In this document: piece after piece, positions 1-64,000 of the stretch
Position numbering within the stretch: the first letter of the stretch is position 1
How the letters are laid out: every line of letters begins with the position of its first letter
Source of the DNA: [Pantoea] beijingensis
Lineage (GTDB): Bacteria; Pseudomonadota; Gammaproteobacteria; Enterobacterales; Enterobacteriaceae
Direction of reading: 5' to 3'
Length of the DNA stretch: 64,000 nt
NCBI RefSeq assembly: GCF_022647505.1
Contig: NZ_CP071409.1
Span: forward strand, 3,658,001-3,722,000
Program-made: the position numbers and the translations under genes
Notes under the pieces: generated by a model
What the model saw: only the letters and a program-made list of their open reading frames with translations
Databases searched by the model: none
What the model was told of the DNA's origin: nothing

Positions 1-486
1 AACCTGGCCTCACTGCAAATCCAGAAAAATACCGGAACCAGCTGGAAATACCTCTCTTTTGCTGATGCCGGGCCGCGCGTTACCGCGCTGCTACGCGGTG
101 ATGCGCAGGTCATGATCGGTGCGCAAAACGACTTTTCCGAGCAGGTTGCAGCGGGCCAGTTGAGGATCATCGGCGTGCTCAGTAACGCCCGTAATAAACA
201 ATTCTCAGATGTTCCCACACTGCTGGAACAAGGGATCCCGATGGAGGGTATTCCTGAAGAATTGCAGTTCCGCGGCATCGCCGCACCTCCAGGCATCAGC
301 CCTGAAGCCGTTGCCTGGTATCAGAATATTTTCAGCAAGCTGGTAAAAACCCCGGAATGGCAGAAATACATGGAAGAAGAAGGCAGTAAAACGCAATACG
401 TTACCGGCGATGAGCTGAAGCAAAAGATGTCTGAATACACAAGTGATATTACAAAACTGGTCACATTGCTGAAGGAAAAACACTAA
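1..486 (+). CDS. Tripartite tricarboxylate transporter substrate-binding protein (Bug/TctC family), 3' part
   Basis: The frame is open from base 1, so the 5' part lies outside the window. The visible 161 residues are the C-terminal half of a Bug/TctC periplasmic binding protein, including the family-typical run 'RVTALLRGDAQ' and a later 'FRGIAAPPGISPEAV'. Such proteins deliver carboxylates to TctAB-type secondary transporters. The stop is one base before the MmgE/PrpD start, so the two are probably cotranscribed and may handle the same substrate. The ligand cannot be told from sequence. The TctA/TctB membrane genes, if present, lie upstream of the window. Confidence 0.85.
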   Translation, partial: NLASLQIQKNTGTSWKYLSFADAGPRVTALLRGDAQVMIGAQNDFSEQVAAGQLRIIGVLSNARNKQFSDVPTLLEQGIPMEGIPEELQFRGIAAPPGISPEAVAWYQNIFSKLVKTPEWQKYMEEEGSKTQYVTGDELKQKMSEYTSDITKLVTLLKEKH

Positions 487-487
487 C

Positions 488-1876
488 ATGACTGAGCTCA
501 CGTCCGAGATTACACAAACGAGTCAACTGGGTCATTTTGCATCATCACTCTCTTGGGAAAATTTACCCCCGGAGGTGATCCATTATGCTAAACGGGCCTT
601 AGTAGACTGGAGCGCAGCTGCGCTGGCAGGTGCCAGCCAGCCGGGGGCACTAAAAGTTCAGCAAGTGCTTGCGGGCCTGGGGCAAGACGGTGTCGCCTCT
701 ATTGTCGGCACGCCACTGACGACCTCCGCGCCTTATGCCGCACTGGGCAACGCGTACGCTTCGCATTTGCTGGATTACGATGATGTTTTTAACCCCATCG
801 AAACAACCATTCATCTCAGTTCCTGCTTGTGGCCAGCGATCCTGGCCATCGGCCAGCTACGCCATTTGAGTGGACAAGATGTACTCACCGCATATGTCGC
901 CGGTTTTGAAACCGGAGCACGCGTGGCGAGGGCCGCCGGCCCAAGCCATTACCAAAGTGCCTGGCACGTAACCGGAACCATGGGACACGTAGCGGCGGCA
1001 GCGGCGGCGGCAAATGCGTTAAAACTATCCACAGAAGCGGCAACTCATGCCCTGGGTTGCAGCGCGACCCAGGCCGCAGGTATTCGTGAAGTTTATGGAA
1101 GTGATACCAAAGCACTGCATCCGGCTAAAGCAGCAATGGATGGGGTACTTTCCGCGCTGCTGGCCGAGGCGGGCTTTACGTCTACCGATACCGCAATTGA
1201 AGGTCAGCGAGGTTTGCTCCGTGCCGTTAGCCTTGATCCCAATATGGCGCTGCTCACCGAAGGATTAAATACGCTGTGGCACCTGCCTGAAAACGGTAAC
1301 AAACTTTATCCTACCGCCTCACTCACGCATGCAGCCATTGAAGCGGCTACCGCCGCAGCCGAAGATATGGGTAAAGGACGCGATGTCATACGCATCGACA
1401 TTCGTCTGCATCCTTTCTCGGCTGCCGTTACTGCGTTAGCCCATCCCCTAACCGGATCGGAAGCCAGATTTAGCACGCCATACTGTATTGCGGTTGCATT
1501 AACGCGTCATGGATTAGGATTAGGGGATTTTGGTGACGAGACCATCAACGATCCTGAAGTAACACGCCTCTGCTCGTTGGTGAATATCATCTCGGACGCG
1601 AACATGGACAAACGTGGCTGTCAGTTAACGCTGCATTGGGCGGATGGCACGCTCTCTAACTATCATGTGGAACGCAACCAGGGAACCGCGGCAATGCCGC
1701 TTACCGACAATAAATTAACCCATAAATTGCTGGACGCTATTGGACCAGTAATGGATCAGCAGCAGGCAATGGCCTTGATTGAACAGTGCTGGACGCTGGA
1801 ACAAGTGAACGATATTAATTCCCTGGTACAGAAACTGTCTGGCGTCCGTAACGCGGCTACAGCCACTGCAGTTTAA
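488..1876 (+). CDS. MmgE/PrpD family protein
   Basis: A 462-residue protein of the MmgE/PrpD family (2-methylcitrate dehydratase-like fold). 'ALGNAYASHLLDYDDVF' near residue 90 and 'DTKALHPAKAAMDGVLSALLA' near 205 (first 20 residues are the useful part) are the characteristic catalytic-region motifs. Known members dehydrate or isomerise tricarboxylates such as 2-methylcitrate or cis-aconitate. No prpB or prpC lies nearby, so a propionate role is unlikely; coupling to the Bug-type binding protein just upstream suggests breakdown of an imported carboxylate (inference). The ATG follows an AAGGAA ribosome site inside the end of the upstream gene. Confidence 0.85.
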   Translation: MTELTSEITQTSQLGHFASSLSWENLPPEVIHYAKRALVDWSAAALAGASQPGALKVQQVLAGLGQDGVASIVGTPLTTSAPYAALGNAYASHLLDYDDVFNPIETTIHLSSCLWPAILAIGQLRHLSGQDVLTAYVAGFETGARVARAAGPSHYQSAWHVTGTMGHVAAAAAAANALKLSTEAATHALGCSATQAAGIREVYGSDTKALHPAKAAMDGVLSALLAEAGFTSTDTAIEGQRGLLRAVSLDPNMALLTEGLNTLWHLPENGNKLYPTASLTHAAIEAATAAAEDMGKGRDVIRIDIRLHPFSAAVTALAHPLTGSEARFSTPYCIAVALTRHGLGLGDFGDETINDPEVTRLCSLVNIISDANMDKRGCQLTLHWADGTLSNYHVERNQGTAAMPLTDNKLTHKLLDAIGPVMDQQQAMALIEQCWTLEQVNDINSLVQKLSGVRNAATATAV

Positions 1877-1947
1877 TCAACAGGATAACCCCAGTAATCA
1901 TCAACACCCGGCCCCACGCCGGGGAATGACCACATCACAGGGGAATA

Positions 1948-1975
1948 AACGGGCAGGCAACCTGACCCGTTTTTT
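1948..1975 (+). terminator. Rho-independent terminator after the MmgE/PrpD gene
   Basis: AACGGGCAGG and CCTGACCCGTT form a stem with a CAA loop, followed directly by a run of T. It ends the carboxylate operon and lies just before the convergent cyclase gene. Confidence 0.8.
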
Positions 1976-1997
1976 ACTTTCCATCAAGCGAATATAA

Positions 1998-2696
1998 TTA
2001 GTGCTCTATTAATGCGACGGCCCGTATCGGCGAAGCCGAACCGCCTTTTATCTTCAATGGCATGGCAAGAAAGATAAACTGATTAGGCAAGTCACGCAGT
2101 TGCGTCAGATTTTCAATGATTAAAATATTACGATTCAGGAAAACATCATGTGCTGGATAGCCTTCGTGTACGAAGGCATCGATCGTCATCACATCGGTGC
2201 CCACCGCGCGTATCCCTTTGTCTGCAAGGTACATTGCGGCTTCGCGGGATAGCCCCGGCCAGTCTTTTAAGAAAGCAAGGTGATTAGGCCGTAGCGCCCA
2301 GCGATCTTCATAACCGGTATAGAAAATCACGATATCATCAGCCTGAATCGCTCGATTCTCTTTTTCCCATTGCTCAATATGCTGACGCGGCAGTGAACTG
2401 CTGGCGGGCGCACCGGACATATCAATTTTCACCGCCTGACTGAACAGATTTAATGGCGCAATGTGATCAATCGTCTCGCCATCTGGAACAAAGTGAGCGG
2501 GTGCATCAACATGAGTGCCACAATGCTCTCCCAACGTAATCTGGTTAAGAAATGCCTCATCTCCTTTATGTAATGATTCAATGCCATTCATAAAGAAGCG
2601 AGGATGCGTTGGCCATACGGGCATATCTTCTTCCAGCGCATGTGTAAGATCCACAATGCGATAAGTGTTTAACAGGTCAAGAATACTGCTGTTCAT
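1998..2696 (-). CDS. Cyclase family protein (kynurenine-formamidase-like metal hydrolase)
   Basis: A 232-residue PF04199-type hydrolase. The family metal motif appears as 'HCGTHVDAPAHF', with a partner region 'GTDVMTIDAF' later. The frame runs upstream to 2831 inside the MFS gene, but the ATG at 2696 has a good GAGG site and lies 17 bases past the MFS stop, so this start is preferred. Members hydrolyse cyclic or amide substrates such as N-formylkynurenine or isatin. Here it is the second gene after an MFS transporter whose promoter region shares an operator with the L-fuconate operon. It might open a sugar-acid lactone, a step whose usual enzyme is absent nearby (inference only). Confidence 0.85.
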   Translation of the reverse strand: MNSSILDLLNTYRIVDLTHALEEDMPVWPTHPRFFMNGIESLHKGDEAFLNQITLGEHCGTHVDAPAHFVPDGETIDHIAPLNLFSQAVKIDMSGAPASSSLPRQHIEQWEKENRAIQADDIVIFYTGYEDRWALRPNHLAFLKDWPGLSREAAMYLADKGIRAVGTDVMTIDAFVHEGYPAHDVFLNRNILIIENLTQLRDLPNQFIFLAMPLKIKGGSASPIRAVALIEH

Positions 2697-2713
2697 CCCA
2701 GAAACCTCGTCAA

Positions 2714-4033
2714 TTAATGAACCGATTTTATTACCGTCTCTTTCACCAAATAGAGTGGAATGCATCCCACCACTAACACGGCGGCGATCACCAAATAATG
2801 GGCAGTGAAACCAAAGTCGGTAATGATCCACCCCGCCACAGGTGCCACCAGGAAACCCGCGCTACCCACGGCCAGACCAATCATCAATCCCATGCTGGAT
2901 GCCGCTGTTTTCGGTGCCGAATCAATCAAAAGGGCATAAACAACGGGAAAAGGAGAATTACGAAACAGCCCCCATGCGATCAGGATTATCCAGCCACTTG
3001 TTGCCGAAGTGATAAAGTTGCACGCTAGCGTTGCGATAATCCAGCCTGCCGTGATAATCCACAGGCACATCTTCCTGCCCTGCATATCAGAAAAACTCCC
3101 CCAGCCAATTTGCCCAATCCAGCCGGTAATACCTGACGCACCTGAAATCACCGCTGCGGTCGCCAAACTGAGCCCCACTTCCTGGGTAAGCTGTAACGTC
3201 AGGAATGTTGATATCCCCATCTCTGCCCAGATAAAACAGAAGATAATGGCAATAGCCGCCAGGCAGTTACGATTTTTCAAGCACGACAGTCCGTTAAGCA
3301 GCGATTGCCTGAAGGATGGACGCGCATATTGGCTGACATCATCGGGGGGAGTCATCCCCTTTTCTTCTATCCAGCTGTATACCTTGTCCTGACGCTTTTT
3401 TGTTGCAATACAGAGCTGAATAATAATGATGGGTATCCCCAACAGTGGGATAAACAGAAACGCATTTCGCCATGATGAAGTAAGCGCAATGACCAGCCCA
3501 ATGAGCACCGGTCCGATAAATTGCCCCAGGGGAAAACCGGTATGGTGCACGCCAAGCGCAAAACCACGGTTCTCTTTTTGCCACCATTCACCGATTAAAG
3601 CGACATTGATCGGTTCCGATCCACCGCTGCCGAGTCCCATAAAAACACGAAGCGCCTGGAACAGGCCATAAGAACGGCTAAAAGCGCTGGCAACACCGGC
3701 AACAATTTCAATTAATACAGCGATAATCCAGCTATAAGCACGCTTATAGCCAGTCCCGATATAATCGGAAGCGAAGCCAAGGATCAGCGCACCGAGGAAC
3801 GTTCCGACAAAACTCAATGAATTAAGCCAACCAGCCTGCACGGTGGTTAAATGAAATTCCTGGATGATGGCGGGCATAAGCGTTGGCAAAATCAAACGAT
3901 CGACGGAGTTCATCAGGATTGCCAGCGTCGTCACCAACAGCATCAGCCATGATATTGGATGCGCGCGTGGCAGGAATTTGAACAGACCTTTTTTGACTGA
4001 AACCGTCGCGTCTTTTTCTATTACGTTACTCAT
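2714..4033 (-). CDS. MFS transporter, anion:cation symporter type
   Basis: A 439-residue, 12-helix major facilitator protein. The opening helix contains 'NSVDRLILPTLMPAI' and the loop 2-3 region contains 'GFASDYIGTGYKR', typical of the family that carries hexuronates, sugar acids and aromatic acids. A GAGGG ribosome site precedes the ATG. It leads a two-gene operon with the cyclase-family hydrolase. An AATGG-N5-CCATT palindrome 317 bases upstream matches one in front of the L-fuconate operon, so uptake of L-fuconate or a related acid is the favoured guess. Confidence 0.88.
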   Translation of the reverse strand: MSNVIEKDATVSVKKGLFKFLPRAHPISWLMLLVTTLAILMNSVDRLILPTLMPAIIQEFHLTTVQAGWLNSLSFVGTFLGALILGFASDYIGTGYKRAYSWIIAVLIEIVAGVASAFSRSYGLFQALRVFMGLGSGGSEPINVALIGEWWQKENRGFALGVHHTGFPLGQFIGPVLIGLVIALTSSWRNAFLFIPLLGIPIIIIQLCIATKKRQDKVYSWIEEKGMTPPDDVSQYARPSFRQSLLNGLSCLKNRNCLAAIAIIFCFIWAEMGISTFLTLQLTQEVGLSLATAAVISGASGITGWIGQIGWGSFSDMQGRKMCLWIITAGWIIATLACNFITSATSGWIILIAWGLFRNSPFPVVYALLIDSAPKTAASSMGLMIGLAVGSAGFLVAPVAGWIITDFGFTAHYLVIAAVLVVGCIPLYLVKETVIKSVH

Positions 4034-4680
4034 AAAATCCCTCGCGTTGATTCAAGGCGCCGTACCGCGCTAAACAAGCAGGCAAGTTGAATATCATTAG
4101 CGACATCCGCTGGCATATCCCCATATACAATGAATATGCGCTGCTACTTACGTTTGCCGGTATTTTTAATTTTTCTGCACTTAGCGTGAGTCATGATTCG
4201 CTGGTCTTTATGACACCTCCCCGCACGGCCGACGTCATATGCCTATTGCGGTGAAACGGTCCGGATAATCATTGCCTCGTTTTATTAAACAAAGGCTTTT
4301 TTTAATTAACACGTCCAGGAGATTATGATTATCCAATGCCCTTAAAGGACTAATGGTCAGGCCATTTAGGTGGCAAATTGTCCCGCATTAGCGGGCGTTA
4401 TCATATTCTTCAGCGATACCGCGTACAGAGTTACACTAATGTTAACAACGTAAAGCTAACGACACTTTTTGTTAACCAGTTGATTACATCAAACCGATGG
4501 CATTGCCAAACAGCGAAATGAAAAAATGTATGCTGAACCGATTAAACCGCCAAAAAAAGTAACGAATAGGCTTGAGGCAGGAACCTGGATGCTTCAGGGC
4601 AGATGTTTATCCTCTGAATAATCCAGGCCGCAGTAAGAAAGGGGAAACCAGCAATAAATGAGGCAGGTTTCATTGCCTCA
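4034..4680. other. Intergenic region, no gene seen
   Basis: About 650 bases between the MFS start and the end of the HxlR gene. No credible reading frame was found. It carries the GntR-type palindrome at 4350-4369, and otherwise AT-rich sequence consistent with the MFS promoter and a long leader. Confidence 0.6.
4350..4369. promoter_or_regulatory. Candidate FadR/GntR-type operator, copy A
   Basis: CTAATGGTCAGGCCATTTAG has arms AATGG and CCATT around five bases. The same arms and spacing recur at 7369-7387 between the GntR gene and the L-fuconate operon. The core resembles the TGGTC-N-GACCA pattern of FadR-type regulators. Inferred target: the MFS-cyclase operon. Confidence 0.65.
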
Positions 4681-5085
4681 TTACACTTGTTCCTGTTCTT
4701 CAAGGGTAGTTTTCAGCGCGTCCAGATCCTCTTCCATCGCCGTTTTCATACCTCTTCTTTCGAGCCATTTTCTACCCCAGAAACTTAGCTCCAGCATTAG
4801 CCCGTTGAGTTCTTTGCCTTCGTCACTCAGCGAGTATTCAACCTTGGGTGGAACCACAGGATAGACCTGACGAATGACAAGGCCATCTTCCTCAAGCTCA
4901 CGGAGCTGTTTGGTCAGCAGCCGATGATTAATGCTAACTAAATGACGTTGAAGCTCACTGAAGCGCAGCGTACCATCCTTGAACAGATGATAAAGGATAA
5001 CGCCCTTCCATTTGCCCCCCATGATGTGCAGAGCTGCTTCCATCGAGCAGCCAGGAGCCGATCCATAATTCCTCAGTTTTTTCAT
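4681..5085 (-). CDS. HxlR family transcriptional regulator
   Basis: A 134-residue winged-helix protein with the family's N-terminal 'GCSMEAALHIMGGKWK' and the wing 'FSELQRHLVSINHRLLTKQL'. The cysteine at residue 19, at the start of the first helix, is the position that acts as a redox or electrophile sensor in several HxlR/YodB proteins. A strong AAGGAG site precedes the ATG. It is divergent from an Old Yellow Enzyme gene with a palindrome in between, the usual layout for a repressor that responds to electrophiles or quinones and controls a reductase. The real inducer is not visible. Confidence 0.9.
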   Translation of the reverse strand: MKKLRNYGSAPGCSMEAALHIMGGKWKGVILYHLFKDGTLRFSELQRHLVSINHRLLTKQLRELEEDGLVIRQVYPVVPPKVEYSLSDEGKELNGLMLELSFWGRKWLERRGMKTAMEEDLDALKTTLEEQEQV

Positions 5086-5094
5086 AATGACTCC

Positions 5095-5115
5095 TTAGTT
5101 ACCTTTAGGTACGTA
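5095..5115. promoter_or_regulatory. Candidate HxlR operator
   Basis: The imperfect palindrome GTTACCTTTAGGTAC lies just upstream of the HxlR start and in front of the divergent flavin reductase. HxlR-family operators typically have GTAC/GGTAC-type arms. Autoregulation and control of the reductase are inferred. Confidence 0.5.
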
Positions 5116-5200
5116 TGGGACTTTTTTTATCGTATACACAATTATTGTTCATATGTTACTTTGGCTGGGTCAAATATCAACCACTTTTCGGAGTAAAAAA

Positions 5201-6280
5201 ATGTCAGCGTTATTGTTTGAACCCATCACTATCAATGGCACCACATTCCGTAATCGTATCGCTATGTCGCCAATGTGCATGCATTCTGCTTCTGCCGATG
5301 GCCATGTGAATGATTTTCACGTCATCCACTACGGTGCTCGCGCGTTAGGTGGTGCAGGCCTTGTTATACTGGAAACCGCATCCGTTTTGCCTAATGGCCC
5401 TATCGGCCCCGGCGATATCGGGATCTGGAGTGACAGCCATATCGAGGGTCTGAAACGTGTAACGGATGCTATCCATCGTTTTGGCGCGAAAGCCGGCGCA
5501 CAAATTGGTCATGCGGGACGCCAACTGGGTCTTGATAACGTGCAATCAATTGCACCTTCAGCTGTGCCTTTTACACCAGAATCTCGCGTACCACAGGAAA
5601 TGAGCATTGCTCAAATCAAAGAAGTTATTGAAGCATTCCGTCAGGGTGCACGACGTGCACGTGAAGCGGGCTTTGACGTGATTGAGATACACGGCGCTCA
5701 TGGCTATCTGCTCAATCAGTTCCTTTCTCCGTTGGCAAACAAACGCAGTGATGAGTACGGCGGCAGCGTAGAAAACCGTTATCGTATTGTACGCGAAGTG
5801 ATCGACGTCGTGCGCAGCGAATGGCAGGGCCCACTGTTCCTGCGAATTTCATCAACTGACTACGCAGAAGGTGGCAACCGCCCAGAAGATTTCCTGGTTT
5901 ACGGGAAATGGATGAAAGAACAAGGCATCGACCTGCTCGATTGTTCATCAGGCGGCATTGCGATGGTCCAGGTTAACACCTACCCTAACTACCAGGTGCC
6001 GGCAGCAGAGTTACTGCGACGTGAACTGGGTATTAAAACAGGTGCAGTCGGCCTGATTGAAACAGGACGCCAGGCAGAAGAAATTTTACAAAACCAGCGT
6101 GCCGATATCGTACTTGTAGGACGCGAGATGCTGAAAGACCCCTTCTGGGCACGCACCGCCGCGGACGATCTGCACGTTGAAATGCCTGTCCCGCCGCAAT
6201 ACACCCGTTATGGCTCGGCATGGCAGCGTTCTCAGCCCAAACTGCCTGCCGTTGCGCTTGAAGCGACCGTAGAGCAATAA
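5201..6280 (+). CDS. NADH:flavin oxidoreductase, Old Yellow Enzyme (YqjM-like)
   Basis: A 359-residue TIM-barrel FMN enzyme. 'FRNRIAMSPMCMHSA' at the start, 'QIGHAGRQ', the active-site run 'GFDVIEIHGAHGYLLNQFLSP' region and 'DIVLVGREMLKDPFW' near the end follow the YqjM class. These enzymes reduce activated C=C bonds of enals, enones, quinones or nitro compounds with NAD(P)H. An upstream in-frame ATG exists at 5153, but 5201 has a GGAG site and matches the family N-terminus. It is divergent from HxlR, which probably controls it. A link to the sugar-acid genes on either side is not supported by any shared site. Confidence 0.9.
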   Translation: MSALLFEPITINGTTFRNRIAMSPMCMHSASADGHVNDFHVIHYGARALGGAGLVILETASVLPNGPIGPGDIGIWSDSHIEGLKRVTDAIHRFGAKAGAQIGHAGRQLGLDNVQSIAPSAVPFTPESRVPQEMSIAQIKEVIEAFRQGARRAREAGFDVIEIHGAHGYLLNQFLSPLANKRSDEYGGSVENRYRIVREVIDVVRSEWQGPLFLRISSTDYAEGGNRPEDFLVYGKWMKEQGIDLLDCSSGGIAMVQVNTYPNYQVPAAELLRRELGIKTGAVGLIETGRQAEEILQNQRADIVLVGREMLKDPFWARTAADDLHVEMPVPPQYTRYGSAWQRSQPKLPAVALEATVEQ

Positions 6281-6292
6281 TCACCAAATTCG

Positions 6293-6328
6293 CGTTCGCT
6301 GAGTTAAAACGAGGGACGTCAGCGAACG
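6293..6328. terminator. Perfect 10-bp hairpin between convergent genes
   Basis: CGTTCGCTGA and TCAGCGAACG flank 16 bases, between the flavin reductase and the convergent GntR gene. There is no clear T run, so it may be a bidirectional mRNA-end hairpin rather than a classic terminator. Confidence 0.5.
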
Positions 6329-6430
6329 TGGAGCCATGGATGGCACCAAAAACACAGAGCGTGCTTTTGAACCGTACTCTGATGCGGGCCCCGCAGGCAA
6401 CGCAGCCTGGCTAAGTGCATATCCCCTGAA

Positions 6431-7192
6431 CTAACTCCGTCCGAAAATAGCAATAACTGCATCCATATGCTCTTTCATCGCCTTTTTAGCCGCCCGAGGA
6501 TCGCGCGCCTCCAGCGCATTGAGGATCGCCAGGTGCTCAATTTCAGAACGATGAGGCATATCCTGTGGCGCATAATGCAACTGCAGTGCACGAAACATGG
6601 TGCCGTAACGATGTCCCAGCAGATGCGCAATAATAAAGGCATACGCCGGATTACCGCTAGCCTGAGCAATTCGGATATGGAACAGCCGGTCTCCGGGATG
6701 TGTTGCCGATCCCTGACGGTTATCGCGGCAGTTCTGTTCATATGCCTGCCGGATAGCGGCTAGTTCTTCTGGTGATGCATGTCGCGCCGCCAGTGCGGCA
6801 GTTTCAGGCTCAAGTAAACGCCGGGTTTGTAACAGTGAAAAAGGAGGCAGTTCGGCCGTGAAATCCAGCTCAATATTCAGCTCGTCATCCACATCCACCC
6901 ACTGATTGCGCCCAGCTCTCGCCATCACCGGCTCCTGCGACACAGCGGTAGGCTGCGGTGATGACTCACGCACAATTACCCCGTTACCGACGCGAACATC
7001 AACCAGTCCGATCACCTCCAGCGCGATCAAAGCTTCGCGAACCGATGCCCGACTTACCTGCAGTTGGCTGGCCAGTTCACGTTCAGCCGGTAAGCGGCTG
7101 CCTGGTGGAAATTCCTTATTATCGATTAACGTTTTAAGCTGATCGGCTATTTGCCTGTAAATCCTTGGATTTTCTAATTTCTTTATCGGCAT
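6431..7192 (-). CDS. FadR-subfamily GntR transcriptional regulator (candidate L-fuconate repressor)
   Basis: A 253-residue protein. Residues 5-75 form the GntR winged helix ('PGSRLPAERELASQLQVSRAS'), and the rest is an FCD domain with the metal/ligand residues in 'DRLFHIRIAQASGN' and 'HRSEIEHLAI'. A CAGGTG site precedes the ATG. It is divergent from the L-fuconate operon, with a perfect palindrome in the shared region, and a second copy of that palindrome lies upstream of the MFS gene. FCD regulators normally release DNA on binding a sugar acid of the pathway, so L-fuconate or a keto-deoxy derivative is the expected inducer (inference). Confidence 0.9.
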   Translation of the reverse strand: MPIKKLENPRIYRQIADQLKTLIDNKEFPPGSRLPAERELASQLQVSRASVREALIALEVIGLVDVRVGNGVIVRESSPQPTAVSQEPVMARAGRNQWVDVDDELNIELDFTAELPPFSLLQTRRLLEPETAALAARHASPEELAAIRQAYEQNCRDNRQGSATHPGDRLFHIRIAQASGNPAYAFIIAHLLGHRYGTMFRALQLHYAPQDMPHRSEIEHLAILNALEARDPRAAKKAMKEHMDAVIAIFGRS

Positions 7193-7368
7193 ATTTCACC
7201 TGCGGCATTTTATTAATTAAGCGATTCAGCTGGCATTTATGCGACAAAAATCTTGCTGATTTGCATGAGTCATGTAATGAATTAGTTAAATACAAAAAAG
7301 CATTCAATAGGGTATTCATCAAGCATCTTAGCAAAAAGAATCTGGCGTAAAGCGCTTTTTTTTCGCCA

Positions 7369-7387
7369 CTAATGGACTGACCATTAG
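7369..7387. promoter_or_regulatory. Candidate FadR/GntR-type operator, copy B
   Basis: CTAATGGACTGACCATTAG is a perfect palindrome with 7-base arms and a 5-base centre, 35 bases before the first L-fuconate gene. A TAATAC -10-like element follows within a few bases, so binding there would block initiation. It shares arms with 4350-4369. Confidence 0.75.
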
Positions 7388-7421
7388 ACCGTAATACTCT
7401 CAAATCACTCCAGGAGCAAGC

Positions 7422-8162
7422 ATGAACCTGACAGGTAAAAAAGTATTGATCACCGCCGCCGGACAAGGGATCGGTTTTAATACCGCAACCCTTTTTGCCA
7501 GCCATGGTGCTGAGGTCATCGCTACCGATATCAATATTGACGCGCTCAGCGGTATTCAGGGTATTGAGGCTCGCGTGCTGGATGTTACCAATGCACAAGC
7601 TATCGAGGCGACCGCGAAAACCATCGGCCCAATCGATGTCCTCTTCAACTGTGCAGGCGTGGTACACAGCGGCGATATCCTTACCTGTAGCGAACGTGAA
7701 TGGCAGTTTGCGCTCGATCTCAACGTTACCGCGATGTTCCATACTATTCGTGCTTTTTTACCCGCGATGCTGGAACGTAATCGTGGCTCAATCATCAATA
7801 TGTCTTCGGTAGCGTCAAGCATTAAAGGTGTACCAAACCGCTTTGCTTACAGCGCCTCAAAAGCAGCCGTTATTGGCCTGACCCGCTCGGTCGCCGCCGA
7901 TTACGTTACCCAAGGTATCCGCTGTAACGCGATTTGTCCCGGTACGGTGGAATCCCCTTCCCTACGCCAGCGTATTGCCGTCCAGGCGGCGACTGAGGGC
8001 CGTAGTGAAGAGGAGGTTTACAACGCTTTTGTCTCACGTCAGCCCATTGGCCGCATCGGAAAAACGGAAGAAATCGCGCAACTGGCGCTTTACCTCGCCT
8101 CAGATGCAAGCTCCTTTACTACCGGCACAATCAATATTATTGATGGCGGCTGGAGCAACTAA
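7422..8162 (+). CDS. SDR family oxidoreductase, likely 2-keto-3-deoxy-L-fuconate dehydrogenase
   Basis: A 246-residue short-chain dehydrogenase. The cofactor loop 'TAAGQGIG' is at the N-terminus, 'NCAG' near residue 74, and the catalytic Ser/Tyr/Lys lie in 'NMSSVASS' and 'AYSASKAA'. It resembles the DHRS6/2-keto-3-deoxy-L-fuconate dehydrogenase group, in which the keto-deoxy acid is oxidised at C4 with NAD+. The assignment rests mainly on context: it begins a three-gene operon with a diketo-acid hydrolase and L-fuconate dehydratase. A CAGGAG site precedes the ATG. Confidence 0.82.
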   Translation: MNLTGKKVLITAAGQGIGFNTATLFASHGAEVIATDINIDALSGIQGIEARVLDVTNAQAIEATAKTIGPIDVLFNCAGVVHSGDILTCSEREWQFALDLNVTAMFHTIRAFLPAMLERNRGSIINMSSVASSIKGVPNRFAYSASKAAVIGLTRSVAADYVTQGIRCNAICPGTVESPSLRQRIAVQAATEGRSEEEVYNAFVSRQPIGRIGKTEEIAQLALYLASDASSFTTGTINIIDGGWSN

Positions 8163-8203
8163 CGCCCACCTTATCCGCTTTATATCAACACAAGGATTTT
8201 CAG

Positions 8204-9046
8204 ATGAAATTGTTACGTTACGGACCCGCAGGTAAAGAACGCCCGGCCTTACTGGACGAGAATGGCACGCTGCGCGATCTCTCCGCACACATCAACGATA
8301 TCAGCGGTGAGTTTTTAAATCCTGCAGCGCTGGATAGCCTGCGCCAGTTGGATCCAAACAGTTTACCGATCGTTGAGGGGCAACCGCGTATCGGTGCCTG
8401 CGTTGGGCAGATCGGAAAATTTATCTGCATTGGTCTGAACTACGCCGATCATGCTGCGGAAACTGGCGCTGAGATCCCCAAAGAACCGATTATTTTCAAT
8501 AAATGGACCAGCGCCATCGTTGGACCCAATGACGATGTAGAAATCCCCCGCGATTCGGTAAAAACCGACTGGGAAGTAGAACTTGGCATCGTCATCGGCA
8601 CGGGCGGGCGTTATATCAGCGAAGCTGATGCCATGTCACACGTGGCGGGTTATTGCGTAATTAACGATGTGTCAGAACGCGAATTTCAGACAGAACGCGG
8701 AGGCACCTGGGATAAGGGAAAAGGCTGTGACACCTTTGGACCTACCGGGCCATGGCTGGTGACCGCGGATGAAATTCCTAATCCACATCAGTTGAATATG
8801 TGGCTCGAGGTCGATGGTAAACGCTACCAGAACGGCAGTACCAGCACCATGATATTCAAAGTTCCGGAACTCGTCAGCTACCTGAGCCGCTTTATGAGTC
8901 TGCAAGCGGGTGACGTTATTTCTACCGGTACGCCCCCTGGCGTGGGGATGGGCCAAAAGCCCCCGGTATATCTACGTGCCGGACAGGTAATGCGTCTGGG
9001 TATCGAGGGGTTAGGCGAGCAGTGCCAAAAAACCATACAGGCTTAG
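8204..9046 (+). CDS. Fumarylacetoacetate hydrolase family protein, likely 2,4-diketo-3-deoxy-L-fuconate hydrolase
   Basis: A 280-residue FAH-fold enzyme. The metal ligands sit in 'DWEVELGIVIG' and the later 'FGPTGPWLVT', and 'ISTGTPPGVGMGQKPP' closes the active site. The family includes ureidoglycolate lyase and the hydrolase that splits 2,4-diketo-3-deoxy-L-fuconate into pyruvate and L-lactate. Position between the dehydrogenase and the dehydratase favours the latter. AAGGA site before the ATG; 41 bases after the dehydrogenase. Confidence 0.85.
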   Translation: MKLLRYGPAGKERPALLDENGTLRDLSAHINDISGEFLNPAALDSLRQLDPNSLPIVEGQPRIGACVGQIGKFICIGLNYADHAAETGAEIPKEPIIFNKWTSAIVGPNDDVEIPRDSVKTDWEVELGIVIGTGGRYISEADAMSHVAGYCVINDVSEREFQTERGGTWDKGKGCDTFGPTGPWLVTADEIPNPHQLNMWLEVDGKRYQNGSTSTMIFKVPELVSYLSRFMSLQAGDVISTGTPPGVGMGQKPPVYLRAGQVMRLGIEGLGEQCQKTIQA

Positions 9047-9096
9047 CCACCATTTTATCCTAAAGACAATGACCTTAAGATACTGGAGCGTGGCAC

Positions 9097-10386
9097 ATGA
9101 CCACTATCACAGCATTACGTGTTGAAGACATACGCTTCCCAACGTCGTTGGCGCTTGATGGCTCAGATGCCATGAATCCCGATCCCGACTACTCAGCCGC
9201 GTATGTGATTTTAGAAACGGATAACAGTGCCCTGCGGGGTCACGGCCTGACGTTTACCATTGGTCGTGGTAACGAGGTCTGCTGTGCTGCTATCAGCGCC
9301 CTGGAACATTTAATTGTCGGGCGTCGCCTTGCTGATATTACCGCTGATATGGGCAAGTTCTGGCGTGAGTTTACTAACGATAGCCAACTACGCTGGATTG
9401 GTCCCGATAAAGGCGCTATCCACCTGGCTACCGGTGCAGTCGTTAATGCAGTATGGGATCTGTGGAGTAAAGCCGCAGGTAAACCCCTGTGGCGACTGGT
9501 TGCCGATATGTCGCCCGAGGAACTGGTGCGCTGTATTGATTTTCGCTATATCACTGACTGCATTACGCCAGAAGAAGCGCTCACGTTGCTACAACAACGG
9601 GCAGACAATAAAGCACAGCGCATTGAAAAACTGCTGGCCGAAGGCTTTCCCTGCTATACCACTTCAGCAGGCTGGCTTGGCTATCCGGATGAAAAACTAC
9701 GCCGTCTCTGCCAAGAGGCCGTGGATGCTGGCTTCAATTATCTGAAACTAAAAGTAGGACGTGACCTGGAAGATGATATTCGCCGGGTACGTATTGCTCG
9801 TGAAGTTATTGGTCCCGATCGTAAGTTAATGATCGATGCCAATCAGGTGTGGGAAACCAACGATGCTATTCCCTGGGTTAAGGCACTGGCCTTTGCTAAT
9901 CCGTGGTTTATCGAAGAGCCCACCAGCCCGGATGATATTGAAGGACATCGCCGCATTCGTCAGGCCGTTGCACCTGTAAAGGTCGCAACCGGTGAAATGT
10001 GCCAGAACCGCATTATGTTCAAGCAGTTCATCATGCGGGAAGCCATTGATGTGGTACAAATTGATGCCTGCCGGATGGGGGGGGTTAATGAGGTTCTGGC
10101 CGTCATGTTGATGGCGGCGAAATATCAACTGCCGGTCTGTCCGCATGCGGGCGGAGTGGGATTGTGCGAATACGTTCAGCATCTGTCGATGATCGATTAT
10201 CTGTGTATCGCTGGCACTCACGAAGGCCGGGTTATCGAATATGTTGACCACCTGCACGAACACTTTGTCGAACCTTGCGTGATTAACGGAGCGGCATACA
10301 TGCCACCACAGGCGCCGGGATTCTCGATCGAGATGTATGCTTCTTCCATTGAGAAATATCGCCATCACGCCAGCCCGGTATCCTGA
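9097..10386 (+). CDS. fucD: L-fuconate dehydratase (enolase superfamily)
   Basis: A 429-residue member of the mandelate-racemase/enolase superfamily. The N-terminal 'DIRFPTSLALDGSDAMNPDPD' region (first 20 residues diagnostic) is specific to L-fuconate dehydratase and its relative ENOSF1. The barrel carries the base in 'YLKLKVG', the Mg ligands in 'MIDANQVWE' and 'IEEPTSPDD', and a histidine in 'CPHAGGVG'. It turns L-fuconate into 2-keto-3-deoxy-L-fuconate. Last gene of the operon, closed by a terminator at 10483. An L-fucose dehydrogenase is not in the window, so entry may be at the acid or lactone level. Confidence 0.9.
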   Translation: MTTITALRVEDIRFPTSLALDGSDAMNPDPDYSAAYVILETDNSALRGHGLTFTIGRGNEVCCAAISALEHLIVGRRLADITADMGKFWREFTNDSQLRWIGPDKGAIHLATGAVVNAVWDLWSKAAGKPLWRLVADMSPEELVRCIDFRYITDCITPEEALTLLQQRADNKAQRIEKLLAEGFPCYTTSAGWLGYPDEKLRRLCQEAVDAGFNYLKLKVGRDLEDDIRRVRIAREVIGPDRKLMIDANQVWETNDAIPWVKALAFANPWFIEEPTSPDDIEGHRRIRQAVAPVKVATGEMCQNRIMFKQFIMREAIDVVQIDACRMGGVNEVLAVMLMAAKYQLPVCPHAGGVGLCEYVQHLSMIDYLCIAGTHEGRVIEYVDHLHEHFVEPCVINGAAYMPPQAPGFSIEMYASSIEKYRHHASPVS

Positions 10387-10482
10387 AGAACCGCGAGCGG
10401 CTACAGAGTGGGATGCGCTTGCTCCCACTCATTGAGAGCCACACAATCGTGTTTTCTCTGATATGAACGTGCTCCCTATCTG

Positions 10483-10509
10483 ACAGAGGCGTAATGGCCT
10501 CTGTTTTTT
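10483..10509 (+). terminator. Rho-independent terminator of the L-fuconate operon
   Basis: ACAGAGGC and GCCTCTGT form a perfect 8-bp stem with a GTAATG loop, followed by a T run. A separate hairpin, GAGTGGGA/TCCCACTC, lies about 75 bases upstream near 10407-10431. Confidence 0.85.
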
Positions 10510-10646
10510 ATTGTCAGGGGGCCTGACGCATAATAAGCATAGCTATTTTTCTGCAAAGCAATGCTTATTAAATACGTTGTGATTTGTTGCTATCCCCTTC
10601 ATTTTTGTCACTTATTAAGAATAATAGTGATAGAGAATGGTGGATC

Positions 10647-11636
10647 GTGACAGCCAAAAAAGGTGCATCTTATTTACATCAGTCACAGCGTGAAGATATT
10701 CATCAATTATCACAGTCCTGGCTCTGGCGCAGTGAACTCCCCACATGGCTATTACTGCCGATCATTTACGGCGGCTGGTTCGTTACCCTGGCATACTGGA
10801 AAGCACTAGGCCTTCTCCCCGCGACGCTATTACTTCTGTGGTTTACCACTTGGTATATGTCGTTGCAGCATGAATTAATCCACGGGCACCCCACGCGTTC
10901 ACCGCGATTTAATCAGTTGCTGGGACTGATGCCGCTGGCTATCTGGTATCCCTTTGGTTTGTATCGTGACGCCCACCTGCAACATCATCGCGAACAATAT
11001 CTGACACATCCCGATGAAGACCCGGAAACCTACTACTTTTCTGACGAGCGCTGGCAACGTTTTCCGCGCTGGCAGCAACGGATTATCACCATCAGGAATA
11101 CCCTGCCCGGCCGGGTGATACTTGGCCCGACATTTGATATTGTTCAGACGCTGGGCACTATGGTTGTCGCGTTTCGTCAGCGCGACCGACGTGCCATTAT
11201 CATGTGGCTCATTCATGGCGCATTGTTGCTGTTGGTCCTACAGTGGATACATCACTGCGATTTTTCAGTATGCTATTTTTTACTGGCCGTCAGTTATCCG
11301 GCTCTGAGCCTGACCAAAATTCGTTCTTTTCTTGAGCATCGCGCAGCGGATGATCCACAGGCGCGATCGGTTATCACCGAAGCCTCATGGCCGTGGCGCC
11401 TGCTGTTTCTTAATTTGAATTATCACGCAGTGCACCATAATCTACCGGGCGTTCCCTGGTTTGCGTTGCGTAAAGTTTATCTCAGGTATCGCGAGGAATA
11501 CTTGCAATTAAATCAGCGGTTTGTAGCCCATGGATATCGTGAATGGCTACGCCGATTTCTGTTTACGCCAGTGGATGTCAAGATTCACCCGATGACTTTA
11601 CGCGCGCAAAAGGCTGTCGATGCTGATGAGAACTAA
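10647..11636 (+). CDS. Fatty acid desaturase/hydroxylase family membrane protein
   Basis: The three histidine boxes of the membrane di-iron family are present: 'HELIHGH', 'HLQHH' and 'NYHAVHHNLPGVPW'. Several hydrophobic segments flank them. The frame is open from a TTG at 10584, but the GTG at 10647 is the better start by position, though its ribosome site is weak; either is possible. Members desaturate or hydroxylate lipids, carotenoids or alkyl chains. It overlaps a PhnD-like gene by 17 bases, so both are one transcript. The substrate cannot be named. Confidence 0.85.
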   Translation: MTAKKGASYLHQSQREDIHQLSQSWLWRSELPTWLLLPIIYGGWFVTLAYWKALGLLPATLLLLWFTTWYMSLQHELIHGHPTRSPRFNQLLGLMPLAIWYPFGLYRDAHLQHHREQYLTHPDEDPETYYFSDERWQRFPRWQQRIITIRNTLPGRVILGPTFDIVQTLGTMVVAFRQRDRRAIIMWLIHGALLLLVLQWIHHCDFSVCYFLLAVSYPALSLTKIRSFLEHRAADDPQARSVITEASWPWRLLFLNLNYHAVHHNLPGVPWFALRKVYLRYREEYLQLNQRFVAHGYREWLRRFLFTPVDVKIHPMTLRAQKAVDADEN

Positions 11637-12423
11637 TGTTGCATTACCCATGTATGCCGTTATCCCTGCGGATGTCGAGGCATTGTGGCTGGCACTGAGG
11701 GAGAGGCTGGCAGAGTCCAGGATTGTTGAAAACAATCTGCCATTACGGTGGCCCGATGATTTGCTTGTACACTGGCAGGATCCAACGTTACTCCTGAGCC
11801 AAACCTGCGGCTATCCTTTAGTGACTCGCCTGCCTGACGTACAACTTATCGGTTGCTTTCATTATGCTGCGCCTGGCTGTGAAGGGATACATTACCGTAG
11901 CGTCCTGGTAGCCAGAGAGGCGGATCCGGGGACCACACTGGCGGATTTCAGACATCGTCGGGTCATATGTAACAGCGCAGATTCACAATCAGGTTATAAC
12001 GCATTGCGTATGGTGGTTGCGCCATTAAGCCAACAGGGACACTTTTTTGAGACGGTACTTTTTAGCGGGAGTCACCGGCAATCCTTGCTTGCAGTTCAGC
12101 AAGGTACAGCGGATATTGCGGCAATTGATTGTGTCACCTTTGCTCTGCTGCAACGCCATTCTCCACAGACTATTCGGCAGCTAAAAATTATTGGCCAAAC
12201 ACCAGCGACGCCGGGGTTACCCTTGATTACTGGCCCCGAAACATCCGCCACCGCGCTTGCTACGTTACGCGACGCCCTTCGCCAGATAGCCAATAGCCCC
12301 GAGTATTATCACCTTCGCGCCCCGCTTCTGATCAACGGGTTCAGCGAGGTCGATCGTCAGCAATATGATGTCATCCTGCAATGGCAACAATGTGCTGCCG
12401 ACATTGGGGTGCGGGAATTATAA
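11620..12423 (+). CDS. PhnD/SsuA-like periplasmic-binding-fold protein without signal peptide
   Basis: A 267-residue protein with the type-2 binding-protein fold of phosphate/phosphonate binders: 'LVAREADPGTTLADFRHRRVI' region, 'SGYNALRMVV' and 'VQQGTADIAAIDCVTFALL'. Unlike transported binding proteins it begins with a non-hydrophobic stretch and no signal peptide, so it is probably cytoplasmic. No permease or ATPase is near. It is translationally coupled to the upstream desaturase. The role is unknown; a sensor or carrier role for a small anion is one possibility. ATG at 11626 is an equally plausible start. Confidence 0.75.
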   Translation: MLMRTNVALPMYAVIPADVEALWLALRERLAESRIVENNLPLRWPDDLLVHWQDPTLLLSQTCGYPLVTRLPDVQLIGCFHYAAPGCEGIHYRSVLVAREADPGTTLADFRHRRVICNSADSQSGYNALRMVVAPLSQQGHFFETVLFSGSHRQSLLAVQQGTADIAAIDCVTFALLQRHSPQTIRQLKIIGQTPATPGLPLITGPETSATALATLRDALRQIANSPEYYHLRAPLLINGFSEVDRQQYDVILQWQQCAADIGVREL

Positions 12424-12561
12424 GCAGATTACTGTCTGTATCCGCTATTATCTGAGGTCATAAAACACCCGCCCCCATTAACTTATGCAAGGCAAAGCCG
12501 CGCTTGTTTACAACATATTTGATAAAACAAACACGCCCCGCCTTATCTTTGCACCAATGCC

Positions 12562-13296
12562 TTATTTGCTGTCCTGCGCGCTTAAGGTTGCAAACTCATT
12601 TTTGGCCTGGCTCAGCAATTCCGCAAATTTTGCGTTCGCATGCAGTGATGCCACAACAGTCGCTCCCATGATACGTCCGTTTTCCACATCACTCTGCCAG
12701 TGAGCGCCACAAACAACCCGACTTTCACCAAAGTCATAACCACGACGAATGATTTCCGTCTCACGTGAGGGATTAATTTCTGCCAGAATCAGGGCGGCTG
12801 CCCAACCGAAAGAGGCATGACCTGAAGGGTAAGATCCCGTGGTAGACATCGATTTGTCTTTATCTGGCGTACAGGTACTGTCCTTATAGATGACAAAAGG
12901 GCGCACCCTTTTGTAGTGATCCTTAGCACCACGCATAGCAAAATCGTGGCTATCCTGTAGCACCTCACTCAGCAGATGATATAGCACTGGAGTATGGCTC
13001 TCAGATATTTCCATGCCAAAAGCCGCCGAAAATGCCTGCCCAAAATTCTTATAATCCGCATCTTTGCTAGCCAATTCCGTCCGTGCGGCGTTCCTTAAAA
13101 CATGGCCAGCTTCATATTGTGCTTTGTCGGACTGGAAGGTGACTGAGTTTTCAGCAGGTGGCGGCGGCAAAATCGCCAGGCTATCTGGTGCCGTTTCTGC
13201 GGTGAGAAACCCCGAACTCTGCAATGCATTCACCGCAGTAGGGACATACAATAAACCGCAGGCCACCATCACTGTAACGATCGCTTTTATTTTCAT
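12562..13296 (-). CDS. Class A non-specific acid phosphatase (PhoN/PhoC type)
   Basis: A 244-residue secreted phosphatase. A signal peptide ends near 'AVNALQSS'. The PAP2 motif is complete: K and RP in 'KDHYKRVRPF', 'GSYPSGHASFGW', and 'SRVVCGAHWQSD'. These enzymes release phosphate from many monoesters in the periplasm and form a phosphohistidine intermediate. A ribosome site AAGGATATCGAA precedes the ATG. It is monocistronic, facing the PhnD-like gene. A phoN or phoC name would need sequence comparison. Confidence 0.92.
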   Translation of the reverse strand: MKIKAIVTVMVACGLLYVPTAVNALQSSGFLTAETAPDSLAILPPPPAENSVTFQSDKAQYEAGHVLRNAARTELASKDADYKNFGQAFSAAFGMEISESHTPVLYHLLSEVLQDSHDFAMRGAKDHYKRVRPFVIYKDSTCTPDKDKSMSTTGSYPSGHASFGWAAALILAEINPSRETEIIRRGYDFGESRVVCGAHWQSDVENGRIMGATVVASLHANAKFAELLSQAKNEFATLSAQDSK

Positions 13297-13524
13297 TTCG
13301 ATATCCTTTTCCTGTTACTTATTGATCTTTAAGAAGTGTTCCTTTACGCATTACGCTAAAGCACCTCCATACATTTATATACCCACAAAAATAAAGAGGT
13401 CAAGTAAAGGCAAGTGCTGGCGGTAAGAAGCGGGCTCACGCTGGCGTGCATGCAGTCAGAGATGTCATTATCACAAACTCGCCCGGACGTCGTTTGGCGG
13501 GCCCGGGATAATTCTTCTGCTCAA

Positions 13525-14301
13525 CTATTCAATGTGGTAAACATCAAAGGTAAAATATTTCTTCGTTAACGCCTCATAAACGCCTTTTTCGTGCAGAATG
13601 GCCAACGCGCGATTAATCAGCACCACATTTTTTTCATCATCTTTGCGCAGCCCCACCCCGACACCTTCGCCAAAATATGCTTTGTCAAACAGCGTATTGC
13701 CACTTATAGCAAAAGCCTGGCCTTGATCGGTTTTCAGAAATCCGGTTGCAGCCGATGCCGCGCTGGTTAAGGTGGCATCGATACGTCCCGAAGCCAGATC
13801 GGGGTAAATCTCGTCCTGATTCTGGTAAGAAACGACGTCCACACCTTTATTCTCCCAGCGCGCTTTAGCATACGTTTCCTGTGTTGTTCCCTGCGCTACC
13901 CCCACCACTTTCCCCTTTAGCGAATTTACATCCGGTGATAATCCGCTATTCTTTTTGGTCACCAGTGCGCTGGGGGTGTTGTATAACATATGACTGAACG
14001 CCACTTGCTCTCGCCGCTTATCCGTCATGGCCATCGATGACAGGATTGCATCGAACTTACGCGCCTTTAAAGCCGGGATCATGCCGTCAAAACTTGTCCG
14101 AACCCATACGCATTTCACCTTCATCTGCTGGCAAATCGCATTCCCGATATCAATATCAAAACCCTGTAACGTACCGTCCGCAGCTTTAGATTCGAACGGG
14201 GGAAATGTTGGATCCACACCAAAACGCAATTGCTGTTCGGCAAAGACAGACGTACTTATACCGGCCAGTGCAATCAGGACAGGGAAAAGCATTTTTTTCA
14301 T
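13525..14301 (-). CDS. Lysine/arginine/ornithine-type periplasmic binding protein
   Basis: A 258-residue ABC binding protein of the ArgT/HisJ family. Signal peptide residues 1-21 end at 'TSVFA', followed by 'LRFGVDPTFPPFESKAADG' and 'GFDIDIGNAIC', the usual ligand-site start. It should bind basic amino acids in the periplasm. There is no permease or ATPase gene next to it, so it either feeds a HisQMP-type permease elsewhere or acts alone. GGAG site before the ATG. It diverges from tsx. Confidence 0.88.
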   Translation of the reverse strand: MKKMLFPVLIALAGISTSVFAEQQLRFGVDPTFPPFESKAADGTLQGFDIDIGNAICQQMKVKCVWVRTSFDGMIPALKARKFDAILSSMAMTDKRREQVAFSHMLYNTPSALVTKKNSGLSPDVNSLKGKVVGVAQGTTQETYAKARWENKGVDVVSYQNQDEIYPDLASGRIDATLTSAASAATGFLKTDQGQAFAISGNTLFDKAYFGEGVGVGLRKDDEKNVVLINRALAILHEKGVYEALTKKYFTFDVYHIE

Positions 14302-14699
14302 GCGAAACGCTCCAGAATAAGTGGCATTAACATTAATGGGTGGCTACCCAATTTAATAACATAGACATGCAATCAACAGGAGAAATTAGCGTATCGACGC
14401 AAACGATTACCCATAGGGAAAAATGATGGATATATCCGCGCCCAGCCTCGTTCTACGGCCCAGGGCCATGTTTTGTGATTTACGTCACATATCAGCGAAA
14501 TTGAAATGAAACAAACTTTGACAAATGTGACAAATATCTATTTTCTGTCTGCTGGATTTAGGCACGATGCGCGGGCACGCTTCAGCAGCGTTTATCCCGT
14601 TTCGTGAAGACAACATTCACACTCCCGTCCTTTAGGGAATACACAACAAGACCATCGTTCATGCGAACAAAGAATGGTCACATTGCATGTGGTAATAAA
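14302..14699. other. Divergent promoter region between the binding-protein gene and tsx
   Basis: About 400 bases without a gene. It carries a perfect CRP box at 14474-14489 and a second, weaker TGTGAC-like half-site near 14525-14545. In E. coli, tsx is also controlled by CRP with CytR and DeoR, which fits this double arrangement. Confidence 0.6.
14474..14489. promoter_or_regulatory. CRP binding site upstream of tsx
   Basis: TGTGATTTACGTCACA is a perfect TGTGA-N6-TCACA palindrome, about 210 bases before the tsx start. Confidence 0.8.
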
Positions 14700-15569
14700 A
14701 TGAAAACTAAAATGTTGATGGCAGCAGGCACACTGATGGCAATGTCATACAGTGCGTCTGCACTTGCAGAAACAAACGACACACAGTATGTCTCAGACTG
14801 GTGGCACCAAAGCGTCAACGTGGTGGGTAGCTACCACACACGATTCGGACCCCAACTGAACAACGATGTGTATCTGGAATACGAAGCGTTTGCCCATAAG
14901 GATTGGTTCGACTTTTACGGCTACATTGATGTGCCCAAATTCTTTGGTGCGGGTAATACCCCCGATCGCGGCATTTGGGATAAAGGCTCACCGCTGTTTA
15001 TGGAAATCGAGCCACGTTTCTCGATTGATAAACTCACCGGTACCGATCTGAGCTTCGGCCCGTTCAAAGAGTGGTATTTTGCCAACAACTATATCTACGA
15101 TATGGGCCGCAATAACGATAACCGCCAGAATACCTGGTTTATGGGGTTGGGTACGGATATCGATACCGGCACAAAGCTGGCGCTTTCCGCAAATATTTAT
15201 GCGAAATATCAGTGGGAAAACTATGGCGCGCCTAACGAAAATAGCTGGGATGGCTATCGTTTCAAAATCAAATACTTCCTGCCTCTCACTACGCTGTGGG
15301 GCGGTAGTCTGAATTATATCAGCTTCACTAACTTCGATTTTGGCTCGGATTTGCGGGATAAAGCCGGCGATGCGCGCACCAATAACTCTATCGCTTCTAG
15401 CCATATCCTCTCGCTGGGCTATGATCGCTGGCACTATTCCGTGGTCGCTCGTTATTTCCATAACGGCGGACAATGGTCGGATGGTACTGAGCTGAACTTC
15501 GGTAATGGGCCATTTGAGGTGAAATCGACCGGCTGGGGTTACTACCTGGTCGTCGGTTATAATTTCTGA
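14700..15569 (+). CDS. tsx: Nucleoside-specific outer-membrane channel Tsx
   Basis: A 289-residue outer-membrane barrel nearly collinear with E. coli Tsx: '[20 protein letters not shown]', '[19 protein letters not shown]' and the C-terminal '[10 protein letters not shown]' ending in phenylalanine as barrel proteins do. The signal peptide ends at 'ASALA'. The frame extends to 14604, but the ATG at 14700 gives a normal signal peptide. Tsx lets nucleosides and deoxynucleosides through the outer membrane. It lies before a Liv-type importer and a cytosine-deaminase-like gene, which may use related compounds. An intrinsic hairpin follows. Confidence 0.95.
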
Positions 15570-15576
15570 TGCTATG

Positions 15577-15605
15577 ATGGGCGACAGCCATGTCGCCCAT
15601 ATTTC
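15577..15605 (+). terminator. Terminator hairpin after tsx
   Basis: ATGGGCGACA and TGTCGCCCAT make a perfect 10-bp stem with a GCCA loop; the following bases ATTTC are only moderately T-rich. Confidence 0.65.
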
Positions 15606-16028
15606 ACCATTTTTCTCGCTATACGCAGGCTGATATTTCTGGTCCGATTGAAACGTAAAACGCCCACGTTAAGACGCTTTCTGGCCGGTTTGTAATTATC
15701 GATATTTTACGCTGTTAGCCTGCGCAAAATTTGTTTTGCAACTTCACTCTCTTTTCACCTGCAAACAAGCTCCCATAACAAACAACTCCCCCCCACGCTT
15801 CTCATTTTACGCACAGTATCCCCTGTTTTTACACAACCGGGGTGGCCAGTACCGCGCAAGCGTTGCCTCGCCCTTTGCTGGCGCAAGCAGCACCAATATA
15901 GCGCATAGCCCTCCCATTATTCTGTGGATAAACGACGCGATACCGCGGCGGCGCAACGCGAATAATAAACTGGCATCGAAATTGCTAGAAATAAAAACAA
16001 AATAGCTAGCAATATGCGAGGCGTCAAA
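15606..16028. other. Intergenic region before the Liv-type transporter
   Basis: About 420 bases. A frame at 15736-16005 has no ribosome site or recognisable content and is not called. The region ends in an 8-bp inverted repeat at 15981-16013 next to the transporter start. Confidence 0.5.
15981..16013. promoter_or_regulatory. Inverted repeat in the leader of the Liv-type operon
   Basis: ATTGCTAG and CTAGCAAT are perfect complements around a 17-base A-rich spacer, 15 bases before the binding-protein start. It could be an operator, possibly for the GntR regulator at the end of the cluster, or an mRNA hairpin. Confidence 0.4.
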
Positions 16029-17213
16029 ATGAAACAAAAACGCACTTCCGGTAAATGGTTGCAGCGGGTAGCTACTGTCACGCTGTGTACGGCTCTTTCA
16101 TTCAATGCACTGGCTGCCAGTGAACCAATAAAAGTCGGTTTGGTGGCCGCGCTGTCAGGCCAATCGGCAAAATCTGGCGAAGCCTTAACCCGTGGTTTGA
16201 CCATTGCGATTAATGAGATCAATGCAGCCGGGGGCGTGAAAGGACGTCCCCTCGAATTAGTACGCCGGGATGATGAAAGCAATCCCGGTAAGGGGATGCT
16301 GGCCGCACGCGAATTGATTCAACGCGAAAAAGTGACGGTGCTGTTTGGTGGACTTGATACGCCGGTCTCCCTGGCGATCGTCCCTTTAACCAATCAGTTA
16401 AAAACCCCTTTTATGGGTATTTGGGCGGCCGGTACGGGCATTACCCATAACGGCGCCAAAGATAACTACGCCTTCCGCGTCTCGGCGGTCGATGAAATGG
16501 TCGATGAAGCGCTGGTGAACTATGGCGTTACCCACGCTGGCATGAAAAAACCCGGCATGATTCTGGTTAATAACCCCTGGGGTGAATCTAATGAAAAAGG
16601 CTTTCGTGCAGCACTGACCCGACGGCAAATCCCTGTCGCTGGCGTAGAGCGCATTGAGGAAAGTGATGTGGATATTGTGCCGCAATTGACGCGGCTAAAA
16701 AGTGCTGGCACAGATACGCTGCTGATGGTGGGCAACGTGGGGCCATCCGCACAGGTGGTGAAATCCCTGCACAAAATGGGCTGGCAAGTACCGGTGGTAT
16801 CACACTGGGGCCCCGCAGGAGGCCGTTTTAGCGAACTGGCCGGGCCGGGCGCCGATCGCGTGACCTTCATTCAGACCTTTCTATTCACCGATCACAATAC
16901 GCCTAAAGGCGAGACTGTACTCAGCGCACTGAAAAAACAGTATCCACAAATCAAAACGCTGGCGGATGTTACGCCCGCCGTCGGCATCGCTAATGCCTAC
17001 GACGCCATGCATCTGGCCGCACTTGCCATGGCAAAAGCAGATGACCTGAACGGTAAATCAGTACGCGATGGGTTTTACAAAATCGACGATTATGATGGTC
17101 TGATCAAGCATTATCAGCACCCCTTCACACCACAACAGCATGACGCCCTGGGGGCAAAAGATTACGTTTTTGCCCATTTCATTGGCGAGCAAATTGTTCC
17201 CGCTAATCCTTAA
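16029..17213 (+). CDS. Branched-chain-amino-acid-type ABC binding protein (LivK/Leu-Ile-Val family)
   Basis: A 394-residue periplasmic binding protein. The signal peptide ends at 'NALAAS', then 'KVGLVAALSGQSAKSGEALT' and 'NEINAAGGVKGRPLELV' give the type-1 binding fold. ATG at 16029 has a GAGGCG site; an upstream ATG at 16014 is less likely. Family members bind branched amino acids, amides, urea or aromatic compounds. It starts an operon with permease, permease-ATPase fusion and an amidohydrolase, so a cyclic amide or nucleobase-like ligand is suspected (inference). Confidence 0.9.
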   Translation: MKQKRTSGKWLQRVATVTLCTALSFNALAASEPIKVGLVAALSGQSAKSGEALTRGLTIAINEINAAGGVKGRPLELVRRDDESNPGKGMLAARELIQREKVTVLFGGLDTPVSLAIVPLTNQLKTPFMGIWAAGTGITHNGAKDNYAFRVSAVDEMVDEALVNYGVTHAGMKKPGMILVNNPWGESNEKGFRAALTRRQIPVAGVERIEESDVDIVPQLTRLKSAGTDTLLMVGNVGPSAQVVKSLHKMGWQVPVVSHWGPAGGRFSELAGPGADRVTFIQTFLFTDHNTPKGETVLSALKKQYPQIKTLADVTPAVGIANAYDAMHLAALAMAKADDLNGKSVRDGFYKIDDYDGLIKHYQHPFTPQQHDALGAKDYVFAHFIGEQIVPANP

Positions 17214-17259
17214 CTCGCTTGCGGCGAGATAAACACTCGCCGCGCTCAGGAGCACTGCT

Positions 17260-18123
17260 ATGTGGAGTACCGCCCTTTCAACCGGCCTGAATCTTGGCAG
17301 TATGTACGCGCTACTGGCGCTGGGTTTCCATATCACCTGGATCGTGTCGCGCACGCTTAATTTTGCTCAGGGAAGTGCCATGATGGTCGGTGCCACCGTC
17401 TGCTATACGCTGAGTATCACGTTTGGCTGGCCGCTACTTTTGGCGATACCGATGACCTTACTGGTTTGCGCCCTGTTCGGCTTGATCATTGAGCGTTTAT
17501 TAATCCACCCCTTCCACAGCAAAGATTCGGACGCCTGGTTAATGGCCACCGTTGCAGGCGGTATTCTGGTGGATAACATTGCCATGTTTACCTTCGGTAA
17601 AGAACCGCGTCAGTTTCCTGGTACGGATTTCAGCATTGATATTTTTGGTCATTCTGTCGCGCTATTTAGCCTGCTGATTCCCGCTATCGGTTTAATCATC
17701 GTGCTTTTACTGGCTCTGGTTCGCCGATACAGCACTCTGGGTAAAGTGCTGGAAGCCTGCGTACAAAATCCACGGGCCGCACGGCTCATGGGCATCCGCG
17801 TGAGTTTAGTGATCGCTACCGCATACGCCGTTTCCACGCTTTTTGCCGGCACGGCAGGCATGCTGATCGCCCCACTGTTTAATATCAACAGCGATATGGG
17901 GACGCTGTTCGGCCTGAAAGCCTTTGCCGTCGCCATACTTGGCGGTTTGACCAGTGCCGGCGGCATTTATATATCTGGCCTGTTATTCGGACTGGCTGAA
18001 GCGCTGGTCACCCTCTATTTCGGCTCTGCATTCACGCAAATATTTACGTTTTCGCTGGTTATCGTGGCACTTGCGCTGCGGCCCGACGGGCTATTTGGTC
18101 ACAAACTGAGGGTGAAGGTGTGA
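17260..18123 (+). CDS. LivH-type ABC permease
   Basis: A 287-residue inner-membrane permease of the branched-chain amino acid group, with about eight hydrophobic segments. 'NFAQGSAMMVGA' and the coupling-region 'ALVRRYSTLGKVLEACVQNPRAARLMGI' (the middle part is diagnostic) mark LivH. AGGAG site before the ATG. Its stop overlaps the GTG start of the next gene by four bases, so the two are translationally coupled. Confidence 0.92.
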   Translation: MWSTALSTGLNLGSMYALLALGFHITWIVSRTLNFAQGSAMMVGATVCYTLSITFGWPLLLAIPMTLLVCALFGLIIERLLIHPFHSKDSDAWLMATVAGGILVDNIAMFTFGKEPRQFPGTDFSIDIFGHSVALFSLLIPAIGLIIVLLLALVRRYSTLGKVLEACVQNPRAARLMGIRVSLVIATAYAVSTLFAGTAGMLIAPLFNINSDMGTLFGLKAFAVAILGGLTSAGGIYISGLLFGLAEALVTLYFGSAFTQIFTFSLVIVALALRPDGLFGHKLRVKV

Positions 18124-20600
18124 AGAAAAACGTTTCGCTTAATCCACTTTTTTTAATGCTTCTGGCAATACTTGGTCTGGCGTTACCTTTCTGGCTTGAT
18201 AGTTATGCGCTGCTGGTCATGTCACTGTGCGCGCTGGCCGTGGTAGTGGCCGTTGGACTGAATATTTTAGTCGGTCTGAGCGGTCAAATTTCATTTGGTC
18301 ATATCGCCTTTTATGCGATTGGCGCCTATCTCTCAGCGGGTTTAACGATATCAGGTATGCCACTGGGCTTCGCCCTCTGTATTGCGGCGCTCGTGGCGGG
18401 CGGGCTCGGCGCACTGCTGGCGATTCCAGCGCTGCGCGTGACGGGCCCCTGGCTCGCGATGATCACTATCGCCTTTGCACTCGTCGTGCGCCATATTCTC
18501 ATCGAGTGGCGTGATGTTACGGGCGGATCAAATGGCCTGATGGGGATCCCGATGCCCGATTTCGACGGGCTGGATCCCGCCATTGGGCTGGCCGTGAGCT
18601 GCGCGCTGCTCATGGTTCTCGCCCTTCTTTTCTATGCCCGCCTGCACCAGAGTCAGTGGGGACTGGCGATGCGCGCGGTCAAAGCAAGTGAAATTGCCGC
18701 TCGTTCACTCGGCTTTAACCCCACAGTCAGTAAGACCCTTGCCTTTGCCCTGTCAGCGATGCTGACCAGTGCAGCGGGCGCGTTGGTCGCACCGTTGATG
18801 ATGTTTATTAATCCCGACTCATTTCCTTTTTCACAATCCATTCTGTTTGTTCTGGCGGTAGTCATCGGCGGTAGCGGCACTTTATTAGGACCCGTCCTGG
18901 GCGCGTTGCTGATTGTGGTGTTGCCGGAATTATTGGCGACCTTTGCAGAGTACCGTTTGCTGATTTTTTCACTACTCCTGCTTTGCGTTCTCTGGCTGGC
19001 GCCTAAAGGCATACTTGGCACCCTGGCCCGCTGGTTTTCCCGACCTGAATCCCGGTTAGCACCCGCAATGCCGGATCGCGATTGTCTTGAGGCACACTTT
19101 GGCGCACGTCAGAGAACCGGTTTACAGGTCAGCGATATCGGCATCCGTTTTGGTGGCGTCCAGGCGGCCAAAGGCGTGAGCTTTCACGTCGATCCCGGCA
19201 CGATTTTAGGCTTGATTGGCCCCAATGGTGCCGGGAAAACCACCGTTCTGAATATGATTAGTGGCTTCTATCAAGCTGACGGCGGTGCCATTCGCCTGCA
19301 GCAGGATCTTCGCGGGCAACCGGCATGGAAAATTGCGCGGGCAGGCATTGCCCGCACCTATCAAACCACACAGCTGTTTGGTGAACTGAGCGTGCTGGAA
19401 AATCTACTGGTGGCATTACAGCAGGGGAAAATGGGACGCCCCTGGCAACGGGCCAGTACGGAGCAACAGCAACTGGCACTGTCGCTGCTGTCGCTGGTGG
19501 GCTTTCGTGGCTCGGTCAATACCCCCGCAGATGATCTGCCGCACGTCGATCGGCGCCTGGTTGAAATTGCTCGAGCCCTGGCACTAAATCCGGCCGTCCT
19601 GCTATTGGATGAACCCGCGGCCGGATTAAGCCGCGAAGAGACTGATATATTGACCGGTTTGTTACGCCAGTTGGCCAATTTCGGTCTGGCGATCGTACTG
19701 GTCGAGCACGATATGCCGCTGGTGATGTCGGTATGTCACCGCTTACAGGTTCTGGATGCCGGTAAACCATTGGCCTATGGTGAGCCGGGCGCCATCCAGC
19801 GCAATCCGCAGGTTATCGCCGCTTATCTCGGCGGAACAGATTACCGTGCTCAACCGCGGCGGACGGCGCGCGTGAATACCCACGATCCGGTACTGGTTTT
19901 ACATGAGCTGACGCTGGATTATGGTGCAGCCCCCGTTGTTCAGCAGGTAAGTTTAACCGTCTATCCCGGTGAAACCGTTGCGATCCTTGGCGCGAACGGT
20001 GCGGGGAAATCCAGCATTATGAACTGCCTGGCCGGCCTCCATCCTGCCCGCTCGGGCAGTATCTATCTTAATGATCGGTCCATTCGCGAGGCCGACGCCA
20101 GCCAAATCGCTAAAATGGGCCTGGCACTGGTCCCTGAAGGCCGTCAGGTTTTCGGGCAGTTATCTGTGCTCGATAACCTGCTGCTCGGCAGCTATTCCTG
20201 CCAGAACGTCATGGATAAACAGGCCAGCATTGAGGAGATTCTGGTACGTTTTCCTCGTCTGCGTGAGCGTCTCCATCAGCCAGCAGGTTTACTGTCAGGC
20301 GGCGAACAACAAATGGTCGCCATTGGCCGGGGGTTAATGTCACAACCGAAAATCCTGCTGCTCGATGAGCCCAGTCTCGGATTATCGCCAGTGATGATCG
20401 GCGAACTGTATGATGCATTAGCCGGACTGCGCGACGATGGTGTCACGCTGCTTTTGGTCGATCAGATGGCTAACCTTGCGCTGGAGATCGCTGACCGTGC
20501 CTTTGTACTGGAATCCGGCAAGATTGTCAGCCAGGGCGATGCCAAAACATTACGGGCCAAAGGTGGATTAGCTGAAGCATATTTAGGAGCACACGGATGA
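18120..20600 (+). CDS. LivM-LivG-LivF triple fusion: ABC permease with two ATPase domains
   Basis: An 826-residue protein holding three usual subunits in one chain. Residues 1 to about 305 are a LivM-type permease ('GLSGQISFGHIAFYAIGAYL'). A first ATPase follows with Walker A 'GPNGAGKTT' near 365 and Walker B 'LLLDEP' near 495; its signature is odd, 'LPHVDRR' instead of LSxGxxR. A second ATPase has Walker A 'GANGAGKSS' near 624 and a normal 'LSGGEQQ' with 'LLLDEPSLGLSP'. The start is GTG, overlapping the LivH stop. With the preceding two genes it forms a complete importer. Fusion of permease to one ATPase is known in this family; all three together is less usual. Confidence 0.9.
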   Translation: MKKNVSLNPLFLMLLAILGLALPFWLDSYALLVMSLCALAVVVAVGLNILVGLSGQISFGHIAFYAIGAYLSAGLTISGMPLGFALCIAALVAGGLGALLAIPALRVTGPWLAMITIAFALVVRHILIEWRDVTGGSNGLMGIPMPDFDGLDPAIGLAVSCALLMVLALLFYARLHQSQWGLAMRAVKASEIAARSLGFNPTVSKTLAFALSAMLTSAAGALVAPLMMFINPDSFPFSQSILFVLAVVIGGSGTLLGPVLGALLIVVLPELLATFAEYRLLIFSLLLLCVLWLAPKGILGTLARWFSRPESRLAPAMPDRDCLEAHFGARQRTGLQVSDIGIRFGGVQAAKGVSFHVDPGTILGLIGPNGAGKTTVLNMISGFYQADGGAIRLQQDLRGQPAWKIARAGIARTYQTTQLFGELSVLENLLVALQQGKMGRPWQRASTEQQQLALSLLSLVGFRGSVNTPADDLPHVDRRLVEIARALALNPAVLLLDEPAAGLSREETDILTGLLRQLANFGLAIVLVEHDMPLVMSVCHRLQVLDAGKPLAYGEPGAIQRNPQVIAAYLGGTDYRAQPRRTARVNTHDPVLVLHELTLDYGAAPVVQQVSLTVYPGETVAILGANGAGKSSIMNCLAGLHPARSGSIYLNDRSIREADASQIAKMGLALVPEGRQVFGQLSVLDNLLLGSYSCQNVMDKQASIEEILVRFPRLRERLHQPAGLLSGGEQQMVAIGRGLMSQPKILLLDEPSLGLSPVMIGELYDALAGLRDDGVTLLLVDQMANLALEIADRAFVLESGKIVSQGDAKTLRAKGGLAEAYLGAHG

Positions 20601-21817
20601 GCATGCTTAAACTGACTAATGCCCGCCTGCCAGATGCTATGACGCTGCAAACGCTGTATATCGAACGGGGGTATTTTGTTAACGCCCTGGCTGAAGAAGC
20701 GACCGTGATTGAAACCCTCGATCTGGCGGGAAAGCTGGTGGTCCCCGGCCTGATTGAAACGCATATCCATCTCGATAAGGCCTGCATTATGCAACGCTGC
20801 CTGTTGCATGAGGGGACGCTCGCCGAAGCGATCAGTGAAACCAGAAAGGCGAAAGCCACTTTCGATGAAGAAGATGTTTATCAGCGTGGCGCACGCGTGA
20901 TTGAAAAAGCGATCCTGCAAGGAACCAGTTGGATGCGTACCCACGTTGAGATCGATCCACAGATTGGACTCACCGGCTTTAACGCCATCAAAAGACTTAA
21001 ACAAGATTACGCCTGGGCTATCGATCTCAGTATTTGTGTCTTTCCTCAGGAAGGCATGCTCAACAATCCCGGCACTGAAGCTCTACTGATTGAGGCACTG
21101 AAGCAGGGGGCCGATCTGCTCGGTGGATGTCCTTATACCGACAGCGATGCTCAAGGGCAAATTGAACGCCTGTTTACACTGGCGAATAGATGGCAAGTGG
21201 ATCTCGATTTCCATCTGGATTTCGATCTCAATCCTCATGCAAGTCTGATCGGCAGTGTCATCGCGCAGACCCGCCGTTGGGATATGGCCGGGCGGGTGAC
21301 GGTTGGACATGTCACGTCGCTGTCGACGCTGGATAAACCAGAATTGGTTTCATTGGCCAGGGAGCTGGCGCTGGCGGGCGTGCAGGTTACAGCGTTACCC
21401 GCAACGGATCTGTTCCTCACCGGACGCGAACATTTTCATCTTAAACCCCGCGGCGTGGCCCCTCTGGACACGCTGGCGGCAAACGGCGTGACCTGTTCGT
21501 TATCCAGCAATAATATCGGCAATCCGTTCACACCATTTGGCGACGCATCACTGGTGCGCCAGGCAAATTTATTCGCCAATATCGGCCAGTTGGGTACACA
21601 GGCCGATATGCTGCAATGCCTGGCGTGGATCTCAACGGCCTCAGCCAAAATATTGCGCCTGCCCGATTACGGCCTGTCACCGGGCTGCCGTGCAGATTTC
21701 GTCGTGTTTGATGTTGCCGCGGCCAGCGATATCATCGCGGAAATTGCACCACCCGTTATGGGATTTAAGGCCGGGCGTCAAACCTTTGAACGCCCATCCG
21801 CACGCCTGCTGCGTTAA
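20597..21817 (+). CDS. Amidohydrolase, cytosine-deaminase-like
   Basis: A 406-residue metal-dependent hydrolase of the CodA/AtzC type. Metal ligands are seen in 'ETHIHLDKA', 'DFHLDFDLNP' and 'VGHVTSLS', with 'CSLSSNNIGNPFTPFG' near residue 300 matching the CodA active-site region that carries the key aspartate in other members. It should remove an amino or amide group from a cyclic substrate such as a pyrimidine or triazine. Its ATG overlaps the transporter stop, so import and hydrolysis are coupled. It overlaps the convergent GntR gene by four bases. Confidence 0.85.
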   Translation: MSMLKLTNARLPDAMTLQTLYIERGYFVNALAEEATVIETLDLAGKLVVPGLIETHIHLDKACIMQRCLLHEGTLAEAISETRKAKATFDEEDVYQRGARVIEKAILQGTSWMRTHVEIDPQIGLTGFNAIKRLKQDYAWAIDLSICVFPQEGMLNNPGTEALLIEALKQGADLLGGCPYTDSDAQGQIERLFTLANRWQVDLDFHLDFDLNPHASLIGSVIAQTRRWDMAGRVTVGHVTSLSTLDKPELVSLARELALAGVQVTALPATDLFLTGREHFHLKPRGVAPLDTLAANGVTCSLSSNNIGNPFTPFGDASLVRQANLFANIGQLGTQADMLQCLAWISTASAKILRLPDYGLSPGCRADFVVFDVAAASDIIAEIAPPVMGFKAGRQTFERPSARLLR

Positions 21818-22506
21818 TCGGCAAGCAGCGCCTGGTGTAAGTTGAGGTCATCGAATGCGGAATCATTGAGATCTAACTGCTGTTCCAGCTCGTTCAGGTG
21901 ATCAATCATGATCGCCTGAGCGCGTGCTGGATCGCCCGCGTCTAATGCTTCTATGATCGCACCATGTTCAGCACACTGGCAGGAAGGAATGTCATTTCGC
22001 TGATAAAGCGCAACGATAAGTGAACTGCGTACCATCAGATTAGATAAAATCTCGCTCAGGACCTTATTTCCGCTTACGGTTCCCAGTAAAAGATGAAAGT
22101 GACTCAACTCCCGCACGATATCGCGACGATCTTCGCGCGTTGCCGCCCTTTTCTCCGCGTCTTGCTGGGCATCAATATCATCCCGGTAACGTGCAATATC
22201 GGCGGGCGTGATACTCCCCACAATCGCGCTTTCAATGGCGCGACGCGCAGTGAAAATCTCACGCGCTTCACGTGCTTCAGGCTGTGCAACCATTGCGCCT
22301 CGATTCGGCTCAATAGTGACAATATGCAGCAACGCCATGCGCTGTAGAGCTGCCTGCACATGATTACGATTGGCTTTTAGTACCTCAACAATTTGCGCCT
22401 CCACCAGCCGCATGCCAGGCTTCAGGCGATGTTGAGCGATAGCAATGGATAACGCGTCCACGATGCGTTGAACTTCCTTTTGCTTCGCGGTGGCAACTTT
22501 ACTCAT
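21814..22506 (-). CDS. GntR family transcriptional regulator (FCD type)
   Basis: A 230-residue regulator with an N-terminal winged helix ('HRLKPGMRLVEAQIVEVLKA') and a C-terminal FCD domain with 'SHFHLLLGTVSGNK' and 'EHGAIIEALDAGD'. It ends tail-to-tail with the amidohydrolase and is the likely repressor of the Liv-type transporter operon. Its inducer is not known. A second, different FCD regulator controls the L-fuconate genes earlier in the window. Confidence 0.88.
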   Translation of the reverse strand: MSKVATAKQKEVQRIVDALSIAIAQHRLKPGMRLVEAQIVEVLKANRNHVQAALQRMALLHIVTIEPNRGAMVAQPEAREAREIFTARRAIESAIVGSITPADIARYRDDIDAQQDAEKRAATREDRRDIVRELSHFHLLLGTVSGNKVLSEILSNLMVRSSLIVALYQRNDIPSCQCAEHGAIIEALDAGDPARAQAIMIDHLNELEQQLDLNDSAFDDLNLHQALLAD

Positions 22507-22938
22507 CCTTTACCTCAATTAAACACGATTGCAGATGAATCCTTCCGTGAATAATACCACTGAATCTGCCATAAATGGGACGTGGAATTGCCCCCCTTTA
22601 TCCTCCGAATACCCCGGTCAGGTCGTTGAGCATCGTCCATGGCACGGTGCGCCTACTGGCTACTGGCCTCGCCGCCCATGCTGAAAATCAGCCTTTCCTC
22701 AGCGCTACGGATGTCTCTGGAAGATCAAAACAGGGCATGCAAAAACATGAGTGACAGGCACCGATGTAAAACCCATTCCCTTGCGGCTCACCGGCTGAAA
22801 GCACAATTATCCTTTTCAGTATCTCCTGCAGTTTTTTATCCTTATTTTTCTTCGCAGGCTAATCATTTAAATATTTAAATCCAAACCGCAACTATTAGGA
22901 TTAAAAAGACGTCTTGGCCTTTATCAGGAAAAAATAAA
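22507..22938. other. Intergenic region, no gene seen
   Basis: About 430 bases between the GntR start and the MFS start. A frame at 22639-22878 has no ribosome site or family features. The only clear structure is the perfect 16-base palindrome ATTTAAATATTTAAAT at 22865-22880, about 60 bases before the MFS ATG, which could be an operator or just AT-rich promoter DNA. Confidence 0.5.
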
Positions 22939-24351
22939 ATGCACGCGACCTGCTCTACAGGGAAAACAGAAAATTCCTCATCGCTCAAAAATAACAATAA
23001 TTTAGCCGACAGAATTAACGCACTGCCCTCCTCACCTGGGCTGTGGCGCTTTATTACCTTATTAGCGCTTGGTGGCTTTTTCGAACTCTACGATCTCTTT
23101 CAAACAGGGTATATCAGTTCAGGACTTCTGGCTGAACATATCTTTCATGTTGGAAGCGAAGGTGTATTGGGTATCTCCGATCAAGCCGCCTTTGCCTCAT
23201 CGACTTTTTTAGGATTATTTATTGGTGCCAGCGTATTAGCACCCAATGCCGATCGTTTTGGTCGCCGTTTGACCTTTATGTTTGCGCTCGCCTGGTATGG
23301 CTGTTTTTCGCTAATAATGGCTTTCCAGAACCAGGCGGAGTGGATCATCTTCTGTCGCTTCTTAGTGGGCGTCGGATTGGGTATTGAGTTGGTGACTATC
23401 GACACCTATCTCACAGAATGGGTGCCAACCCACCTGCGGAGTCGGGCCTTTGCTTTTGCCTTTTTTGTGCAATTCCTCTCGGTACCTGCAGTAGCGTTGA
23501 TGTCATGGTGGTTGGTGCCACAGACTATTTTCGGTCTGACCGGCTGGCGCTATGTCGTTATCGCTGGCGCTGTTTGTTCACTCATTATCTGGTTTATCCG
23601 CAAGAATTTGCCTGAATCGGCACGATGGTTGGCGCAGAAAGGACGACATCAGGATGCCCACAGGGAAATCAGCGCCATGGAAAAACGCTGTGGGGTGCCG
23701 GTTGGCGAAAACTTTCCACCAGATGATGCCGCAGCACAACTCCCTCACAAAGGAACGTTTCGCGAAATTTGGTCGCCACAATATCGGCAACGCACGCTGA
23801 TGTTGGTAGTAATGAATTTTTTTCAGGCAATTGGCTTTTTTGGCTTTGGCAACTGGTTGCCAGCGCTATTGTCCGGAAAAGGAACCAGCATAACTCACAG
23901 CCTGCTGTATGCCTTTTTTATCACGCTCGCCTATCCGCTGGGATCGCTGATTTGCAGCCGCTACGCCGATAAGCTGGAAAATAAATGGCAAATCGTCCTT
24001 TCATCACTGATGACGGTGGTATTCGGCACACTGTTTGCCTTTCAGACCAGCGCCATACTGCTCATCGCCTGCGGTTTTTTAATTACCTGGTCTAATGCCT
24101 GGTTAACCTATAGCTACCATGCTTATCAAACGGAGATATTTCCCACCCATATCCGCGCCCGAGCAGTAGGTTTTTGCTACTCTTTTAGCCGTCTCTCTAC
24201 GGTATTCAGCAGCATCATGATCGGCTTGATCCTGCAATATGCCGGTACTCAGGGCGTAATTGCCTTTATCGTGATCAGTATGCTCATTGTGATGCTGTCG
24301 GTAGGCTTATTTGGCCCCAAAACACGCGGGATTAACCTGGAAAATATTTAA
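22939..24351 (+). CDS. MFS transporter, sugar/metabolite:H+ symporter type
   Basis: A 470-residue, 12-helix transporter. 'GGFFELYDLFQTGYISSGL' in helix 1, 'NADRFGRRLTFM' in the 2-3 loop and 'PTHLRSRAFAF' mark the metabolite:H+ symporter group. A CAGGA site precedes the ATG, and a terminator follows. It is convergent with the RpiB-family gene of the uronate module; whether it imports uronates is open. No KdgR box was seen in front of it. Confidence 0.88.
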   Translation: MHATCSTGKTENSSSLKNNNNLADRINALPSSPGLWRFITLLALGGFFELYDLFQTGYISSGLLAEHIFHVGSEGVLGISDQAAFASSTFLGLFIGASVLAPNADRFGRRLTFMFALAWYGCFSLIMAFQNQAEWIIFCRFLVGVGLGIELVTIDTYLTEWVPTHLRSRAFAFAFFVQFLSVPAVALMSWWLVPQTIFGLTGWRYVVIAGAVCSLIIWFIRKNLPESARWLAQKGRHQDAHREISAMEKRCGVPVGENFPPDDAAAQLPHKGTFREIWSPQYRQRTLMLVVMNFFQAIGFFGFGNWLPALLSGKGTSITHSLLYAFFITLAYPLGSLICSRYADKLENKWQIVLSSLMTVVFGTLFAFQTSAILLIACGFLITWSNAWLTYSYHAYQTEIFPTHIRARAVGFCYSFSRLSTVFSSIMIGLILQYAGTQGVIAFIVISMLIVMLSVGLFGPKTRGINLENI

Positions 24352-24360
24352 CAGCCATTC

Positions 24361-24388
24361 GCGGGCAGCCTGTTCACCGCCCGCTTTT
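24361..24388 (+). terminator. Terminator after the MFS gene
   Basis: GCGGGC and GCCCGC pair around a 12-base loop, followed by TTTT; it lies between convergent genes and may serve the RpiB-family gene too. Confidence 0.75.
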
Positions 24389-24392
24389 ACTA

Positions 24393-25031
24393 TCAAGCCA
24401 GGCGCTCGCGTACGAAGGCCTCGATCTCTTTATCCTGGCAATTATCAAAGAAACACTGCTGGAAGCGTTGTCCGCTGATGGCCGTTTTCACCAGATCGGC
24501 ATCAATGGCGCGCAACGTATCAAGATAGTTTTCTTTGACCACCGCTGCTTTTACCTGATTCAGTATCCCGGCATTGCGCACCTGTGGCTCTTTGCGATCG
24601 GCAGGGTAGCCTTCGCCTTTTCTGCCGGTGAACGCTTTTTCGAAAATAAAGCGCAGATTCAGCTCAGCTCCCCAGCCAAACCCTTTCGCAAACGGCAGCG
24701 CCAGCGCATTGCCATTGTTAATTTGAGCAAACAGATAGGCATCCGCCGGATCGATACAGTAGCCGCACATGACGCCCGGATGGATATTCAGCGACATCAA
24801 TGCACCTTGCCCGGTACCGCAGCCCGCTATCACAAAGTCGACGGCTTTAGCATTCAACAGAATGCTGGCCATGATCCCAAGATGGATATAGGTCAGATGG
24901 TGGTCCTGCTCGTCGCTCATACCCACGTTATACACCGGATAATCTTTTTCTCCCGCGACGTGTTGCAGTTCTTTCAGCACAATGGCGTTTTTCGCAGCCT
25001 GGCTGTTCTCCATCATCAATGCAATTTTCAT
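24393..25031 (-). CDS. RpiB/LacA/LacB family sugar-phosphate isomerase (DhuI-like candidate)
   Basis: A 212-residue isomerase. The RpiB active-site run is clear: 'VIAGCGTGQGALMSLNIHPG' and then 'NNGNALALPFAKGFG'. Two adjacent ATG codons exist; 25031 has better spacing from the AAGGGGAG site. It is longer than classic RpiB by a C-terminal tail. In streptococci a LacAB/RpiB-type enzyme, DhuI, isomerises the 5-keto-uronate formed from unsaturated uronic acids. Here the gene is divergent from kdgF, whose product forms that keto-uronate, and a KdgR box lies 61 bases upstream. A DKI isomerase role is therefore plausible but untested. Confidence 0.85.
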   Translation of the reverse strand: MKIALMMENSQAAKNAIVLKELQHVAGEKDYPVYNVGMSDEQDHHLTYIHLGIMASILLNAKAVDFVIAGCGTGQGALMSLNIHPGVMCGYCIDPADAYLFAQINNGNALALPFAKGFGWGAELNLRFIFEKAFTGRKGEGYPADRKEPQVRNAGILNQVKAAVVKENYLDTLRAIDADLVKTAISGQRFQQCFFDNCQDKEIEAFVRERLA

Positions 25032-25357
25032 CATACTCCCCTTACTTCGGTGACTAAGCAGAAGTGAGCAGGTAACCTGCCCCACTTATTATGAAACATA
25101 ATTTCAATTTTAAAGGTAACCTGTTTCTTATAATGAGGTAACCCCTAAATAATTTGAACGGCAATCTGACAAAAACACAGCGCATTTTGTGAGATTGTAC
25201 GCAAATTCTGATGATACTGTTCGGCTCAGGCCGCGAAATCGATATGCTTAATTGTGTTTAATTAAATCCCCCTATACCCAGCATTGACTCACGTAAACCG
25301 CAGTACGTCAGTCTGAAACCGTCAATACGGTTTCCAGCGTGGGCGTCCAGGAGCATT
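25032..25357. other. Divergent control region of the RpiB-family gene and kdgF
   Basis: About 330 bases holding one KdgR-type palindrome at 25092-25106 and three direct copies of AGGTAACC at 25070, 25114 and 25136, spaced by 44 and 22 bases. A weak TGTGA half-site of CRP type lies near 25186. No gene is seen. Confidence 0.6.
25092..25106. promoter_or_regulatory. KdgR-type binding site
   Basis: TGAAACATAATTTCA matches the KdgR pattern TGAAAC-N3-GTTTCA at all but one base. KdgR is the IclR-type repressor of pectin catabolism in soft-rot and related enterobacteria. The site lies in front of the RpiB-family gene and the divergent kdgF. Confidence 0.7.
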
Positions 25358-25687
25358 ATGTTTATCTTCAAAAAAGAGACGCAGTTAGACGATTTAGGCA
25401 ATGGCGTAACACGTCGGATCCTCGCACACAGCGGCACTATGATGGCCGTTGAGGTCAATTTCGAAAAAAATGCCGTCGGGCCGCTGCATCACCATCCGCA
25501 CGAACAATTAACTTATGTGCTGTCCGGGCGATTCGCTTTTACTATTGATGGCGAAACGAAAGAAGTTGCCGCCGGTGATACGCTGTATAAACGACCCAAC
25601 GTGATTCACGGTTGTGTCTGCCTCGAGGCGGGGACGTTATTAGATACCTTCACACCGCAACGCGAAGATTTTTTGACTGCTTCCTGA
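25358..25687 (+). CDS. kdgF: KdgF-like cupin, pectin/unsaturated uronate catabolism
   Basis: A 109-residue single-domain cupin. Metal ligands in 'HHHPHEQLTYVLSG' and the later 'NVIHGCVC' are in place, and the length and sequence follow KdgF of pectinolytic bacteria. KdgF speeds the conversion of 4,5-unsaturated uronate, released by pectate or alginate lyases, to the linear keto form DKI. The divergent RpiB-family gene and KdgR box support this. CAGGAG site before the ATG. Confidence 0.88.
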   Translation: MFIFKKETQLDDLGNGVTRRILAHSGTMMAVEVNFEKNAVGPLHHHPHEQLTYVLSGRFAFTIDGETKEVAAGDTLYKRPNVIHGCVCLEAGTLLDTFTPQREDFLTAS

Positions 25688-25786
25688 TAAAGCCGGAGCG
25701 ACTCAGGATTCGTTTTGTAACCGTCAGATACAGACCGTAAACAGATAAAGGCGCTATAAACACAGGACTATAATAGTGGAGCACCT

Positions 25787-27010
25787 ATGTTTACGTCCTT
25801 TTTTCCGCGTCCCTCGCTGTTTTTTAGCTCAGCACTTATCTGGAGCCTTATTGCCGTCCTTTTTTGGTTTGAAGGGGGGAGTGACCTGGTTTTTAAATTG
25901 CATATATTTGCATCTTATGCAGGAAAACCTTTGCCCGATAACGCCTGGCGTTTTATTCAGCCCTCGCAAGTATGGTTTTATCTTTATTATGCTGTTGTGA
26001 CGGGGTTATTTGCATTCGCCTGGTCAACGTTAAGCCCACACCGCTGGCAACGCTGGTCTATTCTGGGCTCTGCTTTAATTATTTTTGTTACCTGGTTTAG
26101 CGTACAAGTCGGCGTAGCGGTTAATGCCTGGTACGGCCCCTTCTACGATCTCATTCAGCACGCGCTGAGCCATCCCAATAGTATTAAACTTGACGTTTTT
26201 TATCATCAGCTTGCCGCATTTTTAGGGATTGCCCTGATTGCTGTTGTGATCGGCGTACTTAACACGTTTTTTATTAGCCACTGGATATTTCGCTGGCGTA
26301 CGGCAATGAATCATTACTATATGTCACACTGGCAGCAGCTACGGGGCATTGAAGGTGCGGCACAGCGCGTACAGGAAGATACCATGCGCTTTTCCAGCAC
26401 GCTGGAGAGCTGGGGCATTAACCTTATCCAGGCCATCATGACGCTTATTGCTTTCCTGCCGGTGTTGATCACACTATCAAAACACGTAGAAAGCGTGCCC
26501 ATTCTTGGAAATATCCCGTATGCACTGGTTATTGCCGCGTTACTTTGGTCACTGTTCGGCACCGGTTTACTTAGCATTGTAGGGATTAAATTACCCGGGC
26601 TGGAATTTCGTAACCAACGCGTCGAAGCAGCCTACCGTAAAGAATTAGTTTATGGGGAAGACAACGCGCATCGCGCCTCTCCGGCCACGGTGAGCGAGTT
26701 ATTCCATCGCGTACGCACCAATTATTTCCGTCTCTACTTTCATTACCTTTACTTCAATATCACACGCATTCTTTATTTGCAGGTGGATAATGTATTCGGC
26801 CTTTTTGTGCTGTTCCCTTCGATCATCGCCGGGACGATTACGCTGGGCATGATGCAGCAAATTACTAATGTTTTTGACCAGGTTCGCGGGGCATTTCAAT
26901 ATTTAATTACTTCATGGTCGACGCTGGTTGAACTGATGTCGATTTATAAACGTTTACGTAGCTTCGAACAGGTTCTGGAAGCGGCTCCACAAACAGAAGT
27001 TCACGAATGA
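25787..27010 (+). CDS. sbmA: Peptide antibiotic transporter SbmA
   Basis: A 407-residue inner-membrane protein matching SbmA/BacA across its length, for example '[16 protein letters not shown]', '[12 protein letters not shown]' and '[18 protein letters not shown]'. It is a proton-driven importer lacking an ATPase domain that takes up proline-rich peptides, microcins B17 and J25, and bleomycin. GGAG site before the ATG. It appears to be monocistronic: the companion yaiW of E. coli is not found downstream. Confidence 0.95.
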
Positions 27011-27121
27011 GAAAAGCAGATCTTTATTGCGTAGCCCTCCGCAAAAATGATTACAACTCACTGTTTATAAACCTAAAACACTCCTGTACTTTTTCTTAAT
27101 CGATTATTATTTTGGACAACA

Positions 27122-27151
27122 ACGCAGTGTTAACAACCGTCAACACTGCGT
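27122..27151. promoter_or_regulatory. Perfect inverted repeat before the HicA-like/HTH gene pair
   Basis: ACGCAGTGTT and AACACTGCGT are exact complements around a 10-base spacer, centred about 40 bases before the first gene of the pair. The arms are one helical turn apart or two turns centre to centre, as expected for an autoregulator's operator. Confidence 0.7.
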
Positions 27152-27177
27152 CTATTATCACAACACCAGGGATGGTG

Positions 27178-27408
27178 ATGAAAAAACATCCAAACAAAGC
27201 CATACAATCGGCTATCGAGTATGCCATTGCACATGGCTGGCACTTCCATCCCAGTAGCGGCCATGCATTTGGTCGGCAGGTATGTGGCTATCCTGAGCAT
27301 CCGCTACATCAGATGAGCATCTGGTCAACGCTACGCGTACCGGAGAACCATGCTAAGCAAATCCGATGCAAAATAGATAGCTGCCTGGTCAATCGCGGTA
27401 AAAGATAA
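27178..27408 (+). CDS. Small HicA-like protein, candidate toxin
   Basis: A 76-residue protein. The frame runs from 27112 (TTG), but ATG at 27178 has an AGGGA site at good spacing and matches the conserved core. The layout 'IAHGWHFHPSSGHAFGRQVC' followed by 'SIWSTLRVPENHAKQIRCKI' is like the HicA double-stranded-RNA-binding fold, with glycine-histidine in the position of the HicA catalytic histidine. It is followed after 12 bases by a helix-turn-helix gene with a strong ribosome site. Similar two-gene units occur in many bacteria without a described role. Toxin activity is inferred, not shown. Confidence 0.7.
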   Translation: MKKHPNKAIQSAIEYAIAHGWHFHPSSGHAFGRQVCGYPEHPLHQMSIWSTLRVPENHAKQIRCKIDSCLVNRGKR

Positions 27409-27420
27409 ACAGGAGGGAAC

Positions 27421-27954
27421 ATGAATCTTTATCATTTTATCCTGACCTTAGACGGGGTCACGTCGCAAACGCCGGGTCTGGAAGACACCCTGTTTGAAAG
27501 CGGCTGTGACGACGCGCTGGTCTGTTTTTACGGTCAATCGGTCTATCTTGAATTCGATCGTGAAAGCGCTAACTTTCGCCAGGCGGTATTAAGCGCGATT
27601 GCCGATATTGAATCAGCAACCATTAACGCAAAAGTATTATCGGTGGATTCGATTCTGGTGGGGCTGAGCGATATTGCTGCGGCAGCAAATCTGTCCCGTC
27701 AGGCTATCACTATGTTGAAAGATGGCACCCGTGGAACAGGCGATTTTCCTTCTCCCCTTCAGCGGCTAAAAGGCACATCGCCTCTATGGAGCTGGGCCAG
27801 CGTCGCGGACTGGCTTTATCGCAAAGGTAAAATCACCCGCGAACTGGCGATCAATGCCCAGGAGATGGAAGAGATCAATTTAGCGCTACAATTGCGCACA
27901 CTCAAAGCGCACAGCAACGTGGAAGCACTGATACAGCAACTGGCCCGCGATTGA
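27421..27954 (+). CDS. Helix-turn-helix protein, candidate antitoxin/autoregulator of the pair
   Basis: A 177-residue protein. The first 75 residues form an alpha/beta domain ('GLEDTLFESGCDDALVCFYG' region). A helix-turn-helix follows ('VGLSDIAAAANLSRQAITML') with a wing-like 'GDFPSPLQRLKGTSPLWSWA', and the tail is helical. An AGGAGGGAAC site gives strong translation, as common for antitoxins. It probably binds the palindrome at 27122-27151 and controls the pair. The domain order differs from HicB. Confidence 0.7.
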   Translation: MNLYHFILTLDGVTSQTPGLEDTLFESGCDDALVCFYGQSVYLEFDRESANFRQAVLSAIADIESATINAKVLSVDSILVGLSDIAAAANLSRQAITMLKDGTRGTGDFPSPLQRLKGTSPLWSWASVADWLYRKGKITRELAINAQEMEEINLALQLRTLKAHSNVEALIQQLARD

Positions 27955-27977
27955 ATCTCACATCAGGCAGAAATAGG

Positions 27978-28010
27978 CATCAGCCTGAGAGGAAAGCTCT
28001 CAGGCTGATG
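27978..28010. terminator. Perfect 14-bp hairpin between convergent operons
   Basis: CATCAGCCTGAGAG and CTCTCAGGCTGATG form a perfect stem with a GAAAG loop. There is no T run. It separates the toxin-antitoxin-like pair from the sugar ABC operon and may end either transcript. Confidence 0.6.
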
Positions 28011-28035
28011 ACGCGATCCCCGGTGAAGAACCCGC

Positions 28036-29130
28036 TCAGGAAGGTACGCTCTCCTGGTCAAACAGCCGTTGCCCACTCTCTGCATCAAACAGATGCAGTT
28101 TCTCGACCTTAACGCTTAATGCAACAGATTCGCCTGGCTGTGTCGCAACCCGTCCGGTGGACTGCACATGCAACGCAAAACCCTGCCAGTCAACATGCAG
28201 CAAACTGGATTCTCCGGTCACTTCCAGCAGGTTGACCGTTGCCAGCACGGCGTTTTCTGCTATGTCTGCCAGTATCAGATCGTGCGGACGAATACCCACA
28301 ATCACTGGTTTCCCCCCCTGTTTTTCTGCTGCCTCACGCCATTTTTGCGGCAGTGGGAAGCACAAATCCCCGCAGAGGATCTGGCGATCGACAATTTTGC
28401 CGTCCAGCAGATTCATCGGTGGCGATCCGATAAACCGCGCCACAAATGTATTAACCGGCCGATCGTAGATCTCCAGCGGTTTCCCCTGTTGAACGATGAT
28501 CCCCTCACGCATCACCACGATCTGATCCGCCAGCGTCATCGCTTCTACCTGATCGTGCGTGACGTACACCATAGTGGTTTTAAAACGCTGATGCAGTGAT
28601 TTGATCTCAGCACGTAATTCCATCCGCAGCTGTGCGTCCAGATTCGATAGCGGTTCGTCGAATAAAAAGACCTGAGGGTTACGCACCATCGCGCGCCCCA
28701 TCGCCACACGCTGACGTTGACCGCCGGAAAGCGCCCGTGGATAGCGCGTCAGCAATTTATCAATGCCGAGGATCCCAGCGATACGGGCGATCTTACTCTG
28801 CTGTTCCTCGCGTTTGATCTTCCTGACCTGCATATGAAATGCGAGGTTTTCCGCCACGGTCAGATGGGGATAAAGGGCATAGCTCTGAAACACCATAGCG
28901 ATATCACGATCGGCAGGATCGAGATCGTTGATCGGTTTCTTATCCAGCAGGATCGTCCCGTCGGACAGCGTTTCCAGCCCGGCAAGCAGCCTCAGGAGGG
29001 TTGATTTCCCGCATCCGGAAGGACCAACCAATACGGTGAAACTGCCATCAGGAATGGTGAGATCCAACGGATTGAGCACCGTCTGTTTACCGTAGCGTTT
29101 GGCTACCTTTACAAGTTCGACACTGGCCAT
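28036..29130 (-). CDS. UgpC/MalK-type sugar ABC transporter ATP-binding protein
   Basis: A 364-residue ATPase: Walker A 'GPSGCGKSTLLR', signature 'LSGGQRQRVAMGRAMVRNP', Walker B 'FLFDEPLSNLD', and a C-terminal TOBE domain ('VGIRPHDLIL') as in MalK/UgpC. It is the last gene of a five-gene operon read on the minus strand, three bases after the kinase, and powers the importer of this cluster. Confidence 0.93.
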   Translation of the reverse strand: MASVELVKVAKRYGKQTVLNPLDLTIPDGSFTVLVGPSGCGKSTLLRLLAGLETLSDGTILLDKKPINDLDPADRDIAMVFQSYALYPHLTVAENLAFHMQVRKIKREEQQSKIARIAGILGIDKLLTRYPRALSGGQRQRVAMGRAMVRNPQVFLFDEPLSNLDAQLRMELRAEIKSLHQRFKTTMVYVTHDQVEAMTLADQIVVMREGIIVQQGKPLEIYDRPVNTFVARFIGSPPMNLLDGKIVDRQILCGDLCFPLPQKWREAAEKQGGKPVIVGIRPHDLILADIAENAVLATVNLLEVTGESSLLHVDWQGFALHVQSTGRVATQPGESVALSVKVEKLHLFDAESGQRLFDQESVPS

Positions 29131-29133
29131 GGC

Positions 29134-30081
29134 TCAGCGCTCCTTTATTCGTTGTTGCAGCTTGTGCCAGTCGGGATATTCTCGCGGGGAACTGCTGATA
29201 GCATGAGCCGCCACTTCCGTCCCCCATTCCAGCGCGGCCGCGTGTGATTCACCACACAGCAAGGCGCTCAGAAAACCCGCGTTAAAGCTATCGCCAGCCC
29301 CAATAGTGTCAATCACCGTGACAGGACGCGCAGCGGCCTGTAAATGTGTACCGTAAGCCCAAAGATGCGCGCCATCGCTGCCGCACTTCACCACACAGCC
29401 CCCTTTCCCGCTGAGACGCTGCATGAGCGCACGTGCTGAATCCTGAAGCACAGGCCGCGCGCCAAACCCCAGCGTTTCCACTTCATTCAGCAGTAAATAG
29501 TCGCAGTAGGGCAACCAGGCTGAAAGCTGCTGTCGCAGCGCATCGCTCCACCCGTCCGGTGGCCAGCCAGTATCCACCGCCACGATAAAACCACGCTGTT
29601 GTAATTCCGCCAGTAGCGAGGGGTAAGCCTGCAATAAAGTGGTACAGAGAAAGGTTCCGCACAGCAGAATAATATCGCCCGGCTTCGCCTGCAGCGGCAG
29701 TTGCAGCAAGACATCCTCCGCCGTTAACTGCACAATGTGACCCTGATTGCTGATAAACGAACGTTCTTTATCCGGGTGCGTAAAGCAAACGGTTAGCGAA
29801 GTTTCACAAGCGTAGCGCGGCCAATCCGAGGCACTCCCTGCAAAGCGTTCGGCCAGCCACCCCGCAAAGTTATCACTTCCCTGATTTGCGACAGCCCGAT
29901 GCGGCACATGCATCGCCGCCAGTGCCAATGCACAATTACCTGCCGATCCCCCCGCCCTCAGCTCGCTATGTTCCAGCATGGTTTCTGTTCCAGGCTCAGG
30001 CCATTGGTGTAACGTGCTCATGATTAAATCGACGTTGAAATTCCCTGCCACGTACAGCGTGGCGCTGATGATTCTGTCCAT
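29134..30081 (-). CDS. PfkB family carbohydrate kinase
   Basis: A 315-residue ribokinase-type kinase. 'AGNFNVDLIM' near the start and 'DTIGAGDSFNAGFLSALL' near residue 265 are the family signatures, the latter with the catalytic aspartate. It lies between the permease and ATPase genes of the sugar importer and overlaps neither by more than a few bases, so it should phosphorylate the imported sugar. No aldolase or isomerase for the next step is in the cluster, and the sugar is unknown. Confidence 0.9.
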   Translation of the reverse strand: MDRIISATLYVAGNFNVDLIMSTLHQWPEPGTETMLEHSELRAGGSAGNCALALAAMHVPHRAVANQGSDNFAGWLAERFAGSASDWPRYACETSLTVCFTHPDKERSFISNQGHIVQLTAEDVLLQLPLQAKPGDIILLCGTFLCTTLLQAYPSLLAELQQRGFIVAVDTGWPPDGWSDALRQQLSAWLPYCDYLLLNEVETLGFGARPVLQDSARALMQRLSGKGGCVVKCGSDGAHLWAYGTHLQAAARPVTVIDTIGAGDSFNAGFLSALLCGESHAAALEWGTEVAAHAISSSPREYPDWHKLQQRIKER

Positions 30082-30083
30082 GA

Positions 30084-30923
30084 TTAACCTTTACTCCCAC
30101 CACTGGCCAATCCGCTGACCAGCGTCTTTTGCAACCAGATGGCAATAAAAAGGGGCGGTATCGATGCCAAAATACCCACGGCAGCGATCAACCCATCGTC
30201 GGTGGCACGTCCGGCAGTGAATCCAGCAATGGTTACCGGCAGCGTTTGTGCCTGAATATTGCTGGTGAAGAGCAGCGCATAGAAAAACTCGTCCCATGCC
30301 AACAGCCAGCCAAACAGCGCTGAGGCTCCCAGCACCGGCTTCGCCAGCGGTAAGGTGATACGCAGCAGCACCTGCCAGAAACGCAGCCCGTCCAGCCGCG
30401 CCGCTTGCTCAATATCACGCGGTAATGCGTCGAACTGGTTTTTCAGCATCCATGTCAGGAAAGGCAAAATCAGCGAACAATAGACCAGTACCAGCCCCAA
30501 ATGCGTATTGAGCAGATTAAGCTGCTGCAAGACAAAATAGAGTGGCAGTACGAAGGCAACCGGTGGAACCATATAGATTGCCAGGCTGCCGAACAGCCAG
30601 CCTTCTCGTCCCGGATAGCGGGAAAAACTGAACGCAGCAGGGATCGCCAGCAGCAATGAAATCAGCGTCGCCCCCGTCGCCACCAGCAGGCTATTTCCTA
30701 GCGCATGCAGGAACAGTGCGCCAGGCTGATTCGCATCCAGCGAAACCAGCCGTGCATAGCGGCTAAAGTCCCACTGACGCGGCAGCCATTCAAGCGGAAT
30801 GCGGGCCAGATCGCTGGCAGAACTGACGCTCATCAAAAACAACCACAGCATCGGCCCCAGGATACTGATCGCCACCAGCAAAGCGGCGAAATAACGCAAC
30901 AGGGTGCGAATTTTACGCTTCAT
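30084..30923 (-). CDS. Sugar ABC transporter permease (MalG type)
   Basis: A 279-residue permease with about six membrane helices and the coupling loop 'EQAARLDGLRFWQVLLRITL' (EAA motif). It overlaps the preceding permease gene by 11 bases and is followed after two bases by the kinase. Confidence 0.93.
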   Translation of the reverse strand: MKRKIRTLLRYFAALLVAISILGPMLWLFLMSVSSASDLARIPLEWLPRQWDFSRYARLVSLDANQPGALFLHALGNSLLVATGATLISLLLAIPAAFSFSRYPGREGWLFGSLAIYMVPPVAFVLPLYFVLQQLNLLNTHLGLVLVYCSLILPFLTWMLKNQFDALPRDIEQAARLDGLRFWQVLLRITLPLAKPVLGASALFGWLLAWDEFFYALLFTSNIQAQTLPVTIAGFTAGRATDDGLIAAVGILASIPPLFIAIWLQKTLVSGLASGGSKG

Positions 30924-31821
30924 TATCGGTACTCCTGCGACGCTGACGCAGCAGCATCGCCATATAAATCGCGATCAGTACCGCGCACATCAGCGTCATC
31001 AGTACGGCATAAGCCGCACCGCTCCCCGCGCGTAAATAGCTAAAGGATTCCTGATAGACGAAGAAACTCAGGGTCTTAGTACTGTCCACCGGCCCGCCGC
31101 GGGTCATCACGTAAATGATGTCGAAAATTTTAAAGGCATCAATGGTTCGCAGCACCAACGCAACACTGAGCGGCGCAACAATCGCGGGGAAAGTGATGGC
31201 ACGGAAGCGACGCCAGGCTGAAGCCCCATCTAGCCGGGCGGCCTCAAATAAATCATCCGGAATCGACTGTAACGCTGCCAGCACCAGCAAGGTGACCAGC
31301 GGATAGTTTTTCCAGATATCGGCCAGCATTACCGCATTGAGCGCAGAGTCAGGTGAACCCAGCCAGCTTCGATAGCCATCGATAATCCCCATTTGCGTCA
31401 GCATGGCATTGATGCTGCCGTAATCAGGGTTGAAGTTGAGCCGCCACATCATGGCATTGACGATAGTCGGTAACGCCCACGGTAAAATCACTAATACCCG
31501 CAGGATATTACGACCATAAAACCGTTGATTAAGTAGCAACGCGACCAGTACACCAATCACACCTTCAATCACTACAGAGACGACCGTGAAATAGAGCGTT
31601 CGCAGAATTGAGGCCCGGAAATCAGGATCGGTTAGGGCGTATAAATAGTTCTCCAGCCCCACGTAAAGTGGTGAATCGCCGCTGCCGATCAGCGCCGCAT
31701 CGGTAAAGCTTAGCCAGATAGTTCGCACCAATGGCCATGCCGTGAGTAAAAACATCACCACCAGCATGGGTGCTAACAGCACCCATGCCTGACGATGCTC
31801 GCGTTGTTGCAGGCTTAGCAT
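30913..31821 (-). CDS. Sugar ABC transporter permease (MalF/UgpA type)
   Basis: A 302-residue permease. The first helix 'LLAPMLVVMFLLTAWPLVRT' and EAA loop 'FEAARLDGASAWRRFRAITF' define the type. It starts nine bases after the binding-protein gene and pairs with the next permease. Confidence 0.93.
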   Translation of the reverse strand: MLSLQQREHRQAWVLLAPMLVVMFLLTAWPLVRTIWLSFTDAALIGSGDSPLYVGLENYLYALTDPDFRASILRTLYFTVVSVVIEGVIGVLVALLLNQRFYGRNILRVLVILPWALPTIVNAMMWRLNFNPDYGSINAMLTQMGIIDGYRSWLGSPDSALNAVMLADIWKNYPLVTLLVLAALQSIPDDLFEAARLDGASAWRRFRAITFPAIVAPLSVALVLRTIDAFKIFDIIYVMTRGGPVDSTKTLSFFVYQESFSYLRAGSGAAYAVLMTLMCAVLIAIYMAMLLRQRRRSTDNEA

Positions 31822-31830
31822 CGTGAGTCC

Positions 31831-33081
31831 TTAGCGCAGGCGTTCAGCACTTTTTGTTGCCGCCTGCATACCCGCTTCCGGCGTTTCCTGTCCCTGCAGG
31901 ATCTGCTGAAGTTGCTGCTGCAGGCTATTAGACAGACGAGAGTAATCAGCCGTTTCCGGGCGCGATAGCATAACGTTCAATGATTGCTTCGCCGCATTTA
32001 TCAATGCTTCCTGGCCTTTCTGCACGACAGGGTCGTCATAAGATGATTTCCAAATTGGCAGACTCAGCTTTGCGTACTTATCCTGCACCGGTTGCGAGGT
32101 GATATAGCTGATAAATTGCCAGGATTCATCAGGATGTTGGCTCGCTTTCGCAATGCCTAATCCCATGGAACCATTAACGGCAGACGCTTTACCTGGCGCA
32201 TCGCCGGGGGCCGGCACGATACCAACATCACCAGCCACTTTGCTCTGCTTCGGATCGTTGGCCATGTTATACATATAGGTCCAGTTCAGCGCGAAGGCTG
32301 CATCGCCATTCGAGAAGGCTTTGCGCACGTCCTCTTCCAGATACTCACGCGAATTCGGGTTCGTCAGGCCCTTATCCAGCGTCTCTTTCATGTACGTCAC
32401 CGCTTTCATCGCACCCGGATTGGTGAAATTGAGCTTTTCGTTTTGATAGAATTCACCGCCAAATCCGGAAACCAGCGTGGTGTAATCACAAATTAGCGCT
32501 TCAGCCTGTGACCAGCTCCAGACCAGCGGATATTTCACCACGTCTTTCTGCTTCAGTATCTCTGACTGTTCCATCACCTGCTGCCAGGTTTGCGGCGGGT
32601 TGCTGATGCCGGCTTTTTCCAGCATCGCTTTGTTATAATAGAGATATTTGGTATCGAGGATCCACGGCATGCCAAGCGTTTTTCCCTTGTAGATCACGGT
32701 ATTCATCGCTCCGGGAAAGATTTTAGATTTGTCTTCAGCGTTAATGCGCGCAGAAACATCCTGGAGTAAATCAAAACGGGTAAATTCGGCAGGCCATATC
32801 GCATCAAACAGCACAACATCATAACCGTTGCTACCCGCCCCACGCGCAGCAACGATTTTGTCATGCAGAGCTTCATACGGTACAAATTCCAGATTGACCG
32901 CGATATCAGGATGTTGCTTCTCGAAATCACTGGCCATTGCGCGAATGTCATTTTCGCTATACGCCGCCTGGGTCATAAAGAGCGCGTTGATCTGCGTCTT
33001 CGCGATGGCCTGAGCCGAAACGGTCGCGGCGAGCAGGACCAGCATGCAGCTGGTCAGGCGTGGGTTAAATAGACTTTTCAT
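31831..33081 (-). CDS. Extracellular sugar-binding protein (family 1)
   Basis: A 416-residue periplasmic binding protein. The signal peptide ends near 'SAQAIAK'; 'DVVLFDAIWPAEF' and 'LNWTYMYNMAND' are typical of sugar binders. GGAGAG site before the ATG. It is the first and probably most expressed gene of the operon. A perfect 10-bp-arm palindrome lies 38 bases upstream of its start. Confidence 0.93.
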   Translation of the reverse strand: MKSLFNPRLTSCMLVLLAATVSAQAIAKTQINALFMTQAAYSENDIRAMASDFEKQHPDIAVNLEFVPYEALHDKIVAARGAGSNGYDVVLFDAIWPAEFTRFDLLQDVSARINAEDKSKIFPGAMNTVIYKGKTLGMPWILDTKYLYYNKAMLEKAGISNPPQTWQQVMEQSEILKQKDVVKYPLVWSWSQAEALICDYTTLVSGFGGEFYQNEKLNFTNPGAMKAVTYMKETLDKGLTNPNSREYLEEDVRKAFSNGDAAFALNWTYMYNMANDPKQSKVAGDVGIVPAPGDAPGKASAVNGSMGLGIAKASQHPDESWQFISYITSQPVQDKYAKLSLPIWKSSYDDPVVQKGQEALINAAKQSLNVMLSRPETADYSRLSNSLQQQLQQILQGQETPEAGMQAATKSAERLR

Positions 33082-33118
33082 TCTTTCTCTCCGATAACGC
33101 TGCGATGATGTGCGATTT

Positions 33119-33143
33119 ATTAAATCAATTTGATTGATTTAAT
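33119..33143. promoter_or_regulatory. Candidate operator of the sugar ABC operon
   Basis: ATTAAATCAA and TTGATTTAAT are perfect complements around TTTGA. The AT-rich palindrome stands in front of the binding-protein gene and between it and the divergent ROK regulator, which is its likely binder. Confidence 0.65.
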
Positions 33144-33376
33144 GGAGGTCGAAATTAGTGTTTAACGGTTTACTGGCTGACGATATGCGCAGGTGATAAA
33201 GCAAGTCGCATGCCAGGCTAGATAACCATCACTTTATCGTGTGCCGATTCACTCTGACCGATGGTGAGGAATTGCACAATCTGTGTGTAGGAAAATGCGC
33301 ACGGGATCAAAGAATTCGTTTGATTGGCCGTAACCGCGATCACATACTGGGCTGCGTCTCTTCAGGGAAATCGCTA

Positions 33377-34552
33377 ATGGGAACCTCGGGAACCAATCTT
33401 GAACATGCACGCGCCCATAACCGCCGCGTCATTATTGAAGCCATCCGCCTTAGCGGCGAACTCACGCGTGCTGAACTGGCGCGTTTAACCGCGCTGACGC
33501 CACAGACGGTTTCCAATATCGTTGCCGAATTGCAGCAGGCCGGTATGCTTTCTTCCCACTCGCCACGTAAGGGGAGCGGACGCGGCCAGCCCGCGATCCC
33601 GATCACCCTGAATCCAGCCAGTGCCTGGTCGATTGGCATTCATCTGGATCACCAAACGTTATTGATCGTTCTGGTGGACCTGACTGGCGAGGTCCATTTT
33701 CGTCGCCTTGTGATGGTGCAGAAGCCCCAGCCGGGTGCAACCTTAGAGCTGATTGTCACACTGCTTGAAGAGATCAAACAGCAACTGGGGAACCACTGGC
33801 GCAAAGTGTTAGGTATTGGCGTTGTAATGCCGGGCCCTTTCGGCGTGGAGGGCATATCTTCGCAGGGTCCAACGACGCTACACGGCTGGGAGAATGTTGA
33901 TGTAGAAACCGACCTGGCACGCGCATGCGGATTGCCGGTGACGCTTGAGAATGACGCTACCGTTGCCGCGATTGGCGAACGCTTCCATGGCGTAGCACGC
34001 CAGCTAAACTCATTCGTGTATCTCTATATCGGCACAGGGCTGGGTGCAGGGATCTTTACCAACGGCCATATTTATACCGGCCATGCGCATAATGCCGGTG
34101 AAATCGGGCATGTGGTGGTTCAACCCGATGGCAAAGCGTGTTACTGCGGTAACCGTGGCTGCCTGGAGCGTTACGTTTCACTACAAGCGGCGTATGAACA
34201 CTGTGGGTTGGATCCAATGACGGCTCTGCCCGACGATCTTTTGCTTAACGTGGATCCTGCACGTTTTGACGACTGGATCGATAGCGTGCTGCCACCATTA
34301 CGCCAGGCAATCAATATGATCGAGTGCATATTCGATGCCGAAGCGGTGATTATCGGCGGTATGATGCCTCAACCCCTATTACGGAAAATGGTTAATCGCC
34401 TTTTCCCGCTTTATCGCTCCGTCCGCAGCCGTTATCTGGATGATATGCGAGTAAAGGTTGGTATGACCGGCAGCGATACGGCAGCACTGGGAGCCGCCGC
34501 GTTGCCGATTTTTGACGAATTTAATCCGCAATATGGTGTATTGCTGAAATAA
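33377..34552 (+). CDS. ROK family transcriptional regulator (NagC/XylR type)
   Basis: A 391-residue protein with an N-terminal winged helix ('LTRAELARLTALTPQTVSNI') and a ROK sugar-kinase-like domain. The zinc motif is complete in 'CYCGNRGCLERY', preceded by 'HNAGEIGH'. The frame opens at 33239, but ATG at 33377 has AGGGA and starts just before the helix-turn-helix. It is divergent from the sugar ABC operon and should repress it until the sugar binds. Confidence 0.9.
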   Translation: MGTSGTNLEHARAHNRRVIIEAIRLSGELTRAELARLTALTPQTVSNIVAELQQAGMLSSHSPRKGSGRGQPAIPITLNPASAWSIGIHLDHQTLLIVLVDLTGEVHFRRLVMVQKPQPGATLELIVTLLEEIKQQLGNHWRKVLGIGVVMPGPFGVEGISSQGPTTLHGWENVDVETDLARACGLPVTLENDATVAAIGERFHGVARQLNSFVYLYIGTGLGAGIFTNGHIYTGHAHNAGEIGHVVVQPDGKACYCGNRGCLERYVSLQAAYEHCGLDPMTALPDDLLLNVDPARFDDWIDSVLPPLRQAINMIECIFDAEAVIIGGMMPQPLLRKMVNRLFPLYRSVRSRYLDDMRVKVGMTGSDTAALGAAALPIFDEFNPQYGVLLK

Positions 34553-34633
34553 TTCCGATATTTTTTCGCAAATCGTGGCATCTCACTGAATACCAGAGTG
34601 AAAGCCGATACAACCACCATCAGCCGGGCCGCT

Positions 34634-36178
34634 TTAGCGAAATACGCTGATCGCCTCAACCAATCGATTAGCCTGCCGGGCCATGCGGCCTGAAGCTTTC
34701 GCCCCTTCCTGAACCCGCACGGCATTTTGATGAGTAATATTATCCAGCTCCTCTACTGCCAGACTAACGTCGCTCAGTGCGGTTAATTGTTCGGCAGTCG
34801 CGGCGCTAATTTGCGCGATTAACGCGGTGACATTCTGAACCTGGGAGACAATATCCGCCATGGTTTTTCCCGCGTCGTTAACGTGCTCAGCGCCTGACTG
34901 CACGCGCAGTGAACTGGTTTCGACCAGATTTTTGATCTCACTGGCGGCGGTGGCGCTACGCTGCGCCAGGCTGCGAACTTCACCTGCGACCACAGCAAAA
35001 CCTTTACCCTGTTCGCCTGCACGGGCGGCTTCCACCGCAGCATTGAGTGCCAGAATATTGGTCTGAAAAGCAATACCATCAATCACGCTGGTAATATTGG
35101 CTATTCGACGCGAACTCTCGGCGATTTCCGCCATCATCGCTACCATGCCATTCATCGCTTCTCCACCTTTAACCGCCGCGTGGCTGGTCGCGATCGACAA
35201 AATATTGACCTCGGCAGCAGTGGCCGTGTTACTTTTCACCGTGGCGGTCATTTCATTCATTGTCGCGGCAGTTTGCTGTACATTAGCCGCCGCCTGTTCC
35301 GTACGCCGACTCAAATCATGATTTCCGACGGCGATGGCGTCGCTGGCGCTCAGTACATTGAGTGCCTGCCCGCTGACATCATCGACCAGCCAGCGAAACA
35401 TCAGGCCCAACTGACCAATGGCACGAAGCGTCATCCCCACTTCATCGACGCGATCCAACGGTTCAACCTTATGACTGGCGCCGGTCGCCACACTTAACGC
35501 CTGTTTACAAACGCGTTCAACGGGGCGGGAGACCTGCTGCTCCAGCCAGCAACTGGTTAACACTAATAGCAGTGCCATTCCGGCACTAAACCCTCCCAGC
35601 GCAGCAGGCGTAGCATTCAGTAGCCATACGCCCGTGATGCTGACGGGTAACAACGCAATTAAAGGGCTGCGAATGCGCCAGCGCAGCGGCAAGGTTTTGC
35701 ATACAGATCGCCAACGCAGAAAACCAGAATCAACAATGAGCCCTTTATAAAAACGTTGCCCCTTGCGTTTATTTTCACGAAATTTCCGATAAAGCGTTTC
35801 GGTTTGATGGATTTCGTCTCCGGAAGGTTTAGTTCGCACTGACATATATCCCTGCACACATCCTTTGCGCACCACCGGAATCGCGTTTGCTCTCACCCAA
35901 TAGTGGTCACCATTTTTACGGCGGTTTTTTACCAGTGCCGTCCAGGGTTCCCCCTGTTTTAGCGTGGCCCACATATCTGCAAAGGCCTCTGGTGGCATAT
36001 CAGGATGACGAACCATATTATGTGGTTGACCATTAATCTCATCGGCCGTGAAGCCACTGACTTCAATAAATGCATCATTCGCATAGGTAATGTGGCTATT
36101 GAGATCGGTGGTAGACATCAATGTCGCATCATTATCAAACGCATACTCTTGCTGTGTAACCGGCTGATTGTTACGCAT
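34634..36178 (-). CDS. Aer-like chemoreceptor (PAS, methyl-accepting chemotaxis protein)
   Basis: A 514-residue protein. Residues about 10-125 form a PAS domain as in Aer ('ITYANDAFIEVSGFTADEI', 'YWVRANAIPVV'). A hydrophobic pair sits near 170-212, then a HAMP-like stretch and the conserved signalling tip 'AFQTNILALNAAVEAARAGE'. Aer senses redox through FAD in the PAS domain; flavin binding is likely but unproven. There is no C-terminal NWETF-type pentapeptide. Convergent with the ROK gene. Confidence 0.9.
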   Translation of the reverse strand: MRNNQPVTQQEYAFDNDATLMSTTDLNSHITYANDAFIEVSGFTADEINGQPHNMVRHPDMPPEAFADMWATLKQGEPWTALVKNRRKNGDHYWVRANAIPVVRKGCVQGYMSVRTKPSGDEIHQTETLYRKFRENKRKGQRFYKGLIVDSGFLRWRSVCKTLPLRWRIRSPLIALLPVSITGVWLLNATPAALGGFSAGMALLLVLTSCWLEQQVSRPVERVCKQALSVATGASHKVEPLDRVDEVGMTLRAIGQLGLMFRWLVDDVSGQALNVLSASDAIAVGNHDLSRRTEQAAANVQQTAATMNEMTATVKSNTATAAEVNILSIATSHAAVKGGEAMNGMVAMMAEIAESSRRIANITSVIDGIAFQTNILALNAAVEAARAGEQGKGFAVVAGEVRSLAQRSATAASEIKNLVETSSLRVQSGAEHVNDAGKTMADIVSQVQNVTALIAQISAATAEQLTALSDVSLAVEELDNITHQNAVRVQEGAKASGRMARQANRLVEAISVFR

Positions 36179-36328
36179 GGATAAAGTCCTTGAAGGTAGA
36201 AAGTGCTTATACGAATTTTGATAAATTTTTTTTATATTTTCGGCGGCAAAATTCAGGACTTTAGTGCGAAGGTGAAATATTTGTTAACGGATGGACTCTT
36301 TGTTCTGGCAGGTTTTTTCTTCTCTCTC

Positions 36329-36357
36329 GCTGGTGGTTATTTTATTTAACCACCAGC
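36329..36357. terminator. Perfect 11-bp hairpin downstream of murQ
   Basis: GCTGGTGGTTA and TAACCACCAGC pair around seven bases, about 90 bases past the murQ stop and before the chemoreceptor start. No T run on either side. Confidence 0.5.
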
Positions 36358-36447
36358 GCTCTACGATAAATCATTAATAGATATTGTAGCGTTCTTTCTT
36401 CAGGAAACCTGACATTACCCGCCTTTCAGCAATACTCACTCTGCTGA

Positions 36448-37356
36448 TCAGGTATGCGCCTGAATTAACGCTTGCCGGATGAAGCCGCCATTATTTGCCA
36501 GCAGCGCCCTTGCCTCATCTACGGAAAGCCCGGCCAGCACCATAACGATGGCCGTCTTACAGTGATTACCGCTAGCTTTTAGCGCTTTCTGTGCCTCAAC
36601 CTCATCACAATCTGTCGCCTGAATAATGATATTGACCTGTCGCTGAATAAGCTTTTTATTGGTCGCCTCAACATCCACCATCAGATTACCGTAAACTTTC
36701 CCGCTACGAATCATCGCGCCTGTCGTCAGCATATTGAGCACCAGTTTTTGTGCGGTTCCGGCTTTCATGCGGGATGAGCCGGTAATAACTTCCGGACCCA
36801 CTACCGGCGTCAATGCAATGTCAGCAATCTGCGCCATTTCACTGTCGGGATTGCAGGTTAGTGCCGCCGTGGTTGCGCCGATCTGCCGCGCATAATTGAG
36901 TGCTGCAATCACGTAAGGCGTACGCCCGCTGGCAGCAATACCCACCAGTATATCCTTGTCATTGAAGTTGATCGCTTGCAGGTCGCCCACGCCCATTTCA
37001 CGACTGTCTTCTGCGTTTTCAACTGCTTGTAAAATCGCAGTCTGTCCGCCTGCGATCAGTGCCATCACTTGCTCACGCGGCGTACCGTAGGTTGGTGGAC
37101 ATTCACTTGCATCAAGGATGCCCAAGCGACCGGATGTTCCCGCGCCAGAATAGATTAACCGTCCTCCCTGCCGAAACGCAGCGGCAATAGCATCAACGGT
37201 ACGTGCAATCTCCGGCAGAATAGCCTCAACAGCTGGAGCGACTTTTTTATCCTCCTGGTTGATCACCTGCAGCATGGCTTCCGTGGACAGTTCATCAATG
37301 TGCTCACTCGCCGGGTTGCGGCCCTCAGTGATCATTTTAGTGAGGTCAATTTTCAT
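36448..37356 (-). CDS. murQ: N-acetylmuramic acid 6-phosphate etherase
   Basis: A 302-residue SIS-domain enzyme matching MurQ: '[14 protein letters not shown]' at the start, '[20 protein letters not shown]' and '[20 protein letters not shown]'. It cleaves the lactyl ether of MurNAc-6-P to GlcNAc-6-P during peptidoglycan recycling. The start at 37356 has a GGAG site; the longer frame to 37398 lacks one. Here it stands alone, without the murP transporter that follows it in E. coli. Confidence 0.95.
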
Positions 37357-37444
37357 TATTACTCCGAACGCGGCGTCTAAATGGAAGAATCTATTCATTC
37401 AGCGGGGGGATAGCAAGAAGAGGAGGTTACAGAGAGTTAGCAAT

Positions 37445-37472
37445 AAAAAACCCGTCCAGGGACGGGTTTTTT
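37445..37472. terminator. Bidirectional rho-independent terminator of gltP
   Basis: AAAAAACCCGTC and GACGGGTTTTTT form a perfect stem with a CAGG loop, just past the gltP stop on the minus strand; A and T runs on both sides allow termination in either direction. Confidence 0.9.
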
Positions 37473-37479
37473 AGCAAGC

Positions 37480-38778
37480 TTAGGCCTGTTGCGTTTTAAG
37501 ACTGAGTTCGTACTCTTTAGCCTGACGCGCATCGAACTGGTCTTCCCACTTGGCGATAACCAGCACCGCCAGTGCATTACCCACAACGTTCAGGGCAGTA
37601 CGTGCCATATCCATAATACGGTCCACACCGGCAATAAACGCCAGACCTTCCAGCGGGATTCCCACGCTGCCAAGCGTTGCCAGTAATACCACAAAAGAGA
37701 CACCGGGCACGCCTGCAATACCTTTAGAGGTGACCATCAGCGTCAGTACCAGCACGATCTCCTGGCCGATAGAGAGGTCGATACCGTAAAGCTGAGCGAT
37801 AAAGATCGCCGCAATACTCTGATATAGCGTGGAACCATCAAGGTTGAACGAATAGCCGGTCGGAACCACAAAACTGGTGATCGACTTCGGCGCACCATAG
37901 GCTTCCATCTTCTCCATAATGCGCGGTAACACCGTTTCTGAGCTGGAGGTTGAATAAGCGAGAATCAACTCATCCTTCAGGATCCGCATCAGGGTTGTAA
38001 TGCGCAATTTACAGAGCCGCGCAACAATGCCGAGTACTACAAAAGCAAAGAACAGGATAGCGACGTAAACCAGAATGACCAGCTTCGCCAGCGGTAACAG
38101 TGAAGCGAAGCCAAAGTTGGCGACGGTTACCGCGATTAGCGCGAACACGCCGATTGGTGCGTAACGCATAATCATGTTGGTGACTTTGAACATGGTTTCA
38201 GAAGTCGAGCGGAACACTTTTAATAACGGATCGCGATGTTCCGCAGGCAGAGAAGACAGACCCAAACCAAACAGCACCGAGAAGAAGATAATCGGCAGCA
38301 TGTCGCCTTTGGAAATCGCGGCGAAAATATTGGTTGGGATCAGCGACATCAGGGTAATCACTAAGCTATGCGCACCACTCTGGACCTGTGCCGTTGTTGC
38401 TTCATACTTAGAGATATCCACCGTCGCCAGCGTCGACATATCAATGCCCGATCCCGGTTGGAACACATTAGCCAGGGTAATACCCACAACGATGGCAATC
38501 GTCGTAATCACTTCAAAATAAACAATTGTTTTGACGCCAATGCGACCTAGCTTTTTCGCGTCACCCACGCCGGCAATACCAACGATTAAGGTAGAAATCA
38601 CGATCGGCACGACAATCATTTTGATCAGATGGATAAAGATATCACCTGCCGGACTCAGAACATTCGCAACTAACCATTCACGTTCACCCGGTTGGTTATG
38701 CAAAATCGCACCAATAACAACACCCAATACCAGCGCAATCAAAATTTGCCAGGCAAGGCTAATTTTTACACCTTTCAT
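37480..38778 (-). CDS. gltP: Glutamate/aspartate:proton symporter GltP
   Basis: A 432-residue dicarboxylate/amino acid:cation symporter. 'STSSSETVLPRIMEKME' gives the serine-rich HP1 motif; 'FVVPTGYSFNLDGSTLYQSI' and the later 'GIAGVPGVSFVVL' give the helix 7 and HP2 motifs. Sequence and length match GltP, and its place divergent from acs is as in E. coli. It imports glutamate and aspartate with protons. Confidence 0.93.
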   Translation of the reverse strand: MKGVKISLAWQILIALVLGVVIGAILHNQPGEREWLVANVLSPAGDIFIHLIKMIVVPIVISTLIVGIAGVGDAKKLGRIGVKTIVYFEVITTIAIVVGITLANVFQPGSGIDMSTLATVDISKYEATTAQVQSGAHSLVITLMSLIPTNIFAAISKGDMLPIIFFSVLFGLGLSSLPAEHRDPLLKVFRSTSETMFKVTNMIMRYAPIGVFALIAVTVANFGFASLLPLAKLVILVYVAILFFAFVVLGIVARLCKLRITTLMRILKDELILAYSTSSSETVLPRIMEKMEAYGAPKSITSFVVPTGYSFNLDGSTLYQSIAAIFIAQLYGIDLSIGQEIVLVLTLMVTSKGIAGVPGVSFVVLLATLGSVGIPLEGLAFIAGVDRIMDMARTALNVVGNALAVLVIAKWEDQFDARQAKEYELSLKTQQA

Positions 38779-39317
38779 AACACTTAATTTCCTTGATAAA
38801 AACCCGCATCCACATGACTTATGTGGAAAACTTTCGCTGCCGGGATACGGACAGTAATCCGATAAAATAGAGAGTCATATATGGTTATACCTGCAAAAAA
38901 ACGCGTAATCAGTATCATTTTAACCCGCATAAATGCAACCCTTAGGTTGCATAAACACAACCTTTAGCGAGTTTGCACACGCTTCACGCACGTTAGCAGC
39001 ATAAAATGTTAATTAGCATCTTGAATCTCATTTTCTATTATAATAATAAATGATTAACCTCATTGTAATATAAGTAAATGTACTGGATTAACTCCCCCCT
39101 TCAGCGCCACCGTTTTTTGTGAGGAAAGGGATCATTGATCTGCCATTACACCCGGATTCTTCACCTCATACGCTGAACGCTACCCATTAATAACCCTGCA
39201 AATTCCATCTCGTTGAATAATCCCGTGATCTATCGCGCAAAAAAGAAACAAAGCCTCTCCCCCTTCTTTTATTAACCTTCTCCTGACATATTATTAACAT
39301 CTTGAAGGAGACCAGCC
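38779..39317. other. Divergent promoter region of gltP and acs
   Basis: About 540 bases without a gene. A perfect inverted repeat ATGCAACC-CTTA-GGTTGCAT at 38933-38952 lies on the gltP side and is followed by another AACC element. A degenerate CRP-like site near 39223 (GTGA-N6-GCGC) may serve acs, which is CRP-dependent in E. coli; no perfect CRP box was seen. Confidence 0.55.
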
Positions 39318-41273
39318 ATGAGCCAAATACATAAACACCCCGTTCCCGCCAATATTGCGGAAAACACGTTGATCAATGCACAACAGTACCAGTCGATGTA
39401 TCAGCAGTCGGTACAAGATCCCGAAGCTTTCTGGGGCGAACAAGGCAAAATACTTGACTGGATTAAACCCTATACCAAAGTAAAAAATACGTCATTTGCG
39501 CCAGGCAATATCGACATCCGCTGGTTTGAGGATGGTACGTTAAACCTTGCAGCTAACTGCCTTGATCGGCATTTACATGAACGAGGCGATCGTCCTGCTA
39601 TTATCTGGGAAGGGGATGACGCCACCGAAAGCAAAACACTAAGTTTTCGTGAATTACATCGCGAAGTATGCCGCTTTGCCAACTCACTCAAAGAGTTGGG
39701 TATTAATAAAGGCGACGTTGTTGCGATTTATATGCCAATGGTGCCTGAAGCCGCGGTGGCAATGCTCGCTTGTGCTCGCATTGGTGCTGTACACTCCGTG
39801 ATCTTTGGCGGTTTTTCACCCGAAGCCGTTGCTGGCCGTATCATCGACTCCAATGCCAAATTAGTCGTCACTGCCGATGAAGGCATCCGTGCCGGACGTG
39901 CGATCCCGTTGAAAAAGAATGTCGATGAGGCACTGAAAAACCCTAATGTGAAATCAGTGGCCAACGTTGTAGTGTTCCGCCGTACCGGCCAGGAGATTGC
40001 CTGGAAAAATGGTCGGGATCGTTGGTGGCATGAATTAATGAACAGTGCCTGCTCTCACCATCAACCAGAAGAGGTAAACGCAGAAGATCCCCTGTTTATC
40101 CTCTATACCTCAGGTTCTACCGGCAAGCCGAAAGGCGTTCTGCATACAACCGGCGGTTATCTGGTGTATGCCGCAACAACCTTCAAATATGTGTTTGATC
40201 ACCATCCGGAAGATATCTACTGGTGCACTGCTGATGTGGGCTGGATCACCGGCCACAGTTACCTGTTGTATGGCCCACTGGCCTGTGGTGCCACCACACT
40301 TATGTTTGAAGGCGTGCCAAACTGGCCAAAACCAAGCCGCATGGCGGAGGTCGTCGATAAACACAAAGTGACGATTCTTTATACTGCCCCAACGGCGATC
40401 CGCGCACTTATGGCAGAAGGTGATAAAGCGATTGAAAATACCCATCGCACTTCATTACGCATTATGGGATCGGTAGGTGAGCCGATTAATCCGGAGGCCT
40501 GGGAGTGGTATCACAATAAAATTGGCGATGGTCGTTGCCCGATTGTTGATACCTGGTGGCAGACAGAAACCGGCGGCTTTATGATCACGCCCTTGCCTGG
40601 GGCAACCGAATTAAAAGCGGGTTCAGCGACAAAACCCTTCTTTGGCGTGCAGCCTGCGCTGGTGGATAACGAAGGGAATCCCCAGGAAGGGGCCTGTGAA
40701 GGTAACCTGGTGATTGTGGATTCATGGCCCGGCCAGGCTCGTACACTGTTCGGCGACCACGATCGCTTTGAGCAAACCTACTTTTCTACCTTCAAAAATA
40801 TGTACTTCAGTGGCGACGGCGCACGTCGGGACGACGAGGGTGACTACTGGATCACCGGTCGTGTTGATGATGTATTAAACGTTTCTGGCCACCGTCTTGG
40901 CACTGCAGAGATCGAATCCGCACTGGTATCGCATCCGAAAATCGCTGAGGCAGCGGTTGTCGGTATTCCACATAACATAAAAGGGCAAGCGATCTACGCG
41001 TATATCACGCTTAATCACGGCGAAGAGCCATCGCCAGAGCTTTATACCGAAGTGCGTAACTGGGTGCGTAAAGAGATCGGCCCGATTGCCACACCCGATG
41101 TCTTGCACTGGACCGATTCGCTGCCCAAAACCCGCTCCGGCAAAATTATGCGACGTATCCTGCGTAAAATTGCTGCAGGCGACACCACCAATTTTGGTGA
41201 TACTTCGACCCTCGCCGACCCCGGCGTTGTTGAGAAGCTGGTCGAAGAAAAACAATCCATTAAGATGCCTTAA
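39318..41273 (+). CDS. acs: Acetyl-CoA synthetase
   Basis: A 651-residue adenylate-forming enzyme. The ATP loop '[20 protein letters not shown]', '[14 protein letters not shown]', '[10 protein letters not shown]' and the acetylation-site motif '[13 protein letters not shown]' are all present, and the length matches E. coli Acs. It makes acetyl-CoA from acetate via acetyl-AMP. A GGAG site precedes the ATG. It begins the acs-yjcH-actP unit for scavenging acetate. Confidence 0.97.
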
Positions 41274-41280
41274 GCCTTTC

Positions 41281-41305
41281 CCCCTTCCCCTTTTGGGAAG
41301 GGGAT
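41281..41305 (+). terminator. Hairpin between acs and yjcH
   Basis: CCCCTTCCC and GGGAAGGGG pair around CTTTT. The T run is weak, so it may stabilise acs mRNA or cut down read-through into yjcH-actP rather than fully stop it. Confidence 0.55.
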
Positions 41306-41364
41306 TCTAAGAGTCTGACCACGGACACGTTATACGGCCATTCTCTACCTCTGGAGATACTGTG

Positions 41365-41676
41365 ATGAATGACGACATTTATTCGCGGATAGAAAAGAGC
41401 GCGCGTTTTAAAGAACTAGTCCATAAACGGCAAACCTTTGCCACTGTGCTCTCCCTGATTATGTTAGTGCTGTACGTTGGCTTTATTCTACTCATTGCTT
41501 TTGCTCCCGGCTGGCTTGGCACGCCGCTGCATGGGGGAACAAACGTTACACGAGGTATTCCGATTGGCATCGGACTCATCGTCATCTCATTCGTACTGAC
41601 GGCAGTATATGTCTGGCGTGCAAACGGCGAGTTTGACCGTTTGACTAAACAGCTTCTCAGCGAGGTAAAAGGATGA
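41365..41676 (+). CDS. yjcH: DUF485 membrane protein YjcH
   Basis: A 103-residue protein with two membrane helices, '[20 protein letters not shown]' and '[20 protein letters not shown]', collinear with E. coli YjcH. It is coupled to actP, overlapping it by four bases, and may assist the transporter. ATG at 41365 fits the family start; a GTG three bases earlier is less likely. Confidence 0.95.
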
Positions 41677-43334
41677 AATTACGTTACTCAGGATTCGCTG
41701 CGCTGCTTCTGCTCTCATTTTCAACACTTGCCGCCGATGCCGTTAGCGGAGAGGTAAAGCAGCAGCCAACCAATTACGAAGCCATTATTATGTTCCTGGT
41801 CTTCGTGGCTGCTACGCTCGGTATCACTTACTGGGCATCGAAACGGACACGTTCGCGCAGTGATTATTATACTGCCGGCGGGAATATCACCGGTTTTCAA
41901 AACGGCCTGGCCATGGCCGGTGACTTTATGTCAGCGGCCTCCTTCCTCGGCATTTCAGCGCTGGTGTATACCTCCGGTTACGATGGCTTGATCTATTCGC
42001 TGGGCTTTCTGGTGGGCTGGCCCATCATTTTATTCTTGATTGCTGAGCGCCTGCGTAACCTCGGTCGCTATACTTTTGCTGATGTCGCCTCCTACCGTTT
42101 AAAGCAAAAACCGATCCGTACCCTTTCCGCCTGTGGCTCTCTGGTCGTCGTCGCGCTCTACCTGATTGCGCAGATGGTCGGTGCCGGTAAACTGATTCAA
42201 CTGCTTTTTGGACTGGATTATCACATTGCCGTGGTGCTGGTGGGCATCCTGATGGTGTTGTATGTGCTGTTTGGCGGCATGCTGGCTACCACCTGGGTTC
42301 AGATCATTAAAGCGGTGTTGTTACTGTTTGGCGCATCCTTTATGGCGATTATGGTGATGAAAACCGTTGGATTTAGCTTTAACACGTTATTCACCGAGGC
42401 CATGGCCGTGCATCCGAAAGGACAGGAAATTATGCGACCCGGCGGACTGGTACACGATCCCATTTCCGCGCTCTCTCTGGGCCTGGGACTGATGTTTGGT
42501 ACCGCCGGACTGCCCCATATCCTGATGCGTTTCTTTACCGTCAGTGATGCACGTGAAGCACGTAAAAGCGTGCTCTACGCCACCGGCTTTATGGGGTATT
42601 TCTACTTCCTGACATTTATTATTGGCTTCGGTGCAATCCTGTTAGTCGGCGCGAACCCCACATTTAAGGATGCCACTGGCTTGCTGATTGGCGGAAATAA
42701 TATGGCCGCCGTTCATCTGGCCAGTGCCGTCGGCGGTAACCTGTTCCTGGGCTTTATCTCAGCGGTCGCGTTTGCCACGATTCTGGCGGTCGTGGCCGGA
42801 TTAACGCTGGCAGGGGCATCCGCCGTGTCACATGATCTCTACGCCAGCGTCTTCCGCAAGGGAGAAGCCAGTGAACGGGAGGAGTTGCGGGTATCGAAAA
42901 TCACCGTGCTAATTCTGGGTATCGTTGCCATTACACTGGGTATTATGTTTGAGAATCAAAACATTGCCTTTATGGTCGGGCTGGCGTTCTCGATTGCCGC
43001 CAGTTGCAATTTCCCGATTATTTTATTGTCAATGTATTGGTCAAAATTGACCACGCGCGGTGCCATGATTGGTGGCTGGATGGGGCTGCTGACGGCCGTG
43101 GTGTTAATGATTCTGGGACCAACGATTTGGGTGCAGGTTTTAGGTCATGCAAAGCCCATCTATCCTTATGAATATCCCGCTTTGTTCTCTATGCTGGCGG
43201 CCTTTATTGGTACCTGGCTGTTCTCCATCACCGATAGCTCAGCATCGGGTGGTGAGGAACGACTGCGTTTTCGCGCGCAGTTTGTCCGTTCGCAAACTGG
43301 CGTAGGGATTGAACAAAGCCATAAAAGTCACTAA
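41673..43334 (+). CDS. actP: Acetate/glycolate:cation symporter ActP
   Basis: A 553-residue sodium:solute symporter. A signal-like first helix ends at 'TLAADAVSG', then about 13 helices. '[20 protein letters not shown]' and '[15 protein letters not shown]' are ActP hallmarks. It takes up acetate at low concentration for Acs. A 16-bp terminator stem begins at its stop codon. Confidence 0.97.
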
Positions 43335-43368
43335 TGACAAAGGGCGGCAAAATGCCGCCCTTTGTCAT
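43334..43368 (+). terminator. Terminator hairpin of the acs-yjcH-actP operon
   Basis: ATGACAAAGGGCGGCA and its exact complement form a 16-bp stem with an AAA loop, overlapping the actP stop. It has no long T tail but lies tail-to-tail with the protease-like gene. Confidence 0.75.
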
Positions 43369-43398
43369 GCAACTCGAATTATTTAGGGTATAGATTGA

Positions 43399-44682
43399 CT
43401 ATCGCATTGCCGTTAAAACATCTTTAATCGCTAATTTTTGTGACGCATTTATTTGCGTACATTTGTTTACCTGCTGCTGCAGCTCTGCCATATATTGTTT
43501 TTTTTCCGGGGAATCCCGGGAATAAACCTCATCAAGCGGCAAAAACAACCCTTGTGTTAGCGCCATCGGATCCTGGACCAGGGGGAGGTTATTTTTTAGG
43601 TTATTCAGCAATAATAATTTATCCTGGCGCGATAAATTAAGAGGAGTATTCAGTATCTCTTTCGTTAAATCACAAACCGCAACTTTCGTGCTCCGACTCC
43701 CTGTTTTCAAGGTGTCCGATAATACATAACGAACCAACTGCAGGCTCTCATCAGAAAGTCTATCTTGTCTTTTTACCGCATTTCCCAGCAACGCCAGGCT
43801 CAAGCTTTCCCCACCGGATTTATCCAATGTTTTCACAGCAAAAAATAATTCTGCAAAATCCTTCTGATTGCAGACTTGTGCCTTCAGAATCATCTGATCA
43901 AGTGGCTCAGGAGGTAAGCTGTAGCGGCTGCCGGTAAAATTAACGTCCACATTACCTTTAATGATCGATTGCTTCATATGAGCAGGTACGAGAACATTTT
44001 TAAAAAAAGGCAACCCCGTTGGTTGAATCACTTTTTCTGCCAGCCCGTTGGGCCATTTTACCTGAGCAAACTTTAAGTCCAGTACATAACTGCGTGCATC
44101 ATACAACACATCCTCATAACCAGTAATATACCCAACCTTCACACCATGACGCGTTAAGTGCTCCCGCAGCCCGTAAAGGTATTCCCCCCCATTTTTCCCG
44201 GAATTACAGGCCTGGAGTTTAAGAATTCCCACTTCGCGCAATCCGTGAGAAATAAGATGGGTAGCCATCTGTTCAGCATTCAGATTACCAACGTGGGTAG
44301 TTGAACCGTGACCATGAATATCCAGCCGATCAGCCAGAGTGATGCGGCCAAAAGCATGCGCAGAAACATCCACTGACTTATCTGCGACAGTCTCAGCGCC
44401 AGGATCAGGGAACAGCATAAAACGGTTAGCCGCAGGCATTTTATACACATTAGCCGCAGCCTTTTCCCCACGAAAAATAATACCGTCTTCATCGGAAGAG
44501 AGTGTAAAACGCTGCTCTGGCCGCCATTTTCCCGGATAACTTTGCTGTGCTCCCCCCAGCGCAGTGAAACCTGCAGGAGCACTTTTACTCTCACTTTTCG
44601 CGGTAGTGCAGGCCTTCACATTAGCCTGCTTCGCCGTAACCAAGGCTGCAAGCGGGCCAAATAAGCGGTTATTAACAAACAT
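43399..44682 (-). CDS. Caspase-fold (clan CD) cysteine protease-like protein, candidate effector
   Basis: A protein of 427 residues. 'LDIHGHG' at residues 121-127 and 'LQACNSG' at 157-163 give a His/Cys pair, followed by 'YLYGLREHLTRHGVKVGYIT'. This spacing and context are those of the clan CD peptidases, such as the C80/MARTX cysteine protease and C11 families. No signal peptide or membrane helix is seen; the first 45 residues are Ala/Ser/Lys-rich and the C-terminal half is helical. It starts at 44688 or, with better ribosome-site spacing (GAGGGAGA), 44682. It interrupts the backbone between actP and nhaP. A secreted effector is suspected. No match to a named protein was recognised. Confidence 0.75.
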   Translation of the reverse strand: MFVNNRLFGPLAALVTAKQANVKACTTAKSESKSAPAGFTALGGAQQSYPGKWRPEQRFTLSSDEDGIIFRGEKAAANVYKMPAANRFMLFPDPGAETVADKSVDVSAHAFGRITLADRLDIHGHGSTTHVGNLNAEQMATHLISHGLREVGILKLQACNSGKNGGEYLYGLREHLTRHGVKVGYITGYEDVLYDARSYVLDLKFAQVKWPNGLAEKVIQPTGLPFFKNVLVPAHMKQSIIKGNVDVNFTGSRYSLPPEPLDQMILKAQVCNQKDFAELFFAVKTLDKSGGESLSLALLGNAVKRQDRLSDESLQLVRYVLSDTLKTGSRSTKVAVCDLTKEILNTPLNLSRQDKLLLLNNLKNNLPLVQDPMALTQGLFLPLDEVYSRDSPEKKQYMAELQQQVNKCTQINASQKLAIKDVLTAMR

Positions 44683-44688
44683 GTTCAT

Positions 44689-45028
44689 TCTCCCTCTTCA
44701 TCCTTATACATTTAGTAGTGAAAACAGAGAGGAAGTTCTTAGTGTTATCTAATGAATCGAGCCTTGCCGGATAACAATATCAACGCTGGCACCGTGCTGA
44801 ATAGACCATGCATTTCATGGCGGAATGGGTCAATGACTCACGGGGAGCTCACGACTCAACTTCGCTTCATGACTCGGCCCGGCCTGCCTGATATGCATAA
44901 GAGATTATGCGATATAAATGAGTCGCGTGTTGAGGCAAGGCCACTGAGCCTGCAGTATCCAGAAACACACATTATGAGGGCGAGAGCAAAAAAACGGGCC
45001 CTTGTAGAGCCCATGATTCACAACGGTA
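44689..45028. other. Intergenic region between the protease-like gene and nhaP
   Basis: About 340 bases. It contains the terminator at 44988-45012 and presumably the promoter of the protease-like gene. A frame at 44752-45105 overlaps nhaP and is not credible. Confidence 0.55.
44988..45012 (-). terminator. Rho-independent terminator of nhaP/yjcE
   Basis: On the minus strand GGGCTC pairs with GGGCCC (one G-T) around a five-base loop, followed by a T run of seven. Confidence 0.8.
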
Positions 45029-46678
45029 TTACTCTTCTTTTTCAACCAGTAATGCTTCTAACAAATCCAAATCATGCGATAACTTCTGCATGGTTTCATT
45101 ACTGATTTTCTGTGTCGCACGCAGATGATACAGTTCGCCCCGCTCGGCCCTCAGGGCGGTCAGACGGAAGCGACGTTCAAGATTTTCAGCAAAGAGTGAG
45201 CGTTCAACATCGTCTTTGCCATCAACACGGCGGCGCAAATTACCCACGACGCGCGCACTCACCTCTTTTAATAATTCCGGGTCAAGATTCTCTTCTGTAT
45301 CCTGCACCAGGCGTTCTTCCATCTTGTACAGGCTTTCAATGGCAACACCGGCCATTATCGCCCGCGCCGACTGTACCTCACGGCGGTTAACCGATTTATC
45401 AATACCCGTAACACCGCGCAACAGGATAGGCAATAAAATCACCCCCACCAGCAATGAAAACAGAATGACGCCCATTGCCAGAAACACCAGTTCATAACGT
45501 GCAGGGAAGTCTTTACCGTCAGTTAACAGCAGCGGAATGGAGAGCACACCCGCTAGCGTTATCGCTCCGCGAACACCCGCAAAAGAGGCGATCAACAATT
45601 CTCTCGTCGAATAGTTTCCGAACTCCATTGGGCGGCTTTTTAGAAAACGCTTGCTAAAACGCTGCATGATCCAGAGCCAGCTAAAACGCACAATCATCAA
45701 TGCTGCGTAGATCAAAACAATGTCAGTAAAAAGCATCCAGAGCTGGACGTTAGGATCGGCATCAGCCTGCGCAATAGACGTTTCCAAAATGCCCGGCAAT
45801 TGTAGTCCCAACATCAGGAACACCATGCCGTTAAACACGAACTCCAGCATTTGCCAGACGCTATTAGCACGTAAACGCATCGCTAACGGTGCCTGACGCA
45901 TAATGCCGGAACGGGTAATCGTCATCCCAGCCGCAACCGCCGCGAGAATACCGGATACACCAAGGTGCTCAGCAATCAGATAGGAGGCGAACGGCAACAG
46001 TAACAGCAGTACCGTTTGTGTGGCAGGATCGTCGCCACTGAGCCGGCTGAAGATACGTAGCGATTTACCAAATAACCAGCAAACGGCAATCCCCGCTAAT
46101 AAACCGCCAATCGCCACTTTCAGAAATTCAATGCTGGCACCCGATACCGTAAACACCATCGTTCCCATCGCTACGGCAACGGCAAACTTGAGCGAAACCA
46201 GACCTGATGCATCATTCATCAGCGCCTCACCCTGCAGTATCGACATGATTTTTTTCGGAATACGCCCTTCACCGACGATACCGGATAAAGCGACGGCATC
46301 AGTCGGCGACAGTACAGCAGCCAGAGCAAAAGCAGCGATTAGCGGAATACCCGGTACGATCCACTCAATAAGGTAACCAATTCCCACTACAGTAATTAAT
46401 ACCAGTACCAGTGCAAGTCCAAGGATTTCTCGCCCGTGATGGAGAAATTCACTGGTCGGTGTTTTCCAGCCGTCGGCAAACAGTAGCGGCGGAATGAACA
46501 GCACTAAAAAAAGTTCCGGGTCGAAATCAACATGTAAGCCAAATGTTGGCCACGCCAGCAATGCACCGGCAGCAATTTGTACCAACGGCAACGGGATCTG
46601 AAATGGGATAATACGCGCGGCGACACCAGAAAGAGAAACAACCAGCGTCATGATAAGTATAGTAAAAAAGATTTCCAT
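45029..46678 (-). CDS. yjcE: Na+/H+ antiporter of the CPA1 family (YjcE/NhaP)
   Basis: A 549-residue antiporter collinear with E. coli YjcE. 'FVLMI'-like helices lead to 'SPTDAVALSGIVGEGRIPKK' and 'GEALMNDASGLVSLKFAVAV', which hold the ion-binding aspartates; a cytoplasmic C-terminal domain of about 130 residues follows. The start at 46678 has AAAGGA and agrees with the E. coli start; the frame continues to 46759 without support. It extrudes Na+ or K+ in exchange for protons. Confidence 0.93.
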   Translation of the reverse strand: MEIFFTILIMTLVVSLSGVAARIIPFQIPLPLVQIAAGALLAWPTFGLHVDFDPELFLVLFIPPLLFADGWKTPTSEFLHHGREILGLALVLVLITVVGIGYLIEWIVPGIPLIAAFALAAVLSPTDAVALSGIVGEGRIPKKIMSILQGEALMNDASGLVSLKFAVAVAMGTMVFTVSGASIEFLKVAIGGLLAGIAVCWLFGKSLRIFSRLSGDDPATQTVLLLLLPFASYLIAEHLGVSGILAAVAAGMTITRSGIMRQAPLAMRLRANSVWQMLEFVFNGMVFLMLGLQLPGILETSIAQADADPNVQLWMLFTDIVLIYAALMIVRFSWLWIMQRFSKRFLKSRPMEFGNYSTRELLIASFAGVRGAITLAGVLSIPLLLTDGKDFPARYELVFLAMGVILFSLLVGVILLPILLRGVTGIDKSVNRREVQSARAIMAGVAIESLYKMEERLVQDTEENLDPELLKEVSARVVGNLRRRVDGKDDVERSLFAENLERRFRLTALRAERGELYHLRATQKISNETMQKLSHDLDLLEALLVEKEE

Positions 46679-46882
46679 GCTGTCCTTTAGCCCCTTCTTC
46701 CGGCAGGCGTGATAAATACGAATACTGAGGTATATATGCCTCGTAAGATAGTAAAACAAAAAAGGTAACCAATTTAAAACAGGATGTGCGATTGAGGATA
46801 ATAGAGACGATTTTTGGCAACAGCAGCGGATTCAGCAAATTATCCGGGGTAAGATAGCCCTCGCCCCGGACAATCCCCCGGT

Positions 46883-48232
46883 TTAAATCGCCCAGCCCCC
46901 CGCATAGAAGGCGACCAGTGCTACCGCAATCACTACCGTTCCGATATTCAGCTTACGCCATTCTCCGGCGAAAACACGGCCAATAACCAATGCGCCAAAG
47001 CCAAGCATGATGCCAGTGACAATATTACAGGTCAGCACGATAAACACCGCTGCCAGTAAACCTGACATCGCATCAACAAAATCAGTAAAGTCGATTTTGG
47101 ATACGTTACTGAGCATCAATAGCCCCACATACATCAATGCGGGCGCCGTTGCATACGCCGGAACAAGATAAGCGAGTGGGGACATAAACAGGATGATCAG
47201 GAATAGCACCCCAACCACCACGGCCGTCAATCCCGTTTTTCCTCCTGCTGCCGTTCCTGCCGCAGATTCGATATAAACAGCTGCAGGCGCGGTACCCACC
47301 AGACTAGCGAAGATACTGCTAACAGAATCGGTTGTAAGCGCCTTGCCTCCGTTAATAATCTGATTATCTTTATCCAGCAGATTGGCCTGTCCGGCAACGG
47401 CACGGATCGTGCCCGTCGCATCAAATACCGCAGTCATCACCAACGCAAGCACACTTGGTAATACAGCAGGTTTCAACGCGCCGAGAATATCCAGGCCAAA
47501 TACCAGCGAGTTCCCCTGCGCATCGCGTAAAGCAGGCATCGCAAACAGACCTTGCCAGGTCACACCTGGATCAAAAATCAATCCGATAATGGAGATCGCA
47601 ATAATCGTTAGCAGGATGCCACCCGGTACACGTAATTTTTCCAGACCGAAAATAGCGGCCAGGCCAATCAGTGCCAGCATTACCTGAAAAGACGCAAAGT
47701 GCCCCAACGCAACGGGTAAGCCAGGCGCCGGATTCTTAACAACCAGACCAATACTGTCCGCCGCGATCAGCAGCAGGAATAAGCCGATTCCAACGCCCGT
47801 ACCATGCGCCACGCCCATTGGGAGGTTACGCAGAATCCAGGCGCGGATCCCTGTTGCGGAGATAACCGTGAACAAAACGCCCATAAGGAATACGGCACCA
47901 AGTGCAACAGGTACGCTAATCTGCTGCCCCAACACCAGGCTAAAAGCGGTAAATGCCGTCAGCGAGATTGCACAACCAATCGCCATTGGCAGATTGGCCC
48001 ACAGGCCCATAATAATTGAGCCAAAAGCCGCCACCAGGCAGGTTGAAACAAAGACAGCGGTAGGCGGAAAACCCGCTTTACCGAGCATTCCCGGCACAAC
48101 AATGACCGAATACACCATCGCCAGGAAGGTCGTAAGGCCAGCCAAAACCTCCTGCCGCACGGTACTGCCCCGTGCAGAGATTTTAAACCAGGCGTCCAGA
48201 GAGCCGCCGGGCTGGCGAGAAGAAGTTGACAT
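46883..48232 (-). CDS. ghxP: Guanine/hypoxanthine permease GhxP
   Basis: A 449-residue NCS2 permease, very close to E. coli YjcD/GhxP: '[20 protein letters not shown]', '[14 protein letters not shown]'-type helix as '[20 protein letters not shown]', and '[19 protein letters not shown]'. It imports guanine and hypoxanthine with protons. Start at 48232 agrees with E. coli, with an AGGGGA site. Two PurR boxes flank its promoter. Confidence 0.95.
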
Positions 48233-48356
48233 ACAAAATATCCCCTGAGATTTATTATGATTTATCCGCATACGATGCTGTTGATAACGCGAGGTGACGA
48301 TCTCTTCCCTGATCCAGTCTGAGTTTCACAAGCCCCGGTCGGGCATCACCAGGAAA

Positions 48357-48372
48357 AAGCAAACGATTACCT
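48357..48372. promoter_or_regulatory. PurR box 1 upstream of ghxP
   Basis: AAGCAAACGATTACCT fits the PurR consensus ANGCAANCGNTTNCNT at every fixed position, about 125 bases before ghxP. Confidence 0.85.
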
Positions 48373-48411
48373 CACCGCGTATAAAAGCCGTATAAAAACC
48401 GTGTTTTTAAC

Positions 48412-48427
48412 AGGCAAACGATTATCC
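48412..48427. promoter_or_regulatory. PurR box 2 upstream of ghxP
   Basis: AGGCAAACGATTATCC matches the PurR consensus except for two bases. It lies 55 bases from box 1, with TATA-like sequences between the two. Confidence 0.65.
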
Positions 48428-48514
48428 TGCCTTTATCGCCGCATTTTCAACTGCTGTTTGCATCATAATTGCAGACAAGTTAACGAACGGTGGCGACGCG
48501 CCGTAGCGGGGTAA

Positions 48515-49186
48515 CTACGATCGCGTAGAGAAATTCACTTCTCCGCCTTGCTGTTTGACACGTTGCCACGCGGCCCGCATCTGAATGTTATTCAGCCATG
48601 CCGTTGCATGCGGCATATTTTCCACACCACTTCGTGCAGCAAGTGCCTGAAGAGGAAAACTCATCTGAATATCAGCAATACTGAAGTGCTGCCCGGCAAA
48701 CCAGGGATAAGTTGCCAGATGCTGTTCAATAAACTGCTGATGTATAACAATCTGTTTATTCAGAAAACCTTTCTGTACGCCTTTGCCAAAAGCCGCGCCA
48801 AGGGGGCGGAACAGTAAAGGCACCGGCGATTTCCCCATGCGGCTGAAAATCAACTTCATAACCAGCAGCGGCATTAGCGAACCTTCCGCATAATGTAGCC
48901 AATACCGTGACTGAAATTTTTCCTCTTCATCTGTGAGAGCAAGACGATATTCCGTATCATATTTGCCCTCAAGATACTCCAAAATAGCGCCGGACTCGGC
49001 GATTACGCGATTGCCATCCGTAATGACCGGAGACTTTCCTAATGGATGTACCTGCTTCAAAGACTCCGGTGCCAGTAAAGTCGCTTCGCGCTGATAATGC
49101 TTAATCTGGTAAGGCAGCTCCAGTTCTTCCAGCATCCATAGCACACGCTGGGAGCGAGAATTATTCAGGTGATGAACAGTAATCAT
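48515..49186 (-). CDS. Glutathione S-transferase family protein
   Basis: A 223-residue two-domain GST. The thioredoxin-like domain has 'NSRSQRVLWMLEELELPY', 'GKSPVITDGNRVIAESGAIL' and a helical domain follows from about residue 90 with 'FAGQHFSIADIQMSFPL'. It should use glutathione in detoxification or thiol exchange; its position next to soxR suggests an oxidative-stress role (inference). It is distinct from E. coli genes at this locus, where no GST is present. Confidence 0.9.
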   Translation of the reverse strand: MITVHHLNNSRSQRVLWMLEELELPYQIKHYQREATLLAPESLKQVHPLGKSPVITDGNRVIAESGAILEYLEGKYDTEYRLALTDEEEKFQSRYWLHYAEGSLMPLLVMKLIFSRMGKSPVPLLFRPLGAAFGKGVQKGFLNKQIVIHQQFIEQHLATYPWFAGQHFSIADIQMSFPLQALAARSGVENMPHATAWLNNIQMRAAWQRVKQQGGEVNFSTRS

Positions 49187-49276
49187 GTGCAGCTCCTGTA
49201 CTTAACGGCGAATGATAGTCTGAATAATAGGTCATCCGGCCAAAAAACCGACAACCTGAAGTATGGCAGGTCTATT

Positions 49277-49750
49277 TCAGGATTCATGCCCGATGGTAGG
49301 ATCGAGTAAAATAGCCCCCGTCCCCTGCTGCGATAGACGATCGTTCGGGTTACGTAGCGGACAATCGCTCATTGATAAACAGCCACAACCAATACACCCA
49401 TCCAGGTCATCTCGCAGGCGTGTTAGCGTAGCAATCCGTTTGTCCAACTCGTCACGCCACTGCTGAGTAAGCACAGCCCACGCTTTTACCGAGATCCTTT
49501 TATCCGCCGGCACATACATCAGATTCTCGCTCACCGTCGCCAGTGGAATACCGATACGTTGTGCAATTTTAATAATCGCTACACGCCGCAGCACATCACG
49601 ACTATAGCGCCGCTGGTTACCTGCATTACGCGTACTGGCAATTAAGCCTTTTGATTCATAGAAATGGAGCGCTGAAACTGCCACGCCACTTCGCTTCGCC
49701 ACTTCTCCGGGCGTCAGCACCATCTTTGGATAGCTGCGTTCTTTTTTCAT
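49277..49750 (-). CDS. soxR: Redox-sensitive activator SoxR
   Basis: A 157-residue MerR-family protein. The helix-turn-helix is '[20 protein letters not shown]', and the [2Fe-2S] cysteines are at 119, 122, 124 and 130 in '[12 protein letters not shown]', as in E. coli. On oxidation by redox-cycling compounds it activates soxS. It is divergent from soxS with a perfect sox box between. Confidence 0.97.
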
Positions 49751-49761
49751 TTGGCTCTTTA

Positions 49762-49779
49762 CCTCAAGTTAACTTGAGG
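49762..49779. promoter_or_regulatory. SoxR binding site in the soxS promoter
   Basis: CCTCAAGTTAACTTGAGG is the perfect 18-base sox box. It sits in a stretched 19-base spacer between TTTACC (-35) and TATACT (-10), the same layout as in E. coli. Confidence 0.95.
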
Positions 49780-49839
49780 AATTATACTCCACCACCAACA
49801 GAACGATGAAATGAAAATCTCATGGGAAAGGATGAGGAC

Positions 49840-50271
49840 ATGATACATAACGAAATTATTCATACTCTGACTGACTGGATTGAACAGAACTTAGATAAAA
49901 CCTTGTCTATCGATGAGGTTGCCGCCAAATCAGGATATTCAAAGTGGCACCTGCAGCGCATGTTTCGTACCGTAACGAAACAAACTTTAGGTGGTTACAT
50001 CCGTGAAAGACGTTTGACGCTGGCCGCAGAGGCGCTTCATAAAACACAGCGGCCGGTATTTGATATCGCCATGCAATATGGATATGACTCACAACAAACT
50101 TTTTCGCGTGTTTTCCGCAAACAGTTCTCACAAACGCCGACGGCTTACCGCCACAGTATGCGCCGCCAGAGCTTACAGCGTCAGCATGTTTACAGTTTCG
50201 ATTGCAGCGAAAACTTTGCCAGCTTTGCTCAACGTACCAACGGTGAGTGCTGTCCGGTGATTAACAGCTAG
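49840..50271 (+). CDS. soxS: AraC/XylS-type superoxide response regulator SoxS, C-terminally extended
   Basis: Residues 1-107 match SoxS with both helix-turn-helix motifs ('SIDEVAAKSGYSKWHLQRMF' and 'FDIAMQYGYDSQQTFSRVFR'). The chain then continues for about 35 residues past the normal end ('RRQSLQRQHVYSFDCSENFA...'), with three cysteines. E. coli SoxS stops at 107 residues. The start at 49840 has AAGGA at proper spacing; an ATG at 49822 is also in frame. It activates sod, zwf, fumC and related genes in oxidative stress. Confidence 0.92.
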   Translation: MIHNEIIHTLTDWIEQNLDKTLSIDEVAAKSGYSKWHLQRMFRTVTKQTLGGYIRERRLTLAAEALHKTQRPVFDIAMQYGYDSQQTFSRVFRKQFSQTPTAYRHSMRRQSLQRQHVYSFDCSENFASFAQRTNGECCPVINS

Positions 50272-50750
50272 CGTTTCGCCTCTGGCAGATTTGGTTTTTC
50301 ATGCAAAACATCGCCGCTTCTGCGCACTTCTCAATGTGTCCCTGCGGCGAGCAATACCATAGCGGTGTAAGGATTGCTCATTCCAAACGATCGAGCGTCT
50401 ATCAACTCGTCATGGTCCGATCCGCAATTCCATTAAGCCAATCTTACATCGGCCCGACAACAGCGCGGAATATCCTCTGTCTCATACCGACTGTCTTGAA
50501 ACCTGAGCCTGGTGAATGATCCGGCTTTATTTACGTTTGATCTGCATTTTGCCCAAGTGGGTTGCAGATATGGCCTGCGCCTTACGGGTGTAAATTTTGT
50601 TCAAATTTTCAAACCCACTGATATAATGTGACGCAAATCACATTATTGACGCTAATGTCCGTAGCCAGGGGGCCATCCTGACACTCCCCCGACGTTTAAT
50701 GGTGATGCCAGTTTTCAGTGTCAGGGTATTTTCATCTGAAGAGGCGATGT
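50272..50750. other. Intergenic region between soxS and yjcB
   Basis: About 480 bases. In E. coli the c-di-GMP phosphodiesterase gene yjcC (pdeC) lies here; no such gene is present. The frame at 50301-50519 has no family features. The region carries a perfect CRP box. Confidence 0.6.
50625..50644. promoter_or_regulatory. CRP binding site upstream of yjcB
   Basis: AATGTGACGCAAATCACATT is a perfect palindrome of the CRP type, 107 bases before the yjcB start. Confidence 0.85.
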
Positions 50751-51032
50751 ATGGGCACCTTGACGGCCAGTGTAGTACTTATGCGTTGGGAGCTGCTGAG
50801 TGCAGTAATGATGTTTTTTGCCAGTACTTTCAAAATTAAGTGCCGCCAGCACCGCCATAATGCGATGGCTTTTATTTTTAGTGGGATCGGCATCGGTATG
50901 TCCTGCTGGTTCGTCACAGGTCTACTCGGCATTACGCTGAACCTCGAAAACGTTAATCACTTTTTTGAGCTAACGAAAAACGCGTTCTTTGATGTCATGG
51001 GCCAGTCTCCTGCCACATGGCCTGTACCATAA
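50751..51032 (+). CDS. yjcB: YjcB family inner-membrane protein
   Basis: A 93-residue protein with two membrane helices, similar to E. coli YjcB ('VVLMRWELLSAVMMFFASTF', 'WFVTGLLGITL'). Function unknown. ATG at 50751 has a GAGG site at good spacing; an earlier frame start at 50718 is less likely. It marks the left edge of the insertion that ends at ssb. Confidence 0.88.
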   Translation: MGTLTASVVLMRWELLSAVMMFFASTFKIKCRQHRHNAMAFIFSGIGIGMSCWFVTGLLGITLNLENVNHFFELTKNAFFDVMGQSPATWPVP

Positions 51033-51077
51033 GAACAATGCCGGCAGTCATAAAACACATCAGCCTGCCGGATTGAA

Positions 51078-52028
51078 TTACACTTTTTTTAGCAGCGCTG
51101 GAATATTTATCTGCGCTTCATCGGTGCCGGATAACGGCAGGGGCGTATGGTCCTGGAGCCACATATCTCCCATTAACCTGTCCAGCCCCCGGTCAAGCCC
51201 GGTAACCAATCCCGCGCCAGGCGTAAACGTCAGCTCGCCGAAATAGACCTGATTTTCGTGGATATACCAATCCACGCGCACATAATCGACATCTGATGCC
51301 AGAACTTTACTTAGCTCAAGAGCCTTAGTTAACGCAGGCAATTGTTCAGAAATATCCAGCCCGGTATCACGAATTTGATGAAAAACATCACACAGATTAT
51401 TCACATAAAAGTTCATCGACAGAGAGGGGTGATCCCGATTATAAATGACCTGTAATACATATAAGAATCCGCCCTCTTTCCGGTTAAACATATGAAATTT
51501 ATAGTCAATGGGCGGTTTTTTCCCATCACCAATATATTTTTCAACCAAAATCCTCGGCTTTATATATCGATAATGAATCTCCCGGGCCTCAACGGAGTAA
51601 TCTTTCTGTAGCCATGTCTTGCAGTGGCTGATAATCCGCTGTTTCTGCAAAAAATCGGGTTCCTCCAGCAGAATATTAACCATATTCGAACCATGATTTG
51701 GCTTAATAACGATGTTTTTCCAACTATTTAACTCAAGCAACGTCGCTGGATCATCAGTTTCGTAAATAAGTGGAATTAGATAGTCTTTACCGATTGTCTT
51801 TTCAATATAATCACGCACCAGATATTTATCTGAAAGCCAGCCATAACGAAGATAGTCTCCATTAATGAACTTACGATACAGCACTTTTTCATTAAAGAGT
51901 ATAGGTCGATGTATATTTGGCAATTTTTTGAATTTATAGAAATAATAAACTTTATCTTGATAAACCCAAGGCATTTTTTTAATGAAGTAATGCAAACTTC
52001 TTTTAATTTCATTTTTAAAATTAAACAT
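51078..52028 (-). CDS. TupA-like ATP-grasp protein
   Basis: A 316-residue protein of the TupA-like ATP-grasp family named from teichuronopeptide synthesis. 'NIVIKPNHGSNMVNILLEE' forms the ATP loop, 'EKYIGDGKKPPIDYKFHMF' and 'RVDWYIHENQVYFGELTFTP' the metal and substrate sites. It would join an amino acid or peptide to a polysaccharide or peptide carrier. It follows a flippase gene by eight bases. Base use is more AT-rich than in the neighbours. Confidence 0.8.
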   Translation of the reverse strand: MFNFKNEIKRSLHYFIKKMPWVYQDKVYYFYKFKKLPNIHRPILFNEKVLYRKFINGDYLRYGWLSDKYLVRDYIEKTIGKDYLIPLIYETDDPATLLELNSWKNIVIKPNHGSNMVNILLEEPDFLQKQRIISHCKTWLQKDYSVEAREIHYRYIKPRILVEKYIGDGKKPPIDYKFHMFNRKEGGFLYVLQVIYNRDHPSLSMNFYVNNLCDVFHQIRDTGLDISEQLPALTKALELSKVLASDVDYVRVDWYIHENQVYFGELTFTPGAGLVTGLDRGLDRLMGDMWLQDHTPLPLSGTDEAQINIPALLKKV

Positions 52029-52036
52029 ACTTCACC

Positions 52037-53293
52037 TCATTTGTAAGTTTTGTAGTTAATTGAGGAAACGTGTATCTGTTTTATAACACCGTTTTTGAAA
52101 AAATAATTCATAACGGTCAGAGATAATAGCTCAGTGATAAAAACACTCCATGCAGCACCCATTAAACCAAACTGCTTGATTAATATCCATGAAGCGGGAA
52201 GGCTTATTATCATCAGACAAACTATTTTAATCAGAAGATAATTAAATCCTCCTTCCTTGACCATGTAACGATAAGCAACGGTGCCCATTGCAGAAAAGCA
52301 GGTAGCAATAGAGAGCACCGTTATAATTTTCCCTGATTGTAAGTAGTCATTTCCGTATAAAGTCACCACGATCTTTTCACCAAAAGCCATAATAATAAGT
52401 AACATAAAGAGTGAAACAGCCATAACATAGCCATGTAACCTGGCAGCAAGCTTCACCGCGACATCAGAGCGTTCTCTGAAGATTTCAGAGAAACTGGATG
52501 TAATAATCGCAATGGGGATGAATATCCATGATGCTGAGATAGTGTTTGCTGCGGTAAACAGTCCCAGATCGTGAGCCGAACCCACACCAACCAAAAAGAA
52601 TTGCGCTGTTTTTACCTGTATTGAAATAAATATACTGGAAAGCGCCAGAGGCAAACCAGCATAAAGTAAATAACGAAAATATTTATTCTTGTTATGTACA
52701 GCAGGCCTGTCATCATGATTCGACTGATAAAAAAGATAACGCTTAATCAAGTATGGGAATAATGCCACAGAAATAATTGGCAATATCAGCCATGCCGGAC
52801 TTATTTTAAACCAGGCAATGGAAAAACTCATAGTGAAACCAATGACCATCCCTGTAGCATTAGCCAGTGTATTACGTCGTGACTCCAGGCACGCATTGTT
52901 ATAAACACTAAAGGTATCCTGGGTAATGAATAATGCCGAGAAAAATGATGCCAGAGCAAACGCAAAAAAATTCTGAGACATCATAAACCAAACATAACCC
53001 AACACGGGAAAAGAAAGGAGCAACAGCACTGCCATACGCATTTCTTTCGCAATGGTCATCAAACGGATACCTTTCTGTGTACTTTTACTGATGCGTTTAA
53101 ACAAGATAGTTTCAGTACCAAAAATGGCTGCGGTTTGGACCACCGAAAAAAGTGAAGCTGAAAACGCCATTTGCCCAAATATTACAGGGCCAAAAGATTT
53201 CGCTACATAAGATGTCACGAAAATGACGCCAAAAACAGAAACGATTTTTTCAGACATCATCCAGATTGCATTTGATATTACACGATATTTCAT
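52037..53293 (-). CDS. Oligosaccharide flippase (Wzx-like)
   Basis: A 418-residue membrane protein with about 12-14 helices of the polysaccharide-export MOP type ('FVTSYVAKSFGPVIFGQMAF', 'AGLPLALSSIFISIQVKTAQ'). It would move lipid-linked sugar units across the inner membrane. AAGGA site before the ATG. Together with the TupA-like gene it forms a two-gene operon with no glycosyltransferase or polymerase nearby. AT-rich, so probably acquired. Confidence 0.8.
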   Translation of the reverse strand: MKYRVISNAIWMMSEKIVSVFGVIFVTSYVAKSFGPVIFGQMAFSASLFSVVQTAAIFGTETILFKRISKSTQKGIRLMTIAKEMRMAVLLLLSFPVLGYVWFMMSQNFFAFALASFFSALFITQDTFSVYNNACLESRRNTLANATGMVIGFTMSFSIAWFKISPAWLILPIISVALFPYLIKRYLFYQSNHDDRPAVHNKNKYFRYLLYAGLPLALSSIFISIQVKTAQFFLVGVGSAHDLGLFTAANTISASWIFIPIAIITSSFSEIFRERSDVAVKLAARLHGYVMAVSLFMLLIIMAFGEKIVVTLYGNDYLQSGKIITVLSIATCFSAMGTVAYRYMVKEGGFNYLLIKIVCLMIISLPASWILIKQFGLMGAAWSVFITELLSLTVMNYFFKNGVIKQIHVSSINYKTYK

Positions 53294-53876
53294 TGAGAAA
53301 TCCTTGATTTTCCCGATCTTTCACTATTCAACACATCCATGTACACCACCGATAAATTACGCGAACTGTTCCGACCTGCAGACACACTCTCTGTTCTAAA
53401 TTCGGGAGTAATATTATTATTTATTAATATTTTGAATTTTTTACCTCATTTATTCTCTATAAATACCATCTTTCTCAATATCACTGTGGCACGGCTAAAT
53501 CTGTAAAAAATGACGAGCTTCACATAAAATCGTGATGTAGAGAACGAGAACATTGATGAGATCGATTTCATTGCTGAAAAGTAGATCCTTCTCACCAGGA
53601 TAAAAATGTAATCAAATAGAACAGTAGTTCTTTGGCATAGTTTGCACTGGCATGAGACGAATCTATATCAAAAAAAACCATATCGAAAGTCATCGCATCT
53701 CGATATCAATAAAATAAGACAAATCCCATGATGCTATTTATAAAATATAATTTAACTTAAGCCATGCAGTTAAAATCGCGCACTTAAAAATACCGCAATA
53801 ATATCTCGCATTATTAGTACCAATTATTATTGCGGTTATTCTCATCTACAAATAGTTTAGAAAGGAACAGATAATC
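53294..53876. other. AT-rich intergenic region
   Basis: About 580 bases between the flippase start and the transposase-derived gene. No gene was found. A 12-bp inverted repeat at 53792-53836 stands 41 bases before the second gene. Confidence 0.55.
53792..53836. promoter_or_regulatory. 12-bp inverted repeat before the transposase-derived gene
   Basis: ACCGCAATAATA and TATTATTGCGGT are exact complements around 21 bases. It may be an operator of the adjacent DNA-binding protein or a hairpin. Confidence 0.5.
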
Positions 53877-54278
53877 ATGAGAAAGTCACGATATAGCGAG
53901 CAGCAAATCACCAGCGCTATTAAAGCTTCCGAATGTGGAGCAAAGGTAAAAGAAATTTGTGATGAACTGGGCATTTCGGAGGCGACATTTTACAGCTGGA
54001 AAAAAAAATATGCAGGTTTATCCTCTGAAGAAGGCAGAAAAATCAAATGTTTAGAAGATAAACTTCAATCAATGACACGTGAACTACAGGCTATCAGTTC
54101 AGACAGGGATATGCTGCAAAGCATACTCAAGAATTTTTTCACAACAAATGACAAACGTCAGGCAGTTAATTTTCTTCAGGATACCTATGGGATCGGCACG
54201 CGGAGAAGCTGCCGTCTGCTTGATATCAGCCGCAGCGTCTATCATTATCCCTATCAATATGATCATAGTCAGGGATGA
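53877..54278 (+). CDS. Transposase-derived HTH protein (IS3-type OrfA with OrfB fragment)
   Basis: A 133-residue protein. Residues 1-88 are an IS3/IS407-type OrfA ('RYSEQQITSAIKASECGAKV', helix-turn-helix, then a leucine-zipper-like stretch). Residues 90-130 resemble the start of OrfB ('QAVNFLQDTYGIGTRRSCRL'), but in the same frame and cut off before the catalytic DDE domain. AAGGAA site before the ATG. No terminal repeats of an intact element are seen. It may be a decayed insertion sequence or a domesticated DNA-binding protein. Confidence 0.75.
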   Translation: MRKSRYSEQQITSAIKASECGAKVKEICDELGISEATFYSWKKKYAGLSSEEGRKIKCLEDKLQSMTRELQAISSDRDMLQSILKNFFTTNDKRQAVNFLQDTYGIGTRRSCRLLDISRSVYHYPYQYDHSQG

Positions 54279-55507
54279 TACTGACTGTTATTTAACATTT
54301 TTTATCCGGAATCCCTGACTTAGCGAAATTTAATGAAAAGTCGCATTCAGTCGTTTCCACCATCATTACCACTAATGATTCAGATAGCGATAATATCTTA
54401 CTTTTAGCATTATTCTTAATAGCTTTCTTTAAGGTCTTTATTTTTCAACTCATTTTGGCGCTATTGTCCTCTTGATGCAATGATACTAGCGCCATCTTCT
54501 CTTTACTCTTATTAATCCTTCATTCTAATGCTAACAACTTTCCGTTAACTATCATAATCTATGCAGCCACTCTTTTTTTGTCATCAATGTGATACTCTCT
54601 ATGCGTTAGAGATATCGCATGAATACACAATCCTGCTCCATTTTTCTGCACAGCGCTAAATCATTTTTTGATGATACATTAAGTTTTCTTTATTTATACT
54701 ACCCTTCTGGTTAATGACTAACCAATCTGGTGAATATAAAAATTGAAATAACTTAACTATCAGAAAAAATAAGGTCCGTTTTAATATAGAATTAATGAGA
54801 TATTGGTCAACTTTTTACTGGCCCATCCCTGCAGCTATTGAAGAAAGGGAGGAAAGGCATGAATTCAGTAGATTGCATTGCCCTTACACTAAAATGGCCA
54901 CTTTCAGTTCACGATGAGTCCGATATCTTTTCTCTCAAGATTGTGTAAGGCATTGACTTAAATTCAGTGGTAATAGCCATCCTTTACGCCCAAAAAATCT
55001 CAATATCCCTTTTAAACCAAAGAATTAGTACCATCGTTGAATGATAATCTCCATGAGATGAGACCAGGATTCAGTAAAGAACGATAACTTTATGGATCCC
55101 CTTTGTCCCCCTACAAACGGTTCCCTCTTTCGTTTGTAATCCTATCCGGGTTATCAAAAGCCGACGCCAAACGATCTCTGTTCAGGCATCCATCATGACT
55201 TGCTATGCCTGAGCACCCAACCGGACCAGGCACGGGGATCCCCTCTTTTTCCATAATGAAAACGCCGATAAGGCCTGTGATGTTTTTTCATTCATGCCCA
55301 TTACACCCTCTGTTACAAAGAGCGCATCGCCCCACGCTTACAGGTACGTTATCTTTTTCATCTTTAACGAGTTTATGTCTGGTCGTTTCCTGATCCGGCT
55401 ATTTTTTTACATAAATGCATGTCGCTAAGATGTGGGGATACCCTTATCTTTTTTTAGCTAAGACATCCTGTGCTTGAATCGAGGTTTCCAGTAAGAGGGG
55501 AAGTTAT
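54279..55507. other. Long AT-rich non-coding stretch
   Basis: About 1.2 kb without a convincing gene. A 29-codon frame at 54859-54948 has a strong ribosome site. An ACAAACG/CGTTTGT hairpin is near 55112-55136. The rest looks like decayed or regulatory AT-rich DNA. A frame at 55205-55393 has no support. Confidence 0.5.
54859..54948 (+). CDS. Possible 29-residue small protein
   Basis: ATG preceded by GGGAGGAAAGGC, an excellent ribosome site, and ended by TAA. The peptide starts MNSVDCIALTLKW and is not recognised. It could be a real small protein or the stub of a lost gene. Confidence 0.25.
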   Translation: MNSVDCIALTLKWPLSVHDESDIFSLKIV

Positions 55508-56527
55508 ATGAAAGTTTGTATTTATGGCATGGGTGCGATTGGCTGCTGGCTGGCGGTTAAGCTATCACAAGCAGGGCATGAGGTGATCACCATTGCTCAA
55601 GGGCAGACTCGCGAGGTTATTGCACGGGAGGGGATTACGCTACATGAGGGCACAGTGACGCATAATGTTAATGTCGCCTGCTACGAGGACCCTGCCGAAC
55701 TGCCCCATCAGGATTATGTGTTTGTAACGGTTAAATCTCACTCAATGGCTAGCGTGGCGCGAAAGATAGCACCGCTAATGCAAAAAGACACGGTGGCTGT
55801 CTCATTGCAGAATGGTATTCCCTGGTGGTTTTGTCGTGGCCTGTCTGCACCTTTCTCGCAACGTATTCTCACCAGTATCGATCCTGACGGAAGCATTTTG
55901 CGAGCGATGCCAGCTGAATCAGTCATTGGTGGTGTAGTACATGTTTCATGTATCCGGGAAGCGCTGGCCGTATCACGCCTGCATAAAGGTAACGTACTGG
56001 TATTGGGAGAGGCTCTCGGTAATAGTAGTGAACGAAATGAGCGGCTGGTCGCCCTTTTGAACCACGCAGGCATTGATGCCAGGATTTCTCCTAAAATCCA
56101 TCAAGATGTCTGGTATAAGTTGTGGGGTAATATGACCATGAACCCCATCGGTACCTTAACTGGCGCCACAACTGATCGTATCCTTAATGATGAACTCCTG
56201 TTCCCTTTTGTTAGCAATGTGATACGGGAAGCCGAGCGCATTGGAAACGCACTCAATATCAATCCGCAACAATCGGTTGAAGAACTGCTGACGTTAGCAA
56301 AGAGTATGGGCGCGATGACCACCTCTATGTTGCAGGACTCCCGGGCAAAACGCCCGTTAGAAATTGATGCGCTTTTAAGCTCGATACATGAATTAGGCAT
56401 CATAACCGCGATAGAGACGCCGTTCTTAAGTTCTCTTCTTGGTCTGGTCAAACTCTACGCAATGGAAAACGGCCTGTATCCCTCCCATACAACACATGAT
56501 TTACCGGCTTCAGATTCCCCTCTTTGA
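55508..56527 (+). CDS. 2-dehydropantoate 2-reductase family protein (PanE/ApbA)
   Basis: A 339-residue two-domain reductase. The NADPH loop 'YGMGAIGCWLAVKLSQAGHE' is at the start, 'VTVKSHSMASVARKIAPLMQ' and 'NGIPWW' follow, and 'DVWYKLWGNMTMNPIGTLTG' carries the catalytic lysine region. GAGGGG site before the ATG. The true panE is usually elsewhere and shorter (about 303 residues), so this is likely a paralog acting on another 2-keto acid. Confidence 0.88.
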   Translation: MKVCIYGMGAIGCWLAVKLSQAGHEVITIAQGQTREVIAREGITLHEGTVTHNVNVACYEDPAELPHQDYVFVTVKSHSMASVARKIAPLMQKDTVAVSLQNGIPWWFCRGLSAPFSQRILTSIDPDGSILRAMPAESVIGGVVHVSCIREALAVSRLHKGNVLVLGEALGNSSERNERLVALLNHAGIDARISPKIHQDVWYKLWGNMTMNPIGTLTGATTDRILNDELLFPFVSNVIREAERIGNALNINPQQSVEELLTLAKSMGAMTTSMLQDSRAKRPLEIDALLSSIHELGIITAIETPFLSSLLGLVKLYAMENGLYPSHTTHDLPASDSPL

Positions 56528-56928
56528 CTTCCTCTCAGTACTTTTTTGCTTAAGGTGGCTGCTATGCCTTTAGCAACCGATATCTGGACAGGATCGCAGA
56601 CTCACTTTACCTTTCGTCGTTTTCTTTAAAAGAGGAAAACGACGTCACGCAAAGGGAAGAGGAAAAACAATTTTTTGCTCTAACCTTGTTATCCCGATAG
56701 CGAGGCAGATCCTATGTTCAATAAAGCAGAAATAAATGACTAGGAATACTCTCAATATAATTACACCTTACTTACCATAAGAAAATAAATTCTAATTAAA
56801 ACAACAGGTAAAAAGCATGATTTTTAATACTATAGATTTACTTTCACTTTCCAATTTATTACGGTTGCATCCCTACCGATGAGATGTTAAAAATTAATCT
56901 CCACTATCCAGTTATTAAGGAAATAAAA
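56528..56928. other. Intergenic region
   Basis: About 400 bases. A hairpin CGTCGTTTTC/GAAAACGACG at 56615-56644 lies downstream of the reductase and may end its transcript. Two 21-codon frames, at about 56563 and 56817, have weak ribosome sites and are not called. Confidence 0.5.
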
Positions 56929-57039
56929 ATGAAATTTGCTAAAATCGCTTTTAAATCTGCTGTTGTAACTGCCGTTATTTATTCTGCTGTTGCTGCACAG
57001 GCTGTAATGGCAGCTGCATCTTACCGTCCAGATTGGTAA
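56929..57039 (+). CDS. Small signal-peptide-like protein, 36 residues
   Basis: ATG after AAGGAAATAAAA, a good ribosome site. The chain has Lys at 2, 5 and 9, a hydrophobic core ('AVVTAVIYSAVAA') and an Ala-rich 'AQAVMAAA' cleavage-like end, finishing in SYRPDW. Cleavage after 'VMA' would release a peptide of about 9 residues. It could be a secreted peptide, a signal or a bacteriocin-type product, or an anchor-like small membrane protein. No processing or export gene is adjacent. Not recognised. Confidence 0.5.
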   Translation: MKFAKIAFKSAVVTAVIYSAVAAQAVMAAASYRPDW

Positions 57040-57669
57040 GTCCGGCCGTTTAAGCCAACGTAAAGTAAAACACCATCAGATTATTATTTAGATCCTAAAC
57101 AGATCAAAAATTTAATCTGATGGTAATAAAAATAAAATATAATAACCCTTAAAAAACAATACAATATGCAACAACAGGATTCCATACAGGATTAAAAAAA
57201 CTACACACAATGATGGCATTGCCACATACCCCCACTTACAAAATAAAATAAAGACGCTCATGCATGATTTAAAAAATAAAATGCATATACATATCAAATG
57301 AAAGCCAAAAAGCGATATCCAGCCACCCTATAAAAATACCCATATACATTTTAATTCAGCCCTTCTTATAAAATTTATTTAACCCGCAGCTTCAACATCC
57401 TCACACATTAACTGACGACGATAATCAGAAAAAATAAGCATTAACGTAGCAGAAGGCCTTCCTGAAAAATAATATCTTAATGAGCTGTTTTTATAAAATA
57501 GCGGCAGTCTGATTGGAAAGGGTTCGGAGAAATGCTCAGAACCAAACGGGGAAATTAAAAAATCTAATACCTTAATAGCAATCCGTTAAACGCACAAAAA
57601 TACGCCGCGATGAACAACCTGCCTCACGGCAGGCTGTTCTGCATTTTTATATGGCGTCATGCCTGGCAG
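57040..57669. other. AT-rich intergenic region
   Basis: About 630 bases. It contains the 12-bp inverted repeat at 57072-57124 and a CCTGCC/GGCAGG hairpin at about 57610-57632. A hydrophobic frame on the minus strand at 57112-57297 lies in AT-rich DNA and lacks a ribosome site. Confidence 0.5.
57072..57124. repeat. Perfect 12-bp inverted repeat after the small-peptide gene
   Basis: ACCATCAGATTA and TAATCTGATGGT are exact complements around 29 bases, 33 bases past the peptide stop. It could end the transcript or form a stable 3' structure. Confidence 0.6.
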
Positions 57670-60336
57670 TTAGCTCGGTGTCGGAATACCAAACTGTTTT
57701 AGCGTTGGATCAACGTTATGATCGAAAGTCTTCTGATCCCTGTGCTTATGAACAGCATCAACAATCGCCTTAACGATCAAAGCAATACTCAGTGCCGCAT
57801 CAACAACCCAGCCCACAGGCCCAGCCGCCGCACCAAGACTCTCTGCGGCTGCAAAACCGGCAGCTTCTCCGGCAACAGTACCCACTACGCGTCCGATGGC
57901 AGAACCCGCCATTCGGCCTAACCCAGAAGATGCCTCTCTTGACAGCACCTTCGCCGCGCCACGGTATCCAGCCTCAGCAGACCCCCTGATGCCATCATAA
58001 AGACTTTGGGCTGCTCCGAGCTTATCTCCCGATTTGAGCTGCTCTGCAACGGATGCCAGACCGATGACGCTCAATGCACCGCCACCTATATGTGAAGCCT
58101 GTTTAGCAAAGTTCATCCCTGTAGGGCCAATTTTCCGCTCAACCCCCTCGCGCAGATGGGTATATAACTCTTTACCGGACATGTTCTTCGGATCGATATC
58201 GTGAGGAAGCACCCCAGTATCTTTAAGCTTATTTATCAGCCCCATTCCCGGCTTTGTAGAACTTAATGCTTTCATTGTTGAGCTGGCATAGCCCTCTTCT
58301 GAAGCAGCCGTAGCGCTATCAGGGATTGCCGCTTCATAGATGGCTTTTTTCTTGTCAACGTCTGACAGGATTTTTTCAGCGTCGCCTTTTGGATTATCTT
58401 TCAGACCCCGTTCAGCGGCTTTGCCTTTCGTAAAGCTTTCATCATATGAATTTCGAATATCGCCTTTAAGATCCGAGTGGCTGTTAATAAGCCCCTCAAG
58501 TGTAGGAACATTGGCACCTGCACCTTTTAAATCACCCTGCAGCTTCAGCTCGGCATCAATGTTGGCCATAGCCACGCTATAATCAACCGGCTCCGCATCC
58601 TCCGGTTTCTTACCTTTATTGGCGTTATCAGCTTTATCCCGGGCAGCATGCATATCCTGTTCGAGCGCCTTACCGGATGTTACATCGTCATAACGCTGGC
58701 TGACGGCTTTACTAAGCGCAGGATCGCCGGCAATCATATTTTTCTCTGACGCCGGTACGGCCTGATTAAGGTAACTTTTCACGTCAGGATCGGCTTGCAG
58801 CTGAGCGATTTTTTCCAGCAGTGCTTGCCTTGTCTTATCAATGTGCCGTAGCGAGCTGCCGCCTTCAACCTGCCCCGCTGTCTGCTGCAGTTTTACCATC
58901 ACTGCCGCTTTTTGCTCCCCGGTATAATTTTGCGGATTATTAAAAATATCTTCGTTCAGCTTGCTGATATCGACGTCTGAAACGGCATTGAGCGTTGCAG
59001 CATCACTAATCATGCTGGAAAATTCACCGCCACTGGTGGGGGCCTGTGACTTAATCCATGCGTCAATATTACCCGAGTTAAACTTTTTATCCGGGTTATG
59101 CAGTGCCAACGCTTTCCCCTCCAAACCTCCCTGATCGAGTAAATTAAGAAAACCTGGCTGAGAGAACGTTTTGGTTGATTGCCGCAGCACAGCTGAAAGC
59201 CCTGGGTTCTTGTCCAAAATACCTTTTAGTGCGTCACCGGTGATACAGGCATCAACATTGCCATCCTTATCCTGCGCGCCACATCTTATCAGCGGCTCGT
59301 TTGCTCTGAGCGTCGCGGCGGAGATCACCATCTGCAACGACTGGGGATCCGCATTTGGATGAGCACTCTGATAATCACTAATATCTTTGGTCGCCGCATC
59401 ACGGGCTTTTTCCATATTTGATGCAAATGCCTTGTAATCGTTGGTGCTGGTTTTACCGTCCGGCTTATCCCCGTGTTGTCCGGTATCCGTCGCTATTTTC
59501 AACGCCGGATTGGCATCAATAAAAGCTTTTGCCCGATCGGCATCCGCACCGCCCTCTGCTGCCATTTTGGCGGCAGCGACCGGGCGATTCATCTCTTTTT
59601 CCGCCTGCAAGCGCTCTTCAGGCGGCAGATTAGCCACCAGCGCATCGTATTTTTTCAACTCATCCGGGGACGAGTATTTTGAGTTATCGATAGCATCAGT
59701 GTCTTCGGAATGCAGTGTTGGTTCCACGCCGATTGAAACGCCAGCAGGGGCTTCTTGTGCAGTGAGCCTGATTGCCGTCAGATCGGCGACATCGCCATCA
59801 ATTTTTCCAGGCCCAGTGGATCTGTTTGCTGCCATAGGGGGGGCAGTATCACCGCTTTGTCCGGGCACTGCGGCTCTGTTTGCTGTCAGAGGGGGAGGCG
59901 TTTCACCACTTTGCCCAGGCACTGCGGCTCTGTTTGCTGTCTGAGGGAGAGGCGTATAGCCATCTTCCCCATCTTCTTCGGGCACTACGACCCTGTTTGT
60001 TGCCAATGGCGCTGCAGCATCGTTACCTTGCCCGGACGCTGGTGGCATGGCTATTCTGATATTATTATTCGCCGGATCGCCCTTTTTTTTCAGGAAACCG
60101 TTAATCAACGATGTCAGGTCATTTATCAGCGTCCCTGTCCCTCCAGTCGCCCCCTCACCCGTTTCCCCTTTGCCACCAGTATCACCCGTGTCAGCGAGTT
60201 CTGTTTGACCGAACCGAATAGTGTTACCCGGACTGGGGAGGTTCCCCTCATTTGCAGCCGGTGGATTGAACATAGGGGAACCAGAATCTGTATTACCGTA
60301 GCTGTCAATGCCAGGTTTAGAAGACGTAATTTGCAC
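57670..60336 (-). CDS. HrpK-like type III secretion translocator/effector
   Basis: A protein of about 888 residues, Pro/Gly-rich at the N-terminus, with four imperfect repeats of about 18 residues ('ANRAAVPGQSGE') near 109-171 and a long helical middle. A Gly/Ala-rich hydrophobic end ('SAIGRVVGTVAGEAAGFAAA', 'GWVVDAALSIALIVKAIVDA') resembles the membrane-inserting part of HrpK/HrpF/NolX proteins. These are secreted by the Hrp type III system to help effectors cross the plant membrane. The upstream region carries an HrpL-type promoter. A GTG at 60345 is in frame, but GTG at 60336 has GAGGG at better spacing. The secretion apparatus itself is not in the window. Confidence 0.78.
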   Translation of the reverse strand: MQITSSKPGIDSYGNTDSGSPMFNPPAANEGNLPSPGNTIRFGQTELADTGDTGGKGETGEGATGGTGTLINDLTSLINGFLKKKGDPANNNIRIAMPPASGQGNDAAAPLATNRVVVPEEDGEDGYTPLPQTANRAAVPGQSGETPPPLTANRAAVPGQSGDTAPPMAANRSTGPGKIDGDVADLTAIRLTAQEAPAGVSIGVEPTLHSEDTDAIDNSKYSSPDELKKYDALVANLPPEERLQAEKEMNRPVAAAKMAAEGGADADRAKAFIDANPALKIATDTGQHGDKPDGKTSTNDYKAFASNMEKARDAATKDISDYQSAHPNADPQSLQMVISAATLRANEPLIRCGAQDKDGNVDACITGDALKGILDKNPGLSAVLRQSTKTFSQPGFLNLLDQGGLEGKALALHNPDKKFNSGNIDAWIKSQAPTSGGEFSSMISDAATLNAVSDVDISKLNEDIFNNPQNYTGEQKAAVMVKLQQTAGQVEGGSSLRHIDKTRQALLEKIAQLQADPDVKSYLNQAVPASEKNMIAGDPALSKAVSQRYDDVTSGKALEQDMHAARDKADNANKGKKPEDAEPVDYSVAMANIDAELKLQGDLKGAGANVPTLEGLINSHSDLKGDIRNSYDESFTKGKAAERGLKDNPKGDAEKILSDVDKKKAIYEAAIPDSATAASEEGYASSTMKALSSTKPGMGLINKLKDTGVLPHDIDPKNMSGKELYTHLREGVERKIGPTGMNFAKQASHIGGGALSVIGLASVAEQLKSGDKLGAAQSLYDGIRGSAEAGYRGAAKVLSREASSGLGRMAGSAIGRVVGTVAGEAAGFAAAESLGAAAGPVGWVVDAALSIALIVKAIVDAVHKHRDQKTFDHNVDPTLKQFGIPTPS
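59822..60010. repeat. Tandem repeats inside the HrpK-like gene
   Basis: Units of 54 bases begin at 59822 and 59876, then at 59930 and (after 63 bases) 59993. They encode the ANR-VPGQSG-type repeats near the N-terminus. Confidence 0.75.
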
Positions 60337-60367
60337 AGGGACCACCCTCGATAGACGTTGAACTATC

Positions 60368-60395
60368 TGAGTGGAAAAAAGGCAGAAACAGTTCC
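60368..60395 (-). promoter_or_regulatory. HrpL-type promoter (hrp box)
   Basis: On the minus strand GGAACT is followed after 15 bases by CCACTCA, agreeing with the hrp box GGAAC(C/T)-N15/16-CCACNNA. The -10 part is 31 bases before the preferred GTG of the HrpK-like gene. The sigma factor HrpL would have to come from elsewhere in the genome. Confidence 0.8.
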
Positions 60396-60663
60396 CTTAG
60401 ATAGAAGATGTATCCGGCAGGTCAATGTGGTTGGAAAAAGCACGCGTTACAGGGTGGAAGGCTCAGAACAGACATTAATCCTGATACGACTGATACCATG
60501 ATGATAATCATGGTTTACCCTATAGATCTTGCAAGGGCTGGCGCGAAGTAGAGGGATTATCGACAACCAGCTTTTTGTTGATCGACACAGCCCCTCTTTC
60601 GAGGTTTAAACCCATTACGGGGTGTAGGCGGAGCTAACCACAAACACACCCGTAACGTATAAC

Positions 60664-60682
60664 CCTCAGGGGAAACCTGAGG
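60664..60682 (-). terminator. Possible ssb terminator hairpin
   Basis: CCTCAGG and CCTGAGG pair around a 5-base loop just past the ssb stop. No strong T run follows, so it is tentative. Confidence 0.45.
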
Positions 60683-60712
60683 TCGTTATTTAGTTTTAAA
60701 TACACCTTTAAA

Positions 60713-61252
60713 TTAAAAGGGAATATCGTCATCAAAATCCATCGGTGGTTCGTTATTTGCTGGTGCGCTGCTCTGTTGAGGACGTGACTGCGCCCCCCCG
60801 CTGAACTGGTTGTTGTTACCCCCCTGCGGAGCCTGAGGCTGCTGGGGTTGTCCCCAACCATTGTTATTGTTGCTCTGTCCTGCCGCCGGAGCACCACCGC
60901 CCTGACGTCCACCCAGCATCTGCATGGTGCCACCGACATTGACCACGACTTCCGTGGTGTATTTTTCTACGCCAGCCTGATCGGTCCATTTACGCGTCTG
61001 GAGTGCACCTTCGATATAAACTTGCGAGCCTTTGCGCAGATATTCTCCCGCCACTTCAGCCAATTTGCCGAACAGCACAACGCGGTGCCACTCGGTTTTC
61101 TCTTTGGTTTCGCCGGTCTGCTTGTCACGCCAGCTTTCGGACGTGGCCAGCGTAATGTTGGCAACTGCACCCCCATTTGGCATATAGCGGACTTCCGGAT
61201 CCTGACCCAGATTTCCGACAAGAATCACTTTGTTAACGCCTCTGCTGGCCAT
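60713..61252 (-). CDS. ssb: Single-stranded DNA-binding protein
   Basis: A 179-residue SSB. The OB fold '[20 protein letters not shown]' through about residue 112 is nearly the same as E. coli. A glutamine/asparagine/glycine-rich linker follows, ending in the acidic tip 'DFDDDIPF' that binds partner proteins. CAGGAG site before the ATG. It is divergent from uvrA. Confidence 0.97.
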
Positions 61253-61377
61253 GTTGGTGTCTCCTGATGAGTATTTACTGAAGTGTAAACCCTAAATTCT
61301 ACCATGCCATAGGGTCAGTTCCTACTTCCCGATCAACATCGATAAACCTGTCGTCCAGTTGCAGTGTTGCAAGCAAA

Positions 61378-61397
61378 CACTGGATATTCATTCAGGT
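61378..61397. promoter_or_regulatory. LexA (SOS) box between ssb and uvrA
   Basis: CTGGATATTCATTCAG has the CTG-N10-CAG spacing and matches the E. coli uvrA SOS box apart from a G in place of T. It would give SOS control of uvrA and possibly ssb. Confidence 0.8.
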
Positions 61398-61481
61398 TTT
61401 TTTGTGTCATAATAATACGTTTCGTTCTGGCCGTGCCGGAAAAAAGCACGGTGAGGTCTGCGTTAATCCGGGAAATGTGAA

Positions 61482-64000
61482 TGGATAAGATCGAAGTCCG
61501 GGGTGCCCGCACCCATAATTTGAAAAACATCAACCTGATCATCCCGCGCGACAAACTGATCGTTGTCACCGGCCTGTCGGGTTCCGGTAAATCCTCGCTG
61601 GCGTTCGATACGCTTTACGCTGAAGGACAACGCCGCTATGTGGAATCCCTTTCTGCTTATGCGCGCCAGTTTCTTTCTTTAATGGAGAAACCGGATGTCG
61701 ACCATATCGAAGGCCTCTCGCCTGCGATTTCTATCGAGCAGAAATCAACATCGCACAACCCGCGTTCCACCGTCGGAACCATCACTGAAATCCACGACTA
61801 TTTGCGCTTGCTGTTTGCCCGCGTGGGTGAACCGCGCTGTCCGGATCATGATGTCCCGCTGGCCGCACAAACCGTTAGTCAGATGGTGGATAACGTATTA
61901 GCGCAGCCCGAAGGGCAACGCCTGATGCTGCTGGCGCCGGTGGTACAGGACCGCAAGGGCGAACATACTAAAACCCTTGAGAATCTCGCATCACAAGGCT
62001 ATATCCGCGCACGTATTGACGGCGAAGTATGCGACCTGTCCGATCCGCCCAAGCTTGAACTCCAGAAAAAACACACTATTGAAGTGGTCGTCGATCGCTT
62101 TAAAGTCCGCGATGATATTGCCCAGCGCCTGGCTGAATCGTTTGAAACCGCGCTGGAGCTCTCCGGCGGTACCGCCATCGTTGCCGATATGGATAATCCC
62201 GAGGCCGATGAGTTGCTGTTCTCAGCAAACTTTGCCTGCCCGGTCTGCGGCTACAGCATGAGCGAGCTTGAGCCACGCCTGTTCTCGTTTAACAACCCAG
62301 CCGGTGCCTGCCCAACCTGCGACGGTTTAGGGGTTCAGCAATATTTTGATCCGGATCGCGTGGTACAAAACCCTGAATTATCGCTGGCAGGCGGTGCCAT
62401 CCGCGGCTGGGATCGTCGTAATTTTTACTATTTTCAGATGCTGAGATCGTTAGCGGAACACCTCAACTTCGACGTTGAAGCACCGTTCAATACCCTCGAT
62501 GAACGCGTCAGAAAGGTCATCCTTTACGGTTCAGGTAAAGAGAACATTGAATTTAAATATATTAACGATCGCGGTGATACTTCAGTCCGACGTCATCCTT
62601 TTGAAGGGGTGCTGCATAATATGGAGCGTCGCTACAAAGAGACCGAATCAGCGGCAGTACGTGAAGATTTAGCGAAATTTATCAACAATCGCGCGTGTAC
62701 CAGCTGTGAAGGCACCCGTCTGCGTCGTGAGGCGCGCCATGTGTTCGTCGAGAACACCACGCTACCGACCATCTCAGATATGAGCATTGGTCATGCCATG
62801 GCATTTTTTCAGAACATGAAGCTCAGCGGCCAACGCGCACAAATTGCGGAGAAAGTGCTGAAAGAGATCGGCGATCGCCTGAAGTTTCTGGTCAATGTCG
62901 GTCTGAATTATCTTTCGATGTCACGCTCCGCTGAGACACTATCAGGTGGAGAAGCGCAGCGTATTCGTCTGGCCAGCCAGATCGGCGCTGGTCTGGTCGG
63001 CGTAATGTATGTGCTGGATGAACCCTCCATTGGACTGCATCAGCGTGATAACGAACGTTTGCTTGAAACACTGGTTCATCTGCGCGATCTCGGCAATACG
63101 GTCATTGTGGTTGAGCATGATGAAGATGCTATCCGTGCCGCTGATCATGTGATTGATATTGGGCCTGGTGCGGGGGTCCACGGAGGCCAGGTCGTGGCCG
63201 AAGGCACCGTCGACGATATTATGGCAACAGAAGCGTCGCTGACCGGGCAATTCCTCAGTGGTAAACGCGAAATTGCGATTCCCCGGCAGCGCGTTCCCGC
63301 CGATCCGAACAAGGTTCTGAAGCTGGTTGGCGCACGCGGTAATAATCTTAAAGATGTGACCTTAACGCTCCCGGTCGGATTATTCAGCTGCATTACCGGC
63401 GTTTCAGGCTCCGGTAAATCGACGCTGATTAACGATACGCTGTTCCCTATCGCCCAACGCCTGCTCAACGGAGCGACCATTGCGGAACCGGCACCCTATC
63501 GCAGCGTAAGCGGCATGGAAAATTTCGATAAGGTGATCGATATCGATCAGAGCCCAATTGGCCGCACCCCACGCTCAAATCCGGCAACCTACACCGGTAT
63601 TTTCACGCCGGTGCGTGAGCTTTTCGCAGGGGTGCCTGAAGCGCGTGCTCGTGGCTACAATCCGGGCCGTTTTAGCTTTAACGTGCGCGGCGGGCGCTGC
63701 GAAGCCTGCCAGGGTGATGGCGTGATCAAGGTTGAGATGCACTTTTTGCCCGATATTTATGTGCCGTGCGATCAATGTAAAGGCAAGCGCTATAACCGCG
63801 AAACGCTGGAAATTAAATATAAAGGCAAGAGTATCCACGAAGTGCTGGAGATGACCATCGAAGAAGCCCGTGACTTCTTTGATGCCGTTCCGGCGTTGGC
63901 GCGTAAGTTACAAACGCTGATGGATGTCGGCCTGTCCTATATTCGTCTGGGTCAGTCAGCAACCACGTTGTCCGGTGGCGAGGCACAGCGCGTGAAGCTT
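61482..64000 (+). CDS. uvrA: Excinuclease ABC subunit A, 5' part
   Basis: The reading frame starts at ATG 61482 with '[17 protein letters not shown]' and stays open to the window end, giving about 839 residues; E. coli UvrA has 940, so roughly 100 are missing. Both ATPase modules are present: Walker A '[16 protein letters not shown]' and '[16 protein letters not shown]', signature '[18 protein letters not shown]', and zinc cysteines in 'CPVCGYSM' and 'CEACQGDG'. It recognises bulky DNA damage with UvrB. Confidence 0.97.

Follow-up and report, generated by a model that had tools for sequence, protein, structure and literature searches.

Layout of the locus and match to a catalogued gene pair

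The window, by which we mean the whole 64,000-nucleotide stretch of [Pantoea] beijingensis DNA analysed here, carries two adjacent forward-strand genes behind an inverted repeat, placed between a gene of the SbmA/BacA family and a convergently oriented operon for an ABC ATPase, a PfkB-type kinase and a permease. The two genes are called below the toxin and the partner, after the roles that we propose for them. Positions are counted from the first letter of the window.

27122-27151, no strand assigned: operator-like inverted repeat, ACGCAGTGTTAAC-AACC-GTCAACACTGCGT, with the core GTTAAC-N4-GTCAAC at 27129-27144
27130-27158, plus strand: predicted sigma-70 promoter, TTAACA-17-TATTAT, by consensus match; its -35 box lies within the repeat
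27178-27408, plus strand: predicted HicA-like toxin gene, 76 aa, ATG at 27178; matches PDC-M06A at E 2.4e-18; modelled as alpha-beta-beta-beta-alpha; conserved H29
27409-27420: gap of 12 nt between toxin gene and partner gene
27411-27416, plus strand: AGGAGG ribosome-binding site of the partner gene, four bases 5' of its ATG
27421-27954, plus strand: proposed antitoxin/autorepressor gene (the partner), 177 aa; matches PDC-M06B at E 4.4e-33
27421-27648, plus strand: partner N-terminal domain, residues 1-76, modelled as beta-alpha-beta-beta-alpha-beta; proposed toxin-neutralising module
27649-27837, plus strand: partner AlpA-like helix-turn-helix (HTH), residues 77-139, from the model and an HHalign probability of 96% to AlpA proteins
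27978-28010, no strand assigned: 14-bp stem-loop, terminator-like on the minus strand by consensus scan only, in the interval that separates the pair from the convergent ABC-transporter gene

The earlier note on this DNA had described a 76-residue protein followed after 12 bases by an HTH gene with a very strong ribosome site, with a perfect 10-bp-arm inverted repeat ahead of them, and all of these elements are present; the repeat has perfect 10-nt arms around a 10-nt loop, and taking a spacer of 4 nt instead extends the arms to 13 nt at 92% complementarity. An alternative TTG start lies in the toxin frame at 27112, and the ATG at 27178 is the start common to the relatives. Across the family, the edge of the partner's ribosome site over that of the toxin is small (mean match 4.70 versus 4.38 of 6).

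The suggestion that this is an undescribed system, in turn, does not hold. The two adjacent genes match PDC-M06A and PDC-M06B of PADLOC-DB 2.0.0, each protein agreeing with the models of its own gene and with no difference found in the features checked, an assignment that reflects model E-values rather than PADLOC's own calling thresholds. Moreover, the homologues on Cyrano, a phage-plasmid of Escherichia coli LF82, are already annotated as 'HicA toxin protein' and 'putative antitoxin HicB'. The PADLOC rows for PDC-M06 give no function, PDC standing for 'phage defence candidate' according to the accessible part of PMC11514479. A search of the accessible texts of the indexed literature, bioRxiv preprints not included, found 'PDC-M06' in no paper and no paper on the pair besides the one on Cyrano.

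The Cyrano pair is 53-54% identical to that of the window and the counterpart on SSU5 48-53%, both in the same gene order; in the SSU5 records the partner is called AlpA-like or an excisionase and the toxin a hypothetical protein. The two differ from the window in their site, since there the pair lies between recombination and replication genes of the phage-plasmid, on the opposite strand. Among the Cyrano genes tabulated as transcribed above local background in the accessible part of PMC9928086, the partner has the value 14 and the toxin 30.

Co-inheritance, one-way decay and mobility

The earlier note had treated the two genes as one unit, and their co-inheritance bears this out. Among 295 genomes of the family, the partner occurs in 56 and the toxin profile in 52, and every toxin locus stands beside a partner (54/54, from 55 match rows in which one locus was split in two). 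In the reverse direction, 54 of 59 partner loci stand beside a toxin, the remaining ones being G223:C15, G287, G311, G238 and a fragment in G129; some of these may be misses, because no more than 19 candidates per genome were scored when the toxin was searched for. The same association is seen in the viral loci seeded with the toxin, all of which have a partner (41/41), and in the fetched loci, a redundant set seeded with either gene, where 157 of the 170 partner frames follow closely behind a toxin frame in the same orientation and none of the 161 toxin-profile frames lacks a partner-profile frame. More broadly, the partner was found in 21 of 37 genus genomes, some of the matches being weak or fragmentary, and the PDC-M06B model in 33 of 398 genomes of a phylum sample, the weakest of these being short HTH-only matches.

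Where the pair decays, it appears to do so in one direction. After identical partners had been removed, 105 distinct full-length partners remained, of which 95 have a full toxin, six a broken or partial toxin (L109, L020, L042, L035, L086 and L079; broken frames may be sequencing errors) and four no toxin (L007, L013, L106 and L076). The first toxin residues are still readable ahead of the partner in L007. In this distinct set, full toxins were never seen next to a partner fragment, and two partners reduced to the N-terminal domain lie directly behind a full toxin, both without the repeat (L164 and L174). The other cases comprise five N-domain matches and three fragments without a recognised toxin, and one locus excluded as too near its end. 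Two loci counted as toxin-less, L132 and L133, have an upstream 89-aa frame with a toxin-like stretch at its end.

Several of these unusual loci are worth recording in their own right. In L132:625-1129 and L133:3739-4243, the partner behind the 89-aa frame consists of the N-domain only, and that frame is toxin-like at its C-terminus and not in its core. L164:3998-4877 reads like a possible three-gene version, composed of a toxin, an 85-aa N-domain-only partner and a separate 98-aa HTH-like gene. In L131:3755-4213, a 152-aa protein with an N-domain-like end has a Nudix-like gene as its neighbour and no recognised toxin upstream of it, and in L013:6001-7173 two genes resembling a ParD/ParE pair come after the toxin-less partner.

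The direction of loss bears on which of the two proteins is the active one. A reversal of roles, with the larger protein active and the small one its inhibitor or co-repressor, is compatible with the fact that neither protein has a measured activity. Under such a reversal one would hardly expect the full-length partner to be kept with a broken or missing small gene, as it is in 10 of the 105 cases, or partner fragments beside a full small gene to be missing altogether. Antitoxins, furthermore, often have an HTH and a matching repeat, and it is the larger protein of this pair that has the HTH, with a repeat to match it. We consider a reversal extremely improbable. The pair has adjacent co-inherited genes, loss in one direction and a palindrome at the promoter, the features that one would look for, at the level of sequence, in a type II toxin-antitoxin operon.

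The pair was also said to look portable, and its occurrence on plasmids, on phage-plasmids and at patchy chromosomal sites supports this. Of 50,697 phage records, 3 carry homologues (SSU5 twice, and Cyrano), and a toxin homologue is present in 232 of 72,556 plasmid records, 219 of which are typed as non-mobilizable. DNA-level matches were found in 24 of 5,426 E. coli genomes, all of them on plasmids and none covering over 80% of the query. On the chromosomes, we fetched 30 sbmA loci out of the 34 genus genomes with sbmA, and within the stretch fetched the pair lies behind sbmA in four of them (the window's own genome, L279, L286 and L288). Other species are nearer to the window's in SbmA identity, and two of these (G005 and G033) have the pair elsewhere. 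The remaining fetched loci vary downstream of sbmA among themselves, so that simple insertion into an empty site is not demonstrable there.

Some further records call for comment. Toxin homologues were counted also on plasmids of Picosynechococcus, Sulfitobacter and Paracoccus. A Klebsiella aerogenes 'plasmid' record (LR134127.1; L294) has pta, folX and hisJQMP around the pair and looks chromosomal. A contig labelled Chryseobacterium (L009) encodes exactly the toxin found in L056, which belongs to the window's family; the assembly of that contig is likely contaminated or mislabelled.

Inverted repeat, predicted promoter and recognition helix

The repeat had been likened to the operator of an autoregulated type II system, and its recurrence before relatives, its overlap with the predicted -35 box and its agreement with the partner's recognition helix make it operator-like on sequence grounds. 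In the 150 nt upstream of the window pair, a palindrome this good arose in none of 60 dinucleotide shuffles. Stronger evidence than this single shuffle test is that the repeat core recurs in a similar position ahead of relatives that have diverged. Within 150 nt upstream of 99 distinct toxins, the exact form GTTGAC-N4-GTCAAC occurs in 56 and the exact form GTTGTC-N4-GACAAC in 20, together 76/99, compared with 50 and 8 exact matches, respectively, per 1980 control windows, which were drawn from the same loci and in part overlie the true site. These exact sites start 39 to 67 nt before the toxin start, with one case at 79. Taken singly, only 33 of the 99 upstream palindromes are better than their own shuffles at 0.05, and for this reason we place the weight of the operator evidence on recurrence. 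The window's own repeat has one mismatch to the commonest form, GTTGAC-N4-GTCAAC, and the pattern GTTRAC-N4-GTYAAC occurs once in the 4.1-Mb genome, namely in the repeat of the pair itself.

The two forms of the repeat seem to be placed differently with respect to the putative promoter. In the GTTGAC group, 21 of 65 cases have a -10-like hexamer that lies 15 to 19 nt past the left half and reaches a score of 5 or 6 of 6, compared with 56 of 1700 shuffles. The same placement reaches this score in none of the 20 members of the GTTGTC group. In this second group the right half reads TTGACA in 17/20, and the hexamer after the right half scores at least 4 in 15/20 (shuffles, 191/1000), so that the right half may serve as the -35 box.

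The form of the repeat also tracks the recognition helix of the partner. Among the 22 partners with an RK-type helix (as in SRQNMRKLM), 20 have the exact GTTGTC form and two neither exact form (L078 and L080), while exact GTTGTC was found before none of the 77 partners without an RK-type helix. The 65 partners with a mostly RQA-type helix (as in SRQAIAMLKDG) have exact GTTGAC in 54 cases and neither form in 11, the window being one of these 11. Ten partners have an RAA- or KKG-type helix: two of them (L127 and L088) show exact GTTGAC and eight neither form, L128 among the eight reading GTTTAC and L165 and L166 having a GTAGAC-like site. Both HTH-less partners likewise have neither exact form. 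The helix-site agreement is imperfect, with GTTGAC beside another helix in L127 and L088 and neither form in 23 of 99 loci, and the covariation, which would point to an operator variant that follows its reader, is confounded with shared ancestry.

One branch of toxins (L029-L034, L065-L075 and L129) has a Cys-rich insert, around CRCGEFC, that by eye resembles a zinc knuckle, and its operator variant is GTTGTC. The two genes overlap by 22 nt in L029-L035, L067 and L071.

Predicted folds, kinship to HicA and HicB, and proposed mechanism

The SGH...NHAKQI layout that had been noticed in the first protein is conserved across its relatives, residues H4, H29, C36, A59 and C69 being invariant in sets of 43 and 32 sequences, with C36 going down to at least 90% in the most diverse set of 31. 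Structure prediction of both proteins had been proposed as a check, and each was modelled singly. The AlphaFold2 model of the toxin, from 32 sequences, has helices at 7-18 and 55-74 and strands at 21-25, 30-36 and 45-49 (pLDDT 85.7), which is the alpha-beta-beta-beta-alpha order that Gerdes gives for HicA (PMC10865869, accessible part), the likeness being one of element order rather than a superposition on a solved HicA. That of the partner, from 43 sequences, shows the beta-alpha-beta-beta-alpha-beta N-domain, then the HTH with a short strand, and then two further helices at residues 140-176 (pLDDT 93.0).

At the profile level, the toxin aligned to 38 HicA sequences with an HHalign probability of 20% and a score of 21.8, above all of 100 and all of 250 column shuffles (maximum 17.7). 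In this weak alignment GW and SH are in register, and the (G)SH motif falls before strand 2. The histidine of this motif is catalytic in HicA. A comparison with 10 HicA sequences gave 12%, and the profiles of HicB and AlpA gave under 1%. Pfam HicA_toxin (PF07927), in turn, matched neither the window protein nor any of 31 diverse toxins at E up to 1, nor anything else in the window's genome. The earlier claim that the first protein is HicA-like is thus supported, kinship with HicA being suggested by predicted element order and by a weak profile match that has the conserved histidine in register.

Other searches added little. Pfam and NCBIfam scans gave no matches for either window protein and weak, scattered ones for the 31 toxins; a match to the RuBisCO small chain in seven of these (best E 0.0031) was judged to be due to chance. 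The toxin matches phrog_5923, which is labelled unknown. Sequence searches against solved structures returned no credible relative of either protein, apart from a weak AlpA match for the partner.

The partner's HTH aligns to AlpA (PF05930) proteins with an HHalign score of 52.9, compared with a maximum of 15.4 in 100 shuffles, and single partners match PF05930 weakly (5/29 at E up to 1). The likeness to these regulators is confined to this C-terminal domain: the AlpA proteins that we fetched are mostly about 60 to 100 aa long, whereas the window's HTH is fused behind another domain and lies beside a toxin-like gene. The partner also matches phrog_2620, 'excisionase and transcriptional regulator', a label that recurs on one SSU5 record. 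We set aside the reading of the partner as an excisionase or global regulator because no integrase lies among the scanned neighbours and the genome holds a single site.

The same label, together with the weak HicA homology of the first protein, could also fit a regulator that accompanies a small protein not toxic by itself. For this there is a precedent in the HicA-related Shi of ICEclc, which, according to the accessible part of PMC6812849, leaves growth unimpaired when expressed alone and arrests it only together with ParA. Yet no parA or integrase gene was found in the scan of seven neighbours of the pair in the window, nor is one annotated next to it in SSU5 and Cyrano, and toxin loci without a partner were not seen in the family genomes or the fetched loci. 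The repeat being unique in the genome, no other target of this form is evident for the partner. An arrangement like that of Shi therefore strikes us as improbable.

Whether the partner is a HicB is the closer question. Its N-domain aligned to HicB with an HHalign probability of only 2.5% and a score of 16.7, which was matched by just 1 of 100 and 1 of 250 column shuffles, over a beta-beta-alpha stretch common to both. No Pfam HicB model matched the window partner, and HicB is absent from the 25 listed of the 26 Pfam families matched by 29 partners, which are weak matches to general HTH families. The pair resembles HicAB Classes 3 and 4 of Gerdes 2024 (PMC10865869, accessible part) in having the toxin first and an HTH antitoxin second; it differs from them in the predicted element order of the antitoxin's N-domain, in the AlpA-like HTH, and in a toxin with conserved H4, C36 and C69 and no Pfam HicA match. 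Among the 14 classes in the Fig. 2 legend of that paper, as far as its accessible text goes, no such partner is named. The earlier statement that the partner differs from HicB is supported as regards the predicted element order of the N-domain and the Pfam models, while the part of it that concerned gene order is not, the toxin-first arrangement being that of Classes 3 and 4.

These likenesses would also fit a strongly diverged HicAB, the partner then being a distant HicB that gained a strand and a helix at its N terminus and had its HTH exchanged, in a Class 3-like hicAB operon. The shared order, the similar sizes, the palindromic promoter repeat, the label chosen by the Cyrano annotators and the few shuffles that equal the N-domain score speak for it; the very low N-domain probability, the AlpA-like HTH and the missing HicB family speak against it, and we regard it as unlikely. 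Because neither the HicA nor the HicB models of Pfam are matched, we classify the pair as HicA-like and place it in PDC-M06 rather than in HicAB.

Taken together, we think that the pair is probably a type II toxin-antitoxin operon with a HicA-like toxin and an antitoxin not recognisable as HicB. A HicAB review (PMC11594946, accessible part) provides the background for this comparison. Judging from its predicted element order and the conserved histidine in the HicA register, the 76-aa protein would be a HicA-like RNase toxin. The 177-aa protein would neutralise it through the N-terminal domain, as suggested by the relatives in which the partner beside the toxin consists of that domain alone. 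The partner, probably as a dimer, would sit on GTTRAC-N4-GTCAAC via its AlpA-like HTH, cover the -35 box and repress its own promoter, in keeping with the site, the overlap and the helix-site agreement seen in the sequences. Loss of the antitoxin, whether through loss of the element or through phage shut-off of host expression, would then free the toxin and stop growth. Counting against a toxin-antitoxin pair are the HHalign probability to HicA of only 20%, the Shi precedent and the small ribosome-site advantage.

Since the pair is found on SSU5-like phage-plasmids as well as on chromosomes, we infer that its benefit is most likely maintenance of the element or exclusion of other phages. A role in defence may be suggested by the PADLOC listing and by analogy with HicA systems, for which Gerdes proposes such a role (PMC10865869, accessible part). 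DefensePredictor includes a validated system with a HicA domain, which from the accessible part of PMC13092281 is not identifiable as this pair or another.

It is tempting to go further and to speculate, with considerable doubt, that the family is a separate toxin-antitoxin lineage. Its toxin would be a HicA-topology RNase with its own His/Cys set (H4, H29, C36 and C69, and in one branch the Cys-rich, zinc-knuckle-like insert), its antitoxin would couple an N-domain of ferredoxin-like order with an HTH of AlpA type whose operator code is evolving, and the whole, spread by phage-plasmids, would exclude competing phages.

If the toxin-antitoxin reading is true, HicA-like toxins would have a second kind of antitoxin, and PDC-M06, so far listed and unexplained, would gain a concrete, testable mechanism that assigns toxicity to one gene, neutralisation to one domain and recognition to one DNA site. 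The operator variants with their matching recognition-helix variants would, in addition, form a ready set for studying how AlpA-like HTH domains change their specificity.
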